Positions 1 to 64,000 of a stretch of 64,000 bases of DNA are shown piece by piece (within the stretch, counting starts at the first letter, position 1; every line of letters starts with the position of its first letter). The DNA comes from Parasegetibacter sp. NRK P23 (GTDB lineage Bacteria > Bacteroidota > Bacteroidia > Chitinophagales > Chitinophagaceae). The translations under genes were made by a program, and so were the position numbers. The notes beneath the pieces are model-generated. The model worked only from the letters and a program-made list of their open reading frames with translations. It did not search any database and was not told where the DNA came from. The stretch lies in assembly GCF_023721715.1 (NCBI RefSeq), contig NZ_JAMDLG010000001.1, positions 375,889 to 439,888 of the forward strand, in the 5' to 3' direction.

Positions 1-1953
1 AAAAACAACGGTTACAAAGACCTTTACACGAATACTTATATTCCCAGAGAAAAACTATTCAGCAAAGAAATTGATGTGGACCATATTATTCCACAAATGA
101 GTTTATTTGATGATAGCTTTTCCAATAAAACCGTTATATACAGAAAAGAAAACCAGGAGAAAGGAAATCAAACTGCTTACGACTTCATTCTGAGCAAATA
201 CGGAGAAGACGAGGCTGAAGCATTCGTAAACCGTATTACAGCCCTTTTCGAAATGGGTAAAAAAAGCAAGGAAGAAGGCATTTCAAAGGCCAAGCTACAG
301 AAACTGCAAAAACGACAAAGCGAAATAGGAGAAGGCTTTATTGAACGTGATTTACGAGAAAGCCAGTATATCGCTAAAAAGGCTAAAAACATGCTTTTAT
401 CTATTACAAGAAGTGTATTAGCAACCTCAGGCGAAGTAACAGCCAAACTGCGGGAAGATTGGGGCCTGGTAAATATCATGCAGGAAATTAACATGCCTAA
501 ATTCCGGGCTTTAGGACTTACTGAGATGATCGACAAAAAAGATGGTGGTCAAAAAGAACGGATCGTGGATTGGAGTAAGCGGAATGATCACAGGCACCAT
601 GCAATGGACGCCTTGGTTATCGCATTCACAAAACGCAACCATATACAATACCTGAACTATCTGAATGCAAGAAAAGACGAAGGGCATAAACTTCATAATA
701 ACATTCTTGGCATTGAGGATAAAGAAACTGAATTAATTATTGATGATCTTGGCAGACGTAAAAGAAAATTCAGGCTTCCGATACCTAACTTCAGGGAATT
801 GGCCCTGGAACACCTTGAAGGTGTACTTGTATCACATAAAGCAAAAAACAAAGTTGTCACCAAAAACAAAAATAAAATCCATACGGCAAAAGGTGATAAG
901 ATAAAAACAGAACTTACCCCCAGAGGCCAGCTACATAAAGAAACAGTTTATGGAAAGTACAGATACTACGTAAGTAAAGAAGAAAAAATAGGCGCTAAGT
1001 TCGACGAAAGCATAATTAACCAGGTAACCAACTCCATTTACCGTAAAGCTTTAATGGAAAGGCTTGTATCGAACGGAAACGATCCTAAAAAAGCTTTCGG
1101 CGGAAAAAATGCCATCAGTAAAAATCCTATTTATCTTGATAGTGAAAAAAAGCAAACATTACCAGAGAAAATCAAACTCACATGGCTGGAAGATGATTTT
1201 TCCATCAGGAAAGATATTAACCCTGGGAACTTTAGCGATGCAAAGTCCATAGAAAAAGTACTGGACCAAGCGGTTAAGAAAAAACTTTTTGAACGGCTTA
1301 AAGCGTTTGATAATGATCCCAAGAAAGCTTTCAGCGACCTCGAAAAGAACCCTATCTGGATGAATGAGTCGAAAGGAATTAGCATTAAACGGGTGAAGAT
1401 CAGTGGCGTTAAAAACGCTACCAACCTTCACTACAAAAAGGATCATCTTGGAAGGCAAATTAAATCTTCGGATGGCAAGTTAATTCCGGTTGACTTTATA
1501 AGTACTGGCAACAATCATCATGTTGCTATCTACAGAGATCACGAGGGAAATTTACAGGAGCGTGTAGTCTCCCTCTTTGATGCCGTCCAACTTTCTTCAA
1601 ACGGACTCCCAGTTATTGACAGGCAATATAATGAAGCTTTGGGTTGGACATTTCTATTCTCAATGAAGCAAAATGAATACTTCTTATTCCCTAACGAAAA
1701 AACCGGATTCATCCCCTCAGAAATAGACTTATTCAACCCCCAAAAAAATAAGGACATAAGTCCCAACTTATTTAGGATTCAGAAACTTACCACTGGAGAT
1801 TATTGGTTCAGGCACCATCTGGAAACATCTGTGGAATCCAAAAAGGAACTTAAAGACGTTACATTCAAACGATTAAGTCTTTCAGGTATTCAAGATATAG
1901 TCAAAGTAAGAATCAATCATATAGGACAAATCGTTGGAGTGGGCGAATACTAA
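1..1953 (+). CDS. cas9: CRISPR-associated endonuclease Cas9, type II-C (5' end outside window)
   Basis: C-terminal 650 residues of Cas9, the RNA-guided DNA nuclease. The frame is open from base 1, so the gene starts outside the window. The GTG at 76 codes for a valine inside the HNH motif and is not a start. HNH motif: residues 25-31 read DVDHIIP, with the following asparagines SNK and KENQEKGN. RuvC-III: HHAMDALVIA at about residues 199-208 with the catalytic H/D. The remainder is the wedge and PAM-interacting region. It contains two related segments, NDPKKAF...KNPIY (about 1080-1134) and NDPKKAF...KNPIW (about 1312-1362). The gene looks much more A-rich than its neighbours. Type II-C is inferred from the neighbouring cas1 and cas2, the absence of csn2 or cas4 and the repeat type. 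Confidence 0.97.
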   Translation, partial: KNNGYKDLYTNTYIPREKLFSKEIDVDHIIPQMSLFDDSFSNKTVIYRKENQEKGNQTAYDFILSKYGEDEAEAFVNRITALFEMGKKSKEEGISKAKLQKLQKRQSEIGEGFIERDLRESQYIAKKAKNMLLSITRSVLATSGEVTAKLREDWGLVNIMQEINMPKFRALGLTEMIDKKDGGQKERIVDWSKRNDHRHHAMDALVIAFTKRNHIQYLNYLNARKDEGHKLHNNILGIEDKETELIIDDLGRRKRKFRLPIPNFRELALEHLEGVLVSHKAKNKVVTKNKNKIHTAKGDKIKTELTPRGQLHKETVYGKYRYYVSKEEKIGAKFDESIINQVTNSIYRKALMERLVSNGNDPKKAFGGKNAISKNPIYLDSEKKQTLPEKIKLTWLEDDFSIRKDINPGNFSDAKSIEKVLDQAVKKKLFERLKAFDNDPKKAFSDLEKNPIWMNESKGISIKRVKISGVKNATNLHYKKDHLGRQIKSSDGKLIPVDFISTGNNHHVAIYRDHEGNLQERVVSLFDAVQLSSNGLPVIDRQYNEALGWTFLFSMKQNEYFLFPNEKTGFIPSEIDLFNPQKNKDISPNLFRIQKLTTGDYWFRHHLETSVESKKELKDVTFKRLSLSGIQDIVKVRINHIGQIVGVGEY

Positions 1954-2097
1954 TACAACCGCATTGTACGTAATACAAAATTTTGATTAAACTTACTATT
2001 TCGACTATTTAACTGATGTTAATAAATCCTCCCCATTTTACGGAAAACCGTTTTTCCTACCCCAATAATTAAACTACGTTTATTGCGAAATCAACCT

Positions 2098-2159
2098 GCA
2101 GCCTTTTCTGAATATCCATTTAAAATGAATGGATACTCAGAAAGAGAGGCCTGCTTTTT
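2098..2159 (+). terminator. Long hairpin with T-tract after cas9
   Basis: The outer stem GCAGCC (2098-2103) pairs with GGCCTGC (2148-2154). The inner stem CTGAATATCCATT (2108-2120) pairs with AATGGATACTCAG (2128-2140) with one mismatch. TTTTT follows at 2155-2159. This has the form of an intrinsic terminator and would end cas9 transcription before the endonuclease V gene. It could instead be the 3' end of a small RNA. The shape is seen directly; the function is inferred. Confidence 0.6.
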
Positions 2160-2232
2160 GAAATACTTTGAATAAACTATTCTTTCCAAAGGAGTTATCC
2201 TGAAGCAATAGTCTAAACAAAAGGCATTCGCA

Positions 2233-2919
2233 ATGGCACTTTATTCAAATATCACCATACCGCAGGCTACGCTCATTCAAAATGAGCTAAGGGAAAAACT
2301 AGATATCACTGAACGGGATTTGAAAATCTCCACCATCGGCGGAGCGGATATATCCTTGAATTTATACAGTTCCACCATTTACGCCGGCATTATCCTGCTT
2401 TCTTTTCCCAGCCTGATTCCTATTGCTTATTCCCTTATAAAAGCCGAAACGCATTTCCCTTATGTACCGGGCTACCTGGCTTTCAGAGAAGTACCGGCAC
2501 TCACTGAGGCCTGGCAACAAATGCCCACTAAACCTAATGTATTGATAGTAGATGGGCACGGTATCGCTCACCCGCGACGAATGGGCATAGCGGCTCATTT
2601 CGGCGTACATACCGGACAACCCAGCATGGGCTGCGCCAAAAAAATTCTTTTCGGAAGGTATGAAGAACCGAACCCTGAACAAGGCTCATTCAGTCCAATA
2701 CTACACAAAGATGAACAACTCGGTTATGCATTCAGAAGTAAAGGAAAAACTGCTCCCGTATTCATTTCTCCGGGCCATCGCATCGGTATGAAGAACAGCC
2801 TGGAAATCATTCGACAATGTACCGGAAAATACAGGATTCCGGTACCTACCCGCCTCGCCCATGAGCTGGTGAACAAATTCAGAAGAGGCGAATTGAAAGA
2901 AGGCTTTTCACAATTATAA
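2233..2919 (+). CDS. nfi: Endonuclease V (deoxyinosine-specific 3' endonuclease) inside the cas locus
   Basis: Endonuclease V nicks nucleic acid one base 3' of deoxyinosine, and in some homologues inosine in RNA. All residues known from the Thermotoga enzyme are present: D39 (GGADIS), E86 (YLAFRE), D107 and H113 (VDGHGIAHPR), K136 (GCAKK), H210 (RLAHEL). The conserved blocks VPGYLAFRE and SPGHRI are also intact. At 228 aa it has the normal family length, so it is probably active. It lies 279 bp after cas9 and 32 bp before a PD-(D/E)XK nuclease gene that leads into cas1-cas2. This gene is normally a stand-alone repair gene; its place between cas9 and cas1 is unusual. Family assignment is strong; a CRISPR role is inference only. 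Confidence 0.93.
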   Translation: MALYSNITIPQATLIQNELREKLDITERDLKISTIGGADISLNLYSSTIYAGIILLSFPSLIPIAYSLIKAETHFPYVPGYLAFREVPALTEAWQQMPTKPNVLIVDGHGIAHPRRMGIAAHFGVHTGQPSMGCAKKILFGRYEEPNPEQGSFSPILHKDEQLGYAFRSKGKTAPVFISPGHRIGMKNSLEIIRQCTGKYRIPVPTRLAHELVNKFRRGELKEGFSQL

Positions 2920-2951
2920 CGCAACGCTAAATACCATTAACCCCTATCACC

Positions 2952-4040
2952 ATGGACTTCAAAGACAAAATCAAACTGCTCGCGGAAAGAGTCTCCAAAC
3001 TCAAAGACCAGATTAAAACCGAAGAAGCAACCAAGAACGCCTTCATCATGCCATTCATCAGCGAGTTGGGTTACGATGTATTCAATCCAATGGAAGTAAC
3101 GCCTGAACTGGTGGCCGACATTGGCATCAAACAAGGAGAAAAGATTGATTACGCCATTCTGAAAGATGGCGATCCGATCATCCTGATCGAATGTAAATGG
3201 AACGGCGCCCCCTTAAACGTAAACAACGCATCCCAGTTGTTCAGGTATTTCCATACCACCAAAGCAAAGTTTTCCATCCTCACCAACGGCATTGAATACC
3301 GTTTCTATACTGATCTCGTGGAAGCCAATAAAATGGACGAAAAGCCTTTCTTCGTTTTCGATATTACCGACATCAAAGACAACCAGATCGAAGAACTGAA
3401 GAAGTTTCACAAAAACTATTACGATTTCGACAACATCGTCAGTACCGCCAATGAATTGAAATACACGAATGAACTGAAAACACTCATTCATAATGAAATC
3501 GCCAATCCCGGACCGGATTTTGTGAAGCATTTCGCCAGGCAAATCTACAGCGGTACTATCACGGCAAAAGTACTGGACCAGTTCACCAACTTCACCCGGA
3601 AATCATTTACGCAATACATCAACGACCTCATCAACGACCGTCTGAGATCAGCGCTTTCCAAAGAAACCGAGAGCCAGAAAGAAACAGAAGCCGCTCCGGA
3701 ATTACCACCATCCACCGATAGCATTGTAACCACCGCAGAAGAGTTGGAGGCATTCTATATCGTAAGGGCAATACTCCGTGTGCAAATCGATGGCAACCGC
3801 GTGCACCACAGGGATGCCCTCTCCTACTTCGCTATCCTGCTGGACGACAACAACCGGAAAAGCATCTGCCGCCTTTACCTCACGAATACCCGGAAACAGA
3901 TCGGGCTCTTTGATGAACAGAAAAAAGAAACCAAATGCGAACTTAAAACACTCGGAGACATATACCTATACGCAGATCAGTTGCTGAATACAGTTGCTGT
4001 ACTCGACAAACAAAAACAGGTGGCGGAAGTGAAGGAATAG
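2952..4040 (+). CDS. PD-(D/E)XK nuclease, type I restriction HsdR-N/COG4748-like
   Basis: This 362-aa protein has an N-terminal restriction-endonuclease fold. An early helix carries E23/E24, followed by D66 (EKIDYAI), E80-C-K82 (LIECKW) and Q95 (QLFRYF), the usual D-ExK-Q arrangement of HsdR N-terminal domains. There is no helicase motor and no methylase or specificity gene nearby, so it is not a type I restriction system. The C-terminal third (EELEAFYIVRAIL, then RDALSYFAILLDDNNRK) resembles the conserved tail of solitary HsdR-N proteins, whose role is not well established. It lies 32 bp after endonuclease V and 34 bp before cas1, consistent with one transcript. Nuclease activity is inferred from the motif. 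Confidence 0.8.
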   Translation: MDFKDKIKLLAERVSKLKDQIKTEEATKNAFIMPFISELGYDVFNPMEVTPELVADIGIKQGEKIDYAILKDGDPIILIECKWNGAPLNVNNASQLFRYFHTTKAKFSILTNGIEYRFYTDLVEANKMDEKPFFVFDITDIKDNQIEELKKFHKNYYDFDNIVSTANELKYTNELKTLIHNEIANPGPDFVKHFARQIYSGTITAKVLDQFTNFTRKSFTQYINDLINDRLRSALSKETESQKETEAAPELPPSTDSIVTTAEELEAFYIVRAILRVQIDGNRVHHRDALSYFAILLDDNNRKSICRLYLTNTRKQIGLFDEQKKETKCELKTLGDIYLYADQLLNTVAVLDKQKQVAEVKE

Positions 4041-4074
4041 CTGCATCAATATTCTTCATTCAAAATTCACTCCC

Positions 4075-5309
<1,235 letters not shown>

Positions 5310-5311
5310 AG

Positions 5312-5360
5312 AATCAGGATTGAAAAAACGGGGTAAAAACTCATTTTTTCAATCCTGATT
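5312..5360. terminator. Perfect 17-bp inverted repeat between cas2 and array
   Basis: Left arm AATCAGGATTGAAAAAA at 5312-5328 and right arm TTTTTTCAATCCTGATT at 5344-5360 match perfectly around a 15-nt loop. The structure can form in transcripts from either strand. If cas2 is read rightward and the array leftward, it would act as a shared bidirectional terminator. The external T-tract is weak on both sides, so a protein-binding or leader role is also possible. Confidence 0.55.
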
Positions 5361-5402
5361 TGGGGTTTAAGTTCTTGATGACTAGCTGGTTAGAGCGTTT
5401 GT

Positions 5403-8221
5403 GTTGTCGAAGAACTAATGTACATAATAATTTGAAAGCAAATCACAACAGTGGGCTATGGCTGCACTTACTGGTATAGGTTGTCGAAGAACTAATGTAC
5501 ATAATAATTTGAAAGCAAATCACAACCCGTCAGAAAAGTACTTATCATAGCCCCGAAGTTGTCGAAGAACTAATGTACATAATAATTTGAAAGCAAATCA
5601 CAACACAACAATAAGAACGAAGTCACTTGTAACCGTTGTCGAAGAACTAATGTACATAATAATTTGAAAGCAAATCACAACGCCTTCCTAATGAAGCCTA
5701 TCAGCTTCGATGTTGTCGAAGAACTAATGTACATAATAATTTGAAAGCAAATCACAACTAAAGAGCAGTTCAGGTACTTGCGACCTGTGTTGTCGAAGAA
5801 CTAATGTACATAATAATTTGAAAGCAAATCACAACAGTACCATCAAGGATATGGAGCCGTTCAGCGTTGTCGAAGAACTAATGTACATAATAATTTGAAA
5901 GCAAATCACAACCGTAGCCGATGCTGGCCCCGTCGCCGATGCGTTGTCGAAGAACTAATGTACATAATAATTTGAAAGCAAATCACAACAATCAGTTATT
6001 TCAATTTCACTCTCCGGCGTTGTCGAAGAACTAATGTACATAATAATTTGAAAGCAAATCACAACTGTCGCCGGTGTTACTGTTGCCGGTGTTCCGTTGT
6101 CGAAGAACTAATGTACATAATAATTTGAAAGCAAATCACAACGTTCTTTCTATACCTGGCGAATTCACGGAAGTTGTCGAAGAACTAATGTACATAATAA
6201 TTTGAAAGCAAATCACAACAGGTCGCTAATAAAGACGGTTTCCTAACAAGTTGTCGAAGAACTAATGTACATAATAATTTGAAAGCAAATCACAACGCTT
6301 CACCGCTTCTTACTCCACCAACCCTTGTTGTCGAAGAACTAATGTACATAATAATTTGAAAGCAAATCACAACGCTTCGCGATTTGAAGCGTTGCTTCGT
6401 TTTGTTGTCGAAGAACTAATGTACATAATAATTTGAAAGCAAATCACAACCACTCAGCTGAAGATAATAGGCGGCATTGGTTGTCGAAGAACTAATGTAC
6501 ATAATAATTTGAAAGCAAATCACAACGAACGCGTGGAACCAAAGCCGTTTCCACGAGTTGTCGAAGAACTAATGTACATAATAATTTGAAAGCAAATCAC
6601 AACAAGGCGACCGGAAGCGTCAACGCTGAGCGCGTTGTCGAAGAACTAATGTACATAATAATTTGAAAGCAAATCACAACGAGTTCTTTGATTACATTTT
6701 CTAGTTTAGCGTTGTCGAAGAACTAATGTACATAATAATTTGAAAGCAAATCACAACCGCACGAAGTTTGAGTATACGTTCTGCTGCGTTGTCGAAGAAC
6801 TAATGTACATAATAATTTGAAAGCAAATCACAACTGAAAGGCGGTTTCTGCGTTAGCGGCCGAAGGTTGTCGAAGAACTAATGTACATAATAATTTGAAA
6901 GCAAATCACAACCCGCTGCCTAAGCGGTCTCCGCCGAGTGTTGTTGTCGAAGAACTAATGTACATAATAATTTGAAAGCAAATCACAACGCACTGAGCAG
7001 CGTTTGGCGCTGCAAGATTGTTGTCGAAGAACTAATGTACATAATAATTTGAAAGCAAATCACAACTTAATGGCGAAACGGTAGGAACTGTTTCCTGTTG
7101 TCGAAGAACTAATGTACATAATAATTTGAAAGCAAATCACAACAATGTTGAAACTTCCGTCCGCAATAATGTGTTGTCGAAGAACTAATGTACATAATAA
7201 TTTGAAAGCAAATCACAACCCTACTCTATCACGGAACGCGACGAAAAAAGTTGTCGAAGAACTAATGTACATAATAATTTGAAAGCAAATCACAACAGCA
7301 GTTTAACTTTCATGCTTTCGTGTTTTGTTGTCGAAGAACTAATGTACATAATAATTTGAAAGCAAATCACAACACCTTACCCACGATGTAAAAATGTCGT
7401 GTAGTTGTCGAAGAACTAATGTACATAATAATTTGAAAGCAAATCACAACCGAAAAGTTGGTTCGATGATGGCATGATTCGTTGTCGAAGAACTAATGTA
7501 CATAATAATTTGAAAGCAAATCACAACACTTAAGGACGGTGCTACTTATGTATGTGAGTTGTCGAAGAACTAATGTACATAATAATTTGAAAGCAAATCA
7601 CAACTTCTCCCTCTTCCTGCTTATCAGCAGGGTTGTTGTCGAAGAACTAATGTACATAATAATTTGAAAGCAAATCACAACCGAGATTATGGAGCGATAC
7701 GCAAGAGGTCTGTTGTCGAAGAACTAATGTACATAATAATTTGAAAGCAAATCACAACTGCGAACTAGTTCAGCGGTTTCCGCCACCTGTTGTCGAAGAA
7801 CTAATGTACATAATAATTTGAAAGCAAATCACAACGCCTTCATAGCCTTCGTTTGCTAATGCGCTGTTGTCGAAGAACTAATGTACATAATAATTTGAAA
7901 GCAAATCACAACGCTGTGATATTTACGCCGATTTGCACCCAGGTTGTCGAAGAAACTAATGTACATAATAATTTGAAAGCAAATCACAACTATCATAGAG
8001 AAGAAAACGGAATTGCCGAAGTTGTCGAAGAACTAATGTACATAATAATTTGAAAGCAAATCACAACTGTACCTGAAAATAGCGTTATCGGGAATAGGTT
8101 GTCGAAGAACTAATGTACATAATAATTTGAAAGCAAATCACAACCTGCGTCATGCACTTGTTTACCGGATCGAAGTTGTCGAAGAACTAATGTACATAAT
8201 AATTTGAAAGCAAATCACAAC
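5403..8221 (-). CRISPR. Type II-C CRISPR array, 37 repeats and 36 spacers
   Basis: The repeat is 47 bp. On the + strand it begins GTTGTCGAAGAACTAATG and ends GAAAGCAAATCACAAC, with GTTGT/ACAAC inverted ends. Repeats start at 5403, 5480, 5558, 5635, 5712, 5789, 5866 and so on to 8175-8221. Spacers are 30 bp, with three of 29 (nos. 8, 14, 23) and two of 31 (nos. 2, 19). All repeats read identical except number 34 (7943-7990), which has one extra A. The first and last repeats are intact, so no degenerate trailer marks the old end. The minus-strand form (GTTGTGATTTGCTTTCAAAT...) resembles known Bacteroidota II-C repeats, hence the minus orientation; this is inferred. Confidence 0.97.
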
Positions 8222-8288
8222 GCAATGATCAGGGCAGGTACTCCCCCCACAATTCCGTATCTTACAACCTCCAACAAACGAACACCAT

Positions 8289-9398
8289 ATGCAAACCAAC
8301 AATTTACTCCATAAAAAATTCAACATTGATCTTCCCATCTGGTCCGTTGTTGCACCTCTTATATCCGTACTTATCTTTCTTACCAGCACGGAACCGCTTT
8401 CCGGCCTCTGGGCCGCAGTAATGGCCATATCACTCATCAGCGTGGTGTTATCGGCGGTACACCACGCCGAAGTGGTGGCGCATCGTGTGGGTGAACCCTT
8501 CGGCACATTGATCCTGGCTTTATCCATCACCATCATAGAAGTATCGCTTATCGTTTCCATCATGTTAACAGAGGGCATACAAGGTTCTACCCTGGCACGA
8601 GACACCGTGTTCGCAGCCATCATGATCATTCTTACCGGCATTATAGGGATATGCCTGCTGGTGGGCGGATTCCGGTACAAAGAACAGGTCTTTATGAAAC
8701 AGGGAGTGAGCGCATCATTGGTGGCCATCACCGCGATCGCGTTGCTTACATTGGTGTTGCCCAATTATACAACTAGTAAGGCCGGACCATTCTACTCCAA
8801 CAGCCAGATGATTTTTGTTGCCATTATTTGCCTGGTCATTTACCTGGGATTCGTTTTTGTGCAGGCGATACGGCACCGCGATTATTTCCTGCCCGAAGGC
8901 GACGCTTCCCTGGATGAGGAAACACATGCCCCACCACCTTCTAACGCCACCACCGTTTCGAGCCTGCTGCTATTGTTGCTTGCACTCGCCATGGTGGTGA
9001 TGCTTTCTAAAAAACTCTCTCCAGTTATCGAAAATATCGTGGTAAATATCGGCGCGCCTAAAAGTCTGGTAGGCATTATCATTGCCGCGGTGATCCTTCT
9101 TCCGGAAGGCATGGCCGCACTGAGGGCCGCAAGAAAAAACAGGCTGCAGACCAGTCTGAACCTGGCGCTGGGATCAGCCCTCGCCAGTATCGGACTCACC
9201 ATTCCAGCGGTAGCCATCGTTACCTATTTCACGGGATTCACGGTAACACTGGGGATCGATGCAAAATCCACACTGATGCTGATGCTTTCCCTGTTTATTG
9301 TAAGCCTGTCCTTCAGTTCAGGCCGTACCAATATTTTGCAGGGCATCGTGCTGCTGGTCATATTCGCTTCTTATTTGTTTACGACCATCGTGCCGTAA
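8289..9398 (+). CDS. chaA: Calcium/proton (sodium/proton) antiporter, ChaA family
   Basis: Inner-membrane cation exchanger of the CaCA superfamily, exporting Ca2+ or Na+ in exchange for protons. At 369 aa it has about ten hydrophobic helices. Both alpha repeats are present: GEPFGTLILALSITIIEVSL in the first half, and LPEGMAALRAARKNRLQTS followed by NLALGSALASIGLTIP in the second. The acidic loop HAPPPSNATT near residue 220 separates the halves. The gene lies 67 bp after the last CRISPR repeat and appears to be a chromosomal gene flanking the cas locus. Confidence 0.92.
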   Translation: MQTNNLLHKKFNIDLPIWSVVAPLISVLIFLTSTEPLSGLWAAVMAISLISVVLSAVHHAEVVAHRVGEPFGTLILALSITIIEVSLIVSIMLTEGIQGSTLARDTVFAAIMIILTGIIGICLLVGGFRYKEQVFMKQGVSASLVAITAIALLTLVLPNYTTSKAGPFYSNSQMIFVAIICLVIYLGFVFVQAIRHRDYFLPEGDASLDEETHAPPPSNATTVSSLLLLLLALAMVVMLSKKLSPVIENIVVNIGAPKSLVGIIIAAVILLPEGMAALRAARKNRLQTSLNLALGSALASIGLTIPAVAIVTYFTGFTVTLGIDAKSTLMLMLSLFIVSLSFSSGRTNILQGIVLLVIFASYLFTTIVP

Positions 9399-9472
9399 GC
9401 TGGAATTCAACTGCTTCAAATTAATTAAAAGAAAACAAGTATTTACTGCCGTATCCATCTATTCATTTTTTA

Positions 9473-9480
9473 TACCTTCG
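9473..9480 (+). promoter_or_regulatory. Bacteroidota -7 box variant TACCTTCG
   Basis: TACCTTCG matches TAnnTTTG with one change and lies 9 bp before the ATG at 9490. An identical box sits 7 bp before guaA at 52355. Transcription would start close to the start codon. Confidence 0.45.
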
Positions 9481-9489
9481 CCCAAAAAC

Positions 9490-10389
9490 ATGAAACCTGT
9501 CCTCCTTACCCTGGCCATTCTCTTTCATCTTGCAGGCCAATCGCAACCCAAAACCTTTGAAGGCATCATTCATTACAAAGTGGTGCACACTTCAAAACTT
9601 GCGGCTGTTTCTGCCACGGATTTTGCAAGGGAGAACCCCGGAAACACCATGACCATCTACATTAAGAACGGGAAAAAAAAGATAGTTGCAGGAGACTTTA
9701 CCACCTATTCCCTCCCTGGCGAAGAGAACAGTTACCGCATCATTTCAGGTTTCGACACATTGTACACCATTGAACCCGATACAACTAAGCAGCAGAAAAT
9801 CGAACAAAAAGCACAACGTTCTACCATTGCAGGCTACGATTGTGAGTCTGCCTCGTTTAAAGAAAGGATTTATACTTACGATTATTGCTTCGCGCGGGAT
9901 ATTATTTGTGATAAAAACAGCAACGATCCGGATATATGGCTCTCACAGAAAGTATCTTGTATCTTTTCAGAACAGGCGATCACCTGCACACAGGTAGAAC
10001 CCCGGCCTTTAGATGACAGCATCTTCGCTCTGCCTGCGTTCCCCCGTACAAAATACCAATACAATATGCATTACACAAAGGCTGAATTGCCCGGCGGGTG
10101 GGGCAAATACTTGCAGCGAACGCTCAACGCCGATCTTGCACTGAAGTACGTTAAGATTCCAAAAGGAGCGGAAGGCGCCAGCGCTACGGCAAGGGTGGTT
10201 TTTGTAGTTACTCCGGCCGGAAATATTGCCGATGTTATGGTGGAAAATCCAAAGGAAATCCATCCAAAACTTGCAGCAGAAGCAGTGAGGGTGGTAACCG
10301 AATCAAACCGTTGGAAGCCGGTGACCTATCGTGGAAAAAAAGTGCCTCAGGTACTTGTTCAACCCATCAGTTTTGCAATTACGAAGTAA
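9490..10389 (+). CDS. Exported protein with C-terminal TonB-like domain
   Basis: A 299-aa secreted or periplasmic protein. The signal peptide spans residues 1-19 (MKPVLLTLAILFHLAGQSQ). The middle part is a beta-rich GLPGLI/DUF4412-like region with several cysteines (YDCES, YDYCF, DIICD, KVSCIF). Residues from about 230 (ATARVVFVVTPAGNIADV) to the end (NRWKPVTYRGKKVPQV) form a TonB C-terminal domain like those of energy transducers, but there is no N-terminal membrane anchor or proline-rich spacer. It therefore cannot transduce energy in the usual way; a signalling or envelope-stress role is possible. It stands alone and converges with the DUF4136 lipoprotein gene. Confidence 0.75.
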   Translation: MKPVLLTLAILFHLAGQSQPKTFEGIIHYKVVHTSKLAAVSATDFARENPGNTMTIYIKNGKKKIVAGDFTTYSLPGEENSYRIISGFDTLYTIEPDTTKQQKIEQKAQRSTIAGYDCESASFKERIYTYDYCFARDIICDKNSNDPDIWLSQKVSCIFSEQAITCTQVEPRPLDDSIFALPAFPRTKYQYNMHYTKAELPGGWGKYLQRTLNADLALKYVKIPKGAEGASATARVVFVVTPAGNIADVMVENPKEIHPKLAAEAVRVVTESNRWKPVTYRGKKVPQVLVQPISFAITK

Positions 10390-10407
10390 GCAACGAAACT
10401 ATAATAC

Positions 10408-10447
10408 AATAGCAATGGCGCATCGTTTCCAATGCGCCATTGCTATT
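10408..10447. terminator. Bidirectional terminator hairpin, 16-bp perfect stem
   Basis: AATAGCAATGGCGCAT (10408-10423) pairs perfectly with ATGCGCCATTGCTATT (10432-10447) around an 8-nt loop. It lies between two convergent genes (stops at 10389 and 10471), where a shared terminator is expected. Confidence 0.75.
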
Positions 10448-10470
10448 ACACCTCAACACCAGCGGCTGCT

Positions 10471-11043
10471 TTACCTTTTCGCCACGTCGAACTTCCTGAA
10501 AATCGCACGCACAGCCGACTGTATTTCTTTAGATGTAAGATTCCTGTTGTTTACCTCGTTCGTCGTCCATCCCTGCCATACGGCTTTTTCCGAGCGGGCG
10601 TCGGTAAGGGTTACCGTAATGGTACCTTCTTTAACGGGCACATCGTAGTTATCTATGCCCATAAACCGGGAGGGATAATACACGTTGAAAAGTCGCCGTG
10701 AATAAGGATTGTAGAACGTGCGCACAAAAGGTCTTGAATACACCGGGTCCGAATTCTGGCGCACCGATCTTTCTACCAGCACATCATAGCTCAACAATAC
10801 ATCCGGTCTCTTTTTCGATTCCTTCCAGCCTACCGTACGCTCCAGTTCCGTGGTTACGGCCGATCTTATTTTCTGTTCCTGAATCGTTTGTTTTCCGTGA
10901 CCCTCTTTTTCCACCCAGGCGAACGTTTTGTAACGTCCGAAATCCGCGGTATCATCTTTTTCCACGTACACTTTCGATGTACAGCCTGTAATAGTGAAGA
11001 AGAGCGCCAGGTATCCGGCCCACCACTTCATTATCGTTTTCAT
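10471..11043 (-). CDS. DUF4136 domain lipoprotein
   Basis: A 190-aa lipoprotein with signal peptide and lipobox FFTITGC near residue 21, so it is anchored in the envelope. The body matches DUF4136: an N-terminal VYVEKDDTADFGRYKTFAWV segment, the PDVLLSYDVLVE strand and a TITVTLTDARSEKAVWQGW strand near the C terminus. The function of the family is unknown. A strong AAGGAGG ribosome site precedes the ATG by a few bases, which is uncommon in this phylum. No operon partner is apparent; the next gene on the same strand is 71 bp away. Confidence 0.75.
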   Translation of the reverse strand: MKTIMKWWAGYLALFFTITGCTSKVYVEKDDTADFGRYKTFAWVEKEGHGKQTIQEQKIRSAVTTELERTVGWKESKKRPDVLLSYDVLVERSVRQNSDPVYSRPFVRTFYNPYSRRLFNVYYPSRFMGIDNYDVPVKEGTITVTLTDARSEKAVWQGWTTNEVNNRNLTSKEIQSAVRAIFRKFDVAKR

Positions 11044-11114
11044 AACGCCTCCTTTTTATGTATTAAACGACAAAATCGTGCCGCCGGACGCTAAGAAAAA
11101 GTGAAAAATAAATA

Positions 11115-11324
11115 CTATCCCGCTTTGGTGGTATTCGCGGATATGCTTTCGATATACATCCGCAACTCCTCATCGTTCCGGTTCATTTTCTTCCGCAACC
11201 GTTCAAACAAAGCGGCCTCCTGCCCCGGTTCATACACCAGGTCCTCATCAGTAATGCGGTAATCATTCTCTTTGATCTTCTCTTTTACATCGTGCCACGG
11301 CATCGCAAGTTTTAACGGTTCCAT
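11115..11324 (-). CDS. CsbD-like small stress protein
   Basis: A 69-aa protein resembling Bacteroidota CsbD-like general stress proteins: W-x-DVKEKIKEN..., then ITDEDLVYEPGQEAALFERLRKKMNRNDEELRMYI. The frame is open further upstream, but the 41 extra residues (start at 11447) are hydrophobic and cysteine-containing, unlike the family. They would also run through the promoter region of the divergent polymerase gene. I therefore place the start at the ATG at 11324. Its cellular role is not established. Confidence 0.65.
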   Translation of the reverse strand: MEPLKLAMPWHDVKEKIKENDYRITDEDLVYEPGQEAALFERLRKKMNRNDEELRMYIESISANTTKAG

Positions 11325-11403
11325 AACTGACAGTTTGGTGATGAAGTAAAACTGCAAAACACAGGCCACCCGCATAGGTGAAAAAACGGTGAAAATAATT
11401 TTG

Positions 11404-11416
11404 CTAAATTTTTTAG
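11404..11416. promoter_or_regulatory. CTAA-N5-TTAG operator before dnaE2-dinB
   Basis: The palindrome CTAA-ATTTT-TTAG lies 36 bp before the ATG at 11453. The same CTAA-N5-TTAG form occurs twice in front of the S24 repressor gene (62748-62760, 62770-62782). It is probably the binding site of that repressor; no binding data exist here. Confidence 0.6.
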
Positions 11417-11452
11417 TAATCCATAATTTAGCTGAAGAAAATAACAAAGCTC

Positions 11453-14413
11453 ATGTACATCAACTGTAAAACCTGGTTCAGTTTCCGGTACGGAACCCTT
11501 CAGACTGAGGAACTTGTGGACGCGGCCGCTGAAGCAGGGGTTGATGCCCTGGCGCTGACGAATATCAACAGTACCTGCGATCTGTGGACTTTCGTGGCGC
11601 TTTGTAAAGCCAAAAACATCCGCCCCATAGCCGGCGTGGAAATCAGGAACGGCAACAAATTCCTCTACCTGTTGCTTGCGGCCAACAACGACGGATTGGA
11701 GGCGATACACCGGTTTCTGTCCGCCCACTTACAGGAGAAAAGGCTTTTTCCTGAAAACGCGGGCGCACATATCGTATTTGATAGAAAGGAAGATGGGTTC
11801 ATTGTTTATCCACCCGGTGCGAAAAGCCCTGCCCTGCTGGAAAAAAATGAATACATAGGCGTACAGCCGGCGGAACTCACCAGATTGTATGGCGTAAACA
11901 TGGAGCTGTACGGGCACAAATTCGTGGTGCGTCAACCCGTTACTTTCAGGAATGCGCAACAATATGCCATGCACCGTTTGCTACGGGCCATTGATGAGAA
12001 TACGTTGTTGTCCAGGTTATCCCCCGATAGTATAGCCGGGGAACACGAAACATTTCTTGACGTGGAAACGCTCCGGGAATTGTTCAAACATTATCCCGGA
12101 TTGGTGACGAATACCTATGAACTAATGAACGCCTGTACCGTGGAAATGGATTTCAGAACGGATAAAACAAAGGCGAGTTTTAACCCCACCAAAGAAGCCG
12201 ACCGGCAGCACCTGGCAAAACTGGCCCACGAAGGATGCCGGGAAAGGTATGGCAACAGCACCAGGTACGAAGAAGCGGTACAACGTGTAGACAAAGAGCT
12301 CGCCATCATCAATAAGCTTGGGTTCAACGCGTACTTCATGATTACCTGGGACATTATCCGGTACGCGCAGCGCAAAGGTTATTATTATGTGGGAAGAGGA
12401 AGCGGCGCCAATTCCATCGTTGCTTATTGCCTGTACATCACCGAGGTGGATCCTATTGAACTGAACCTCTATTTTGAACGGTTCCTGAATCCGCAACGGA
12501 CCGCCCCACCCGATTTTGATATCGATTTTTCCTGGACCGACAGGGATGATATCATCGCTTATGTTTTTGATAAATATGGAAAGGATTATGTTGCCCTGCT
12601 TGGTATGTATGCCACGTTTCAACCCAGCGCATTAATCAGGGAACTGGGGAAGGTATTCGGATTGCCGAAAGAAGAAATTGACCAGTTGTCTGAAGGCGGG
12701 CCTCCGGATGACGCCATTAAAAGGGATATTATACGATATGCGAAACTGATGAAGGATTTCCCGAACCACCTCTCCATCCATCCGGGCGGCATACTGATCT
12801 CAGAAGCGCCGATCGCCCGGTACGCCACCACCGATCTCCCACCCAAAGGATTTCCTACCGCGCAGATAGATATGCACGTGGCGGAAGACATCAACCTGAT
12901 CAAGCTGGACATTCTCAGCCAACGCGGACTGGGCCATATCAGAGACGCCTTGAAATACATCCGGGAGAACAGGCAGGTGAACATCAACATCCACGATGTG
13001 GAGAAATTCAAAAGCGATGCGGCAGTCAGGAAAAACCTGAGAAACGCGCATACCATAGGATGCTTTTACATTGAAAGCCCTGGCATGCGGCAACTCTTAC
13101 AGAAACTACGTTGCAGCGAATACCTTACGCTGGTGGCAGCCAGCTCCATTATACGGCCCGGAGTCGCCAGCAGCGGCATGATGCGCGCTTATGTGGAGCG
13201 GTTCCACGACCGCAATAAGGTACGGTACGAACATCCCGTAATGCAGGAATTGCTGGAAGACACATTCGGAGTGATGGTGTACCAGGAAGATGTGATTAAA
13301 GTAGCACACCATTTCGCGGGAATGGACATGGCCGATGCCGATGTATTGCGCCGCGCCATGAGCGGAAAATACCGCGGGAACAAAGAGATGCTCCGCATCA
13401 AAGCACAGTTCTTTTCCAATTGCCGGGCACTGGGGCGGGAAGAGGAAGCCACGGCCGAAATATGGCGGCAGATAGAATCCTTCGGCGGGTACAGCTTCTC
13501 CAAAGCACACTCTGCATCCTTCGCGGTGGAAAGTTATCAAAGTCTTTACCTGAAAACATATTACCCGAAAGAGTTCATGGTAGCGGTCATCAACAATTTC
13601 GGGGGCTTTTATTCCAGGGAACTGTATTTCTATGAACTGCACAAAACCGGCGCCGCGATACATCCGCCCTGCATCAACGAGAGCCATGTGTACACCCGCA
13701 TCACCGGGAATGATGTGTACACTGGGTTCATTCATGTTAAATCGCTGGAAGAGAAACTGGTGGAGAAAATTTTGGAAGAACGAAGTCGGTGGGGAAGGTT
13801 CCTGCATTTGCAGGATTTCATTGAACGGGTGGCCCCGCCGCTGGAGCAACTGAATTTGCTCATACGCCTCAACGCGTTCAGGTTTACAGGAAAGAATAAA
13901 AAACAATTGTTGTGGGAGGCCAATTTTCTGCAAAAAAAGAACAGGAACCATATCCCTTCTTCTCAATCGCTATTCAGGGAAGAGCCAACGACTTTTCAAC
14001 TCCCCGCTTTCCGGACCGATGCGCTGGAAGATATTTTCGACCAGGTAGAGTTGCTCGGGTTCCCGTTGCACTCTCCTTTCCCACTCACGGAAGAAAACCC
14101 GGCCCACTTCGTTTCCGCACGCGATATGGAAAAGCACCCGGGACAAACCATCACCATGCTCGGCTACCTGATCACCGTAAAGAACATCAGCACCATAAAG
14201 AACGAAAGAATGAGTTTCGGCACCTTCATGGATGACAAACTCGACTGGATCGATACCGTACACTTTCCCGACAACCTGCGCCAATACCCGATAAACGGTA
14301 AAGGTTTCTACCGCATCACCGGGAAAGTAGTGAACGACCTGGGCAACTGGGTACTGGAAGTGCAGCACATGGAAAAAGCCGGCTTAAAAAAAACAGCGGT
14401 TGCCGCGTTGTAA
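11453..14413 (+). CDS. dnaE2: Error-prone DNA polymerase III alpha subunit, DnaE2-like
   Basis: C-family DNA polymerase of 986 aa, shorter than replicative alpha (about 1160 aa). The N-terminal PHP domain is present, but the metal-binding HxH of the family reads NCKTWFSF and the usual TDHG reads TNIN, so PHP hydrolase activity is probably lost. The palm has the catalytic PPDFDIDFSWTDRDD near residue 353 and NLIKLDILSQRGLGH further on. A C-terminal OB-like domain follows (TITMLGYLITVKNI...). dinB starts 9 bp downstream, making a two-gene translesion cassette. It is probably damage-inducible through the CTAA-N5-TTAG site. A second, replicative dnaE is expected elsewhere in the genome. Confidence 0.88.
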   Translation: MYINCKTWFSFRYGTLQTEELVDAAAEAGVDALALTNINSTCDLWTFVALCKAKNIRPIAGVEIRNGNKFLYLLLAANNDGLEAIHRFLSAHLQEKRLFPENAGAHIVFDRKEDGFIVYPPGAKSPALLEKNEYIGVQPAELTRLYGVNMELYGHKFVVRQPVTFRNAQQYAMHRLLRAIDENTLLSRLSPDSIAGEHETFLDVETLRELFKHYPGLVTNTYELMNACTVEMDFRTDKTKASFNPTKEADRQHLAKLAHEGCRERYGNSTRYEEAVQRVDKELAIINKLGFNAYFMITWDIIRYAQRKGYYYVGRGSGANSIVAYCLYITEVDPIELNLYFERFLNPQRTAPPDFDIDFSWTDRDDIIAYVFDKYGKDYVALLGMYATFQPSALIRELGKVFGLPKEEIDQLSEGGPPDDAIKRDIIRYAKLMKDFPNHLSIHPGGILISEAPIARYATTDLPPKGFPTAQIDMHVAEDINLIKLDILSQRGLGHIRDALKYIRENRQVNINIHDVEKFKSDAAVRKNLRNAHTIGCFYIESPGMRQLLQKLRCSEYLTLVAASSIIRPGVASSGMMRAYVERFHDRNKVRYEHPVMQELLEDTFGVMVYQEDVIKVAHHFAGMDMADADVLRRAMSGKYRGNKEMLRIKAQFFSNCRALGREEEATAEIWRQIESFGGYSFSKAHSASFAVESYQSLYLKTYYPKEFMVAVINNFGGFYSRELYFYELHKTGAAIHPPCINESHVYTRITGNDVYTGFIHVKSLEEKLVEKILEERSRWGRFLHLQDFIERVAPPLEQLNLLIRLNAFRFTGKNKKQLLWEANFLQKKNRNHIPSSQSLFREEPTTFQLPAFRTDALEDIFDQVELLGFPLHSPFPLTEENPAHFVSARDMEKHPGQTITMLGYLITVKNISTIKNERMSFGTFMDDKLDWIDTVHFPDNLRQYPINGKGFYRITGKVVNDLGNWVLEVQHMEKAGLKKTAVAAL

Positions 14414-14422
14414 GTTCTTCGT

Positions 14423-15577
14423 ATGTTCCTGCAGGAAAACAGACATATCGCCCATTTCGACCTCGATGCTTTTTTTGTGGCCGTGGAATGCAAAAAGAAC
14501 AGCAAACTCGTGGGCAAACCCGTACTGGTAGGCGGAAGCAGCGACCGGGCCGTAGTGGCCGCATGCAGTTACGAAACCCGGAAATTCGGTATCCACTCCG
14601 CCATGCCGATGAAGCTGGCTAAAAGACTCTGCCCCGAAGCCATTATCATCAAAGGCGATATGGAAAGCTATAGCCAGCACTCGCGTGATATCACCAACAT
14701 CATCGCATCGAAAGTGCCGCTCTTTGAAAAAGCAAGTATCGATGAATTTTACATTGATCTAACGGGAATGGACAAGTTCTTCGGCTGCAAAAAATATACG
14801 GATGAACTGAGGATGCAGATCATCAAGGAGTCTGGACTTTCCATCTCCTACGGACTAGCAAGCAACAAACTCATCAGCAAAGTGGCCACCAACGAAATAA
14901 AGCCCAACGGGCAACTTGAGGTACCTCCGGGAAACGAGAAACCCTTCCTGGCGCCGCTCAGGGTGAATAAAATTCCCGGTGTGGGCAAAGAGACCACCCG
15001 CCTTCTGGTACAGATGGGCGTGGAAACGATACATACCCTCAGCCAGATCCCCATCGAAATGTTGCACAACCTGCTCGGAAAATCCGGCACGGAACTCTGG
15101 AAAAGAGCGAACGGTATCGATGATACGCCGGTGGTTCCCTACCGGGAACAAAAATCCATCTCTACCGAAAACACCTTTCATACCGATACCACCGATATGC
15201 GCTTCCTGGAAACTGAACTCATCCGAATGACGGAATCCATCGGGCACCAGCTCAGGGAGCAAAACAAACTTACGGGTTGTATCACGGTTAAAATACGCTA
15301 CTCCAATTTCGATACGGTTACAAGGCAATCTGCTATTCCCTTCACCGCGTCGGATCACCTGCTGATCAAACGGGTGAAGGAATTGTTTTATAAACTCTAC
15401 GATAAACGTTTGCTTGTAAGGCTCATAGGGGTACGCTTTACCGAACTTGTACCGGGCAACTACCAGATCAACCTGTTCGATGATACCCAGGAAATGATCA
15501 GGCTATACCAGGCGATCGATGGAATCAAGATGAAGTATGGCGTGGACTATCTCACAAGGGGTGCTTCCGCAAGATAA
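14423..15577 (+). CDS. dinB: DNA polymerase IV (Y-family translesion polymerase)
   Basis: A 384-aa DinB that copies past damaged bases with low fidelity. Catalytic motifs are visible: HFDLDAFFVAVEC near the N terminus (Asp plus aromatic steric gate) and ASIDEFYIDLTG near residue 108 (Asp-Glu pair). The helix-hairpin-helix NKIPGVGKETTRLL and the little-finger domain follow. Near the C terminus, QINLF has the QxxLF form of a beta-clamp-binding peptide. It starts 9 bp after the DnaE2-like gene and is surely co-transcribed. Bacteroidota often pair a short DnaE with a Y-family polymerase in place of the ImuAB-DnaE2 cassette. Confidence 0.93.
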   Translation: MFLQENRHIAHFDLDAFFVAVECKKNSKLVGKPVLVGGSSDRAVVAACSYETRKFGIHSAMPMKLAKRLCPEAIIIKGDMESYSQHSRDITNIIASKVPLFEKASIDEFYIDLTGMDKFFGCKKYTDELRMQIIKESGLSISYGLASNKLISKVATNEIKPNGQLEVPPGNEKPFLAPLRVNKIPGVGKETTRLLVQMGVETIHTLSQIPIEMLHNLLGKSGTELWKRANGIDDTPVVPYREQKSISTENTFHTDTTDMRFLETELIRMTESIGHQLREQNKLTGCITVKIRYSNFDTVTRQSAIPFTASDHLLIKRVKELFYKLYDKRLLVRLIGVRFTELVPGNYQINLFDDTQEMIRLYQAIDGIKMKYGVDYLTRGASAR

Positions 15578-15608
15578 GTGAAGAACGATGCTGACTATTG
15601 TTTAACGC

Positions 15609-16223
15609 CTAAGTATCGTTGCCTTTCTTAAAACAAGTAATCATATACATCGGATGATTTTCGGCGACTTCGGTGATCTCTGCCAGTCCGAATGCGCCAA
15701 ACTCCTGCTGAACGGAAGCCTCATCATAAAAAAATATCCTGACACCCCCGAACTGCTCGTATTGATCTTTACTCAGAAGAGTACCCTGCCCGTACGTTGG
15801 AGATTTCTTCGATATCGCCGTAAAAATCATACACCCATTATCAGACAACTGATCGTAGCACTTTTTAATAAACCCGGCTCTGTCTTTTTCATCCAGCAGA
15901 TGAATCAAAGCATGGCTGAAGATACCTTCATAGCGTTCATTGTCAAAAGGCATAGCTGTTACAGATCCGTGGTAAATCTTCATTTTGTCGCCATAGTGCT
16001 TTTGCGCCAACGCTATGGCGGTCTCTGATATTTCAATACCCGAAACTTCCATTCCTTTATCAAGGAAAACCTGCGCGTTTCTGCCGTAGCCCATTCCTGG
16101 AATCAATACTTTTTTAAACCCTTTATCAGCAAACACTTCAGCGGCCAGCAAAGCCGATTGCGCAGGCGAAAGCCCCCACATTTCCTGCTTGTCTTTAAAC
16201 GCTTCTTCCCAAAATTCTGCCAT
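15609..16223 (-). CDS. Class I SAM-dependent methyltransferase
   Basis: A 204-aa soluble methyltransferase. The glycine-rich SAM-binding loop is VLIPGMGYGRNAQVF (about residues 39-53), followed by VSGIEISETAIALA (acidic end of strand 2) and YHGSVTAMPFDNERYEGIFSHALIHLL (motifs II-III). It resembles the tellurite/thiopurine resistance methyltransferase group, but the substrate cannot be read from the sequence. The gene is monocistronic and converges with dinB. The first ATG, at 16223, fits a normal N terminus. Confidence 0.82.
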   Translation of the reverse strand: MAEFWEEAFKDKQEMWGLSPAQSALLAAEVFADKGFKKVLIPGMGYGRNAQVFLDKGMEVSGIEISETAIALAQKHYGDKMKIYHGSVTAMPFDNERYEGIFSHALIHLLDEKDRAGFIKKCYDQLSDNGCMIFTAISKKSPTYGQGTLLSKDQYEQFGGVRIFFYDEASVQQEFGAFGLAEITEVAENHPMYMITCFKKGNDT

Positions 16224-16531
16224 GTTATTCTATTTTTTCTAAGAAATTCATTCACAAAAAATCATTCAGGACACCAAACCATTCTATCAGCTCTTTCTGC
16301 TTTTTGGTTAGTACATAGTGGTGATTGTCTTTCAAAATATGGAGGTGAAGATAGACAAGTTCTTTAGTTCATAAAACAATGAACCATCACTGGTAATCTA
16401 TTTTGAAAAGAACAGAAAGCCTTAAAATCTACTAAAATGCATGCGGATGAACTACGTTAATAAAAATTAAGCTACGCAAATGAAAGGAGGTTGGTGCGTT
16501 AACCTCCTTTTCAATAGCAGATGAATGCGTT
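16224..16531. other. Intergenic region with a short gene remnant
   Basis: This 308-bp region has no intact gene. On the minus strand, 16252-16365 reads as a 36-codon stretch ending in TGA (VYLHLHILKDNHHYVL then TKKQKELIEWFGVL). It has no start codon and follows an in-frame stop, so it looks like the tail of a lost gene. I do not recognise the family. A hairpin at 16483-16510 precedes the short-chain dehydrogenase stop. Confidence 0.35.
16483..16510 (-). terminator. Hairpin terminator after short-chain dehydrogenase gene
   Basis: AAAGGAGGTT (16483-16492) pairs with AACCTCCTTT (16501-16510) around an 8-nt loop, 21 bp beyond the stop of the minus-strand gene. The T-run on the minus strand is short. 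Confidence 0.5.
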
Positions 16532-17272
16532 TTACCAGGGAATCTCTCCTGTTTCAGGATTGGTTTCTTCGCTGAAAAATTTACCTGTAGGTCCGTCTTT
16601 GTCTATCAATGCGTATTTAATCACCCTGTTCGCTGCTACGCTTACTTCGCCGCCATTAAAGAAAGTAAAGTCGGTCTTTGTAAGGCCCGGACAAACGGCA
16701 TTCACTTTAAAATCCGTGTCGCGCAACTCATACGCCAATTGTACGGTGTACATATTCAACGCCGCTTTCGATATAGCGTAAACCCCGTATTTGGCAAAAT
16801 TGTAAGCGGGCCATTCCGGATTGCTTTGCAAAGAAAGGGAGCCGACGCTGGTGCTTACATTTACGATTCTTGGTACCGCGGCATTTCGTAAGAGGTCCAT
16901 GAACGCCTGCGTAACATTCGCCACCCCAACAATATTAGTTTTAAGCGCATTGAGGTATTCGTCCGAGTTGGCCTCCAGCACGGTGTACGGGGCGGTTCCT
17001 CCATTTATGCCCGCGTTGTTAATCAGCACATCCAATGCATCGATCCTTTTTCCGATTGCAGCACGGGCGCCTTGAATAGATTGGTTGTCGGTAACATCTA
17101 ATGGTATGGCCTCCACATCGGTTAAGCCTTCTTCTTTAAATTTATCGACCGCTTTCAACCCGTTTTCCAGGTTCCTGCTTCCGATAAACACCCTGAACCC
17201 TTTCTGTAAAAGTTGCCTTGCGGTTTCAAAGCCAATACCTTTGTTTGCTCCTGTAATGAATGCTGTTTTCAT
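16532..17272 (-). CDS. SDR family NAD(P)-dependent oxidoreductase
   Basis: A 246-aa classical short-chain dehydrogenase resembling carbonyl reductases. It has the cofactor motif TGANKGIGF near the N terminus, the INNAGINGG structural motif, a catalytic Ser in VNVSTSVGS, and the YGVYAISKAAL Tyr-Lys pair (YxxxK). The frame continues 12 codons upstream, but MKTAFITGANKGIG at 17272 is the natural start. An identical palindrome to that upstream of the Crp-like gene lies 51 bp before this start, so the Crp-like protein probably regulates it. The substrate is unknown. Confidence 0.88.
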   Translation of the reverse strand: MKTAFITGANKGIGFETARQLLQKGFRVFIGSRNLENGLKAVDKFKEEGLTDVEAIPLDVTDNQSIQGARAAIGKRIDALDVLINNAGINGGTAPYTVLEANSDEYLNALKTNIVGVANVTQAFMDLLRNAAVPRIVNVSTSVGSLSLQSNPEWPAYNFAKYGVYAISKAALNMYTVQLAYELRDTDFKVNAVCPGLTKTDFTFFNGGEVSVAANRVIKYALIDKDGPTGKFFSEETNPETGEIPW

Positions 17273-17323
17273 ATTATTGTTCTTTGATTCACTACAAAAT
17301 TCCAGCATTCAAAAATGTCGTCA

Positions 17324-17339
17324 TTTACCAAATGGTAAA
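17324..17339. promoter_or_regulatory. Palindrome TTTACCAAATGGTAAA, probable Crp-like operator
   Basis: A 7+7 perfect inverted repeat with a 2-bp centre, just upstream of the dehydrogenase gene. The same 16 bases recur at 18095-18110 upstream of the Crp-like regulator gene. A site specific to this regulator is the simplest explanation. Confidence 0.6.
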
Positions 17340-17346
17340 AAGTAAA

Positions 17347-17919
17347 TCACCGGATGTTCTTGCGTATCCGGCTCAGTGATTGTTGTGTAACACCAAGATA
17401 GGAAGCGATATAAGCCAATGGAACCCGATTGATGATGGTGGGATAATTTTCAAGGAACGCTAAATACCTGGTGGTGGCATCTTCCGATATTACGGGTCCT
17501 TTCCTGGATTTCTGGTACATGCACAACTGCACCATTTTATTTTTAATATTGTCCCAGCCTACGATGATATGCGACAATTCTTCCCAGTCGTTTTTGGAGA
17601 AAACAATAAGATCACAATCTGTAACAGCCTGAAGGTACTCAGCGGAACTAGTGTTTCCTTCAAAGTTCACATAATCACATACCAGGCTGTTTTCCGAGAT
17701 AAAACAACGGGTGATTTCTTCACCCTTATTGTTATAGTAGCAGCCACGGATCACGCCGTTTATAACGAATCCAACCTGTCTGGGAATTTTTCCGGCTTCG
17801 GAAAAATAGTCGTCTTTTTTCAGACTGAGGGGCTTCCCTTTCTCTGTAACCAGTTCAATCTGTTGCTTGTTGAGATTTCCGAATTTCAGGATGTATTGAA
17901 TCAGTTCTTCCATGAACAC
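17347..17919 (-). CDS. Crp/Fnr family transcriptional regulator
   Basis: A 190-aa regulator with an N-terminal cyclic-nucleotide-binding-like beta roll (KKDDYFSEAGKIPRQVGFVINGVIRGCYYNNKGEEITRCF is the core region) and a C-terminal helix-turn-helix (IASYLGVTQQSLSRIRK). The family in Bacteroidota typically lacks cAMP-contacting residues, so the ligand is unknown. The start may be this ATG or the second methionine two codons later. Two identical 16-bp palindromes flank the gene, one upstream of it and one upstream of the dehydrogenase that follows. This suggests autoregulation and control of the reductase. Confidence 0.88.
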   Translation of the reverse strand: MFMEELIQYILKFGNLNKQQIELVTEKGKPLSLKKDDYFSEAGKIPRQVGFVINGVIRGCYYNNKGEEITRCFISENSLVCDYVNFEGNTSSAEYLQAVTDCDLIVFSKNDWEELSHIIVGWDNIKNKMVQLCMYQKSRKGPVISEDATTRYLAFLENYPTIINRVPLAYIASYLGVTQQSLSRIRKNIR

Positions 17920-17958
17920 AGCATTGATAGTATGTTTGTTGAAATGCGCAACGCTGGT

Positions 17959-18123
17959 TCAGTGACTGATTTCCAGCCTGGCCATCAGGTCTATTGTGGT
18001 TTCATCCACGCTGAAAGTTCCGTTGTGATGAAAAGGCCCTCCAATAATACTTTTAGCCTCCACCGCAAAATTCGGAACTAAAACAGCGCTGTAATTTACC
18101 AAATGGTAAAATATTTTACCCAT
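17959..18123 (-). CDS. Small ORF of 54 aa, possible gene remnant
   Basis: An ATG at 18123 opens a 54-codon frame ending in TGA, with a protein-like composition (AVEAKSIIGGPFHHNGTFSV, then DETTIDLMARLEISH). I do not recognise it. It overlaps the palindrome at 18095-18110, which also occurs outside any gene, so the first third may not be truly coding. It could be the C-terminal end of a decayed gene in the leader region of the Crp-like regulator. Confidence 0.3.
   Translation of the reverse strand: MGKIFYHLVNYSAVLVPNFAVEAKSIIGGPFHHNGTFSVDETTIDLMARLEISH
18095..18110. promoter_or_regulatory. Second copy of palindrome TTTACCAAATGGTAAA
   Basis: Identical to 17324-17339. It lies about 175 bp upstream of the Crp-like regulator start and 63 bp after the stop of the upstream hypothetical gene. 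It probably serves autoregulation. Confidence 0.55.
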
Positions 18124-18173
18124 GCGTTTTTTCGCCTTCTTTTTTAGTGAAAAACAGCAGTCATCCCCATCAG

Positions 18174-18491
18174 CTAATCCACCGCCTTAACTTTTATATC
18201 CGCATATACTTCAAATTTCCGCTCCTCCGCTGTTTCACCCAGCAGGCTCAATACTTCTTCCAGGGTCTTTCTCAAAACTGGTATGCGTTCCCAGGCATGG
18301 GGATCGGGCTCACCAAAACGCTCTTCGTGACTGAAATTATTCAGGCTGTGAAAACGTATCTTATCACTGAATAAGGTGACAAGGATTTCCTTCGCTTCTG
18401 TTCCTGTAAAAACCCCATTCAGGAGGTTGAACTTACCATCCGGATACTTTACGGCTTTTTGTTTGCTCAAGGTTACTTCTTCTTGTTTCAT
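18174..18491 (-). CDS. Hypothetical protein, 105 aa
   Basis: I do not recognise this family. The protein is small, soluble and charged, with no signal peptide or membrane segment. It starts MKQEEVTLSKQKAVKYPDGK, has an alternating strand pattern (FNLLNGVFTGTEAKEILVTL) and an acidic helical C-terminal half (LRKTLEEVLSLLGETAEERK) ending in a final strand. The gene is flanked by non-coding DNA on both sides (108 bp to dabA). Length, composition and a clean ATG suggest a real gene. Confidence 0.6.
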   Translation of the reverse strand: MKQEEVTLSKQKAVKYPDGKFNLLNGVFTGTEAKEILVTLFSDKIRFHSLNNFSHEERFGEPDPHAWERIPVLRKTLEEVLSLLGETAEERKFEVYADIKVKAVD

Positions 18492-18599
18492 GAATTGAAT
18501 TGTTATGGATGAATAGATTTATTGTATAGTTTTTTCACAACAATGCACCGAACACTTATGCTGACGATGCAATTCGTGGAAAGCCCGGCTTGCATCAAC

Positions 18600-20822
18600 T
18601 TACCCGATGAGTTCCCATGAAAATTCTCGTGTAAGCTGGTATTTATCCCTGGTTTGTGGATCCAGGCAAACGAGGTGTACCCAGCCGTTGCCGAACAGTT
18701 TCTTCAGTATATCATGTTCCTTAACGATGTTTTCAATCCTGGATGCAGGCGCGTATACTAGTACGGTTAGTCGAACCGGCTCATGATAAGGCTCCTTATC
18801 CGATTTAAAAACGGACTGCAGCGGAAGCCCATGCATCAGGTCGCTTGCATTGCCCTGCATCACACCGATCTTACCCGCTATATTCATGGTTATTTTACTG
18901 CCGCCGCCAAAAGCCACATTGTCTAAGGTAGAAAACAGGTACTGCGCGTTGATCCACTGCGCCACCACTACCGGTGCAGTAAGAATGTTGGTAAGAAGTG
19001 CACCGCTTTCGTCTTTTTCCCAATCGTAGGCATGCAGGAAAACACGTCCTTCCAGGTTGGCGTCTTTTGTGAGCCATCTTGGTCCGGCTATGAAGGCCGC
19101 ATTTCTGGCCAGTCCCCATTCAGGGCGCACCTGGGCCCAGTCTTTGGCACGCAAAGCCGTAAATTTCCGCGCATGATCCGCCGTTGTGCTGACCCCCATT
19201 TCCCGACAGCGCCAAAGACAGTTTTCAGCCCGTGCGGTTTCAAGGTCTTTTTTCAGCGCCCGCAGCTTTTCAGAGCGCTGATTGTGTGCATGCTCCCCGA
19301 ACAGCTCCACCTGATCGGTGGTGGTATTGTGGGCCGCGGCCAGGAAGGTTGTATCATCGGGGATATCTATACCCTGATTTCTCAATTCGTTTCTCACCTT
19401 TTCATTGTTCAGGATGCGCGCGAGGATACGTGCGTTGGGAGCGCCATGCCGTCCGCCGCAGGCGCCACAATCAAGAGCAGTAGCGTGCGCATTGTTTTCC
19501 GTAGTACTTCCATGCCCGCAAAAAACCACCAATGGCGCGAAGCGCTCCGTAAGTCCGATCATCTTTAACGCACCCGCCGCGAACGACACCTGTTGGGCGA
19601 AGGGTATCGGGTTGATGTCGGGCTCCAGTGCATAAGAAGGCGTAATCGACTGCTTCAACACCTTTGCAAGTGAATCCGCGCCTGAGGGAGAAAAGCTCCG
19701 GACTGCCATTGACACCCCACTGGCTAACCCCATTGCTTCCACAAGGCTGAAAGGCGCGGTGAATGTGTATTTGAGTGATTGGTAGAGTTTCTTCAACCCC
19801 TGCATCCGATGGTGTCCTTCCTCGCATGAATCATGGGAACAGTTCGGCTTTTCTTCGATATGGTAAGCGGGCTTCAGCAATACCGGGCAGGAAGCGTGGG
19901 CCTCACCGGTTACGGCGTTTCCGACCGATACGGGCAGGCCGAAGAATCCGGCAAACCCATAAGTTTCATAGTTACCCTGCGCTTCCAGCGCACGTCTGAA
20001 AGGTTCAGAACGCACATCGATACAAAATACCAGCTGCGCGTCAGGCCGTTCGCTCTTTTCTGGTGGCGGCGCGCACGAGAGTTGTTGAAGCAGGCCGTTA
20101 CGGTAATGGGTTTCGTTCCGCGTAATGGTTTGATAAGTACCGGTAACATCTGCTTTATCCAAGGCATGACGGTGCCATTGGAGCAGGGCCTTAGCCTCCG
20201 GCCAGAGCAAACAGGTCAGTACCAACCTGAAAGCGAGGTATTCCGCTTGCGTAACCGTATGGGCGCATCCTGCATCTTCCCCGTCGGCCCAGTTCGTGCG
20301 GTATTGTATATAGGCAGCCCATCCGGGTAAAGTAGTCAGCAGCAGTGTCAGAAACTGTTCCTGCCCGGCGGTGCCAATTCCAAGATAAGCCAGGGTTTCG
20401 GTGATTACCGCCTTCGGGGTTACCGGCAGGTTCGTTAACCAGTATAGCTTTTGTTTATCGTTACCATGGAGTCTTTCATCAAAACGGATCAATGATAAGG
20501 TACTTTTAAGGAGTCCTTCTTTCCGGAGTGGCATTTGTATGGTGGATTGCCCCTGGTCGAAAAATACCTGCAGCCATTTTATACTTTCACGGTTAACACC
20601 TTGCATCTCTTCCGGCATTTCCCCTTGCTGAAAATAGACATTCGCCTCCTTTAATGCATCTTCAAACCTTAGTGTTTCAACCGGGTTCACGGCGATAAGA
20701 TTTTTCAACGGCCAGAAAGGCGCGATTTTCGACCAGCTTCGCAAGATCACCGTTTCAAGGGGATGTACATTTTCCGATGCCCTGATCCTTACCGGTTTTT
20801 CCATTAACTCTTGTTGTAGCAT
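18600..20822 (-). CDS. dabA: DabA, inorganic carbon pump subunit (DUF2309/UPF0753)
   Basis: A 740-aa soluble subunit of the DAB energy-coupled CO2-hydrating pump. It carries the beta-carbonic-anhydrase-like zinc site known from DabA: C267 and D269 (LVFCIDVRSE), H437 (FCGHGST) and C452 (LDCGACGGRHG). The arginine in the CxDxR motif is also present. The N terminus (KIAPFWPLKNLIAVNPVE) is typical of the family. It starts 17 bp after dabB, so the two are one transcript. It is expected to supply bicarbonate to the cytoplasm for carboxylases. All key residues are intact. Confidence 0.92.
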   Translation of the reverse strand: MLQQELMEKPVRIRASENVHPLETVILRSWSKIAPFWPLKNLIAVNPVETLRFEDALKEANVYFQQGEMPEEMQGVNRESIKWLQVFFDQGQSTIQMPLRKEGLLKSTLSLIRFDERLHGNDKQKLYWLTNLPVTPKAVITETLAYLGIGTAGQEQFLTLLLTTLPGWAAYIQYRTNWADGEDAGCAHTVTQAEYLAFRLVLTCLLWPEAKALLQWHRHALDKADVTGTYQTITRNETHYRNGLLQQLSCAPPPEKSERPDAQLVFCIDVRSEPFRRALEAQGNYETYGFAGFFGLPVSVGNAVTGEAHASCPVLLKPAYHIEEKPNCSHDSCEEGHHRMQGLKKLYQSLKYTFTAPFSLVEAMGLASGVSMAVRSFSPSGADSLAKVLKQSITPSYALEPDINPIPFAQQVSFAAGALKMIGLTERFAPLVVFCGHGSTTENNAHATALDCGACGGRHGAPNARILARILNNEKVRNELRNQGIDIPDDTTFLAAAHNTTTDQVELFGEHAHNQRSEKLRALKKDLETARAENCLWRCREMGVSTTADHARKFTALRAKDWAQVRPEWGLARNAAFIAGPRWLTKDANLEGRVFLHAYDWEKDESGALLTNILTAPVVVAQWINAQYLFSTLDNVAFGGGSKITMNIAGKIGVMQGNASDLMHGLPLQSVFKSDKEPYHEPVRLTVLVYAPASRIENIVKEHDILKKLFGNGWVHLVCLDPQTRDKYQLTREFSWELIG

Positions 20823-20839
20823 GATGTTGTTTTTGATTT

Positions 20840-22183
20840 TCAGAACTGATATTTGTTGCGTTCAGCGGTAATTGTTTTGGGATGAGGCTGGCTCGCATTG
20901 AGCATTTGAACATATTTTTTGAGGAGCCAGCCGGGATAAGATTTCCACCTGGCGGGATGGATGAACAGCATCGCCAGCCATGATGCTACAAGCAGTACCG
21001 CGCCAATGAAGTGCAAAGGATTCAGTTCCTGAGGAACGGCTATATTCAGGGGCGCAAGCACCTGCCCGATAAGGTGTACACTAAAACCATAACAGCAACC
21101 AATGAGCGCTGACGCAACGATGGCCAACGGAAGCCTTAGCTTTTGGCGGCCGCGGAGGATAGGCAATGCGAACTGCGTTCCTGCAATCAAAGGAAGCAAT
21201 ACCAGGAACAGCGTTGTATCTGCCAGACTTATCCGCTCCCCGATCGTTAAGGAAAAAGTGCCGGCCGCTAATGCGCCACAGACCAGTGCCGGTAAAAATT
21301 GTTTCAGGGAAGGTGGATAGTCGAGGTCCAGTCTTTTTTCCTGCGCGGCTGATCCGGAAGCAAGGAACAGGTAAGCTTTAAACAGTCCGTGCCAGCAAAG
21401 GTGGGCGATGGCTGCGGGAAACAAACCAAGTCCGCACTGAACGATCATGAACCCCATCTGTCCCATTGTTGAGCAGGCCAGCATCCGTTTGATATCACTT
21501 TGCATCAGTTTCCAGAGCGTGCCCAGCAAAGCGGTGGCGATGCCTGTTGCGAAAATGATAGGCATTAAAACCGCCTCACCTGCCAATAAGGGAGCGAAGC
21601 GCGCCAGCAAAAATCCACCGCCATTTACCAGCCCGGCGTGCATGATGGCTGAAACAGGCGTAGGTGAATTCAGTGAACTGGTGAGCCAGCGGTGGAAGGG
21701 CCACAAAGCCGATTGCGTCATAGCTGCCAGTAATAAAAGTGAACCGGTTATAATGGTCCATTGGGAGCCTATGGATTGAGTAAGGATCGATTGTATTGAC
21801 GTTTGTCCCGTAACGTTATACAAAATGAGGGCGGCGGTTCCCAGGAAAAAGAACCCTAATCCAAAATTTTTAGCCGCCAGTAGAGAAGATTGTCTTGCCG
21901 CTTCCCACCGGCGCTTGTGTAGCATAAGCCGGGTAAGCAGCAGGTTGCTGGTACCCCAGGAAGCCAGGAACAACAGCAAATGATCGGCGCACAGCATCAG
22001 ATAAACCGAGGCTACCAGCATGACCAGGTTTGCAAAAAAAGAACGCTGCCTGCTGTCTCCTTCCAAGTACCTGGACGCGTAGGATCCGATGGATAGTGCT
22101 ACAAAAGTCACCAGTGCGATGATGACCAAACTAAGGGCGTCAACATAAAACAGTGCCGGAAAACCAGTCATTTTTTGCTCCAT
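20840..22183 (-). CDS. dabB: DabB, proton-conducting membrane subunit (NuoL/MrpA-like)
   Basis: A 447-aa inner-membrane protein of the proton-conducting transporter family, related to complex I subunit NuoL. It has about 12 hydrophobic helices. Diagnostic segments are AMTQSALWPFHRWL, SPTPVSAIMHAGLVNGGG, DIKRMLACSTMGQMGFM and LCWHGLFKAYLFLASG. In the DAB system it uses the proton gradient to drive DabA. No other complex I genes are nearby, and the direct link to dabA fixes its role. A LysR gene diverges from it 95 bp upstream. Confidence 0.92.
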   Translation of the reverse strand: MEQKMTGFPALFYVDALSLVIIALVTFVALSIGSYASRYLEGDSRQRSFFANLVMLVASVYLMLCADHLLLFLASWGTSNLLLTRLMLHKRRWEAARQSSLLAAKNFGLGFFFLGTAALILYNVTGQTSIQSILTQSIGSQWTIITGSLLLLAAMTQSALWPFHRWLTSSLNSPTPVSAIMHAGLVNGGGFLLARFAPLLAGEAVLMPIIFATGIATALLGTLWKLMQSDIKRMLACSTMGQMGFMIVQCGLGLFPAAIAHLCWHGLFKAYLFLASGSAAQEKRLDLDYPPSLKQFLPALVCGALAAGTFSLTIGERISLADTTLFLVLLPLIAGTQFALPILRGRQKLRLPLAIVASALIGCCYGFSVHLIGQVLAPLNIAVPQELNPLHFIGAVLLVASWLAMLFIHPARWKSYPGWLLKKYVQMLNASQPHPKTITAERNKYQF

Positions 22184-22278
22184 TTTTAAGATTTTAATTT
22201 CGATGGGGGCAAAACTATCCTATGTTTGTATATAAGAAAAACGACTAATTCTAATACCTAAAATAAGATTTTCTAATA

Positions 22279-23130
22279 ATGCTATTTGATGCCTTAACCT
22301 TGGAATGTTTCATCGCGGTGGCGGAAACCGGAAGCTTTACCCGTGCGGCCGGCAAGGTATCGCGTACCCAATCTGCCGTGAGCCAGCAAATCGCCAAGCT
22401 GGAGGGAATGATAGGAAAACCTGTGTTTATAAGAGCCCGTCATTTTTCGCTTACACCTGAAGGTGAGTTACTGCTTACTTACGCAAAAAAAATCGTGCAG
22501 TTAAACCGTGAAGCGATGGATCGGTTTATACATCCTGAGCTTCAGGGTGAAGTAAGGTTTGGTTTACCGGAAGATTTCGCCAGCGTTTTTTTATCTGAAG
22601 TGCTTACCGAATTCGCGTCCCTTCATCCCCGCGTTATGCTGAATGTGGAATGTGATTTAACGCTGAACCTATTTTCCAGGTTCAGGAAAAAAGAATTTGA
22701 TCTTGTGCTCGTAAAGATGAGCAAGCCCGAGGATTTTCCCAATGGAATGGATGTATGGTCGGAAGCGCTGGAATGGGTAGGCAATAAAAACCTCGCTGAT
22801 TTTGATGAAACGCAACAGGTGCCTTTGGTGCTCTCACCGCAACCCTGTGTTTACAGGGCGAGGGCGATACAGGCGCTGGAAAAGATAAACCGCAAATGGC
22901 GCATCGTTTTTTCGAGCCATAGTTATGCCGGAACCGTTGCCGCCGTAAAGGCCGGCATGGGCATTACCGTACTTCCCCGCAATATGGTGCCTGAAGATTT
23001 ACACATTATCCGGGCAAAAAAACAACTCCCTAACCTGGATGATACGCATATATCGTTATTGAAGCACCACAATAAAAACCTGGTGGTGAACTCTTTTGAA
23101 AAGTTTGTGGTGGAGCGGTTGAATCCGTAG
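22279..23130 (+). CDS. LysR family regulator, divergent from dabBA
   Basis: A 283-aa LysR-type regulator. The N-terminal winged helix reads LECFIAVAETGSFTRAAGKV followed by SRTQSAVSQQIAKLEGMIG, and a co-inducer domain follows from about residue 90. It is transcribed away from dabB-dabA across a 95-bp intergenic region, the classic layout for a LysR controlling its neighbour. That region is AT-rich and contains AAAAT-AAG-ATTTT and repeated CTAAT units that could be its site. A role in sensing low inorganic carbon is inferred from position only. Confidence 0.87.
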   Translation: MLFDALTLECFIAVAETGSFTRAAGKVSRTQSAVSQQIAKLEGMIGKPVFIRARHFSLTPEGELLLTYAKKIVQLNREAMDRFIHPELQGEVRFGLPEDFASVFLSEVLTEFASLHPRVMLNVECDLTLNLFSRFRKKEFDLVLVKMSKPEDFPNGMDVWSEALEWVGNKNLADFDETQQVPLVLSPQPCVYRARAIQALEKINRKWRIVFSSHSYAGTVAAVKAGMGITVLPRNMVPEDLHIIRAKKQLPNLDDTHISLLKHHNKNLVVNSFEKFVVERLNP

Positions 23131-23218
23131 GGGAAAACATAAAAAGTGGGCTGAATTATCATTGCTGTAACAGTGCGAAGAATATCAATACCGTAATCGC
23201 AATTCAGAAGGAATGTAA

Positions 23219-23371
23219 CACTACAAAGAGAATATTCACTACATCATGAATGATCTGCAGGTCAGCAGAGGAACAGCAGTAAACTATTGGGAAGAATTGG
23301 TAAACCTGAATCTTTTGATGAAGCAGAAAATTGGACGAGGGTATTTATTATGTGAATTAGTCCTTGTTTGA
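23219..23371 (+). pseudogene. Remnant of a Fic-family protein C terminus
   Basis: A 50-codon stretch preceded directly by an in-frame TAA and ended by TGA reads MNDLQVSRGTAVNYWEELV, then NLNLLMKQKIGRGYLL. This resembles the winged-helix domain at the C terminus of Fic/DOC adenylyltransferases (SRxTAxxYLxELVxxGLLxKxKxGR). No FIC catalytic domain or start codon is present. It lies next to the 3' end of tRNA-Lys, a common integration spot, so it may be debris from a lost element. Confidence 0.5.
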
Positions 23372-23481
23372 TGTACAGATAAGGAACAATTCATAAAACT
23401 ATCTGGGCATTAAGTGTACAGCTAAACAGTATGATCCGTAAAAATTCGCCGCTGTGTTTTTAACTTGAAGAACCGCAAAAC

Positions 23482-23508
23482 AAAAAAGGCCTTCTTTCGA
23501 AGACCTTT
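23482..23508 (-). terminator. Intrinsic terminator of tRNA-Lys
   Basis: On the minus strand AAGGTCTTC-GAAA-GAAGGCCTT is followed by a T-run, directly after the tRNA 3' end. This is a clear hairpin with a GNRA-like tetraloop. Confidence 0.8.
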
Positions 23509-23512
23509 TCTC

Positions 23513-23588
23513 TGGTGAACCCGCTGGGACTCGAACCCAGGGCCCATACATTAAAAGTGTATTGCTCTACCAACTGAGCTACGAGTTC
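23513..23588 (-). tRNA. tRNA-Lys(UUU)
   Basis: A 76-nt cloverleaf on the minus strand. The acceptor GAACTCG pairs with CGGGTTC (one G-U pair). The D arm is AGCTCAGTTGGTAGAGC. The anticodon stem ATACA/TGTAT encloses the loop CTTTTAA with anticodon TTT. The T arm is CTGGGTTCGAGTCCCAG. CCA is encoded (TGG at 23513-23515 on the + strand). Confidence 0.97.
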
Positions 23589-23723
23589 ATCCTTTTTTAC
23601 TTCTCAGCTACCGTGCTGTTCCGTAATTGGGAGTGCAAAAATAGGAATTAATTATTTGCACCCAAATTTTTTGAGAATTTTTTTTCTGATTTTTTGAGAA
23701 TGAATCATTTGCAGCATTTGAGG

Positions 23724-23731
23724 TAAGTTTG
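23724..23731 (+). promoter_or_regulatory. -7 promoter box TAAGTTTG
   Basis: A perfect TAnnTTTG box 20 bp upstream of the ATG at 23752, with TTTG elements further upstream. It is the likely promoter of the reductase-SAM hydrolase pair. Confidence 0.55.
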
Positions 23732-23751
23732 CGGCTTATTAACGAAAGCAG

Positions 23752-24564
23752 ATGATGCAATCCTATTTCTCCAATAAAGTTGTTGTTGTCACAGGCGGAA
23801 GCGATGGTATCGGGAAAGCCCTGATAGACCTGCTCCTGCCCCTGGGCGCCAAAGTGGCCACCTGCGGAAGGAACCACGATAAATTGTATCAGCTCGAAAA
23901 AAGCTACGCCGGCAAACCACTGCATACCATGGTGGCCGATGTGGCTTCGGAAACAGATTGCAAAAGGTTCATCGAAACCACCATTAAGGTATTCGGAAGA
24001 ATAGACATACTCATCAACAACGCAGGCATCTCCATGCGCGCGATGCTGAAAGACATGGACGCGGAGGTGATCAAAAAAGTGATGGACATCAACTTCTTCG
24101 GAACGGTGTACACCACCAAACACGCGCTCCCCCACCTCATCGCGGCAAAAGGAACCATCGTAGGCGTGTCTTCCATCGCTGGTTACAGGGGGCTTCCGGG
24201 AAGATCGGGCTACTCCGCTTCCAAATTCGCGCTGCAGGGCTGGCTCGAATCCATCAAAACAGAATTGATGGACGAAGGCGTGCATGTAATGTGGGTATGC
24301 CCCGGGTTCACCGCTTCCAATATCAGGAACGCGGCGCTCACGCAGAAAGGAGAAACACAGGGTGAAAGTCCGCTCGATGAAAAACAACTGATGACTTCCG
24401 AAGAATGCGCACAGCATATCCTGAAAGCGGTGGAGAAGAAAAAACGTACGCTGGTACTCACCTTCCAGGGTAAACAAACCATCTTTCTCAATAAATTCTT
24501 CCCGGCACTTACCGACAAACTGGTGAAAAGGTTCTATTTTAAAAATGGCGTTCTCACCAAATAA
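23752..24564 (+). CDS. SDR family oxidoreductase
   Basis: A 270-aa short-chain dehydrogenase with NAD(P) motif VTGGSDGIGKA, INNAGISMRA, catalytic Ser in VGVSSIAGYRG and Y-S-A-S-K in GRSGYSASKFALQG. The C-terminal extension (LVLTFQGKQTIFLNKFFPAL) resembles the DHRS7/YqjQ group, which associates with membranes. Two methionines start the frame; the second at 23755 is equally possible. The next gene begins 18 bp downstream, suggesting a two-gene operon. The substrate is unknown. Confidence 0.88.
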   Translation: MMQSYFSNKVVVVTGGSDGIGKALIDLLLPLGAKVATCGRNHDKLYQLEKSYAGKPLHTMVADVASETDCKRFIETTIKVFGRIDILINNAGISMRAMLKDMDAEVIKKVMDINFFGTVYTTKHALPHLIAAKGTIVGVSSIAGYRGLPGRSGYSASKFALQGWLESIKTELMDEGVHVMWVCPGFTASNIRNAALTQKGETQGESPLDEKQLMTSEECAQHILKAVEKKKRTLVLTFQGKQTIFLNKFFPALTDKLVKRFYFKNGVLTK

Positions 24565-24582
24565 AACCGCAACCCGGCACGG

Positions 24583-25407
24583 ATGGCAATTATCACCCTT
24601 ACCTCGGACATCGGAAGGCAGGATTACCTGCCAGGCGCCATCAAAGGACGGCTGCTGCGGATAAACCCGGCCTTTCAACTGGTGGACATCACGCATGAAT
24701 TGCCCCCCTTCAATTACCCCCAGGCCGCTTATGTATGCCGGAACGCCATCCGCAATTTCCCGGAGGGCAGCTACCATATCGTGCTGGTAAACCTGTTCGA
24801 TGCGCCGCCCAGACATATATTGCTCGCGCTGCACCAACAGCAGTACATCGCTTGTGCCGACAATGGCCTGCTCACCATGATCCTGGAAGAGAAACCGGAA
24901 GAAGTGGTGGCCATACCCATTCCCCAGGATATACCTCCTCATACCCTGCACCTCACCGACGTAATCGGAAAAGCCATCGCGCAACTCAACAACGGGGCCG
25001 CACTGGAAGACATCGGCGACCCGCGCGTGAACATCGTGGAAAAACTGCCCATACGGCCAGTAAGCGGTAACAATTTCCTGGAAGGACAGATCATTTTCAT
25101 CGATCATTTCGAGAATGTGGTGGTGAACATCACCCGTCCCCAGTTCGAAGCAGCCCGTCAGGGCCGCTCCTTCAAGATCGTTTTTAAACGCGATGAAGTG
25201 ATTGACCGAATCAGTCATACCTATGCCGATGTGCCTGAAAGTGAAAAACTGGCGCTTTTTAATGCGTCAGATTATCTTGAGATCGCGATCAACAAGGGGA
25301 ACGCCGCCGGACTGTTCGGTTTGCAGGGCTTCTCCGAGCAGGCAGGCAATACCGCCTATTTGCAGAACAGGCTGTTTTACCAGACCGTCAGGATTTATTT
25401 TGAATAG
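24583..25407 (+). CDS. SAM hydroxide adenosyltransferase (DUF62, SAM hydrolase)
   Basis: A 274-aa member of the fluorinase/chlorinase/DUF62 family. Bacterial DUF62 members convert S-adenosylmethionine to adenosine and methionine using water. Signature segments are LTSDIGRQDYLPGAIKGRLL (N-terminal aspartate) and VDITHELPPFNYPQAAYV. The C-terminal domain has IIFIDHFENVVVNI. It appears to lack the 23-residue insertion loop of true halogenases, though I cannot align it here. The first ATG follows the reductase by 18 bp. Confidence 0.85.
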   Translation: MAIITLTSDIGRQDYLPGAIKGRLLRINPAFQLVDITHELPPFNYPQAAYVCRNAIRNFPEGSYHIVLVNLFDAPPRHILLALHQQQYIACADNGLLTMILEEKPEEVVAIPIPQDIPPHTLHLTDVIGKAIAQLNNGAALEDIGDPRVNIVEKLPIRPVSGNNFLEGQIIFIDHFENVVVNITRPQFEAARQGRSFKIVFKRDEVIDRISHTYADVPESEKLALFNASDYLEIAINKGNAAGLFGLQGFSEQAGNTAYLQNRLFYQTVRIYFE

Positions 25408-25577
25408 GTTTTCACCGGATTTTCGGAAGAAAAAAACGGATTAACCTCCCGTAAAAAACACAGTATCCCGCCGAAGCCCTCCCCTGGCGCGTATTGGAGC
25501 CGGGAAACGATGGTGTGACCTCCTTGTTAAAATAATCCTTACTTCGTAAATCACGCCCGCCCAATGCCTGATTATTA

Positions 25578-25585
25578 TATATTTG
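25578..25585 (+). promoter_or_regulatory. -7 promoter box TATATTTG
   Basis: A perfect TAnnTTTG box 35 bp before the ATG of the DUF2723 gene. Confidence 0.55.
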
Positions 25586-25620
25586 TCCATCTTTTTCAAA
25601 ATTGGATATAAACCAGACGT

Positions 25621-28600
25621 ATGAACTTTAACCGTGTCAACAACCTTACCGGATGGATCGTTTGCCTGATCGCCTGTTTGGTGTACATTCTCACCGCGGA
25701 AGCGGGCGGCAGCCTCTGGGACTGCGGAGAATTCGTGAGCAGTTGCTTTAAACTCCAGATTCCCCACCCTCCGGGCGCACCATTGTTCGTACTGCTGGGC
25801 AGAATATTCATCGTGCTCTTCGGCGATGACCCGCTCACCGCCGCCAAAGGCGTGAACATGATGAACGCCATCGCCTCGGGATTCACCATATTGTTCCTGT
25901 TCTGGACCATCACCCATTTCGCACGGAAAATCGTTCAGCGTGGGAAGGAAGAACTTTCCGGTGCCAACCTTTTCGCGATCATGAGCGCAGGTGTGGTAGG
26001 TGCGCTGGCGTATACTTTCAGCGATTCCTTCTGGTACAGTGCCGTGGAAGGTGAAGTGTATGCACTTTCCTCCTTTTTCACCGCCCTTGTTTTCTGGGCC
26101 ATCCTGAAATGGGAACACGCAGCCGACGAGGATCCCCATGCCGATAAATGGATCATTTTCATCTTCTTCATGATGGGACTCTCTATTGGTGTCCACCTGC
26201 TGAACCTGCTTACCATTCCCGCCATTGTAATGGTGTATTATTTCAAGCGATACAAACCAACCGGATGGGGCACCTTCCTGGCTTTTGTGGCCGGATGTGT
26301 GATCACGGGCCTTGTACAGGTAGTGGTGATTCAGTACTCCATTAAGCTGGCCGGAAAGTTCGATATCTGGTTCGTAAACGGATTCAGTCTGCCTTTCTTC
26401 TCCGGTTTCACCTTCTTTTTCGTGCTGTTGACCATACTCGTTGCCGTAGGTTTACGCATTGCGAAAAAAAGAAAGAGCCACTTTCTTTACCTCGGTCTCT
26501 GGTGCTTCACCTTCATGCTCCTCGGCTACTCCACGTACCTCACAACCATGATCCGTTCCAGTGCAAACCCTGGTGTGGACATGTTCAACGTGGACAATCC
26601 CAATGCCCTCGTTGGTTACCTGGGTCGTGAACAATATGGGGATTTTCCGCTGGTGAAGGGCCAGGTGTTCACCGCATCGCCTGTTGAGTACAAAGAAACA
26701 GGCATGAAGTACACCAAAGGCGAGAACAAATACATTGAAATTGGCCAGGATGTGAAACCCGTTTACGCGGAAGAGGACCAAATGTTCTTCCCCCGTGTTT
26801 GGGATGCCAGCAACGACCAGGGTCATGCGGATTTCTACCGCGACTGGCTGAACCTGGAACAGGGAGAAAAACCTACCATGGCAGATAACATCAAATGGTT
26901 CGTGAGCTACCAGAACAACTTCATGTACCTGCGTTATTTCATGTGGAACTTCTCCGGCAAACAAAACGATATCCAGGGATTCGGCAATGCCCGAGACGGT
27001 AACTGGATCACCGGTATTCCCTTTGTTGACAACGCTATGCTGGGCGATCAGAGCAAAATGCCAGACGCCCTCAAAGAAAATAAGGCCAACAACAAACTGT
27101 TCATGCTGCCCTTTATACTGGGACTGCTCGGCCTGTTCTACCATTACAGCAAAAGGAAAGAAGATTTTCTCGTGAACCTGCTGCTATTCTTCTTTACGGG
27201 TTTCGCCATCGTGGTGTACCTCAATCAGGCGGGTAACCAACCCCGTGAGCGTGACTATGCTTACGTGGGCTCTTTCTATGCGTTCGCCGTGTGGATAGGT
27301 CTTGGCGTATTGCAGATCCGCGAATGGCTCTCCAGGAAAATAGCCCTGCCCACCGCAGGTTATGCCTCCGCCCTCGTTTGTCTGCTCGCCGTTCCGGTGC
27401 TGATGGGCTTCCAGGAATGGGATGACCACGACAGGAGCAAAAAACAACTCGCCCGCGACCTGGCACGCAACTACCTCGAAAGCTGTGCCCCCAACGCTAT
27501 ACTGTTCACCTTCGGCGACAACGACACCTACCCCCTCTGGTACGCCCAGGAAGTGGAAGGCATCCGTCCGGATGTAAGGGTGATCAACAATAGTTTGCTG
27601 GGTATCGACTGGTACATCAACCAGCTCCGGTACAAAGTGAACAACAGCAATCCTATTGACGTGATCTTCTCCGCCGACCAGATACAGGGACGGAACCGCG
27701 ACTATATTGTGTACAACGCCAAACAAGGTGTGCCACAGGATGCCTATTTCGACCTGAAGGATTTCCTGAAGAACGTGATCGCCAGCGATGATCCTACTTA
27801 TAAAGTGGCACTACAGAGCGGTGAACGCATCAACTTCTTCCCGGTAAGGAAGTTTAAAGTGCCCGTTGATATCAATAAAGTGCGGGGCAACAACACCGTG
27901 AACGCGAACGATTCGGTAATGGCAGAAATGCGTTTTGAAATTCCCGCTGAAAGAAATGTGCTGATGAAGAATGACCTTGCGGTACTGGCTATTATCGCCG
28001 CGAACCAGTGGGACCGTCCGATCTACTTCACTTCTCCTTACGGTGAACTGGGTTTTGGAAATTACCTCCGGAAAGATGGCCTTACCTACAGGCTCGTTCC
28101 GGTAGCCAACAATACCACCCTGAACACGGAATGGATGATGGATAAATTGCTGAACAAGTTCACTTCCGGCAACGCCGATAAGCCAGGGGTATATTTCGAT
28201 GAAGAGAACCGTCGCCACCTCAACACCATCCGCCTCGCTTACGCAGAACTCGGCGGACAACTGGCCGATATGAACCGGAAGGAAGAAGCCAATAAAATAC
28301 TGAACAAAGGAGACGCCCTGATGCTGGAATCCAACATGCCCTACGGTATGCCCAGCACGGTTCGCGGATACCCGCACAACCTCGTGAGTATGCGCTTCCT
28401 CGAAGCCGCGCTGAAAGCTGGTAACAAGGAACTCTCCGCCAAAGTATCCGCTTCCCTCCGCAAGGACCTGGAGCAGCAGATGCGCTATTATTCTGCTTTA
28501 CCTGAATCCAAACAAATGAGCCTGATGCGCGAAATGCAATTCGCTCAACAACTGATGCAGATGCAGAATGAACTGGAAAAACAGTACAGCGCCGGTACCA

Positions 28601-28653
28601 AACCACCCTCCCCCGAAGGTGGCCAGGTGATCACCAACGACAGTGCCAAATAA
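25621..28653 (+). CDS. DUF2723 membrane protein, putative protein O-mannosyltransferase-like
   Basis: A 1010-aa integral membrane protein. The N-terminal half has many transmembrane helices and the DUF2723 core (AGGSLWDCGEFVSSCFKLQ, then PHPPGAPLFVLLGR). This core carries the acidic D/E pair seen in GT-C-fold glycosyltransferases. After about residue 590 comes a large soluble part (LFTFGDNDTYPLWYAQEVEG and following), probably periplasmic. The family is widespread in Bacteroidota and is proposed to act in protein O-glycosylation; that function is established knowledge only for some members. It is a single gene with its own promoter and terminator. Confidence 0.85.
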   Translation: MNFNRVNNLTGWIVCLIACLVYILTAEAGGSLWDCGEFVSSCFKLQIPHPPGAPLFVLLGRIFIVLFGDDPLTAAKGVNMMNAIASGFTILFLFWTITHFARKIVQRGKEELSGANLFAIMSAGVVGALAYTFSDSFWYSAVEGEVYALSSFFTALVFWAILKWEHAADEDPHADKWIIFIFFMMGLSIGVHLLNLLTIPAIVMVYYFKRYKPTGWGTFLAFVAGCVITGLVQVVVIQYSIKLAGKFDIWFVNGFSLPFFSGFTFFFVLLTILVAVGLRIAKKRKSHFLYLGLWCFTFMLLGYSTYLTTMIRSSANPGVDMFNVDNPNALVGYLGREQYGDFPLVKGQVFTASPVEYKETGMKYTKGENKYIEIGQDVKPVYAEEDQMFFPRVWDASNDQGHADFYRDWLNLEQGEKPTMADNIKWFVSYQNNFMYLRYFMWNFSGKQNDIQGFGNARDGNWITGIPFVDNAMLGDQSKMPDALKENKANNKLFMLPFILGLLGLFYHYSKRKEDFLVNLLLFFFTGFAIVVYLNQAGNQPRERDYAYVGSFYAFAVWIGLGVLQIREWLSRKIALPTAGYASALVCLLAVPVLMGFQEWDDHDRSKKQLARDLARNYLESCAPNAILFTFGDNDTYPLWYAQEVEGIRPDVRVINNSLLGIDWYINQLRYKVNNSNPIDVIFSADQIQGRNRDYIVYNAKQGVPQDAYFDLKDFLKNVIASDDPTYKVALQSGERINFFPVRKFKVPVDINKVRGNNTVNANDSVMAEMRFEIPAERNVLMKNDLAVLAIIAANQWDRPIYFTSPYGELGFGNYLRKDGLTYRLVPVANNTTLNTEWMMDKLLNKFTSGNADKPGVYFDEENRRHLNTIRLAYAELGGQLADMNRKEEANKILNKGDALMLESNMPYGMPSTVRGYPHNLVSMRFLEAALKAGNKELSAKVSASLRKDLEQQMRYYSALPESKQMSLMREMQFAQQLMQMQNELEKQYSAGTKPPSPEGGQVITNDSAK

Positions 28654-28660
28654 CAAGAAA

Positions 28661-28685
28661 GCCCCTCCACACCGAGGGGCTTTTC
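28661..28685 (+). terminator. Intrinsic terminator of DUF2723 gene
   Basis: GCCCCTC (28661-28667) pairs with GAGGGGC (28674-28680) across a 6-nt loop and is followed by TTTTC, 8 bp after the stop codon. Confidence 0.85.
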
Positions 28686-28771
28686 TTTCTGCCTATTCAA
28701 AGCATTATCGAAATCAAATTTTCTTAAAATACATATGTACAGCTAAGATAAAATCACTTCAGTCCTAAACC

Positions 28772-28968
28772 CGTTGCGTCGTAGCGCCGTCGCGAGAAAC
28801 TATCCCTCCCAGCAACAACCTGCCCACTCCCCATAAACCCCCCAAACCTCAACCGCTCTTTGCGCCTGCGAGGAACAAAGCAGTGCCACTTTGCGTTGCG
28901 AGGTACGAAGCAATCGCGTGAAAAAAAGCAATGCGTTGCAAAGCTGTGTGGCTGCGAGGAACGAAGCA
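28772..28968. repeat. Dispersed repeat cluster, GCGAGGAACGAAGCA family
   Basis: It begins with CGTTGCGTCGTAG (28772). Three copies of GCGAGG(A/T)AC(A/G)AAGCA follow at 28868-28882, 28898-28912 and 28954-28968. Related sequence occurs at 48003-48107, including an inverted copy of the second unit. It looks like a non-autonomous genomic repeat. Confidence 0.7.
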
Positions 28969-28996
28969 GGGCTCCTTTGCGTCTTCGCGTGACACA

Positions 28997-29596
28997 TCAC
29001 TTCCCTACCCCGCAAAAAATCGCCTCCGCCATAAACGGCAAATGCTCCTCCATATCATCAAACGCCTCATCCAGGAAAAGCTTACTTCCTATCGCCCGCA
29101 TCGTGATGTTCACCATTTTGGCCCACACTTCCATTTCAGCGGCACTCATCATCTTTACTTCCCCCCTGCTTATTCCCAGTATCAACAGATTCTTGATCAG
29201 CTCCGACACCTCTTCCTCCCTTTGCTTCGCAATATTGATGATAAGATGCGGGTTCTCGAAGAAGTCATTTCTGAAAAGCGAAAACTGATTCGCTTTCCGG
29301 CGCACATCCTGAAGAATGCTTGTAAAGAACAAACAGAACTTATCTTTCGCCGACTCCACTTCCGCGATCGCGTTTAACGCCACCTCACGCTGGCAATCCA
29401 TATCACGCAGTACAACCGCTTCAAAAATCTCTTCTTTGGTCTTGTAATAATAGTACAGTGCGCTTTTCGATTTCCCGATCTGGCGGGCAATATCCTCCAT
29501 GGTGGTTTTCTTGAACCCGAAACGCTGGAAGAGGGTATGCGCACCATTCAATATATCTTCCCGGATGGGATCCTTCTCAATTTGACTATTCACCAT
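28997..29596 (-). CDS. TetR/AcrR family regulator
   Basis: A 199-aa repressor-type protein. The N-terminal helix-turn-helix reads LFQRFGFKKTTMEDIARQIG followed by KSKSALYYYYKTKEEIF, and the ligand-binding domain is all-helical. The next gene upstream, 280 bp away on the other strand, is another TetR gene that leads an efflux operon. The two are divergent, so either might act on the shared region. No target can be assigned from sequence alone. Confidence 0.87.
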   Translation of the reverse strand: MVNSQIEKDPIREDILNGAHTLFQRFGFKKTTMEDIARQIGKSKSALYYYYKTKEEIFEAVVLRDMDCQREVALNAIAEVESAKDKFCLFFTSILQDVRRKANQFSLFRNDFFENPHLIINIAKQREEEVSELIKNLLILGISRGEVKMMSAAEMEVWAKMVNITMRAIGSKLFLDEAFDDMEEHLPFMAEAIFCGVGK

Positions 29597-29802
29597 ATTC
29601 AGTCGGTTTTAACAATCTATACAAAAATACAATAATGAGTGGGAGCACAATGGCCGGAAACAAAGAAACGCCGGGCAGTTTTTTAGTTTCAGCCGTTTCA
29701 TAGCAGATTGTATTGATTATGATTTAGTTGCATTGATTCACTATTCTTTCTCTCTTTTGAAAATCTATTCCACAACATTCTTTCACATTTCCTTAACTAA
29801 AC

Positions 29803-29873
29803 TTTTCGACCAAAATCTTCGATTAGTCGAAAACTGCAACTACTTTTGACCCATAAACCAAATTGGTCGAAAA
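29803..29873. promoter_or_regulatory. Inverted TTTTCGACCAA / TTGGTCGAAAA elements, probable TetR operator
   Basis: TTTTCGACCAA at 29803-29813 is mirrored exactly by TTGGTCGAAAA at 29863-29873. A half copy, TAGTCGAAAA, lies between them at 29824-29833. The last element ends 3 bp before the ATG of the second TetR gene. The layout fits autoregulation of the efflux operon by its own TetR. Confidence 0.6.
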
Positions 29874-29876
29874 TTC

Positions 29877-30506
29877 ATGGAACAAGTTATATTACAAACC
29901 ACCTTCCAGCTTTTCACCTCGAAAGGCATCCACCAGTTCACCATGGATGAACTCGCGAACAGGCTGGGGGTATCCAAGAAAACGCTGTACCGGTTCTTCC
30001 CTTCCCGGCAGGACCTGGTAGAACAGGTATCCCTGCAGGTAAGCGACGAATACGAAGCAGCCATGCAAAAAGTGGACGAGCAACGCCTGAACAGTTTAAA
30101 AACACTGCTCGGTTACATTGCCGCAGTCGTGGAGTTCTGCAAGAAAACCTCTCCCGTCTATTTTTCCGATCTCCGGAAACACTACCCCTTCCAGTGGATG
30201 GAGCTCCAGCTGCAAATGGAAAAAACACTGCTTACCAGAGTGAAAAGGGTACTGGAAAACGGCATCAGCGAAGGTGTGTTCCGGGGCAACCTGCACCCGG
30301 AACTGGTGATGAGCATCTGGCAGCAGCACCTGCAAACTGATTTTGAATACGCGGCCCAACTCGTGAACGATTATTCCAAAGATGAAGTGTTCCGCCAGGC
30401 CATGTACCTCTTCCTGTACGGTATCATCGCGCCGGCAGCCATACCCAGGCTGGAAGACGAACTGCTGGAACTCAGCGCACAGCACCAGACGGCCATAGCC
30501 CGATAA
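29877..30506 (+). CDS. TetR/AcrR family regulator of efflux operon
   Basis: A 209-aa TetR protein. The helix-turn-helix reads IHQFTMDELANRLGVSKKTL followed by YRFFPSRQDLV, with a helical effector domain after it. It is the first gene of a four-gene run, 17 bp ahead of the TolC-type gene frame, followed by adaptor and RND pump. It is therefore probably the local repressor, with the pump substrate or a related compound as ligand. Inverted TTGGTCGAAAA elements lie directly in front. Confidence 0.88.
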   Translation: MEQVILQTTFQLFTSKGIHQFTMDELANRLGVSKKTLYRFFPSRQDLVEQVSLQVSDEYEAAMQKVDEQRLNSLKTLLGYIAAVVEFCKKTSPVYFSDLRKHYPFQWMELQLQMEKTLLTRVKRVLENGISEGVFRGNLHPELVMSIWQQHLQTDFEYAAQLVNDYSKDEVFRQAMYLFLYGIIAPAAIPRLEDELLELSAQHQTAIAR

Positions 30507-30547
30507 TTATACATACCAAACAGATGATTCACCAAACAACCATTCAA

Positions 30548-31912
30548 ATGAAACGCTTTACCATGCGTCGCCTGCTTCCCATTTTGGCGATGACGGGCAT
30601 ACTGGCATCGGCCAGCGCCCAGGATACAAAAGAGCTTTCGTTGAAAGAAGCGCTTGACCACGCGTTGCAAAACAAGGCAGCCGCGAAGAAAGCCCGTCTC
30701 GACGAACAAAACAGCACTTATAAAATCGATGAAGTAAAGGCCAGGGCCCTACCCAACATTTCAGGCTCCGGATCGCTTACTTACAACCCACTTCTGCAAC
30801 TGAGTGCATTGCCCGGTGAAATTCTGGGTCGCCCGGGAGAAACCGTCCTCGTGGCATTCGGTCAGAAATGGAACAGCGGCGCAGCCGTTACACTCACTCA
30901 GAACATCTTTGACCAATCCGTTTTTACCGGACTGAAAGCAGCGAAAACCACCCGCGAATACTACCTGATCCTAGGGCAACTCACCGATGAGCAGGTGATT
31001 GAACAGGTGGCCAACAGCTATTACCAGGTATTGGTGCAACGCCAGAAACTTGTGGTGATCGACAGCACCATCGCCACCACCAACCGCGTGAAAGAAGTGA
31101 TCGAAGGCCAATATAACAATGGGCTGGCCAAAAAGATAGACCTTGACCGTACCAAAGTAAACATCTCTAACCTCCAGGCCCAGCGCCAGCAATTGCTGAA
31201 CGCGGTGCAACTCCAGGAGAACGCACTTAAATTCTATATGGGTATGGACATTGCCATGCCCATCAACATCCCGCAGGACCAACTGGAAAAGATCCAACCC
31301 CAAATCGCACTGGCGGAAACTTCGGCGGATGTGAAAAATCTTACGGACTATAAACTGTTGAAGAAACAGGAACAACTGCTGTTGTTTCAGAAGGAAGCCG
31401 TGAAAGCAGAATACTACCCCACCCTCTCCCTGAACGGAAACTATGGCTACCAGGGGCTTGGCAACAAATTCCCGATCGGAAAAGGCAGCGCCCAGGGTGT
31501 GAACTGGTTCGATTACGCTTCCGTAGGATTGAACCTGAAAATACCCATCTTCAACGGGTTCGCTACCAGGTCGCGCGTAAGACAGGCCGATATTGACGTG
31601 CAGAAATTAAGAGCGGACATCAAAGACACTGAACTTTCCCTCGACCTCAATTTCCAGAACGCGAAAACACAACTCACCAACAGCATCATCACCCTCAACA
31701 ACCAGAAAGAGAACGTGGCGCTCGCGGAAGAAGTGTACCAGAACACGCGCAACAACTACAACCAGGGACTGGCGCCACTGACCGACCTGCTGGACGCAGA
31801 AAACTCCCTCACCACCGCACAAAATAATTATTCCACCGCACTGCTCGATTACAGGCTCGCGGAAATCCAACTCATCAAAGCCCAGGGCAATTTAAAAACA
31901 CTCTTAAACTAA
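30548..31912 (+). CDS. TolC family outer-membrane efflux protein
   Basis: A 454-aa outer-membrane channel. The start at 30548 gives a normal signal peptide (MKRFTMRRLLPILAMTGILA, cut after SASA); the frame extends 8 codons further up. Two OEP repeats are visible, each with the family tail pattern (NNYNQGLAPLTDLLDAENSL in the second). The alpha-barrel helices are rich in Q, N and A. It forms the exit duct for the tripartite pump encoded directly downstream (6 bp to the adaptor gene). Confidence 0.9.
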   Translation: MKRFTMRRLLPILAMTGILASASAQDTKELSLKEALDHALQNKAAAKKARLDEQNSTYKIDEVKARALPNISGSGSLTYNPLLQLSALPGEILGRPGETVLVAFGQKWNSGAAVTLTQNIFDQSVFTGLKAAKTTREYYLILGQLTDEQVIEQVANSYYQVLVQRQKLVVIDSTIATTNRVKEVIEGQYNNGLAKKIDLDRTKVNISNLQAQRQQLLNAVQLQENALKFYMGMDIAMPINIPQDQLEKIQPQIALAETSADVKNLTDYKLLKKQEQLLLFQKEAVKAEYYPTLSLNGNYGYQGLGNKFPIGKGSAQGVNWFDYASVGLNLKIPIFNGFATRSRVRQADIDVQKLRADIKDTELSLDLNFQNAKTQLTNSIITLNNQKENVALAEEVYQNTRNNYNQGLAPLTDLLDAENSLTTAQNNYSTALLDYRLAEIQLIKAQGNLKTLLN

Positions 31913-31918
31913 CAGTAT

Positions 31919-32986
31919 ATGAACAAGGCTTTCAGGATCATTATCGTGATCGTGCTTATTATCGGTTCTATCGGCGCTATCGCCTTTGTACTTTCTAACA
32001 ACAAAAAAGAAGCTGAGGAAAAGACCGCCGTCGTGGCCCAAACCAACGCCACAATTGCTGTACGCGTAGATACCGTTTCGAAAGAATTGCCCAACCTCGA
32101 TGTGATCGCCAACGGCAACTTCGCTCCTTCCCAGGAACTCAGTTTCTCCGCTGAAAAAGCTGGTCGTGTGGTGAACGTACTCGTAAAAGAAGGCGCTTAT
32201 GTACAAGCCGGGCAAACACTGGCCACTATTCGTGTGGACCAACTTTCAGTAGATGTGCAAAGCGCTGAAGCTGCTTATCAGAACGCACTCACCGATAAAG
32301 AACGTTACGAAAACGCGTTCAAAACAGGTGGTGTGACCCAACAACAACTGGACCAGGCGCTGCTGAATCTTTCTAACGCAAAAGCTAAGTTGCAGCAATC
32401 GAAAATCAATCTCGGAGACGCGAACATCAAAGCCACGATTTCCGGGATCGTCAACAAACGTCATATTGAACCAGGCTCCGTGGTTTCCCCCGGTACGCCA
32501 CTGTTTGATATCGTGAATGTATCCAAACTGAAACTGAACGTTACCGTGAACGAGGCCCAGGTAGCCAACCTGCAGGTGGGTAAACCCGTGAAAGTGAAAG
32601 CCAGCGTTTTCCCCGACAAAGAATTTTCCGGTAAGATCAGTTTCATCGCGCCCAAAGCCGATGCCGCCCTCAACTTTCCCATCGAAATAGAAATCAGCAA
32701 CAACGCGGGCAACCAGTTGAAAGCAGGTATGTATGGCACGGCCATCTTCGATTTCCCGAACCAGGCACCCATTACCATTGTTCCGCGTACTGCATTTGTT
32801 GGGAGCGTGAACAGCAACCAGGTATTTGTGGTGGAAAACAACAAAGCCCTACTGAAGACAGTAACCGCTGGGAGAATACTGGGCGACAAAGTAGAGATCG
32901 TGTCCGGGTTAAACGAAGGAGACCTCGTGGTCACCAGCGGCCAGATCAACCTCGCCAATGGAAGCGCCATCAGCGTGATCAAATAA
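31919..32986 (+). CDS. RND efflux periplasmic adaptor (membrane fusion protein)
   Basis: A 355-aa HlyD/AcrA-type adaptor. The N-terminal helix (FRIIIVIVLIIGSIGAIAFV) anchors it in the inner membrane. The lipoyl halves are visible as GRVVNVLVKEGAYVQAGQTL and ANIKATISGIVNKRHIEPGS, with a coiled-coil hairpin between them (SAEAAYQNALTDKERYENAF and onward). Beta-barrel and membrane-proximal domains complete it. It links the pump to the TolC partner; the gene is 33 bp ahead of the RND gene. Confidence 0.92.
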   Translation: MNKAFRIIIVIVLIIGSIGAIAFVLSNNKKEAEEKTAVVAQTNATIAVRVDTVSKELPNLDVIANGNFAPSQELSFSAEKAGRVVNVLVKEGAYVQAGQTLATIRVDQLSVDVQSAEAAYQNALTDKERYENAFKTGGVTQQQLDQALLNLSNAKAKLQQSKINLGDANIKATISGIVNKRHIEPGSVVSPGTPLFDIVNVSKLKLNVTVNEAQVANLQVGKPVKVKASVFPDKEFSGKISFIAPKADAALNFPIEIEISNNAGNQLKAGMYGTAIFDFPNQAPITIVPRTAFVGSVNSNQVFVVENNKALLKTVTAGRILGDKVEIVSGLNEGDLVVTSGQINLANGSAISVIK

Positions 32987-33019
32987 GCAGGAACATTTTT
33001 CCATATAAAATTCTAGTAC

Positions 33020-36000
33020 ATGAAACTGGCTGAAATTTCCATCAAACGCCCGTCGATCGTGATCGTCTTGTTTACGATCCTGACCCTGGGCGGCCTACTC
33101 GCCTATTCCACGCTTGGGTACGAACTGATTCCAAAGTTCGACACCAACGCCATTACCGTTTCCACCATTTATCCGGGGGCCTCTCCGAGTGAAGTGGAAA
33201 ACACGGTAACCAAAAAAATTGAAGACGCCGTCGCGTCATTGGAGAACATTAAAAAACTGGAATCCAAATCGCTGGAAAGCGTGTCGCTTGTGACCATTCA
33301 GCTCAACAGCGATGCTGACGCCGATTATGCGCTGAACGATGCGCAACGGAAGATCAACGCGATATTAAAGGACCTGCCCGATGATGTGGATCCGCCCTCG
33401 CTCACCAAGTTCTCGTTGAGCGACCTGCCCATCGTTACACTCGCAGCTTCCGCCAACCTCGATGAATCCAAATTCTTCGACCTGATCGATAAAAGAGTAA
33501 GTCCCGTGCTCTCCCGTGTAAACGGCGTGGCGCAGGTGAACCTGATTGGTGGTCAGGAAAGGGAAATACAGGTGGAACTGGACGCGGAAAAGCTGAAAGG
33601 CTACGGACTCTCCGTTCCTCTGGTGCAACAGATGATCCTGGCTTCCAACCTCGACTTCCCTACCGGTAACGTACAAACGAGAGAACAGAGCATACTGATC
33701 CGTTTATCGGGCAAATACAAATCCGTGGATGAACTACGCAACCTGGTACTCAGTTCCAGGAACGGCATCCAGGTGCGCCTGGGTGATGTGGCCGATGTGC
33801 AGGATGGGTTGAAAGAAGTGGAGAAGATTTCAAGGGTGAACCAGAAGAATTCCATTGCGATACAGATCATCAAACAATCGGACGCGAACGCTGTGGCCGT
33901 GAGTGAAGAAATTCAAAAACAGATCGCGGTACTCGAAAAAGATTATGCTTCCAACGCATTGAAACTGGAAATCGCCAACGACAGTACCGTTTTCACGCTC
34001 GAAGCCGCGGATTCGGTAGTACACGATCTCTTACTCGCCGTAGTACTGGTGGCCGTTGTGATGTTGTTCTTCCTGCATAGTTTCAGGAACGCAGTCATCG
34101 TAATGGTTTCTATTCCCGCTTCGCTGATCGCGACCTTTATCGGGATGGCACTGTTCGGTTATACGCTGAACCTGATGAGTTTGCTGGGTCTCTCACTGGT
34201 GGTCGGTATCCTTGTGGACGATGCCATCGTGGTACTGGAGAACATCTACCGCCACATGGAAATGGGCAAGAACCGTGTACGCGCTTCGCTGGACGGCACC
34301 AAAGAGATCGGCTTCACGGTTACCGCGATCACCCTCGTAATCGTGGTGGTGTTCCTGCCCATCGCTTTGAGTACGGGCCTCGTTTCCAATATCATCAAGC
34401 AGTTCTGCGTAACGGTGATCATCGCCACTATGCTTTCATTGCTTTCTTCTTTCACCATCGTTCCCCTGCTCTCTTCCCGCTTCGGTAAGCTGGAACATCT
34501 TACGGGTAAAACAATTTTCGGAAGAATCATTCTCGGTTTCGAAAAACAACTGGATAAATTCACCCACTGGATCACAGGCATCCTGAAATGGTCCCTAGGC
34601 CACAAAAGGATCACCATCGCCATTATCGTGGCGCTTTTCTTCAGCTCCCTTTACATGCTGGGTGGCGGCTACATTGGCGGTGAATTCTTCGCAAAGAGTG
34701 ACCGTGGTGAATTCCTTGTTCAGCTTGAACTTCCCAAAGATGCTTCCATAGAACAGACCAACCAGTTGACGCAAAAGGCGGAAGAATATTTAAGAAAGAA
34801 ACCCGAGATCGTGGACCTGATTACTTCTGTTGGCCAAACCAGTGAAGGGCTTGGCGCCACACAGAGTACAGCGTACAAATCAGAGATCGATGTAAAACTG
34901 GTAAGCAAAGCATTGCGTGCAGATGACTCCTATGTATACGCGGCAAAAATAAAACGCGAGCTGGAACCCATACTGGTAGGTGCGAAAGTGAAAACCACGC
35001 CCGTAGGTATGTTGGGTACCGCCGATCAGGCACCGCTGGCGCTGGTGGTTACCGCCTCCGACCTGGATAGCGCCATGGTATTCGCCAACGCCGCACACGA
35101 AGAACTGAAAAAGATAAAAGGCGCCACAGAAACCAAACTCACCGTAGAATCGGGTAACCCCGAGATCAATGTACAGGTGGACCGGGATAAGATGGCGAGC
35201 CTGGGCCTGAACCTGCAAACAGTGGGTACCACCATGCAAACCGCCTTCAATGGCAATACGGATGGAAAGTTCCGCGCAGGCGAATATGAATACGATATCA
35301 ATATCCGCTACAACAGCTTCAACCGCTCCAATATTGACGACGTGCGCAACCTGGAATTCGTGAACGACGCGGGCATGACCGTGAAGCTCGCACAGTTCGC
35401 CAACATCGTGGAAACATCCGGTCCGAGCCAGTTGGAAAGAAGGGATAAAAGTCCGTCCGTAACCGTACAAGGACAAACAGTTGGTCGCCCAACGGGAACC
35501 ATCGCGGCTGAATGGCAGACCGCTTTTGAAAAGATCAGGAAACCCACGGGCGTGAACTATGTTTGGAGCGGTGATATGGAGAACCAGAGTGAAGGATTCG
35601 GCACACTCGGTATCGCTCTGCTGGCCGCCATACTGCTGGTGTACCTCGTAATGGTAACATTGTACGACAGCTTCGTGTATCCATTCGTGGTACTCTTCTC
35701 GGTGCCGCTCTCCTTCATCGGTGCACTGCTGGCCCTGGGCTTAACGAACAACTCGCTGAACATCTTCACCATCCTGGGCGTCATCATGCTGATCGGACTG
35801 GTTTGTAAGAACGCGATCATGATCGTAGACTTCGCCAACCAGCGGAAGAAAGCCGGAGAAAATACCAAACAGGCGCTGATACAGGCCAACCACGCGCGTT
35901 TGCGCCCCATCCTGATGACCACCATCGCCATGGTGTTCGGGATGTTGCCCATCGCCATCGCCTCTGGTCCCGGTGCCGAATGGAAGAACGGACTCGCCTG

Positions 36001-36193
36001 GGTGATCATCGGCGGACTGATCAGTTCGTTGTTCCTGACACTCATCGTGGTACCAGTGATCTACGCCATCTTCGACCACTGGATCGAAAAGGCGAACAAA
36101 AGAAAAAACAAAAAATCTATTGAAGAGCTGATGGTGGAAGACTATGTCCCCACAGCCAGTGAGGACGGTTTTACACCGATACATGTAGTGTAG
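33020..36193 (+). CDS. RND family efflux transporter, HAE1-type
   Basis: A 1057-aa inner-membrane proton/drug antiporter, full family length. It starts with TM1 after MKLAEISIKRPSIVIVLFTI. TM4 carries the proton-relay aspartate pair in VVGILVDDAIVVLENIYRHM. Two large periplasmic loops and 12 helices are recognisable. The C-terminal repeat has VMLIGLVCKNAIMIVDFANQ. It is the last gene of the TetR-TolC-adaptor-pump operon. The substrate range cannot be told from the sequence. A 46-bp perfect palindrome follows the stop. Confidence 0.94.
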   Translation: MKLAEISIKRPSIVIVLFTILTLGGLLAYSTLGYELIPKFDTNAITVSTIYPGASPSEVENTVTKKIEDAVASLENIKKLESKSLESVSLVTIQLNSDADADYALNDAQRKINAILKDLPDDVDPPSLTKFSLSDLPIVTLAASANLDESKFFDLIDKRVSPVLSRVNGVAQVNLIGGQEREIQVELDAEKLKGYGLSVPLVQQMILASNLDFPTGNVQTREQSILIRLSGKYKSVDELRNLVLSSRNGIQVRLGDVADVQDGLKEVEKISRVNQKNSIAIQIIKQSDANAVAVSEEIQKQIAVLEKDYASNALKLEIANDSTVFTLEAADSVVHDLLLAVVLVAVVMLFFLHSFRNAVIVMVSIPASLIATFIGMALFGYTLNLMSLLGLSLVVGILVDDAIVVLENIYRHMEMGKNRVRASLDGTKEIGFTVTAITLVIVVVFLPIALSTGLVSNIIKQFCVTVIIATMLSLLSSFTIVPLLSSRFGKLEHLTGKTIFGRIILGFEKQLDKFTHWITGILKWSLGHKRITIAIIVALFFSSLYMLGGGYIGGEFFAKSDRGEFLVQLELPKDASIEQTNQLTQKAEEYLRKKPEIVDLITSVGQTSEGLGATQSTAYKSEIDVKLVSKALRADDSYVYAAKIKRELEPILVGAKVKTTPVGMLGTADQAPLALVVTASDLDSAMVFANAAHEELKKIKGATETKLTVESGNPEINVQVDRDKMASLGLNLQTVGTTMQTAFNGNTDGKFRAGEYEYDINIRYNSFNRSNIDDVRNLEFVNDAGMTVKLAQFANIVETSGPSQLERRDKSPSVTVQGQTVGRPTGTIAAEWQTAFEKIRKPTGVNYVWSGDMENQSEGFGTLGIALLAAILLVYLVMVTLYDSFVYPFVVLFSVPLSFIGALLALGLTNNSLNIFTILGVIMLIGLVCKNAIMIVDFANQRKKAGENTKQALIQANHARLRPILMTTIAMVFGMLPIAIASGPGAEWKNGLAWVIIGGLISSLFLTLIVVPVIYAIFDHWIEKANKRKNKKSIEELMVEDYVPTASEDGFTPIHVV

Positions 36194-36197
36194 TTTT

Positions 36198-36243
36198 CAC
36201 GGTACCCGGTGGCACCGCTATAGCGGTGCCACCGGGTACCGTG
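36198..36243. terminator. 46-bp perfect palindrome after RND pump gene
   Basis: The sequence from CACGGTACCCGGTGGCACCG to its exact mirror (CGGTGCCACCGGGTACCGTG) has a TATA centre and is flanked by TTTT on both sides. As RNA it makes a 21-bp stem with a 4-nt loop. It can terminate both convergent genes. It contains the core CGGTGGCACCG shared with two dispersed repeats (37106-37131, 50338-50363). Confidence 0.75.
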
Positions 36244-36289
36244 TTTTAACGGATTCGCTCGGTTAGGATGGCTATGTTTTAAGAATGGG

Positions 36290-36319
36290 AAGGCCCGCTT
36301 TCGTTGGAAGGCGGGCCTT
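36290..36319. terminator. Second terminator hairpin in the convergent region
   Basis: AAGGCCCGC (36290-36298) pairs with GCGGGCCTT (36311-36319). It lies 31 bp from the nitroreductase stop and probably ends that gene on the minus strand. Confidence 0.65.
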
Positions 36320-36349
36320 ATTGTTGAATGAAACCGAAAGTATTTCAGT

Positions 36350-36931
36350 TTACAACCAAACAGCTTTTTCTTCGATCCAGGTATTTCTTACAGCGGGCAT
36401 CTCCACATCGGCGTAGCCGAGGTACACCGCGCCCAGTACCATATCTTCTTCTCCCAACTGGTAATGATCTTTCATTACCTGGTGCGTGATCATTCCACCC
36501 GATCCCCAGTAGGAAGCGATGCCCAGCGCGGTGGCGCCAAGAAGTATGTGCTCTACCGCGGCGGAGGTGGCGGCCATCTCCTCCCATGCGGGAATTTTGG
36601 GCAGGTTACCGCGTTTCATGATGGCGATAATCAGGTGGGAAGCCTTGCTGCCCATATTGCGCAGGTTCTCGTAAGTGGCGGCCACGAATTTATCTTCCGG
36701 GGTATTGGCCTTGTACATATCCGCATGTTCCTGGCAGAATTTCGCCATTGATTCACCGGTATATACATAAAACCTCCAGGGTTCGGTTCTGCCATGGGTT
36801 GGCGCCCAGTTGGCCAGTTTCAGGAGATCCTTCACCTGCTCGTCGGGGATTTTCTGCCCGTTCATCATGGGCGGCTTGGTGGTACGGCGCTTTCTGACAA
36901 TATGCTCAAAAGTTGTAAAAGACTGGTTCAT
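36350..36931 (-). CDS. Nitroreductase family protein
   Basis: A 193-aa FMN-dependent oxidoreductase of the nitroreductase fold. The N-terminal RKRRTTKP arginines, NWAPTHGRTEPWRFYVYTGE and GIASYWGSGG segments are typical of the YdjA-like subgroup, which binds flavin at the dimer interface. The frame is open for 99 codons upstream. However, that part is arginine- and cysteine-rich with no family match, and a perfect TATCTTTG promoter box (36954-36961, minus) lies inside it. The ATG at 36931 is therefore the start. Confidence 0.88.
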   Translation of the reverse strand: MNQSFTTFEHIVRKRRTTKPPMMNGQKIPDEQVKDLLKLANWAPTHGRTEPWRFYVYTGESMAKFCQEHADMYKANTPEDKFVAATYENLRNMGSKASHLIIAIMKRGNLPKIPAWEEMAATSAAVEHILLGATALGIASYWGSGGMITHQVMKDHYQLGEEDMVLGAVYLGYADVEMPAVRNTWIEEKAVWL

Positions 36932-36953
36932 CACAAATTCTTTGTTTCGGCGG

Positions 36954-36961
36954 CAAAGATA
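36954..36961 (-). promoter_or_regulatory. -7 promoter box TATCTTTG of nitroreductase gene
   Basis: A perfect TAnnTTTG on the minus strand, 22 bp before the ATG at 36931. It decides the start codon. Confidence 0.65.
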
Positions 36962-37105
36962 GGGGGAAAAAACAGTTGCGGAAATTGGGAACGGATGCTT
37001 TCTGCGGGAGCAACTTTTCATTTGAATAAATAACCCAGGCGGGTCGCAACAGGGTAAGCGTTTTTTAACGGGTGACATTAGGGGAAGAACACGGTTCCGG
37101 CAGGC

Positions 37106-37131
37106 GGAAAACAACGTCGGTGGCACCGGTT
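37106..37131. repeat. 26-bp dispersed repeat, copy 1
   Basis: GGAAAACAACGTC followed by GGTGGCACCGGTT. It matches 50338-50363 at 25 of 26 positions. It has an internal dyad (CGGTGGCACCG) and lies between two minus-strand genes. Confidence 0.6.
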
Positions 37132-37275
37132 CTTCCCCCCCACCAGTCCCTCCCCCAACCTCAAACCTTCTCCAGCCAACAACTTCAACAGTTTTTAAGC
37201 GCCGAAATATCCTAAAAAAGAAAAACACCTTGTAAGTATTGATTAAAACACCTGCCAGACGTTCAGCAATACATC

Positions 37276-37310
37276 AAAAAAAGGTGGCATCCACCAGGAT
37301 ACCACCTTTA
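37276..37310 (-). terminator. Intrinsic terminator of TlpA-like gene
   Basis: GGTGGCATCC (37283-37292) pairs with GGATACCACC (37298-37307) with one internal mismatch. On the minus strand it is followed by seven T. Confidence 0.75.
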
Positions 37311-37344
37311 CAAGACAAGGTTTAACAGCACCAAACAAACTTAT

Positions 37345-38484
37345 TTATTCGCCCATTACTTCTTCCAGCTTCTTGTTCAGACTTTCACCTCGAAGGTCCT
37401 TCCCTACGATCTTTCCATCGGGACCAACAAGAAAACTGGCGGGAACACCACGAACACCATATAAACGACCCACCGCGTTGTTCCAGCCTTTCAGATCGGA
37501 CACATGCGTCCAGGGCAGCCCGTCTTTCTGGATCGCGTCCACCCATTTGTCTTTTTCACTGTCGAGGGAAACGCTTAGTATTTCGAAGCCCTTCTCTTTG
37601 TACTGCGCATATTGTTTCACCAGGTTAGGGTTCTCAGCCCGGCAGGGACCGCACCAGCTTGCCCAGAATTCCACCAGCACGTATTTGCCTTTGAAATCTT
37701 TCAGGGCAACGGGCTTTCCTTCCACATTCGCCTGCGTGAAGGCAGGCGCTTCGGAGCCCACCGCCGTTAAGCTAACGGAGGCCATGCGCTGCACCAGTTC
37801 TTTCCCGGCATCGGTATTGCGCCATTTCTCTTTGATCGCATTGAAGATCGGTTCAATACGTGCCACGTCCATTTTGGCACCCGCGGCTTCGGAGAGGGCC
37901 ACTACACTGAAATAGGAACCAGGATTCTGCTCCGCGAACAGGATTTGTTTTTCGTTCCTGTTGCTCAGGTTCTGACGGAACCGCTGGTCCACCATTTTGA
38001 GGAAATTAGAATCTTTTTTCTGCGCCTCGGTACCGGCATTGAACGCGGCATTCACGGCTTTGGTGAGTTCCATAATGGAGCCACCGATAAACTTGTTGTA
38101 GGCCATGTACGCATCGTATACTTTAGAACCTTTGTAGCTGGCGTTCAGCAGTGAATCTTTGGAGGTGATCTTCAGGTTTTCCCCTTCTCCGAAATAAAAG
38201 TAATGCGTATCGCCCATGTACACGGTATGCTGTTTTCCTTTCCCCTCATGATCCAGGCCCATCCGCGCATATCCATAACCGGTAACTTTTCCTTTGATGG
38301 TAAAAGTTCCGTTCACCACATCGGCCGAATCGGTTCCGCCACCGCCTTCCATGCTGGAATAGTCGATATACACTTTGGCGGGAGGATTCAGCTTACCGAT
38401 CTTTCCGCTGATGGAGAAATTCGTTTGCTGCGCCAGGGCGAAAGCCGGGAGAATGGCCGCTACTAATAAAAAACGTTGCTTCAT
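37345..38484 (-). CDS. TlpA-type thiol-disulfide oxidoreductase with DUF4369 domain
   Basis: A 379-aa periplasmic protein. The signal peptide is MKQRFLLVAAILPAFALAQ. The N-terminal DUF4369 region (FSISGKIGKLNPPAKVYIDY) extends to about residue 140. After a helical linker comes an AhpC/TSA-thioredoxin domain (PAFTQANVEGKPVALKDFKG) with active-site WCGPC in VEFWASWCGPCRAE and cis-proline segment VRGVPASFLV. It reduces disulfides in the periplasm. It ends the SusCD-DUF4843-PKD operon (57 bp after the PKD gene), a pairing often seen in Bacteroidota uptake loci. Confidence 0.92.
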   Translation of the reverse strand: MKQRFLLVAAILPAFALAQQTNFSISGKIGKLNPPAKVYIDYSSMEGGGGTDSADVVNGTFTIKGKVTGYGYARMGLDHEGKGKQHTVYMGDTHYFYFGEGENLKITSKDSLLNASYKGSKVYDAYMAYNKFIGGSIMELTKAVNAAFNAGTEAQKKDSNFLKMVDQRFRQNLSNRNEKQILFAEQNPGSYFSVVALSEAAGAKMDVARIEPIFNAIKEKWRNTDAGKELVQRMASVSLTAVGSEAPAFTQANVEGKPVALKDFKGKYVLVEFWASWCGPCRAENPNLVKQYAQYKEKGFEILSVSLDSEKDKWVDAIQKDGLPWTHVSDLKGWNNAVGRLYGVRGVPASFLVGPDGKIVGKDLRGESLNKKLEEVMGE

Positions 38485-38541
38485 TTTAATTTTTTGCTGG
38501 TAAGTAAATAAAGGAGCGCAGGGTTAATGGGTTACATATTA

Positions 38542-39999
38542 TCAGCGGGTGGCAATATCGATAGGAGCCCCTGGAATACCGTCTGTTTTTTTAACCAGTT
38601 CTCCATTTGCGCCAACGCCTACATTCAGGTAATAAATACTTCCTTCCACGCCAACGATCAGGGTATCACCGATAGCGCCGGAAACCTTCAGCATGGTAAT
38701 TTCTTTTCCATTGAAAGTGGTTGTCAGCTCTCTGAAATCTTCGTTCTCCGGATTGTACCTGTAAATACGATCGCCCGAGGAGAAAAAGATTATTTCAGAA
38801 GTATTGGCAGCCCATAATGTATTGGGTTTGATCAATTCCGGACGCATAAACGCCCTTTTTCTCATGGCGTTGAAAGTGATCTGCTGTGTTCCTGAATTTC
38901 CGGGATTAAACTGGGCGTTGAACTTGTATTCAAATGTTCCGGTTTCCGTTTTGCTGTAGGCATAACCAATACCGCCCCTTATTTTCAACATCTTAAAAAT
39001 ATCGGTGCCGAGGTTTTTCGGATCGAAAGCGGTTCCCAATACATCATACGCTGTACCATAGTAAGTGGCGTCTCCGGGAATACCGAGCCGCACAAATTGT
39101 TTTTTAACTTTATCGAATCCGGTGAAACTGAAATAACCATCAAGTATCCCATCAGTATAAATCATTTCTGAAGAAAGCGTATAGTCTCCGGGTGCGGGCA
39201 GTGGGAACATCCCGAATATTGGTGCCTGATCCCAGGTCCGGGACTCACCCACGATCAATTTATCATTCACCACACCTACCAATACCCCGAAAGAGGAGGC
39301 GAACATATTGGATGCGGTTATCGTTTCGGGCGCATCAAAAAAATGTTCCTTCAGCACACGGTTCGCACGGAAAGTATTGGCATCTATCCGCACGCCGGTG
39401 TTTATCCCGTTTTTACCGAACACCCAATAGGTTTTAACTGTACCCGGCCTGTACGCTTCGGGTAACGCGACCAGTTGCGTAGGCGCTGTTGGCAACGGTG
39501 TATTCGGGTTAACGGCACCGTATAAGCGCGCCTGCACTGAGCCATCCATTTTAATAAACGAAACATGGGTTTCACCATTTTCAACACTCAGCACCGTGGT
39601 TCCCTTAAAGAAATTGGTTTGGCCAGACACAATGAAGTATCTGAAATATTTCATCCCGTTATCGTTGTTGATAACGGTAAGTTTTCCATAATACCTCTCT
39701 GCCTGAAGTCCGAAAATCACCCGCATGGCACTGCCGGAGTCCACCACATCCTCCAGTTTTGGATCGGGTGTTCCAATGCGCCATTCATAACTCAGACTGG
39801 AGGCAGATTTTATTTCAATCTTCGGCGCGATAATCAGACTATCGCCGACCAACACGTTGTAAACGGAATCCAACCCCGTAATTACCGGTTCCTCCGGCAT
39901 ATTGTAATCGTAATTTCCTTTGTCTTTATAACACCCCGGTAATACTGTAAACAACAGGCATACCATTGATGCATATACAAGAGCGCATATTTTTTTCAT
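38542..39999 (-). CDS. PKD-like family lipoprotein
   Basis: A 485-aa surface lipoprotein. The signal peptide ends in lipobox VLPGCYKDKGNYDY. The N-terminal PKD-like domain (PVITGLDSVYNVLVGDSLII, then LSYEWRIG) belongs to the Bacteroidota PKD_6-type family found with SusCD pairs. The rest is predicted to form beta repeats (for example IIFFSSGDRIYRYNPENEDF), perhaps a propeller. It lies 18 bp after the DUF4843 gene. It may help bind the ligand imported by the SusC-SusD pair; the ligand is unknown. Confidence 0.82.
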   Translation of the reverse strand: MKKICALVYASMVCLLFTVLPGCYKDKGNYDYNMPEEPVITGLDSVYNVLVGDSLIIAPKIEIKSASSLSYEWRIGTPDPKLEDVVDSGSAMRVIFGLQAERYYGKLTVINNDNGMKYFRYFIVSGQTNFFKGTTVLSVENGETHVSFIKMDGSVQARLYGAVNPNTPLPTAPTQLVALPEAYRPGTVKTYWVFGKNGINTGVRIDANTFRANRVLKEHFFDAPETITASNMFASSFGVLVGVVNDKLIVGESRTWDQAPIFGMFPLPAPGDYTLSSEMIYTDGILDGYFSFTGFDKVKKQFVRLGIPGDATYYGTAYDVLGTAFDPKNLGTDIFKMLKIRGGIGYAYSKTETGTFEYKFNAQFNPGNSGTQQITFNAMRKRAFMRPELIKPNTLWAANTSEIIFFSSGDRIYRYNPENEDFRELTTTFNGKEITMLKVSGAIGDTLIVGVEGSIYYLNVGVGANGELVKKTDGIPGAPIDIATR

Positions 40000-40017
40000 A
40001 CAAATCAGTTGTTTTGG

Positions 40018-40836
40018 TTACTTCACTTCGTTGCCTTCTTCATCAATAAAATAATACAGACCAGTTTGCAGGTTCTTCCTGTACGGTATCTTTTTTTCAG
40101 GATTAGCACTGCTGTAGAATACATAATTCTCAGTTGCGCCATCTTTTTCAATCACGTATCCTTTCGAAGGATTTTTGTTCACCCATTTAAAAGGATCCGC
40201 CATAAAATCACGCACGAGACTTTCGAAATAGAGATTCTTGGGCGCATCCAGGCCATCGGTGGAAAGTTCAGTAAGGCCGGTTACAATAAGGAAAAATTCA
40301 TGTTTGATCCTGGAGTAATAGGCCCCGAACCACATCCCCCACCAATTCGGACGTTCGAGCTTGTTGGAAAGAACCAGCTTCCCGTACACCAGTTTGGTCA
40401 GTTTAACATCGAAGTCTTCGTTGCCGTAAAGCCTGAAATGAAGGGTTACAGACTTATTGGTTAGCTCCGGATCTTTACTGTAAATGATGATGGGCACCTG
40501 CGTGAATCCTGTTCCTTTCTTTATGGTGTAATAGGGTTCAAGCGGCTTGAAGTGAAGGTTCTCTTTCGCGGTAGAAGAGTCCTTTTCCGCACGCAGGATA
40601 AACTTCCTGTCTGCTCCGGAAGAGTCTGTTCTGGATCCGGATATTCTTACCGGTATGTACACAGTATCGATTCCTTTACCCGGTGTATAAGCGAAAGTAT
40701 GAATGATGCTGTCTCTGCTGGATCCCTGAAAATCGAGCATGATGTTATCCTTTCCGGAATATTTGAGTTCTTCCGCTTTCTGACATCCGGCGGCCACCAC
40801 TGTGGCTATTAGTATGATGAGCAATATTTTTTTCAT
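40018..40836 (-). CDS. DUF4843 domain lipoprotein
   Basis: A 272-aa lipoprotein. The start at 40836 gives a clean signal peptide with lipobox VVAAGCQK; the frame is open for 17 more codons. The body matches DUF4843: a beta domain with YIPVRISGSRTDSSGADRKF and ILRAEKDSSTAKENLHF, then a C-terminal part rich in W and Y (RPNWWGMWFGAYYS). The family is found almost only in SusCD-type operons and its exact role is unknown. It lies 25 bp after the SusD-like gene. Confidence 0.82.
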   Translation of the reverse strand: MKKILLIILIATVVAAGCQKAEELKYSGKDNIMLDFQGSSRDSIIHTFAYTPGKGIDTVYIPVRISGSRTDSSGADRKFILRAEKDSSTAKENLHFKPLEPYYTIKKGTGFTQVPIIIYSKDPELTNKSVTLHFRLYGNEDFDVKLTKLVYGKLVLSNKLERPNWWGMWFGAYYSRIKHEFFLIVTGLTELSTDGLDAPKNLYFESLVRDFMADPFKWVNKNPSKGYVIEKDGATENYVFYSSANPEKKIPYRKNLQTGLYYFIDEEGNEVK

Positions 40837-40861
40837 ATTCCCTGATTTAAATGATGTTAGA

Positions 40862-42349
40862 CTACCGTCCTCCGAATTCGATTTCATCGTTAGGAAGGGG
40901 CAGAATGAATATTTCGGGAGAAGGCGCGATCTGGTTGCCCAATTGTCCTACGATAGACCTGTTAAGGCGTTTGTAGAGGTAAAACAATTGTCCTTCAGCA
41001 TAAAACTCTTTGCGTGCCTCCTTTACCAGTTCATCCATGAACGTGGCGTAAGAAGCCGTATTAAGTTTTGTGCCTATTCCCCTGTTCATACGCACGGTAT
41101 TGAAGTAGTCGAGTGCTTTCGCGGGGTTAGATTCAAAAGACGCTTCCGCCGCGATGTAGTACATTTCGCTCAGCCTGATGGCGGGCACCACCTGCGGATA
41201 CCTGTTGGCAAACTGATCGTCTTCATCTCCATTGGGGTTGCGGGCATACTTCATGATCCGCATGAAATTCTGGTCGAAAATAGAGAACCAGTGTTTATAG
41301 CGGTTGTCTTCTGCGCCCACGGAACCCGACTCATAAATACTCTTATAAGTAGTTTCCTTGAGTTGAATACCTCCGGGTCCGGTCTGGAAGAAATTAAAGA
41401 TCGCAGAAGTTCTTTCTTGTACGGGCCACATGAAGATCAGTTCCGGGTAAAGGATCACATCCTTTTCTTCGGGCTTTACGGAAATGAAGTCAACTGTTTT
41501 CACCCAGGGAAACTTTTTGGAAGCGATCACTTCCTCCGCGTTCAGCAAGGCATTTTGTTTGTCGTTTTTGTACAGGTAAACACGTGCCAGTTCTCCGCAT
41601 ACCGCGTAGTAATTGAGCCGGTGTCTTCTGTTTTGCAGGAAAAGTGATTTTGAAGATGTTTCGGTAGCGGAATCATCGGCTACAGGATAACCCACTTTAT
41701 AGGTCGCCGACAAAATGGAATCCACACCTTTGAGCAATACTTTCGCCTGCTCCAGGTCTTTCACGATATTGTTCAGCACTTCATCCGCGGAAGCGGTGGG
41801 CGTAACTTTGTTGGAGTACGCCGTTACATAAGGGATGCCCACTTTTTTAGCGGCCAGGTTGGAACCGAACAAACGAAAAACGTCAAAATGAAGGAACGCG
41901 CGCAAAGCGAAAGCTTCTCCTTTCACCAGTTCATAATTACCTGGATTGAAGACGTTTTTCTTTGCGTCTATTTCTGAAATAATCAGATTCGAGTTTACGA
42001 TGGCGTTGTAAAAAGTGCGCCATGCATTGTCTTTCCGGTTGATAAAATTCCCATCCTTATAATTATACTGCGCGGTTTGCAGGTATCCTTTCGGGTCGTT
42101 GCCCTGCTCCACAGTGTAATTTTGCGCGAGCACTTCAGGAAATCCCATGGTAAGCTCCAGGCCATACAGTCCTTCTTCCGTACATTTTGTATAAGCGCCA
42201 TTCAGCGCTTCGAAAAAGCCGGCCTCCGTTTTGAAAAGTTCATCTTTTGATATTTCCGTTTCCGGCTGAAGGTCAAGCCATTTTTTGCAGGATCCCAGTG
42301 TGCACGCCAACATCAGGAGCCATGTATATTTTATTAAAGTCGATCTCAT
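40862..42349 (-). CDS. SusD/RagB family nutrient-binding outer-membrane lipoprotein
   Basis: A 495-aa SusD-like surface lipoprotein that closes over the SusC channel. The signal peptide ends in lipobox TLGSCKKWLDLQPE. SusD-typical segments include LFKTEAGFFEALNGAYTKC, ALRAFLHFDVFRLFG (the conserved RAxxYFxL-type helix) and RLSEMYYIAAEASFE. The start at 42349 is preferred over the frame opening 8 codons earlier because it begins directly with the signal peptide. It is 24 bp from the SusC-like gene and paired with it. Confidence 0.93.
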   Translation of the reverse strand: MRSTLIKYTWLLMLACTLGSCKKWLDLQPETEISKDELFKTEAGFFEALNGAYTKCTEEGLYGLELTMGFPEVLAQNYTVEQGNDPKGYLQTAQYNYKDGNFINRKDNAWRTFYNAIVNSNLIISEIDAKKNVFNPGNYELVKGEAFALRAFLHFDVFRLFGSNLAAKKVGIPYVTAYSNKVTPTASADEVLNNIVKDLEQAKVLLKGVDSILSATYKVGYPVADDSATETSSKSLFLQNRRHRLNYYAVCGELARVYLYKNDKQNALLNAEEVIASKKFPWVKTVDFISVKPEEKDVILYPELIFMWPVQERTSAIFNFFQTGPGGIQLKETTYKSIYESGSVGAEDNRYKHWFSIFDQNFMRIMKYARNPNGDEDDQFANRYPQVVPAIRLSEMYYIAAEASFESNPAKALDYFNTVRMNRGIGTKLNTASYATFMDELVKEARKEFYAEGQLFYLYKRLNRSIVGQLGNQIAPSPEIFILPLPNDEIEFGGR

Positions 42350-42373
42350 CAGATTGAATTGAAGGTTGAACAA

Positions 42374-45300
42374 TTAAAATCCAGCGGTGATGGAGAACGT
42401 AAAACTTCTCGCATAGGGATAGTCGATACCTCTTTCCTGTTTTACGGAAGACCATCTCCAAACATCGTTCATCGTGAATGCAGCCCTGAAAGATTTTACC
42501 GGGGTACGCGCGAGTTTCTCTCTGGCTACGTCGTAAGAAAGATACATGGATTGCATTTCAAGCACATTGTCTCTTTGAACAAACCTTGACGACACTTCGG
42601 TATTTCCAAGGTCTGCGATGTTTTTAAAGAAGGTATGGTCGCCCCGCTGCTTCCACTTGTCTTCGAACACCCTTGCATCTACGTTCCAGCGCGGGTCAGC
42701 GTTCTCTACCCTGTCTACCAGCGTCTGGTTGTACAGGTCACCGCCAAACCTTGTGTAGAAATTCAGATTTACCGTAAATTGTTTGTATCCGCCGTTTACA
42801 CCGAAGAAACCTTCCCCTTTGGGTGCGCTGTTTCCTACCGGAACAATGTCCCTGGAACTCCATTCATAGGTAAGCGTTCCATCTCTTTTAACGTAGATTT
42901 CCATACCATGTTCAGGGTCAATACCCAAAGATGGCACAGCGTAAATAGCATCTAGCGACTGTCCTTCCTGGTACCTGAGCAATGGGGCACCCTTGTTCTC
43001 GTTGTTGCTTTGCGCATCATCCACTTTATCGTTGTAGGCTTTCAGTGAGTTGGATATTTTAACGATGGTGTTCTTATTGCGCACCATGTTGGCCATCAGG
43101 GTTACGTTGTAGTTTCTTCCACGCAACACATTGGCCTGTACGCTAAGTTCTACCCCCACGTTCTTCATGTCTCCCACGTTGTCCTTGTAAGAAGAAAAAC
43201 CAGAAGAGGGTGGCAGGGAAATATCCGCGAGTAATCCTCTTGTTATTTTCTCATAATACCTGGGCATGATCAGGATACGATCCTGCCAGAATCCGATCTC
43301 CATGCCAGCGTCATAGTTTCTGGTTTTCTGCCAGCTCAGGTCGCTGTTGCCGTAATTGTTGATCACTGCGCCAATACCGGTAGAGTACCAGTTTCCCGTG
43401 AGGTAAGTATAGGTCGGATGCGACATGTATGGATCAAAAGAAACGGAGCCTGTAAGACCGGAGCTTACACGCAGTTTAAGCCTGCTGAAAGCGCTGTTGG
43501 CCATAAAATCTTCTCTGTGCAGGTTCCAGCCCAGCCCCATCGCGGCGAAAGGCGCTATTTTATTGTTCCTTCCGAATTTGGAAGAACCGTCCTGGCGGTA
43601 TGTAAAATCGAGCAGATATTTGTTACTGAGCGAATAGTTAAGAGAGAAGAACGCGCCACCCAATCTCTCGCGATTCAAACGGCTGTAGGGTTTTGCGTTT
43701 TCACCATATCCTGCAGCGAAGCCCAGATCGGTAAAGCGGTCGTTGGTGAAGCCGATCGCCTCAATGGAGCGGTACCTTGAAAGATAGGTACGCATATTGG
43801 TACCCAGCATGGCGTTGAAAAAATGCTCCCCAACCTGCTGGTTGTAATTTAAGGTAAGGTTACCATCGAAGCTGGTTTCATCGTTGGACGTATAATTGTA
43901 GCGGCCCCTTTCATCCAGCCTGTCGGTGCCGTAATTGTAAAATTCGTTGGCGAAAGGAGAAGTGAACCTGTCTCCTGTGCTTTTGGTTTTGTTGATACTG
44001 GCCACACCTCGTGCTTTCAGTCCAGGCACTATCGTCCACTCAGCGGTAAGGGCATTGATCACCTCGAGGTATTGGGATTTGTCGAAGCTTCCAAGTGTGG
44101 ATTCATACAACGGATTAAGAACGGGCACAATGGTTACGCCACCCTGTGCGTTGGTGCGCTGGCTCCATTCATCTACCACCTGGATGATACGACCAAGGGA
44201 ATCCGTTTTAGGATAATACGGGTTCATACTGGCGTAGTTCCTGAAGTTGCCAAAGGGAGATTCTTTAGCTACAGTGTTCGTTACCGTGAGTTGGTTCCTG
44301 AACAGGAATTTAGAGTTGACGTTGTACGACAAATGAAGACCGGTGCTCATCCTGTCACGCGTGGACCCCTTCATCACCCCTGGCATTGTCTGGTAGCGCA
44401 TTTCAAGTCCATAACGGATGGCCTTGTCACCGCCTTCCAGAAACAGGGAGTGTTTTTGCCCGAAGGTGGTTCTAACGGGTTGTGAAAGCCAGTACGTATT
44501 CACACCTCCCACCACAAGCGCTTTCTTGTGATAGTACAATTCGTCCAGTTGATCCTGGCTCTGGGTCTGGTTTTTCATCGCATCGTACACGCCTGCCAAT
44601 CTTTCGTATTCCAGTTTACGTTCTGCATCCAGAATATTGTATTGGGTGAGGTCGGGCGTTGTCACGTTCAGTTCGTAATTATAATTCACCTGCAAAGCAC
44701 CTGCTTTGGGTGCTTTAGTGGTAATCACCACCACGCCGTTCGCGGCTCTGGAGCCATACACCGCTGTAGCGGCGGCATCTTTCAGCAAAGTAATGGACTG
44801 TACCCGGTTGATATCGAGGTCATAGATTTTCTGAAGACTTACTTCATACCCATCCAAAATGAAGGTGGGAAGGTTTACGGCTCCGGCAAGATTATTCCTG
44901 CTGATGATATCGGTATTTCCACCCGGCAAGGCTGTAGAGCCGCGCACCGTAATATTGGGCAACCTGTTGGGATCAGACCCAAGAAGCGGATTATCCGCTA
45001 CGCGGAACGAAGGATCAAACACCTGCAAACTGCGCAGCATATTCTGCGGGTTCACCATTTTAAGGTCCTCTCCTGAAACAGTAACAGCGGTCCCTGTAAA
45101 GTTATCTTTCCGGATGTTCTGGTAGCCCGTAACGACTACGTTCTGCATGGTATCTTTCTGTTGGGAAAGTTTCATGCGGATCACCTGCACCCCCTCTTTT
45201 CTGGCGGTAAAACGGAACGGCTCATACCCGAGGTAGGTAACAATTATTTCGGCGCCTTTTTCTACTGTAATGGAGAAGCCCCCGTCGGAAGCAGAAGAAG

Positions 45301-45784
45301 TCCCTTTATCGGAACCCTTTACAGAGACGCTGGCACCTTCCAGTGGCTTACCGGTTTCATCCAGCACCTTTCCTGCAACAAGTATTTCGGCATCCTCCAT
45401 TGTAACGGCAACATCAGCACCTGGCTTAGGCTTTACTACTATGGTAGTGTTCACAATGGAAAATGTAAGTGGCAGGTCCTTCAAAGCCGCTTCCAGTGCT
45501 TCTTTCAGGGTAGCGTTCTTCAGGTCCACATCCACCTTCTCCATACCCTGGAGCAGTTTGGCGTTGTAGAAGAAAGAATACCCCGTTTGCCTGCTGATGT
45601 CTTTAAAGACAGTCTTCAGCGCAACATTAGAGAATTTAAGCTGAATGTGCTGCGCATTGCCCGAAGCAGCTACCTGTAAACAGCCTGCCAATAAAAAAAT
45701 GGCCGTCCATTTCATAACCAGGATGGTTTTGGTTCTCGCTTGTTGTGTTTGGGACACAAGTTTGCGAAGAATGGGAAAAATCAT
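42374..45784 (-). CDS. SusC/RagA family TonB-linked outer-membrane protein
   Basis: A 1136-aa TonB-dependent transporter. After the signal peptide (TIFLLAGCLQVAASGNAQ region) comes an N-terminal STN domain (VALKTVFKDISRQTGYSFFY), which in this class signals to a FecR anti-sigma factor. A carboxypeptidase-regulatory-like beta domain (VAGKVLDETGKPLEGASVSV), the plug (VQSITLLKDAAATAVYGSRA) and the C-terminal barrel follow. The start at 45784 is the ATG that gives the best export signal; the frame opens at 45889. The STN domain and adjacent sigma/FecR genes indicate trans-envelope induction by the imported ligand. Confidence 0.94.
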   Translation of the reverse strand: MIFPILRKLVSQTQQARTKTILVMKWTAIFLLAGCLQVAASGNAQHIQLKFSNVALKTVFKDISRQTGYSFFYNAKLLQGMEKVDVDLKNATLKEALEAALKDLPLTFSIVNTTIVVKPKPGADVAVTMEDAEILVAGKVLDETGKPLEGASVSVKGSDKGTSSASDGGFSITVEKGAEIIVTYLGYEPFRFTARKEGVQVIRMKLSQQKDTMQNVVVTGYQNIRKDNFTGTAVTVSGEDLKMVNPQNMLRSLQVFDPSFRVADNPLLGSDPNRLPNITVRGSTALPGGNTDIISRNNLAGAVNLPTFILDGYEVSLQKIYDLDINRVQSITLLKDAAATAVYGSRAANGVVVITTKAPKAGALQVNYNYELNVTTPDLTQYNILDAERKLEYERLAGVYDAMKNQTQSQDQLDELYYHKKALVVGGVNTYWLSQPVRTTFGQKHSLFLEGGDKAIRYGLEMRYQTMPGVMKGSTRDRMSTGLHLSYNVNSKFLFRNQLTVTNTVAKESPFGNFRNYASMNPYYPKTDSLGRIIQVVDEWSQRTNAQGGVTIVPVLNPLYESTLGSFDKSQYLEVINALTAEWTIVPGLKARGVASINKTKSTGDRFTSPFANEFYNYGTDRLDERGRYNYTSNDETSFDGNLTLNYNQQVGEHFFNAMLGTNMRTYLSRYRSIEAIGFTNDRFTDLGFAAGYGENAKPYSRLNRERLGGAFFSLNYSLSNKYLLDFTYRQDGSSKFGRNNKIAPFAAMGLGWNLHREDFMANSAFSRLKLRVSSGLTGSVSFDPYMSHPTYTYLTGNWYSTGIGAVINNYGNSDLSWQKTRNYDAGMEIGFWQDRILIMPRYYEKITRGLLADISLPPSSGFSSYKDNVGDMKNVGVELSVQANVLRGRNYNVTLMANMVRNKNTIVKISNSLKAYNDKVDDAQSNNENKGAPLLRYQEGQSLDAIYAVPSLGIDPEHGMEIYVKRDGTLTYEWSSRDIVPVGNSAPKGEGFFGVNGGYKQFTVNLNFYTRFGGDLYNQTLVDRVENADPRWNVDARVFEDKWKQRGDHTFFKNIADLGNTEVSSRFVQRDNVLEMQSMYLSYDVAREKLARTPVKSFRAAFTMNDVWRWSSVKQERGIDYPYARSFTFSITAGF

Positions 45785-45970
45785 ACTTTTAACTTGTTGG
45801 GTAAATAAATTCAGTTGCGAAGCTGTACAAAGCCCATCTCTGGCCGGAAGCGCTGCAACGCTTTCGGCTTTTTTTATGAGCGCGGTCAAATGGACCAGGT
45901 TGGTGTTGTGTTGCGCATGTCAGTTGTTTGGTTGTTTTGGTTGATAAATAGAAATACAAACACCATAGGA

Positions 45971-47212
45971 TCAGGGCAATACTGTCGCCTTACGGTCTTC
46001 CAGTTTTATATGCAGGTTACTCTGTTTCAATATTTCCACCACCTCCTGCAAAGTTGTTTGCCGGGGTATGGTTCCTTCAAATCTTTCATCGGGCAGTTTT
46101 CCTTCAAAGGCCACATCCACATCGTACCACCTTGCGATCTGGCGCATCACGGTGCGGATATCCGCATTGCTGAAATAGAACATCCCTTTGCGCCAGGCCA
46201 TCACTTCATCTGTATCCACATTTGTTTGGAGGTCCACTTTTCCGCCTTCGGCTATCCTTGCCTGTTGACCTGGCTTAAGCAACGTGCTTTTTCCATCCCT
46301 GGCCACGGCAACGCTGCCCTCAAGAAGGGTTGTTCTTACAAAAGCCTCATCATTGTAGGCATTGATGTTGAAATGCGTGCCGAGCACCTGCACCTGCGCG
46401 TCGTTTTTTCCGCCGGATGTTCTGATGTCTACAAGGAACGGCAATTTCCCATTCGCGGAAGCGATGGGGCGTACTTCGAAATAAACTTCTCCTGAAACCG
46501 ACACCTTTCTTTCATTTGCGGCGAACTGCACCGGGAAAGTGATGGATGATTCCGCATTCAGCCAGGCTTTGGAGCCATCCGGTAAAATAATATGATATTC
46601 GCCTTTTCTCGGCGTGGAAATAGTGTTGAGCAGGTTTTCAGTTGCGGGAAGATCCTGTGAGGGCTCAAAAATATAGGTAACCACACCATCCTGCTTTACG
46701 ATCTTCACCCCACCTTGTGCGGCGAGGTCGCCGTTGCTGGCGGAATCCAGCACAATCACCGAGCCATCGGCAAGGGTAAGTAACGCTTTGTTGCCCCCGG
46801 GTTCAATCACAGGTGTTTCCACGGATGCGATTTTAGTCGAAGGCTCCTCTTTTTCGGAAAGGAAGAAAAAAGCGGCGGCCGCGCCAACAAACAGCACGAG
46901 TACAGCGGCCACACGTAACCACGAATTCCGGAAGAACCCGTTTTTAACAGGCGCCTGATCGTCTTCGCCTGCCCCAGCGTTTTGCAAGGGATAACTTTCA
47001 TGTAAGATTTCGGGCAGGCGAAGTCGGTCAGCGGCCAGCTCCACTACATCGGCACCAGGTTGGTATTCGTCCCAGGCACGGGACAATACGGCCGTTAGCG
47101 CGGCATCATTTTCCGAACGGGAGATCCACTCCGCCAGTTCAGCATGTTCCGCTTCCGTGATGGTTCCCTGGAAAAACAGGGTTGCGAGCCTATAAATTCT
47201 TTCTTCGGGCAT
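45971..47212 (-). CDS. FecR family anti-sigma factor
   Basis: A 413-aa inner-membrane regulator. The N-terminal cytoplasmic part (PEERIYRLATLFFQGTITEA) binds sigma. A single transmembrane helix follows near residue 105-125 (WLRVAAVLVLFVGAAAAFFF). The periplasmic FecR domain (RKGEYHIILPDGSKAWLNAE) and a C-terminal DUF4974 domain come next. It receives the signal from the STN domain of the SusC protein. The frame opens 38 codons earlier, but the ATG at 47212 gives the standard N terminus. It lies between the sigma gene (77 bp) and susC (186 bp). Confidence 0.92.
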   Translation of the reverse strand: MPEERIYRLATLFFQGTITEAEHAELAEWISRSENDAALTAVLSRAWDEYQPGADVVELAADRLRLPEILHESYPLQNAGAGEDDQAPVKNGFFRNSWLRVAAVLVLFVGAAAAFFFLSEKEEPSTKIASVETPVIEPGGNKALLTLADGSVIVLDSASNGDLAAQGGVKIVKQDGVVTYIFEPSQDLPATENLLNTISTPRKGEYHIILPDGSKAWLNAESSITFPVQFAANERKVSVSGEVYFEVRPIASANGKLPFLVDIRTSGGKNDAQVQVLGTHFNINAYNDEAFVRTTLLEGSVAVARDGKSTLLKPGQQARIAEGGKVDLQTNVDTDEVMAWRKGMFYFSNADIRTVMRQIARWYDVDVAFEGKLPDERFEGTIPRQTTLQEVVEILKQSNLHIKLEDRKATVLP

Positions 47213-47289
47213 AAGTTGGTATGGTTGCACCATACAGCAAGACGATCGTCGGGAAGAAGAGGCATAGTCATCCTCAAAAAAAATAACAA

Positions 47290-47898
47290 TTATTTTGCGA
47301 ACGAAGTTCCGGCAGCCAGGAAACACAACAGCAGCGCGGCATTCCCCGGGTCTTTGAACAATGCGCTTCTTAATGTACGGAGCGCCTGGATCATGTGGTT
47401 TTTAACGGTTCCGGGCGATATCTGTAATTTTTCAGCGATCTCATCGTATTTCAACCCATGTTCACGGCTCAGGGTATACACCAGCTTTTGTTGCGGCGGA
47501 AGGGATTCAATCACCTGCCGCACTTTTGTTTCCAGTTCCCTCGCGGCCAGCGCATCTTCAGCATTTACTATTGGCTTCGCCACCGTATCCTTCAGTTCCG
47601 CCAGTACAAGCGTTTCCCTTGCCATTTTACGAAACGCGGTAACAGCCTGGTTCTGCGCCATCCGGAAAATATAACCACCCGCATTTTCCACGCCAGACAA
47701 AGCGGCCCTGTTCTGCCAAAGTTTTAAAAACACTTCCTGTACCACATCTTCCGCCAATTCGGCGGAATCGGTCAATTTATACATGAACCCAAACAGCCTG
47801 TGCTTGTACAAAGCGAACAATTCGGCAAAAGCCTGCTCACTTCCCTGTGACAGTTGTTGCAGCAATGTAGCTTCCGTATATGCCTGTTGTTTGTGCAA
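47290..47898 (-). CDS. ECF RNA polymerase sigma factor
   Basis: A 202-aa sigma-70 of the ECF group typical for Bacteroidota SusCD loci. Region 2 is QAFAELFALYKHRLFGFMYK with DVVQEVFLKLWQNR. Region 4 is LPPQQKLVYTLSREHGLKYD with EIAEKLQISPGTVKNHM. The start appears to be TTG (minus strand at 47898); no ATG lies close in frame. The paired FecR protein presumably holds it inactive until the SusC receptor is loaded. A possible -7 box TAATTTTA lies a short distance upstream. Confidence 0.9.
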   Translation of the reverse strand: MHKQQAYTEATLLQQLSQGSEQAFAELFALYKHRLFGFMYKLTDSAELAEDVVQEVFLKLWQNRAALSGVENAGGYIFRMAQNQAVTAFRKMARETLVLAELKDTVAKPIVNAEDALAARELETKVRQVIESLPPQQKLVYTLSREHGLKYDEIAEKLQISPGTVKNHMIQALRTLRSALFKDPGNAALLLCFLAAGTSFAK

Positions 47899-48323
47899 TA
47901 TGAGGGTTTACGGGTAAAATTAGCCAATCGGTGGAAATCCGGTTGCTTTAATATGAAAATGCAAACAAAAGAGCTTTTCCATACAAACTTTTTTCTTTCC
48001 AACGTTGCGTCGTAGTGTCGTTGCGAGAGACTGTTTCTTTCAAAGAAGCAATTAAATTTCACGCGATTGCTTCATACTTCGCAACGCAACGGCGCAACGC
48101 AGGGCTGGCTTCATTTGGAACATTGTTCTTATGAATTTCCCCTGATGCGTTGGGTACTGGCTTAAATAACAGGAGGGTGTACCGTTCCGTGATACACCCT
48201 CTCCATTTCAAAACAAAACAGCAGGCATTTAATAAATTAAATGTGGGCCTAAAAGTAGGCAGATCGTTTGCCCGGTATTGTCAATACATTTCAAACAGAT
48301 TGTTAATGGAATGTAAACGGATG
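47899..48323. other. Intergenic region with dispersed repeat
   Basis: 425 bp without a gene between the sigma factor and the aldo/keto reductase. It holds the repeat at 48003-48107. The rest is AT-rich with no gene-like frame. Confidence 0.6.
48003..48107. repeat. Dispersed repeat with inverted ends, second locus
   Basis: It begins CGTTGCGTCGTAG like 28772 (26 of the first 30 bases agree). At 48060-48082 it carries an inverted copy of the 28898-28920 unit (21 of 23 identical on the minus strand). Ends rich in CGTTGCG/CGCAACG can fold back. Confidence 0.65.
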
Positions 48324-49319
48324 TTATTGAAGTATTTTTTCAATCAGTTGTAATTCATCGTTGGAAAAGGGGGCGCCGTTCAGGGCATCGATGTTGGCAT
48401 CGAGTTGCGTTACGGAACTTGCACCAATCAGTACCGAAGTGATGCGCTTGTCTTTCAGCAGCCACCACAGGGCCATTTGCGCGAGTGATTGACCTCTGTT
48501 CGCGGCTACCTCGTTCAGGGCGCGGATGGTGTTCAATCTTTCTTCCGTGATGTCTTTCGATTTCAGAAAGCCATGTTGTTTGGAGGCCCTGGATCCCTCG
48601 GGAACACCTTTCAGGTATCGATCAGTGAGCATACCCTGGGCCAGTGGGGAGAACGGAATACAGCCTACCCCATGCTTTTCGAGCACATCCAGCAAACCAC
48701 CTTCCACCCATCTTTCGAACATCGAGTATTTGGGTTGATGGATCACGCAGGGTGTTCCCAATTGCCTTAATACAGTGAAAGCTTTTTCCGCCTGTTCGGG
48801 TTTGTAGTTGGAAATACCGGCGTAGAGCGCCTTGCCCTGACGAACGGCTGTATCCAACGCCTGCATTGTTTCTTCGATGGGCGTTTCCGGATCGGGGCGA
48901 TGGGAATAGAAGATGTCTACGTAATCGAGCTGCATTCTTTTCAGGCTCTGATCCAGGCTCGACAACAGGTATTTGCGGGAACCCCAGTCGCCATAGGGCC
49001 CGTCCCACATGGTATAACCGGCTTTCGTGGAAATAATGAGTTCATCGCGAAGGTACCCGGTGAAATCTTTCTGCAGGATTTTCCCGAAATTTTCTTCCGC
49101 CGAACCGGGTTCGGGGCCATAGTTGTTTGCCAGGTCAAAATGAGTGATCCCGCGGTCGAAGGCCCTGCGCACGATGGCCCTGCCGTTGTCAAAAACGTCC
49201 ACTGAGCCGAAATTGTGCCATAGTCCCAATGAAATCGCGGACAATTTAAGTCCACTTTTCCCGGAACGATTGTATTGCATGGACTGATACCGCTCAGGAG
49301 CAGGAGTATAAGGAAGCAT
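48324..49319 (-). CDS. Aldo/keto reductase, YghZ/GPR type
   Basis: A 331-aa NADPH-dependent aldo/keto reductase resembling YghZ, which reduces L-glyceraldehyde 3-phosphate. The catalytic tetrad is visible: Asp and Tyr in HFDLANNYGPEPGSAE, Lys in ISTKAGY and His in IFYSHRPDPETP. The GPEPGSAE and GDWGSRKYL segments are specific to this subfamily. The cofactor-binding end reads TSVLIGASSVTQL. The gene stands alone, 15 bp upstream of the S1 protein gene stop on the same strand. Confidence 0.88.
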   Translation of the reverse strand: MLPYTPAPERYQSMQYNRSGKSGLKLSAISLGLWHNFGSVDVFDNGRAIVRRAFDRGITHFDLANNYGPEPGSAEENFGKILQKDFTGYLRDELIISTKAGYTMWDGPYGDWGSRKYLLSSLDQSLKRMQLDYVDIFYSHRPDPETPIEETMQALDTAVRQGKALYAGISNYKPEQAEKAFTVLRQLGTPCVIHQPKYSMFERWVEGGLLDVLEKHGVGCIPFSPLAQGMLTDRYLKGVPEGSRASKQHGFLKSKDITEERLNTIRALNEVAANRGQSLAQMALWWLLKDKRITSVLIGASSVTQLDANIDALNGAPFSNDELQLIEKILQ

Positions 49320-49334
49320 TTTTTGCTTTTAAAA

Positions 49335-50162
49335 TTAAGGGATAAGACGGATACCCGTTTGCGTGAGTTCTATTTTCCGCTGTTTGTACAGCGTGCCGAT
49401 GGTCATTTTGAATGTCTTCTTGCTCATGCCGAAGAAATCATAAATTTCTTCGGGGTCAGACTTATCATAATACGGGAGGTACCCGTTATTTTCTTCCAGC
49501 AAACGGAGGATTTTCCCGGCTTCATCTTCTACCCTTTCCATTCCTTTTTTGCCCGCGGCGAGGTCGATCTTATCTTCCCGGATGGCTTTGATGAAGCCGT
49601 TGAAAGTATCACCCACTTTGATGTTCCGATAAATTTCGTTGTGGTGCAGTACCCCGGTGTGCCGGTGGTTGATGATGCACACGTAGCCGATATCCGTTCT
49701 CCTGAGCACCAGTAATTGTACGGAGTCATGGACCTTTACCGAGAGGTCTTCATTAGAAAGAAAATATTCCACTTTCTCCGTTGCTGCCACGCGCCCGGTC
49801 TGCTCATCAATATAGAGGTACACCATATAGTGGCCACCCACCCGCATTCCGGTGATCTGTTTGGATTTGGGCACGAAGAGGTCCTTGGTGAGGCCCCAAT
49901 CGAGGAAAGCGCCTTGTTGGGTAACGGAAACCACTTCGAGGTAGGCGAACTCCCCCACTTTTGCTTTGGGTATTTCAGTGGTGGCGATGAGCCGGTCCTC
50001 CGAATCGTGGTAGATGAACACTTTTATCTCATCTCCGATATTTTTTCCTTCCGGGATGTATTTCCTGGGGAGAAGAATGCCTTCAGCGCCATCATCGAGG
50101 TACACTCCGAAATCGAGTGCGCGGGAGATGGTGAGCGTATTATAATCTGCAACTTTAATCAT
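49335..50162 (-). CDS. S1 RNA-binding domain protein, CvfB/YitL-like
   Basis: A 275-aa protein with repeated S1-type OB folds (LTISRALDFGVYLDDGAEGI, VVSVTQQGAFLDWGLTKDLF) and a C-terminal winged helix (DPEEIYDFFGMSKKTFKMTI, then GTLYKQRKI). This is the CvfB architecture, an RNA-binding regulator known in Firmicutes. The start at 50162 (MIKVADYNTLTIS) is the family start; 24 upstream codons are open but carry no similarity. A TACCTTGC promoter-like box precedes it. The target RNA is unknown. Confidence 0.85.
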   Translation of the reverse strand: MIKVADYNTLTISRALDFGVYLDDGAEGILLPRKYIPEGKNIGDEIKVFIYHDSEDRLIATTEIPKAKVGEFAYLEVVSVTQQGAFLDWGLTKDLFVPKSKQITGMRVGGHYMVYLYIDEQTGRVAATEKVEYFLSNEDLSVKVHDSVQLLVLRRTDIGYVCIINHRHTGVLHHNEIYRNIKVGDTFNGFIKAIREDKIDLAAGKKGMERVEDEAGKILRLLEENNGYLPYYDKSDPEEIYDFFGMSKKTFKMTIGTLYKQRKIELTQTGIRLIP

Positions 50163-50294
50163 GCATGGTAATTCAGGGTTGCAAGGTAGGCAAATGAACG
50201 GAGTTTCGGAGAAGGGGCGCATTACCTGAATCAATTACCCATGCAACTACTGACTCCAGCAGCAGCACAAGTTTTTTCACTGTGCTAAAAGTTC

Positions 50295-50332
50295 GAAAAA
50301 ACGGAAGTGACTTCAGTAAAAATCACTTCCGT
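50295..50332 (-). terminator. Intrinsic terminator of acid phosphatase gene
   Basis: ACGGAAGTGA (50301-50310) pairs with TCACTTCCGT (50323-50332) around 12 nt. On the minus strand it runs into six T. Confidence 0.8.
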
Positions 50333-50337
50333 TAAGG

Positions 50338-50363
50338 GGAAAACCACGTCGGTGGCACCGGTT
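50338..50363. repeat. 26-bp dispersed repeat, copy 2
   Basis: GGAAAACCACGTC followed by GGTGGCACCGGTT. It is 25 of 26 identical to 37106-37131. It sits between the phosphatase stop and its terminator. Confidence 0.6.
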
Positions 50364-50380
50364 TTATTGATTTAATAAAT

Positions 50381-51355
50381 TTACCATCTGATTTCGTTCT
50401 TGTAGATCACCTCTTCCTTATGGTTAATAAACTGTACCGTCATTGTTTTTTCACTTAGGGAGAATACCGCGAAACCCTGTTGGCCTGCGGCGAAAACACC
50501 GCCTTCCGGGTGTTTTTCTACGGCCCGAGCTTCGGAACCGGCCCCGGAAATGAAGTGGTGCGTGAAGCCCGCAGGTTTGGTGTGTTCCAGGTGGTGCTCG
50601 TGTCCTGCGATGTAGGCGTTTACTTTATGTTTCAGGAACAGGGGTTCCAGCAGTTCCCTCATGCGGCGCGTATCATCGGTATTGCGGCGCCATCCTCCGG
50701 TGTAGAGTGGGTGGTGCCCCACCACGATCTTATAATGGCAGGTGGTATCGGCCAGTTGTTCTTTGAGCCAGGTCATTTGTTTTTCAACGCCACCCTCGGG
50801 GTAGCGGGCAGGATTCTTTTCTCCCCGCATCTGCTTTTCTATGGGATCGGTATCGATAAAAATGAACTTGGCTTTCAGCTTCTGCTGTCCGGGTACATTA
50901 AAAGTGTGGGTATAGTACCTGGAAGTCATGCGCCAGCGTGAACTGAGTTCGGAGTAGTCTACCTGGGCTTGTGCGTTGGTAAGGTAATCGTGGTTGCCCA
51001 ATACCGGGTACCAGGGAAAATGGAGCGATTGCGCGGTATAGATGTTCTCGAAAGAGACCAGCCAGTGGTGGTCGCGGGTGCTGGCCACGCCATTCGGATA
51101 GAAATTATCGCCTGTGGCGATGATGAACCGCGCGCCGATATCATGCGCTGCTTTCCCCATGCCTTCCGCAACCTCTTTCTGGTAATTTTCGCCGTTCCTG
51201 CCCCAATCGCCCAGCACCAGGAAATTCAATGCATTGGACGGTTTCGCCAATCCTTTAATGGAATCCTTACGGTACCCCAGGTCATCCACCACCGGGGCCT
51301 GCGCATTGGTTTGCAGTGCAAAAAAGAACAGAAAAAGAACGATCGCAACTCTCAT
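50381..51355 (-). CDS. Purple acid phosphatase-like metallophosphoesterase
   Basis: A 324-aa exported phosphatase resembling tartrate-resistant acid phosphatase type 5. The signal peptide is VAIVLFLFFFALQTNAQ. All five metal-binding blocks are in order: VLGDWGRNG, IATGDNFYPNGV, VLGNHDYLTN, VVGHHPLYTGG and AGHEHHLEH. The tyrosine of the DNFY block is the charge-transfer ligand of purple acid phosphatases. It probably releases phosphate in the periplasm. Monocistronic, with its own terminator. Confidence 0.9.
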   Translation of the reverse strand: MRVAIVLFLFFFALQTNAQAPVVDDLGYRKDSIKGLAKPSNALNFLVLGDWGRNGENYQKEVAEGMGKAAHDIGARFIIATGDNFYPNGVASTRDHHWLVSFENIYTAQSLHFPWYPVLGNHDYLTNAQAQVDYSELSSRWRMTSRYYTHTFNVPGQQKLKAKFIFIDTDPIEKQMRGEKNPARYPEGGVEKQMTWLKEQLADTTCHYKIVVGHHPLYTGGWRRNTDDTRRMRELLEPLFLKHKVNAYIAGHEHHLEHTKPAGFTHHFISGAGSEARAVEKHPEGGVFAAGQQGFAVFSLSEKTMTVQFINHKEEVIYKNEIRW

Positions 51356-51470
51356 TTGTACATATTTTTTAATTCGAAAACCCAGCTTGCTAAAGGCTGT
51401 AAATCACATTAAGGTTGCAAAGGGAAAGCATCCGGATGGAAAAAAGAAGTTATTATTATGTTGCGTAACC

Positions 51471-52190
51471 CTAGTACTTGCGCACACTCCCGCTTCCTGC
51501 GGTACGACTCTCCACAGCGGCTTCGCCGCGGTAGGAAATATCCCCGCTGCCATGGGACCTGGCTTCCAGCTTAACACTGGCGTACACCCAGGCGTCGCCG
51601 GAACCATGGGAGCGCACGTTTACATTTTCAGCGCGCAGTTCCTCAAGGTGGAGATCGCCTGAACCCGTGGTTTGCGCATCCACACTTCTTGTATTTCCTT
51701 TCAGGTAAATATCGCCGGAGCCGGTGGTTTTTGCTTCCACTTCCGGCGCATCCAGTTCCAGGCGAAGGTTACCGGAGCCGGTTAGTCCGAGATCAAATTT
51801 GTTGGGATTGGTAAGCAGGTTCTCCCCGAATATATCGCCAGAACCATATACTTTGAACCCATCATATTGCGGCGCCCGCAGGTAAACCTTTACATCCCTG
51901 TGCGTGGTGATATTGGTATTCTTCCGGAAACGAATCTTCAATTCGTCTCCATCTTCCACCAGTTCCACGAATGGAAGAATGTTTTCTTCCCCCTCAATTT
52001 TTACAGGAGCATAAGGCTCCTGTGATACATAAACATTCATGGAGCCGTAAACGGACACTTTAGTAAAGGCGCCAACATTACGCTCTTCACTGGTATACAC
52101 CTTGTTTCCGTTTACCCGGTCCCGGGAAGAAAAACGACAGGACGCGAGTAGAAAAACACCTGCCAGCAGCAGGGAAAAATACTTGTTCAT
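51471..52190 (-). CDS. Head-GIN domain (DUF2807) lipoprotein
   Basis: A 239-aa lipoprotein with signal peptide and lipobox FLLASCRFSS. The rest is a right-handed beta-helix of the DUF2807 putative auto-transporter adhesin/head-GIN family. It is built from short repeats around GSGD or GSGN (KVYGSGDIFG, LTGSGNLRL, TTGSGDIYL, TTGSGDLHL, SHGSGDAWV, SHGSGDISY, TAGSGSVRKY). These repeats make the DNA itself partly repetitive. The family is abundant in Bacteroidota; its function is unknown. Confidence 0.88.
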   Translation of the reverse strand: MNKYFSLLLAGVFLLASCRFSSRDRVNGNKVYTSEERNVGAFTKVSVYGSMNVYVSQEPYAPVKIEGEENILPFVELVEDGDELKIRFRKNTNITTHRDVKVYLRAPQYDGFKVYGSGDIFGENLLTNPNKFDLGLTGSGNLRLELDAPEVEAKTTGSGDIYLKGNTRSVDAQTTGSGDLHLEELRAENVNVRSHGSGDAWVYASVKLEARSHGSGDISYRGEAAVESRTAGSGSVRKY

Positions 52191-52339
52191 GGGTTATTTT
52201 TAGGTTGTTTTCAGGCTGATTACCAAACAGTTAAACAGAAACATTTTAAAGAACATCCTTCAAAACTAATCCTATTATCGCTGCCGGTTTTCACCCAATT
52301 TTACTGATTTTTTGGCGGACGGACAGCGATTTTTTTCTT

Positions 52340-52347
52340 TACCTTCG
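52340..52347 (+). promoter_or_regulatory. -7 box variant TACCTTCG of guaA
   Basis: One change from TAnnTTTG, only 7 bp before the ATG, identical to the box at 9473-9480. Confidence 0.5.
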
Positions 52348-52354
52348 CACCACC

Positions 52355-53890
52355 ATGACGGAAAAAATACTCATTCTCGATTTCGGATCTCAGTACACTC
52401 AATTGATAGCACGTGTTGTGCGCGAGGCAAATGTTTATTGTGAGATCGTCCCTTACCATCATACCATTGAATTCGATGACACCCTGAAAGGCATCATCCT
52501 CTCCGGCTCCCCGTTCTCCGTGAACGATCCTAACGCGCCGGTGGTGGACATCGCCGGCATGATCGCCCGGAAACCGGTGCTCGGCATCTGCTACGGCGCC
52601 CAGCTTACGGCGAAGAACTTCGGTGGCAGGGTAGAAAAATCAAATAAAAGAGAATATGGCCGCGCATTACTGCGCAAAGAACTGGACGATGCGCTGTTAC
52701 AGGGCATTTCAGAAGAATCGCAGGTTTGGATGAGCCACGGCGACTCCATTCTTGAACTGCCGCAAGGCTTTGAAATACTCGCCACCACAGATAGTATTCC
52801 CGTAGCCGCCTTCAGAAAGAACGGCAGCGACACGAATCCATTATATGGACTGCAGTTCCATCCGGAAGTGTACCACTCCACGGAAGGTAAAAAGATCATC
52901 AGCAATTTCCTCGTGAAAACATGCGGATGTACCCAGGACTGGACGCCCGCGCACTTTATCTCCGATACAGTGGAAGCGCTGAAAAAACAGATCGGCGACA
53001 AAAAAGTGATCATGGCTTTGAGCGGCGGAGTAGACAGTACCGTGGCCGCCACATTGATTCACCGCGCCATAGGCGACAACCTGTACGGCATTTTCGTAGA
53101 CAACGGTGTACTGCGCAAAAATGAATTCCAGCAGGTACTGGATATCTATGCGCAGCTCGGTCTCAATGTAAAAGGCGTGGACGCAAGGGAAAAATTCTAC
53201 GGCGAACTCGCGGGCAAAAGCGATCCCGAAGAAAAAAGAAAGACCATCGGCAGACTATTTATAGAAGTGTTCCAGGATGAGGCCCAGCACGTGGATGGCG
53301 TTGAAATGCTTGGACAAGGCACCATTTACCCCGACGTGATTGAAAGTGTTTCCGTTCATGGCCCGTCGGTTACCATCAAATCGCACCACAATGTAGGCGG
53401 CCTGCCGGATACAATGAAAATGGGACTCGTGGAGCCACTGCGCTTCCTGTTTAAAGACGAAGTACGCAGGGTGGGACTTGAACTCGGCATCCCCTACGAT
53501 CTTTTGTACCGCCACCCCTTCCCGGGACCAGGTCTCGCGATCCGCATACTCGGAGAAGTGACGGAAGAAAAGGTACAGTTATTGCAGGAAGCTGATCATA
53601 TCTATACCAAAGGGTTGAAAGAGCACCAGTTGTATGATAAAGTATGGCAGGCGGGAGCCATCCTCCTCCCTGTGAAAAGTGTGGGCGTAATGGGCGATGA
53701 AAGAACTTACGAATACACGATCGCATTGCGCGCCGTGACCTCGGTAGATGGCATGACCGCCGATTGGGCGCATCTCCCCTACCAGTTCCTCGCGCAGATG
53801 TCGAACGATATCATCAACAACGTAAGGGGCATCAACCGGGTGGTGTACGATATCAGCAGTAAGCCTCCCGCGACGATTGAGTGGGAGTAA
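52355..53890 (+). CDS. guaA: GMP synthase (glutamine-hydrolysing)
   Basis: A 511-aa enzyme converting XMP to GMP with ATP and glutamine. The N-terminal class I glutamine amidotransferase has the nucleophile Cys in GICYGAQL and His-x-Glu in [13 protein letters not shown]. The central ATP-pyrophosphatase has the P-loop [12 protein letters not shown]. The C-terminal dimerisation domain carries [11 protein letters not shown] and ends with PPATIEWE, as in all GuaA. Full length and intact. The next gene starts 26 bp downstream and may be co-transcribed. Confidence 0.97.
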
Positions 53891-53916
53891 CCGATTTTTC
53901 ATATAAACCCCGACGG

Positions 53917-55074
53917 ATGAACAAACGCTTCCCGTTTTTTATACTGGCGCTGTGCTGCAGTGTTCAACTTCTGGCGCAAACCCCTTTCAGGCATAAACTG
54001 GCGGTATTCGCTCCTTTATACCTCGATTCGGCTTACAACGGGTTTCAGTATAAACATGGGAACACGCTCCCCCGTTACATTATACCCGGACTGGAATTTT
54101 ACCAGGGCGTGCAAATGGCCCTAGATTCCATGAACCTCGAAGGCGTTCCGCTGGAAGTATTCGTGTACGATACCAAATCGAAATCAAAACCGTTTACCAC
54201 ACAGGTCCGCGAAATGCCTGAAGTGGAAATGATTATCGGTGCGGCATCCGCAGATGAAGTACGCATACTCGCCAACGTTGCACTCGAAAGAAAGATACCG
54301 TTCATTTCCTCCAGCTTTCCTAACGATGCGGGTGTGGTGAACAATCCTTATTTCGTGGTATTGAATTCCACTTTGCCCGCGCATTTCCGCACTATCTACC
54401 AGTTCCTTCAAAAAACACATGCTTTACACAACGTGGTTTATTTCAGAAGGAAGTCAACCCAGGATACCTGGCTGAAGGATTTGTATACCGAAACAGGCAA
54501 TACCGCAACCGGCACTCCGGTTAAAACGAAGTTCGTAGAACTTGACGCGGATTTTACAACAGAAGATATTCTTCCCTTCCTGGACAGTAATACTACGAAT
54601 GTTTGTATCGCAGGAAGTATGGACGAGACTTTTTCCAAGCAACTGGCTGCCACCATCGCGCCACTCACAAAGGAATACCGGTCCAAACTCATTGGCATGC
54701 CCACATGGGATGGTTACCGCGAACTGAACAAACCTGAATACAGGGACCTGGAAATCGTTTATACGGCACCGCTATACAATCCGCGCACCGATAAGATCAG
54801 CGTGACCATCACTGAGTTGTATAAGAACAAGTTCTATTCCCGCCCCAGCGATATGGTATTCTGGGGTTACGGCGCCGCCTGGAAATACGGAAGACTGCTG
54901 CTGGAATACGGACGCGATGTGAGTTCTAACCTTGCGGTAGATAAATTCGACGTATTCACCGATTACGATGTTCAACCAGTGCTGAATAAACAGACCGACA
55001 CACTCGATTATTTCGAGAACAAAAAAGTGTACCTCGTATCTAAAATGAATGGCGTGGTAACAGCAGCCAGGTAA
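53917..55074 (+). CDS. Periplasmic ligand-binding protein (type I fold)
   Basis: A 385-aa exported protein with signal peptide MNKRFPFFILALCCSVQLLA. The body resembles Leu/Ile/Val-type periplasmic binding proteins: LAVFAPLYLDSAYNG at the start, EFYQGVQMALDSMNLEGVPL, and IIGAASADEVRILANVALE. There is no ABC permease or ATPase nearby, so transport is doubtful; such orphan proteins may sense or bind ligands. The start at 53917 gives the signal peptide and lies 26 bp after guaA; the frame also opens at 53881 inside guaA. Confidence 0.8.
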   Translation: MNKRFPFFILALCCSVQLLAQTPFRHKLAVFAPLYLDSAYNGFQYKHGNTLPRYIIPGLEFYQGVQMALDSMNLEGVPLEVFVYDTKSKSKPFTTQVREMPEVEMIIGAASADEVRILANVALERKIPFISSSFPNDAGVVNNPYFVVLNSTLPAHFRTIYQFLQKTHALHNVVYFRRKSTQDTWLKDLYTETGNTATGTPVKTKFVELDADFTTEDILPFLDSNTTNVCIAGSMDETFSKQLAATIAPLTKEYRSKLIGMPTWDGYRELNKPEYRDLEIVYTAPLYNPRTDKISVTITELYKNKFYSRPSDMVFWGYGAAWKYGRLLLEYGRDVSSNLAVDKFDVFTDYDVQPVLNKQTDTLDYFENKKVYLVSKMNGVVTAAR

Positions 55075-55122
55075 GCCAACCTTCTCCCCTTCCACTTGTT
55101 GATAGAAAACAACGCTATCAAC

Positions 55123-56130
55123 ATGCCATTGCTTCAATTCACGGAAAAAGGTATTTACTGCGCCCAGGGCGATTTCTATATTGATCCCTGGCAACCTGTG
55201 CGGTATGCCGTGATCACACATGCACACAGCGACCACGCCCGCTGGGGCTCACAATATTATTTGTGCCATAGCGCAAGTTTACCCATCCTAGAATTAAGGC
55301 TTGGACCTGGTAATTACAGTACCATGGAATGGAACGAAACCACCATCATGAACGGTGTAAAAGTTTCTCTACATCCGGCAGGGCATATTATTGGTTCTTC
55401 CCAAATCAGGGTGGAATACAAAGGCGAAGTATGGGTAGTGAGCGGTGATTATAAACTGGAGCATGATGGGCTGAGCGGAACTTTCGAACCGGTACAGTGC
55501 CATAATTTTATTACTGAATCCACCTTTGGACTCCCCATCTACCAATGGGAACCAGAGGCACAGATTTTTGAACGGATGCAGCGTTGGGTGCAGCAAAACC
55601 TGGAGAAGAACCTGAGTTCCATTTTACTGGCTTACAGTTTGGGAAAGGCGCAACGCATCCTGCCCTGTTTACACAGCATCACCGGAGAAGTGTATGTGCA
55701 TGGCGCGGTCTGGAACGTGCACCAGGCGCTGGTTGCGGCGGGACATCAGCTTCCGGAAGTGATCCGTGTAACGCCAGATACAGATCCTGCCCGTCTGAAA
55801 AAAGCCATCGTAATTGCACCACCAGGCGCTGATGACAGTCCGTGGATGCGTCGTTTCGGCCCGCATGCCACCGGCATTTGCAGTGGCTGGATGCAGGTAC
55901 GCGGGAACCGCAGAAGAAGGAATGCAGATGCCGGATTCGTATTGAGCGATCATGCCGACTGGCAAGGGTTACTCACCGCGGTAAAAGCGACCAACGCCTC
56001 CACCGTTTATGTTACCCATGGTTTCCAATCCGCGTTCAGCAGGTACCTCAACGAGCAGGGCATCCGATCAATGGAAGTGCAAACCCGTTTCGGAGAAGAG
56101 GAGGAAGAACAACTCATCAGCCAAACTTAA
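55123..56130 (+). CDS. Ligase-associated DNA damage response exonuclease (MBL fold)
   Basis: A 335-aa metallo-beta-lactamase/beta-CASP nuclease related to YSH1/SNM1. The metal site is ITHAHSDHARWG (HxHxDH), with SLHPAGHIIGSSQ, VSGDYKLEHD and LSDHADWQGL. It is the first gene of the conserved ligase-associated repair cluster and probably trims DNA ends. The ligase gene follows after 3 bp. The start MPLLQFTEKGIYCAQ at 55123 is preferred over a TTG nine codons earlier. Confidence 0.9.
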   Translation: MPLLQFTEKGIYCAQGDFYIDPWQPVRYAVITHAHSDHARWGSQYYLCHSASLPILELRLGPGNYSTMEWNETTIMNGVKVSLHPAGHIIGSSQIRVEYKGEVWVVSGDYKLEHDGLSGTFEPVQCHNFITESTFGLPIYQWEPEAQIFERMQRWVQQNLEKNLSSILLAYSLGKAQRILPCLHSITGEVYVHGAVWNVHQALVAAGHQLPEVIRVTPDTDPARLKKAIVIAPPGADDSPWMRRFGPHATGICSGWMQVRGNRRRRNADAGFVLSDHADWQGLLTAVKATNASTVYVTHGFQSAFSRYLNEQGIRSMEVQTRFGEEEEEQLISQT

Positions 56131-56133
56131 CCC

Positions 56134-57729
56134 ATGCAGCGATTCTCTCAACTCATACAAACACTCGGTACCAGTACCAAAACGGGCGATAAACTCCGGG
56201 CCATGGAAAACTATTTCCGGGAAGCGCCCGACCAGGATAAAGTCTGGATGATCGCACTCTTCACCGGAAGAAGACCTAAAAGGAGCATCAATTCAACTTT
56301 ATTGAAAACCTGGTGCATGGAAATAACCGGACTGCCACCCTGGTTGTTTGAAGAATGCTACCATACGGTAGGCGACCTGGCTGAAACGATCGCATTATTG
56401 TTACCGGAAAACAAAACGAATAATAAGGCTTCCCTTTCTTTAAGCGACTACATCAATGCGCTCGCCACCATTGGACAAGCTACGGAAGATCAAAAAAAGA
56501 TTTACATATTATCAGCCTGGGAAACCCTTTCAAAAGAAGAATGCTTCGTATTCAACAAACTCATCACCGGCGGCTTTCGAATAGGGGTATCCCAACAATT
56601 ACTCATTCAATCCCTCGCGGGCGTAACGGGTATGCCCGCACCTTCCGTTGCCCATAAGATCAGTGGGAAATGGGATCCCGCCACCATCACCTTCATCGAG
56701 TTGTTACACGGCGACGATGCGGCAACTGACCAGTCTAAGCCTTACCCGTTCTACCTTGCTTATCCATTGGAGCAATCTTTAGAAGAACTCGGGATGCCCG
56801 ATGAATGGCAGGCGGAATGGAAATGGGATGGGATCCGCGGACAAATTATCCTTCGCGACAATGAACTTTTCGTGTGGAGCAGAGGGGAAGAATTGCTCAC
56901 GGAGAAGTTCCCGGAATTCAACGAATTCGCTTTCAACCTGCCCAACGGAACGGTACTGGATGGTGAAATCGTAGCGCTGAACGCGAATGGCGTACTGCCT
57001 TTCGGTAAACTTCAAACCAGGATCGGACGTAAACAATTGAGTAAAAAACACCTTACCGAAGCGCCCGTTGGTTTCATCGCTTACGACCTGCTGGAATGGG
57101 ATGGCGCCGATAAAAGAGCAACGCCGTTGGCGGAAAGAAGGGCATTGCTCACTTCCCTCATCAGCTCCATCAATCATCCTTTTCTTCAATTGTCGCCGCA
57201 CCTGGAATTTTTCAGTTGGGATGAATTGTCTATGCTGCGGGAAAAATCGCGGGAGAAACAATCTGAAGGACTGATGCTGAAAAGAAAAGATTCCGTTTAC
57301 CAAACCGGGAGAAAACGCGGCGATTGGTGGAAATGGAAGATCGATCCCCTCACCATTGATGCGGTGCTGATTTACGCGCAGAAAGGACATGGCAGAAGGA
57401 GCAATTTATATACCGATTACACTTTCGCGGTGAAAGATGGCGACAAGCTGGTAAGTTTTACCAAGGCCTACTCGGGACTCACCGACAAAGAACTTGCGCA
57501 GGTAGACGCTTTCGTGAAGAAGAACGCGTTGGAAAAATTCGGCCCGGTAAGGACCGTTAAACCGGAACTGGTTTTTGAACTGGCATTTGAAGGCATCGCC
57601 GCTTCCTCCCGGCACAAATCCGGGGTGGCACTTCGTTTCCCCCGCATCCTTCGTTGGAGAAAAGACAAATCGCCGGAAGAGATCAACACATTAGAAGACC
57701 TCAAAAAACTGTTGGAAATATATGGCTGA
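56134..57729 (+). CDS. ATP-dependent DNA ligase, damage-response type
   Basis: A 531-aa ATP-dependent ligase. The N-terminal helical DNA-binding domain is followed by the nucleotidyltransferase domain with the adenylated lysine K230 in EWKWDGIRGQ (KxDG motif). Further motifs are VLDGEIVAL, FIAYDLLEWDG, EGLMLKRKDS and WWKWKIDP. The C-terminal OB fold ends at LLEIYG. It seals nicks together with the adjoining exonuclease and helicase. It lies 3 bp after the exonuclease gene and is followed by a terminator hairpin. Confidence 0.93.
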   Translation: MQRFSQLIQTLGTSTKTGDKLRAMENYFREAPDQDKVWMIALFTGRRPKRSINSTLLKTWCMEITGLPPWLFEECYHTVGDLAETIALLLPENKTNNKASLSLSDYINALATIGQATEDQKKIYILSAWETLSKEECFVFNKLITGGFRIGVSQQLLIQSLAGVTGMPAPSVAHKISGKWDPATITFIELLHGDDAATDQSKPYPFYLAYPLEQSLEELGMPDEWQAEWKWDGIRGQIILRDNELFVWSRGEELLTEKFPEFNEFAFNLPNGTVLDGEIVALNANGVLPFGKLQTRIGRKQLSKKHLTEAPVGFIAYDLLEWDGADKRATPLAERRALLTSLISSINHPFLQLSPHLEFFSWDELSMLREKSREKQSEGLMLKRKDSVYQTGRKRGDWWKWKIDPLTIDAVLIYAQKGHGRRSNLYTDYTFAVKDGDKLVSFTKAYSGLTDKELAQVDAFVKKNALEKFGPVRTVKPELVFELAFEGIAASSRHKSGVALRFPRILRWRKDKSPEEINTLEDLKKLLEIYG

Positions 57730-57832
57730 GCACGTACCCATATATAGGTATTTGCCCGTATGTTCCATGCTGTTAGTTTTACTGGATCAGCAACAGGCCA
57801 CAAAATAATTTTCGCGTGCCAATATGTGAGCC

Positions 57833-57868
57833 ACATGCCACCTATGTGTAATACGTGGCATGTTTTTT
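57833..57868 (+). terminator. Intrinsic terminator between ligase and helicase genes
   Basis: ACATGCCAC (57833-57841) pairs with GTGGCATGT (57855-57863) across 13 nt and is followed by a T-tract to 57868. It would divide the repair cluster into two transcripts. The first possible ATG of the helicase frame (57860) lies inside it. Confidence 0.65.
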
Positions 57869-60385
57869 ACGATCTTTAACCGGCGATCCTGCTCAAACGG
57901 ATCGCAGGCAAGATTGGCAAAACGCAAACAACATACGGGAGTCCAAATCATCGAAGAATGGATGCTTTCCGTTGGGAAGCGTCCATTTCCATTTCAGCGG
58001 CAGACCTGGGAGGCCATCTGCCGGAACGAAAGCGGACTTGTAAACGCGCCAACCGGTTTCGGGAAAACCTACTCCGTTTTCCTGGGCGCGGTAGCGGCTT
58101 TTATGGACAAGCATCCTGCCGATTTCCGAAGTAAAAAGAACAACGGGCTCCAGTTGTTGTGGATCACGCCTTTGCGGGCACTGGCCAAAGATATCGCGCG
58201 TGCCATGGAGGAAGCCCTTTTGTTGCTGAACATCCCCTGGGAAGTAGGCATCCGGAACGGCGATACCGATACAGCGGAAAGACAGCGGCAGAAGAGAAAA
58301 GCCCCTGAAATACTCATTACAACGCCGGAGAGCCTGCACCTGCTGCTGGCGCAGAAAAAATACCCGGACTTCTTTCAGCACCTGGGCACCATCGCCGTAG
58401 ATGAATGGCATGAGTTACTGGGCTCCAAACGCGGCGTGCAGGTGGAACTGGCCATCTCGCGGTTGTACCACCTTCAAAAATCCAAAGGTCTCCCCCTCCG
58501 CATCTGGGGCATCAGCGCCACCATCGGGAATTTGGAAGAAGCGAAGGATGTATTGCTGGCACCTTTAAAAGGGGATGGCTCAATTATTAAAGCGGCTATT
58601 AAAAAGGAAACTGAAATCCATTGTATTTACCCCGATGAAATCGAAAAATATCCCTGGGCTGGTCACCTCGGCATCAAGCTGGTCGAAAAAGTAATTCCAA
58701 TTATCGAATCCAGCACTACCACCCTAATCTTCATCAATACCAGGGGCATGAGCGAACGATGGTACCAGGCGCTGCTGGATGTTGCGCCAGAACTTGCCGG
58801 TGCCATCGCCCTGCACCACGGCAGTATAGAGCAGGAAACACGGATTTGGGTGGAAGAAGCACTCCATACCGGTACCCTGAAAGCAGTGGTATGTACCGCG
58901 AGCCTTGACCTGGGTGTCGATTTTCGGCCAGTCGAAACCGTTATACAGGTCGGTTCCCCCAAAGGTGTGGCGCGTTTCCTTCAACGTGCGGGTCGTAGCG
59001 GTCACCGACCCGATGCGCCCAGTAAGATATGGTTCCTTCCCACGCATTCGCTGGAACTGATGGAAGCCGCGGCATTGAAGGAAGCTACCCGGGCTTCGCT
59101 CATTGAGCGCCGGGAACCGATGCTGCTGTGTTTTGATGTACTCGTTCAATACCTCTGTACGCTGGCTATTTCGGAAGGGTTCCGTCCCGGAGAACTACTA
59201 CCGGAAATCAGGTCCACCTGGTGTTTCTCGGCCATGCAGGACCATGAGTGGGAAGAAATCCTTCATTTCATCACCAATGGCGGCAATGCCCTGCACCAAT
59301 ATGATGAATACAAAAAGGTGGAGATTGATGAAACCGGCCTGTACAAAATTACCGGTCGCAGGATCGCGATGCGTCACCGGATGCACATCGGCACGATTGT
59401 GAGTGACGCGATGCTGAAAGTGAAATTCATTTCCGGTGGTTATATTGGGGTGATCGAAGAATGGTTCATCTCCCGCCTGGAGCCCGGCGACGTGTTCACC
59501 CTCGCGGGGCGCAACCTGGAACTGGTGATGATAAAGGACATGAATGTGCTCGTAAGAAAATCGAACGCATCAAAGAGTATTGTGCCCAGTTGGATGGGTG
59601 GCAGGATGCCGCTTTCCGCCAACCTGGGCGCGGTTTTGCGCAAGCAGTTCAACGAAGCCCTGTCGCCAGCTGCTCCGGAAGAAGCGAAGGCCCTGCATCC
59701 ACTGATGGCACTTCAGGCAAAACTTTCTACGGTACCTTCTTCCAACGAGCTATTGATTGAACACATTGAAACCAAAGACGGGTTCCACCTGTTTGTTTAT
59801 CCCTTCGAAGGAAGACTGGTACATGAAGCCATGGCCGCTATCCTGGCTTACCGCATCAGCAGGATCACCCCCATCACTTTTTCCTTCGCGATGAACGATT
59901 ATGGATTTGAGCTCCTAAGTGATCAACCCATTCCCGTTGACGACAGCAATGTGTACGAACTGTTCAGCACCGATAACCTGCTGAACGATATCCAACGTAG
60001 CGCCAACTCCACGGAGATGGCTAAACGAAAATTCCGGGACATCGCCGTGATCGGCGGACTGATTTTTCAGGGTATGCCCGGCGAGAAAAAGAAAGCGCGC
60101 CACCTGCAGGCTTCCGCCTCCCTGCTGTTCAACGTATTCAATGAATATGACCCGGACAATGTACTCCTCAAACAGGCGTACCGCGAAGTATTCGACCAGC
60201 AGATGGAAGAGGTCCGTCTCCGGAACATGCTGGAGCGCATCAGCCAGTCGCGCATCGTGATCAATTTCCCGGAGCGCTTAACCCCCTTTTGTTTCCCCAT
60301 CAAAGTGGACAGCATGCGCGAGAACATTACTTCCGAAAAACTCGAGGACAGGGTGCGGAAAATGCAGTTACAGTTGGAAAAATAG
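57860..60385 (+). CDS. Ligase-associated DEXH-box helicase, Lhr type
   Basis: An 841-codon superfamily 2 helicase. Walker A is APTGFGKTYS, DExH box VDEWHEL, motif III WGISATIG and motif VI LQRAGRSGHRPD. The winged-helix and Lhr C-terminal regions follow. It unwinds DNA ends for the clustered ligase and exonuclease. The start is doubtful: ATG 57860 is embedded in a terminator T-tract and gives an unfamiliar leader (MFFTIFNRRSC). A TTG at 57914 or ATG at 57962, just before the family sequence KRPFPFQRQTWE, are alternatives. The end is certain. PdeM begins 19 bp downstream. Confidence 0.92.
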   Translation: MFFTIFNRRSCSNGSQARLAKRKQHTGVQIIEEWMLSVGKRPFPFQRQTWEAICRNESGLVNAPTGFGKTYSVFLGAVAAFMDKHPADFRSKKNNGLQLLWITPLRALAKDIARAMEEALLLLNIPWEVGIRNGDTDTAERQRQKRKAPEILITTPESLHLLLAQKKYPDFFQHLGTIAVDEWHELLGSKRGVQVELAISRLYHLQKSKGLPLRIWGISATIGNLEEAKDVLLAPLKGDGSIIKAAIKKETEIHCIYPDEIEKYPWAGHLGIKLVEKVIPIIESSTTTLIFINTRGMSERWYQALLDVAPELAGAIALHHGSIEQETRIWVEEALHTGTLKAVVCTASLDLGVDFRPVETVIQVGSPKGVARFLQRAGRSGHRPDAPSKIWFLPTHSLELMEAAALKEATRASLIERREPMLLCFDVLVQYLCTLAISEGFRPGELLPEIRSTWCFSAMQDHEWEEILHFITNGGNALHQYDEYKKVEIDETGLYKITGRRIAMRHRMHIGTIVSDAMLKVKFISGGYIGVIEEWFISRLEPGDVFTLAGRNLELVMIKDMNVLVRKSNASKSIVPSWMGGRMPLSANLGAVLRKQFNEALSPAAPEEAKALHPLMALQAKLSTVPSSNELLIEHIETKDGFHLFVYPFEGRLVHEAMAAILAYRISRITPITFSFAMNDYGFELLSDQPIPVDDSNVYELFSTDNLLNDIQRSANSTEMAKRKFRDIAVIGGLIFQGMPGEKKKARHLQASASLLFNVFNEYDPDNVLLKQAYREVFDQQMEEVRLRNMLERISQSRIVINFPERLTPFCFPIKVDSMRENITSEKLEDRVRKMQLQLEK

Positions 60386-60389
60386 CCCT

Positions 60390-60397
60390 TAACTTTG
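60390..60397 (+). promoter_or_regulatory. -7 box TAACTTTG before pdeM
   Basis: A perfect TAnnTTTG only 7 bp before the ATG at 60405. Transcripts would be nearly leaderless. It offers internal expression of PdeM apart from the helicase. Confidence 0.45.
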
Positions 60398-60404
60398 CCC
60401 TCCC

Positions 60405-61061
60405 ATGCAGGCGCCGATTCTTCATATTTGCAAAGCACAACACCTCTGGCTCACGCCGCAGCGGGCGGTTTTCTGGGAGGAGCAACGCACCCTCATCGTA
60501 TCCGACCTGCACCTCGGGAAGACGGGCCATTTCAGGAAAGCAGGCATAGCGGTGCCCGCTTCACTTTTTAAGGAGGATCTGCAAAGACTCCTTGCACTGA
60601 TCCAGCATTTCCAGCCGGAAGAACTGCTTGTAACGGGTGATATGTTTCACAGTCATTCCAACATAGAACTGGAACTTTTCTCCCGCTGGAGAAAAGATAT
60701 TTCGAGCCTTCGTGTCCGACTGGTAAAAGGCAACCACGATATATTGCACAGCGCATGGTACCACGAACAATCCATTGATTGTTGTGACAACAGCGTTATA
60801 GGCCCATTCAGCTTTGTTCATGACCGTAAGGATTTTCAATCCCCTGACAATGGACTTTACCCGATCAGCGGGCATATCCATCCGGGCGTCCTGCTCAACG
60901 GCGGCGGCAAACAACAGCTTCGGTTACCCTGTTTTTATTTCGGAAATGAAGGCGCTATCCTTCCCGCATACAGTAAATTTACCGGAGCCGTGGCATTGGG
61001 TCCGCAGGCGGGTGATCATATCTTCGCCATTGCCGGGGAACAACTTTTTAAAGTTCAATAA
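60405..61061 (+). CDS. pdeM: Ligase-associated phosphoesterase/endonuclease PdeM
   Basis: A 218-aa calcineurin-like metallophosphoesterase. Metal-binding motifs are in order: VSDLHLGKTGHFRK, LVTGDMFHSHSN, VKGNHDI and ISGHIHPGV. This is the standard fourth member of the ligase-associated cluster (exonuclease, ligase, helicase, PdeM). It is taken to cut or trim DNA during repair, though its activity is little studied. The next gene begins 5 bp downstream. Confidence 0.88.
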   Translation: MQAPILHICKAQHLWLTPQRAVFWEEQRTLIVSDLHLGKTGHFRKAGIAVPASLFKEDLQRLLALIQHFQPEELLVTGDMFHSHSNIELELFSRWRKDISSLRVRLVKGNHDILHSAWYHEQSIDCCDNSVIGPFSFVHDRKDFQSPDNGLYPISGHIHPGVLLNGGGKQQLRLPCFYFGNEGAILPAYSKFTGAVALGPQAGDHIFAIAGEQLFKVQ

Positions 61062-61066
61062 AGCAG

Positions 61067-61987
61067 ATGTCGCATAAAAAACTTCATATCGCCTGGGATC
61101 CAATCTATGCGCATCCGTTGCCCGAAGGGCACAGGTTTCCCATGCTTAAGTACGAACTCATCCCCGGGCAGTTACAATACGAAGGCACCATCACCGCACG
61201 GCATCTTTTTTCCCCACAATGCTGTACGGATGAAACGGTATTGCTTACGCACGATGCAACCTATCTCCACAAACTCCACACACAAACCTTATCGCCCAAA
61301 GAACAACGCGCCATCGGGTTCCCACAATCTCCGGTGCTCACCCAACGTGAACTGGTCATAACCCAGGGCACGATCGATTGTTGCACACATGCTTTTAACA
61401 ATGGCGTCGCCCTGAACGTTGCCGGCGGTACACACCATGCCTTCCGCGATCGTGGAGAAGGGTTTTGTCTGCTCAACGATTTCGCCGTAGCCGCCAACTA
61501 TATGCTGCACACCAACAAAGCCTCCCGCATCCTGATCATTGACCTTGATGTGCACCAGGGCAACGGAACCGCGGCCCTTTTCGCTGAAGAGCCGCGTGTC
61601 TTCACTTTCAGTATGCACGGCGCGCACAATTACCCCTTCCGGAAAGAACAAAGTACACTTGATATTCCCCTGGAAGACGGCACCAATGATGACACCTATC
61701 TTACATTACTGAAAGAAAACCTCGCAAAAATCCTGGGTGAATTTCACCCTGATCTTTGTTTTTACCTATCTGGCGTGGATATCCTTTCCACGGACAAGTT
61801 CGGAAAACTGAACATTTCCATGAAAGGATGCAGCGAGCGGGACCGGCATGTATTTTCCGTTCTTCAACAACGCCAACTGCCCTGTGTGGTAGCGATGGGT
61901 GGCGGCTATTCAGCCGATGTACGCATCATCACAGAAGCGCATTGCAATACGTTCCGCCTTGCGAAAGAAGTATATGGACTGGATTAA
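61067..61987 (+). CDS. Histone deacetylase family protein (AcuC-like amidohydrolase)
   Basis: A 306-aa zinc-dependent deacetylase of the arginase/deacetylase fold. Active-site segments are AGGTHHAFRDRGEGFCLLND (paired His), IDLDVHQGNGT (zinc Asp/His) and SGVDILSTDKFGKL. The catalytic tyrosine is in AMGGGYS. Bacterial relatives remove acetyl groups from proteins or small molecules; the substrate is not known here. It starts 5 bp after pdeM, so it is very likely co-transcribed with the repair cluster. Confidence 0.92.
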   Translation: MSHKKLHIAWDPIYAHPLPEGHRFPMLKYELIPGQLQYEGTITARHLFSPQCCTDETVLLTHDATYLHKLHTQTLSPKEQRAIGFPQSPVLTQRELVITQGTIDCCTHAFNNGVALNVAGGTHHAFRDRGEGFCLLNDFAVAANYMLHTNKASRILIIDLDVHQGNGTAALFAEEPRVFTFSMHGAHNYPFRKEQSTLDIPLEDGTNDDTYLTLLKENLAKILGEFHPDLCFYLSGVDILSTDKFGKLNISMKGCSERDRHVFSVLQQRQLPCVVAMGGGYSADVRIITEAHCNTFRLAKEVYGLD

Positions 61988-61996
61988 AAACGAGCC

Positions 61997-62746
61997 TTAG
62001 TTCAGTTTCTTTTTCAACGAACTCACCTGCTCCTGTAAATTCGACACCAATCCTGCCAGTTGGTTCACATCCCACCGCGTTTGAACATTCGCTTTGGAAA
62101 GGATCATCTGGGCCTGCCACAATTCCAGCACCTCATCAGTGTTCACTGTATAGGGCTGGTAAGTAGGATTATCACTCACCAATGTAAGTTTATTCTTCAC
62201 CCGGTTGTTCTTCATCACCCTTTTGTACACCACCCCTTCCGTCCTGGATATTACGATATACGTCTGGTTGTTCTTCACCGACTCCATATCATCCACTTTC
62301 TCTCCTACGATTACTGACCCGCTGGGGGTGGGCATCATAGAATCGCCCACAATCTCGAATGCCCTGTAATTCCCGGGGGCCAGCATCGGCAGGGTGAAGG
62401 TATTCAGCTCATCAATAAATTCGGGATCAGCATACCCGTTCAGGTAACCTGCGGCGGCCTTTACCGGAACGAAAGTGATCTCATTCTTATCAGCGGCCAT
62501 TTTCTGGGCCCTTCGTTTCGCCAGGTACGACCCTTTCTGTTCGGAGAGATCACTGCGCATCAGTTCATCGAGGCTCACCTTAAAAAGGTCACTCACGGTC
62601 TCGAGTACCTCAAAACGCGGGTCTGCCCTTTCTTCTTCATAAGCGCCGAGCAGGGAGCGTTTGATCCCCAACCTCGTCGCGAATTCTTCCTGTGTAAGTC
62701 CCCGTAACTTGCGGAGGTATTTCAGGTTTTGTCCGGCTAACGACAT
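61997..62746 (-). CDS. LexA-like XRE-S24 repressor (self-cleaving type)
   Basis: A 249-aa repressor. The N-terminal Cro/CI helix-turn-helix (LRKLRGLTQEEFATRLGIKR) is followed by a peptidase S24 domain with catalytic Ser136 (VGDSMM) and Lys175 (VVYKRV). A probable Ala99-Gly100 cleavage point (KAAAGY) lies at the LexA-like distance of 36 residues before the serine. The C terminus is a short coiled coil (LVSNLQEQVSSLKKKL). Two CTAA-N5-TTAG sites abut its start codon, and the same site precedes dnaE2-dinB. It is therefore a good candidate for an SOS-type regulator. Induction by damage is inferred. Confidence 0.88.
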   Translation of the reverse strand: MSLAGQNLKYLRKLRGLTQEEFATRLGIKRSLLGAYEEERADPRFEVLETVSDLFKVSLDELMRSDLSEQKGSYLAKRRAQKMAADKNEITFVPVKAAAGYLNGYADPEFIDELNTFTLPMLAPGNYRAFEIVGDSMMPTPSGSVIVGEKVDDMESVKNNQTYIVISRTEGVVYKRVMKNNRVKNKLTLVSDNPTYQPYTVNTDEVLELWQAQMILSKANVQTRWDVNQLAGLVSNLQEQVSSLKKKLN

Positions 62747-62747
62747 A

Positions 62748-62782
62748 CTAATAATTTTAGGGCAAATTACTAATTATTTTAG
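62748..62782. promoter_or_regulatory. Tandem CTAA-N5-TTAG operators before S24 repressor gene
   Basis: CTAA-TAATT-TTAG at 62748-62760 and CTAA-TTATT-TTAG at 62770-62782, centres 22 bp (two helix turns) apart. The first begins 2 bp from the repressor ATG. They suit cooperative autorepression; surE is divergent and may also be affected. Confidence 0.65.
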
Positions 62783-62837
62783 TTACATCAAATTATTTTT
62801 TGCTCGTACCTTTACGCGCACTACGATACCAAGCAAT

Positions 62838-63632
62838 ATGGCCACTACTAAAAAGAAGAAGACCCCGAAAGAACAGCCCATCATACTTGTAACGAACGAC
62901 GACGGCATCACGGCGCCGGGCATACGCAACCTGGTGGAAGCCGTTCGCGGACTTGGCACCATTGTGGTGGTGGCGCCTGACAAACCCCAATCAGGCATGG
63001 GACACGCCATCACCATCGGGAGTCCGCTGCGTCTTTCCAAAGTTCAACTGTTTGAAGGTGTGGAAGCATGGCAATGTACCGGAACACCGGTGGATTGCGT
63101 GAAACTCGCCGTAGATAAGATACTTCACCGTAAACCTGATATCTGCGTAAGCGGCATCAACCATGGCGCGAACCACTCCATCAACGTGATCTATTCTGGT
63201 ACCATGAGTGCCGCCGTGGAAGCCGCCATTGAAAGCATCCCCTCCATTGGTTTCTCCCTGCTGGATTATAGTGTGGAAGCGGATTTCAGCGGCGCAAGGC
63301 AATACGCGCGTGAAATCGTGGAAACACTGCTCAAAAAGAAGATGGACAACCACATGGTCCTGAACGTGAATATTCCGGCTATTCCCGCCCAGCTTATCAA
63401 AGGCATTCGCGTATGCCGCCAGGCTTATGGCAAATATGAAGAGGATTTCCTGGAACGCGACGACCCGCATGGCCGTAAGTATTTCTGGCTCACCGGTGAA
63501 TTCAAAAACCTTGATAAGGGGAAGGATACGGATGTGTGGGCGCTTGAAAATAACTATATCAGTCTGGTACCCGTGCAATTTGACCTCACGAATTACGTTC
63601 TTAAAACCAAACTCGAAAAAACGTGGCCGTAA
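62838..63632 (+). CDS. surE: 5'/3'-nucleotidase SurE
   Basis: A 264-aa SurE metal-dependent nucleotidase acting on nucleoside monophosphates. The N-terminal metal motif LVTNDDGITAPGI is followed by VVAPDKPQSGMGHAITI, TGTPVDCVKLAVDK and SGINHGANHSINVIYSGTMS, all family signatures. The frame is open 59 codons further upstream. However, that stretch crosses the divergent repressor gene and operators, so MATTKKKKTPKEQP at 62838 is the start. A small membrane protein and lpxB follow. Confidence 0.95.
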   Translation: MATTKKKKTPKEQPIILVTNDDGITAPGIRNLVEAVRGLGTIVVVAPDKPQSGMGHAITIGSPLRLSKVQLFEGVEAWQCTGTPVDCVKLAVDKILHRKPDICVSGINHGANHSINVIYSGTMSAAVEAAIESIPSIGFSLLDYSVEADFSGARQYAREIVETLLKKKMDNHMVLNVNIPAIPAQLIKGIRVCRQAYGKYEEDFLERDDPHGRKYFWLTGEFKNLDKGKDTDVWALENNYISLVPVQFDLTNYVLKTKLEKTWP

Positions 63633-63931
63633 TCAGTTTCAGGAAAGATCATTTGGGCTTTGGCATGGCACTCGGATTCCTGGCGCCATTGCTGGGCTTC
63701 CTGGCATATTATTTCATCCGCTTCTATCCCACTTTCGGATTTTCAGAATACCTCCGCGCCCTGGGCATGAACAAACCCCTGCTCACAGGCATCAGTACCA
63801 TCTCACTGGTGGCGAATGTGATCCTGTTCACCATCTACATCAATACCCGTCGTGACCAAACGGCCAAAGGTATTTTTGTAGTATCATTGCTGTACGGAAT
63901 CATTGTGCTGCTCTATAAAGTGATCGCTTAA
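63623..63931 (+). CDS. Small membrane protein between surE and lpxB
   Basis: A 102-aa protein with three hydrophobic helices (GMALGFLAPLLGFLAYYFI, GISTISLVANVILFTIYI, GIFVVSLLYGIIVLLYKVIA). It starts with GTG at 63623, overlapping the surE stop by 10 bp, which suggests coupled translation. It sits between surE and lpxB, an arrangement I recall from other Bacteroidota, and the function is unknown. A role in the envelope near lipid A synthesis is only a guess from context. Confidence 0.7.
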   Translation: MAVISFRKDHLGFGMALGFLAPLLGFLAYYFIRFYPTFGFSEYLRALGMNKPLLTGISTISLVANVILFTIYINTRRDQTAKGIFVVSLLYGIIVLLYKVIA

Positions 63932-63972
63932 GCCATTGCTGAGCCGTTCAACTAAAAAGGTTCCGCGGGCAG

Positions 63973-64000
63973 ATGAAGTATTATATCATAGCCGGAGAAG
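63973..64000 (+). CDS. lpxB: Lipid-A-disaccharide synthase LpxB, first codons
   Basis: ATG at 63973 begins MKYYIIAGE, the typical N terminus of LpxB (continuing ASGDLH in known proteins). The window ends after nine codons. The position after surE supports the call. Confidence 0.7.

Follow-up and report, generated by a model that had tools for sequence, protein, structure and literature searches.

The CRISPR-Cas systems of type II-C are built on the gene order cas9-cas1-cas2, and one described departure from this layout is found in the II-C loci associated with PcrIIC1. PcrIIC1 is a predicted PIN-domain protein and a II-C pro-CRISPR factor that binds Cas9 and boosts it (PMC12669027, PMC13153721); it represents one extra gene in the II-C locus. 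In other CRISPR types, Cas4 and host nucleases are known as prespacer processors (PMC6519985, PMC9699676). Endonuclease V (Nfi), for which structures from E. coli (4XPU) and T. maritima (2W35) are available, functions in the repair of deaminated bases (PMC3489907). A link between endonuclease V and a CRISPR locus was not described in the literature searched, most subscription papers lying outside the reach of that search.

The locus analyzed here lies in the window, a 64,000-nt stretch of the genome of Parasegetibacter sp. NRK P23. It shares with the usual type II-C locus the type II Cas9, Cas1, and Cas2 proteins, a predicted tracrRNA by cas9, and an array after cas2, and it differs in having a 279-nt spacer and two nuclease genes between cas9 and cas1 (Table 1). 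The order is cas9, 279 nt, nfi, 32 nt, a gene for a 362-aa PD-(D/E)XK nuclease (here called the second nuclease), 34 nt, cas1, 2 nt, cas2, and the array, and all five genes are on the plus strand. The order, strand, gaps, and reading frames claimed in the original prediction were all reproduced from the sequence, and family searches assigned the claimed cas9, cas1, and cas2 genes to type II. While the PcrIIC1-associated loci likewise have additional coding capacity in a II-C locus, the nfi product and the second nuclease come from other families and have no known interaction.

Table 1. Features of the cas locus in the window and the family matches or remarks that belong to them
Feature	Coordinates	Strand	Matches or remarks
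cas9, 3' part (HNH, RuvC-III)	1..1953	+	PF18541, E 6e-57; PF13395, E 3e-18
cas9-nfi intergenic region, 279 nt	1954..2232	+	Stable hairpin at ~2097-2160
Endonuclease V (nfi), 228 aa	2233..2919	+	PF04493; PRK11617
Solo HsdR_N/PD-(D/E)XK endonuclease, 362 aa, PHROG 4225 family	2952..4040	+	PF04313/PF13588; phrog_4225
cas1, type II	4075..4971	+	TIGR03639, 304.8 bits (cut-off 120); PADLOC Cas1_II, E 7e-114
cas2, type II	4974..5309	+	TIGR01573; PADLOC Cas2_II
CRISPR array, 47-nt repeat	5403..8221		36 exact repeat copies located; a further copy with a 1-nt insertion near 7943

The window start truncates cas9, which has its full length in the genome and encodes 1425 aa (ORF L050:10565-14842). A tracrRNA is predicted upstream of cas9 on the opposite strand, where an 11-nt exact anti-repeat, GCAAATCACAA, is located on the minus strand (L050:10421-10431) with a terminator-like stem and a T-run on its 3' side. 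This anti-repeat was the sole match outside the array in an exact anti-repeat search (0.03 expected), which succeeded where a search by duplex energy alone was drowned in G+C-rich chance matches. The genes from cas9 to the array are solely nfi, the second nuclease, cas1, and cas2; with neither csn2 nor cas4 among them, the locus is classed as II-C. Because cas9 is full length, cas1 and cas2 are confirmed, and a predicted tracrRNA is present, the II-C locus looks complete. The repeat at 7943-7990 of the array contains the 1-nt insertion, with GAAGAAACTAATG in place of GAAGAACTAATG, and later repeats are intact. Between cas2 and the array, a perfect inverted repeat (17-nt arms, 15-nt loop; 5312-5360) resembles a two-way terminator.

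The nfi product was matched to endonuclease V by PF04493 (E 7e-68; 228.6 bits against a cut-off of 23.4) and by the NCBIfam equivalog PRK11617 (238.5 bits against a cut-off of 230). The residues singled out in the original prediction (D39, E86, D107, H113, K136, and H210) were invariant across five aligned relatives, and, together with the family match, this upholds the claimed identity. The PYxP wedge is also present, as PYVP at 76-79. The protein is like the enzymes of known structure, with a full-length match and all catalytic residues, and compared with known endonuclease V it is unusual in its gene neighborhood only. Phylogenetic analysis placed the window copy as sister to that of Parapedobacter luteus (support 99/85), within copies that are not beside cas genes. 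Since the closest relative is from Parapedobacter, a member of another family (71-72% identity), nfi was probably gained by horizontal transfer. The original prediction had counted, among others, two findings against a CRISPR-linked endonuclease V, namely, a sole nfi copy in the genome and a grouping with the housekeeping copies of close relatives. The gene is single-copy in the source genome, in line with the former; as to the latter, it does group with non-CRISPR copies, but the nearest of these is that of Parapedobacter and not the housekeeping copy of a close relative. Viral contigs yielded no nfi.

The arrangement was then sought in other genomes. Among 396 genomes of the family, cas1 was found in 122, nfi in 26, and the second nuclease in 45, and nfi was within 20 kb of cas1 in the source genome only. 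A class-wide sample of 395 genomes contributed further nfi carriers. When the 54 other nfi carriers of both samples were searched for any cas1, 26 had one, in no case near nfi. Both genes are thus present in 27 genomes and are near each other in the source genome alone, with the caveat that genes on separate contigs of broken-up assemblies could still be close. A further comparison covered the best 80 of 570 candidate nfi loci (named organisms), with flanks of up to 10 kb at either end, some loci being short. None of these 80 loci contained a homologue of the window cas9, cas1, cas2, or second nuclease, while the nfi positive control returned 80/80; the queries were the window's own proteins, and very distant cas genes would escape such a test. 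Elsewhere in the family, neither cas genes nor the second nuclease are among the neighbors of nfi, which are in many cases conserved within a genus. A check for nfi near cas1 elsewhere, as originally recommended, was therefore negative both in the genomes with both genes and at the best 80 of 570 loci. With a single-copy gene that groups with non-CRISPR copies and an arrangement present in no other genome checked, neither a CRISPR subtype that includes endonuclease V nor a CRISPR-specific role of nfi is supported by these gene comparisons.

The second nuclease matches the HsdR N-terminal nuclease domains PF04313 and PF13588, and its match to phrog_4225 (E 3.9e-130) is full length, with residues 1-350 aligned on 2-353 of 357. 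The claim of a PD-(D/E)XK nuclease with D66, E80-x-K82, and Q95 was confirmed by these domain matches and by the invariance of D66, E80, K82, and Q95 in 34 relatives. The structure model (pLDDT 85.6, pTM 0.57) has a separate C-terminal domain at ~258-350. The first 160 residues of the model resembled DrdV, of type IIG (Z 12.4, rmsd 3.0, 135 aligned), and the first domain resembled HsdR of Vibrio vulnificus (Z 11.3, rmsd 3.9, 126 aligned). A search of solved structures by sequence gave no match for this protein, and the matches of the C-terminal domain to T4 MotA (Z 6.3) and to capping protein (Z up to 6.6) were too weak to be accepted. A type I HsdR subunit was also considered and rejected, because the 362 aa include no helicase (motor) domain and no hsdM or hsdS partners are present, the neighbors being nfi and cas1. 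No Cas4 match was found in Pfam, PADLOC, or NCBIfam, and the PADLOC defence models matched neither endonuclease V nor the second nuclease. Members of PHROG 4225 are solo endonucleases, annotated as endonuclease or type I restriction endonuclease; the window copy shares their catalytic residues and, unlike these mostly solo genes, stands inside a cas operon.

Relatives of the second nuclease were found in 18 phage or prophage records, in 11 viral contigs, in 44 plasmid-collection records (some of them chromosome-sized), and also as solo genes in chromosomes. In the tree, the window copy stands closest to solo copies, and the CRISPR-linked copies do not form one clade. Of the 16 genomes that carry cas1 as well as this gene, 6 have the two in the same orientation and no more than 10 kb apart. 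These copies near type II cas genes (G016, G128, G162, G262, G360, and the window) exceed what random placement gives and correspond to at least three separate events, represented by the window, by G016, and by a 44%-identity group. In the other linked genomes, the gene is upstream of cas9, and in none of them is it between cas9 and cas1. Members of the 44%-identity group have the gene at a fixed chromosomal site with or without a nearby CRISPR locus (G144, G302, G404). Judged by this distribution, the second nuclease is a mobile solo endonuclease, and a special CRISPR role for it is unproven. By the same gene records, nfi and the second nuclease have different histories and are no conserved pair.

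The cas9-cas1 gap was compared across 72 related loci in which cas9 was located. The gap was <200 nt in 46 loci and ≥300 nt in 26, and in ∼17 of the 72, the window included, it held a gene of at least 120 aa. Most of these genes are of two kinds, both gained independently many times. A transposase-like protein of ∼200 aa is present in the gap of 10 loci (one copy a fragment), with a weak Pfam match to Y1_Tnp (E 0.003) that is below the cut-off. A DUF6036/DUF2204-type nucleotidyltransferase of 159-161 aa is present in seven loci from five genera and was gained independently on the Cas9 tree. When the gap occupants were placed on that tree (FastTree), 6-8 separate changes were counted, no fewer than with shuffled labels; the method is approximate, and the scatter of the occupants is plain all the same. 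In the window's nearest Cas9 relatives, the slot is mostly empty or nearly so. Judging from these loci, genes have repeatedly landed or been exchanged in the cas9-cas1 slot.

The transposase-like protein, which is found in three genera (L064, L150, L154, L170, L200, L201, L209, L212, L222, and L224), resembles REP-associated tyrosine transposases, and its start is often 1-13 nt after cas9. In six of its seven loci (L068, L225, L217, L199, L183, L224, and L194), the nucleotidyltransferase begins no more than ∼7 nt from the stop codon of cas9. In L224, the two occur together, the nucleotidyltransferase first and the transposase-like gene after it.

A glnA-like gene is upstream of the CRISPR locus in the source genome and in four relatives (L062, L063, L176, and L184), and neither nfi nor the second nuclease was found in the cas9-cas1 gap of these four. 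Because their Cas9 proteins belong to other branches of the Cas9 tree, the comparison suggests that cas9 has been exchanged at a conserved chromosomal site.

The 279-nt region between cas9 and nfi was analyzed for traces of an insertion. Its hairpin has a fold z of −6.2. A search for a repeated element or mobile-element ends found one full copy of the region in the whole genome, and no cas1 remnant was detectable within it; a 9-nt match to the cas1 start, which might have marked a vestige of a cas9-cas1 junction, was no better than in shuffles. The Bacteroidota-type promoter pattern (TTTG/TAnnTTTG) was absent from the intergenic regions, and its overall matches equaled chance. Base composition was discarded as a sign of recent insertion because, at almost every locus in the family, third-position G+C is lower in cas9 than in cas1.

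We consider it quite likely that this is a type II-C locus in which two unrelated nuclease genes have lodged in a recurrent cas9-cas1 insertion slot. Both genes are most likely passengers, since the arrangement is unique among the genomes checked and the gap often takes unrelated genes. The recipient would be an ordinary, apparently complete type II-C locus, with a slot that foreign genes repeatedly enter in Chitinophagaceae-like Bacteroidota. Endonuclease V would serve as a base-repair enzyme for deaminated bases. The second nuclease, coming from a pool of prophages, plasmids, and defence genes, would be a solo defence or inter-element nuclease, and as far as its relatives indicate, it most likely acts on DNA independently. 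The tight spacing suggests that both genes are cotranscribed with cas1-cas2; on this shared transcript, they would be coexpressed but would not be CRISPR machinery, having no part in adaptation or interference. Of the roles originally proposed, that of an independent module that landed here is best supported, and the idea of a CRISPR-linked endonuclease V is not supported, no second genome among those checked having the arrangement. Three observations weigh against this preferred explanation: same-strand spacing of 32 and 34 nt into cas1 is also expected of a functional operon, the linkage of the second nuclease to type II cas genes is above random placement, and neither gene is damaged or has lost a catalytic residue, so that they have been kept by selection or are recent arrivals.

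The position of both genes directly upstream of cas1-cas2, on one strand and with short gaps, would also fit a pair of adaptation helpers, in which DNA nicked by endonuclease V is cut or trimmed by the PD-(D/E)XK enzyme to give prespacers for Cas1-Cas2 in a Cas4-less system. Type II-C is without Cas4, which, like host nucleases, processes prespacers in other types, and several relatives also have the second nuclease close to type II cas genes. We regard this explanation as unlikely, given that nfi is beside cas1 in no other genome checked and that the second nuclease, which matches no Cas4 model and has mostly solo relatives, is upstream of cas9 and not beside cas1 in the other linked genomes. 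A one-lineage II-C variant, in which both nucleases were recruited as prespacer-generating enzymes and nicking at base damage feeds spacer acquisition, is the least probable of the readings considered. Linkage of the second nuclease to cas1 in at least three events could instead mean that this protein alone is a loose accessory of the family's type II-C systems, with nfi a bystander. That, too, is improbable: the 44%-identity group keeps its site regardless of CRISPR, and defence and mobile genes cluster in any case, so linkage is no proof of cooperation. The two nuclease genes adjoin each other, and prophages and plasmids carry solo nucleases of the HsdR type, as would suit a separate module directed at phages whose DNA contains deaminated or modified bases, placed with CRISPR in a defence cluster. 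The pairing was not seen again, however. The second nuclease was not detected at the best 80 of 570 nfi loci or around the other nfi genes of the family, its 11 viral loci have no nfi homologue, and neither protein is matched by the PADLOC defence models; we judge such a module very unlikely.

New CRISPR accessory proteins are often proposed from their gene neighborhood. One locus by itself is weak support for an accessory role because the cas9-cas1 gap of this family repeatedly takes unrelated genes, and better candidates are the genes that recur in the gap. Because of its recurrence there, the nucleotidyltransferase has a stronger claim than nfi to be considered a CRISPR accessory. If the two nucleases of the window did work in adaptation, this would bear on how prespacers are made in type II-C systems that lack Cas4.
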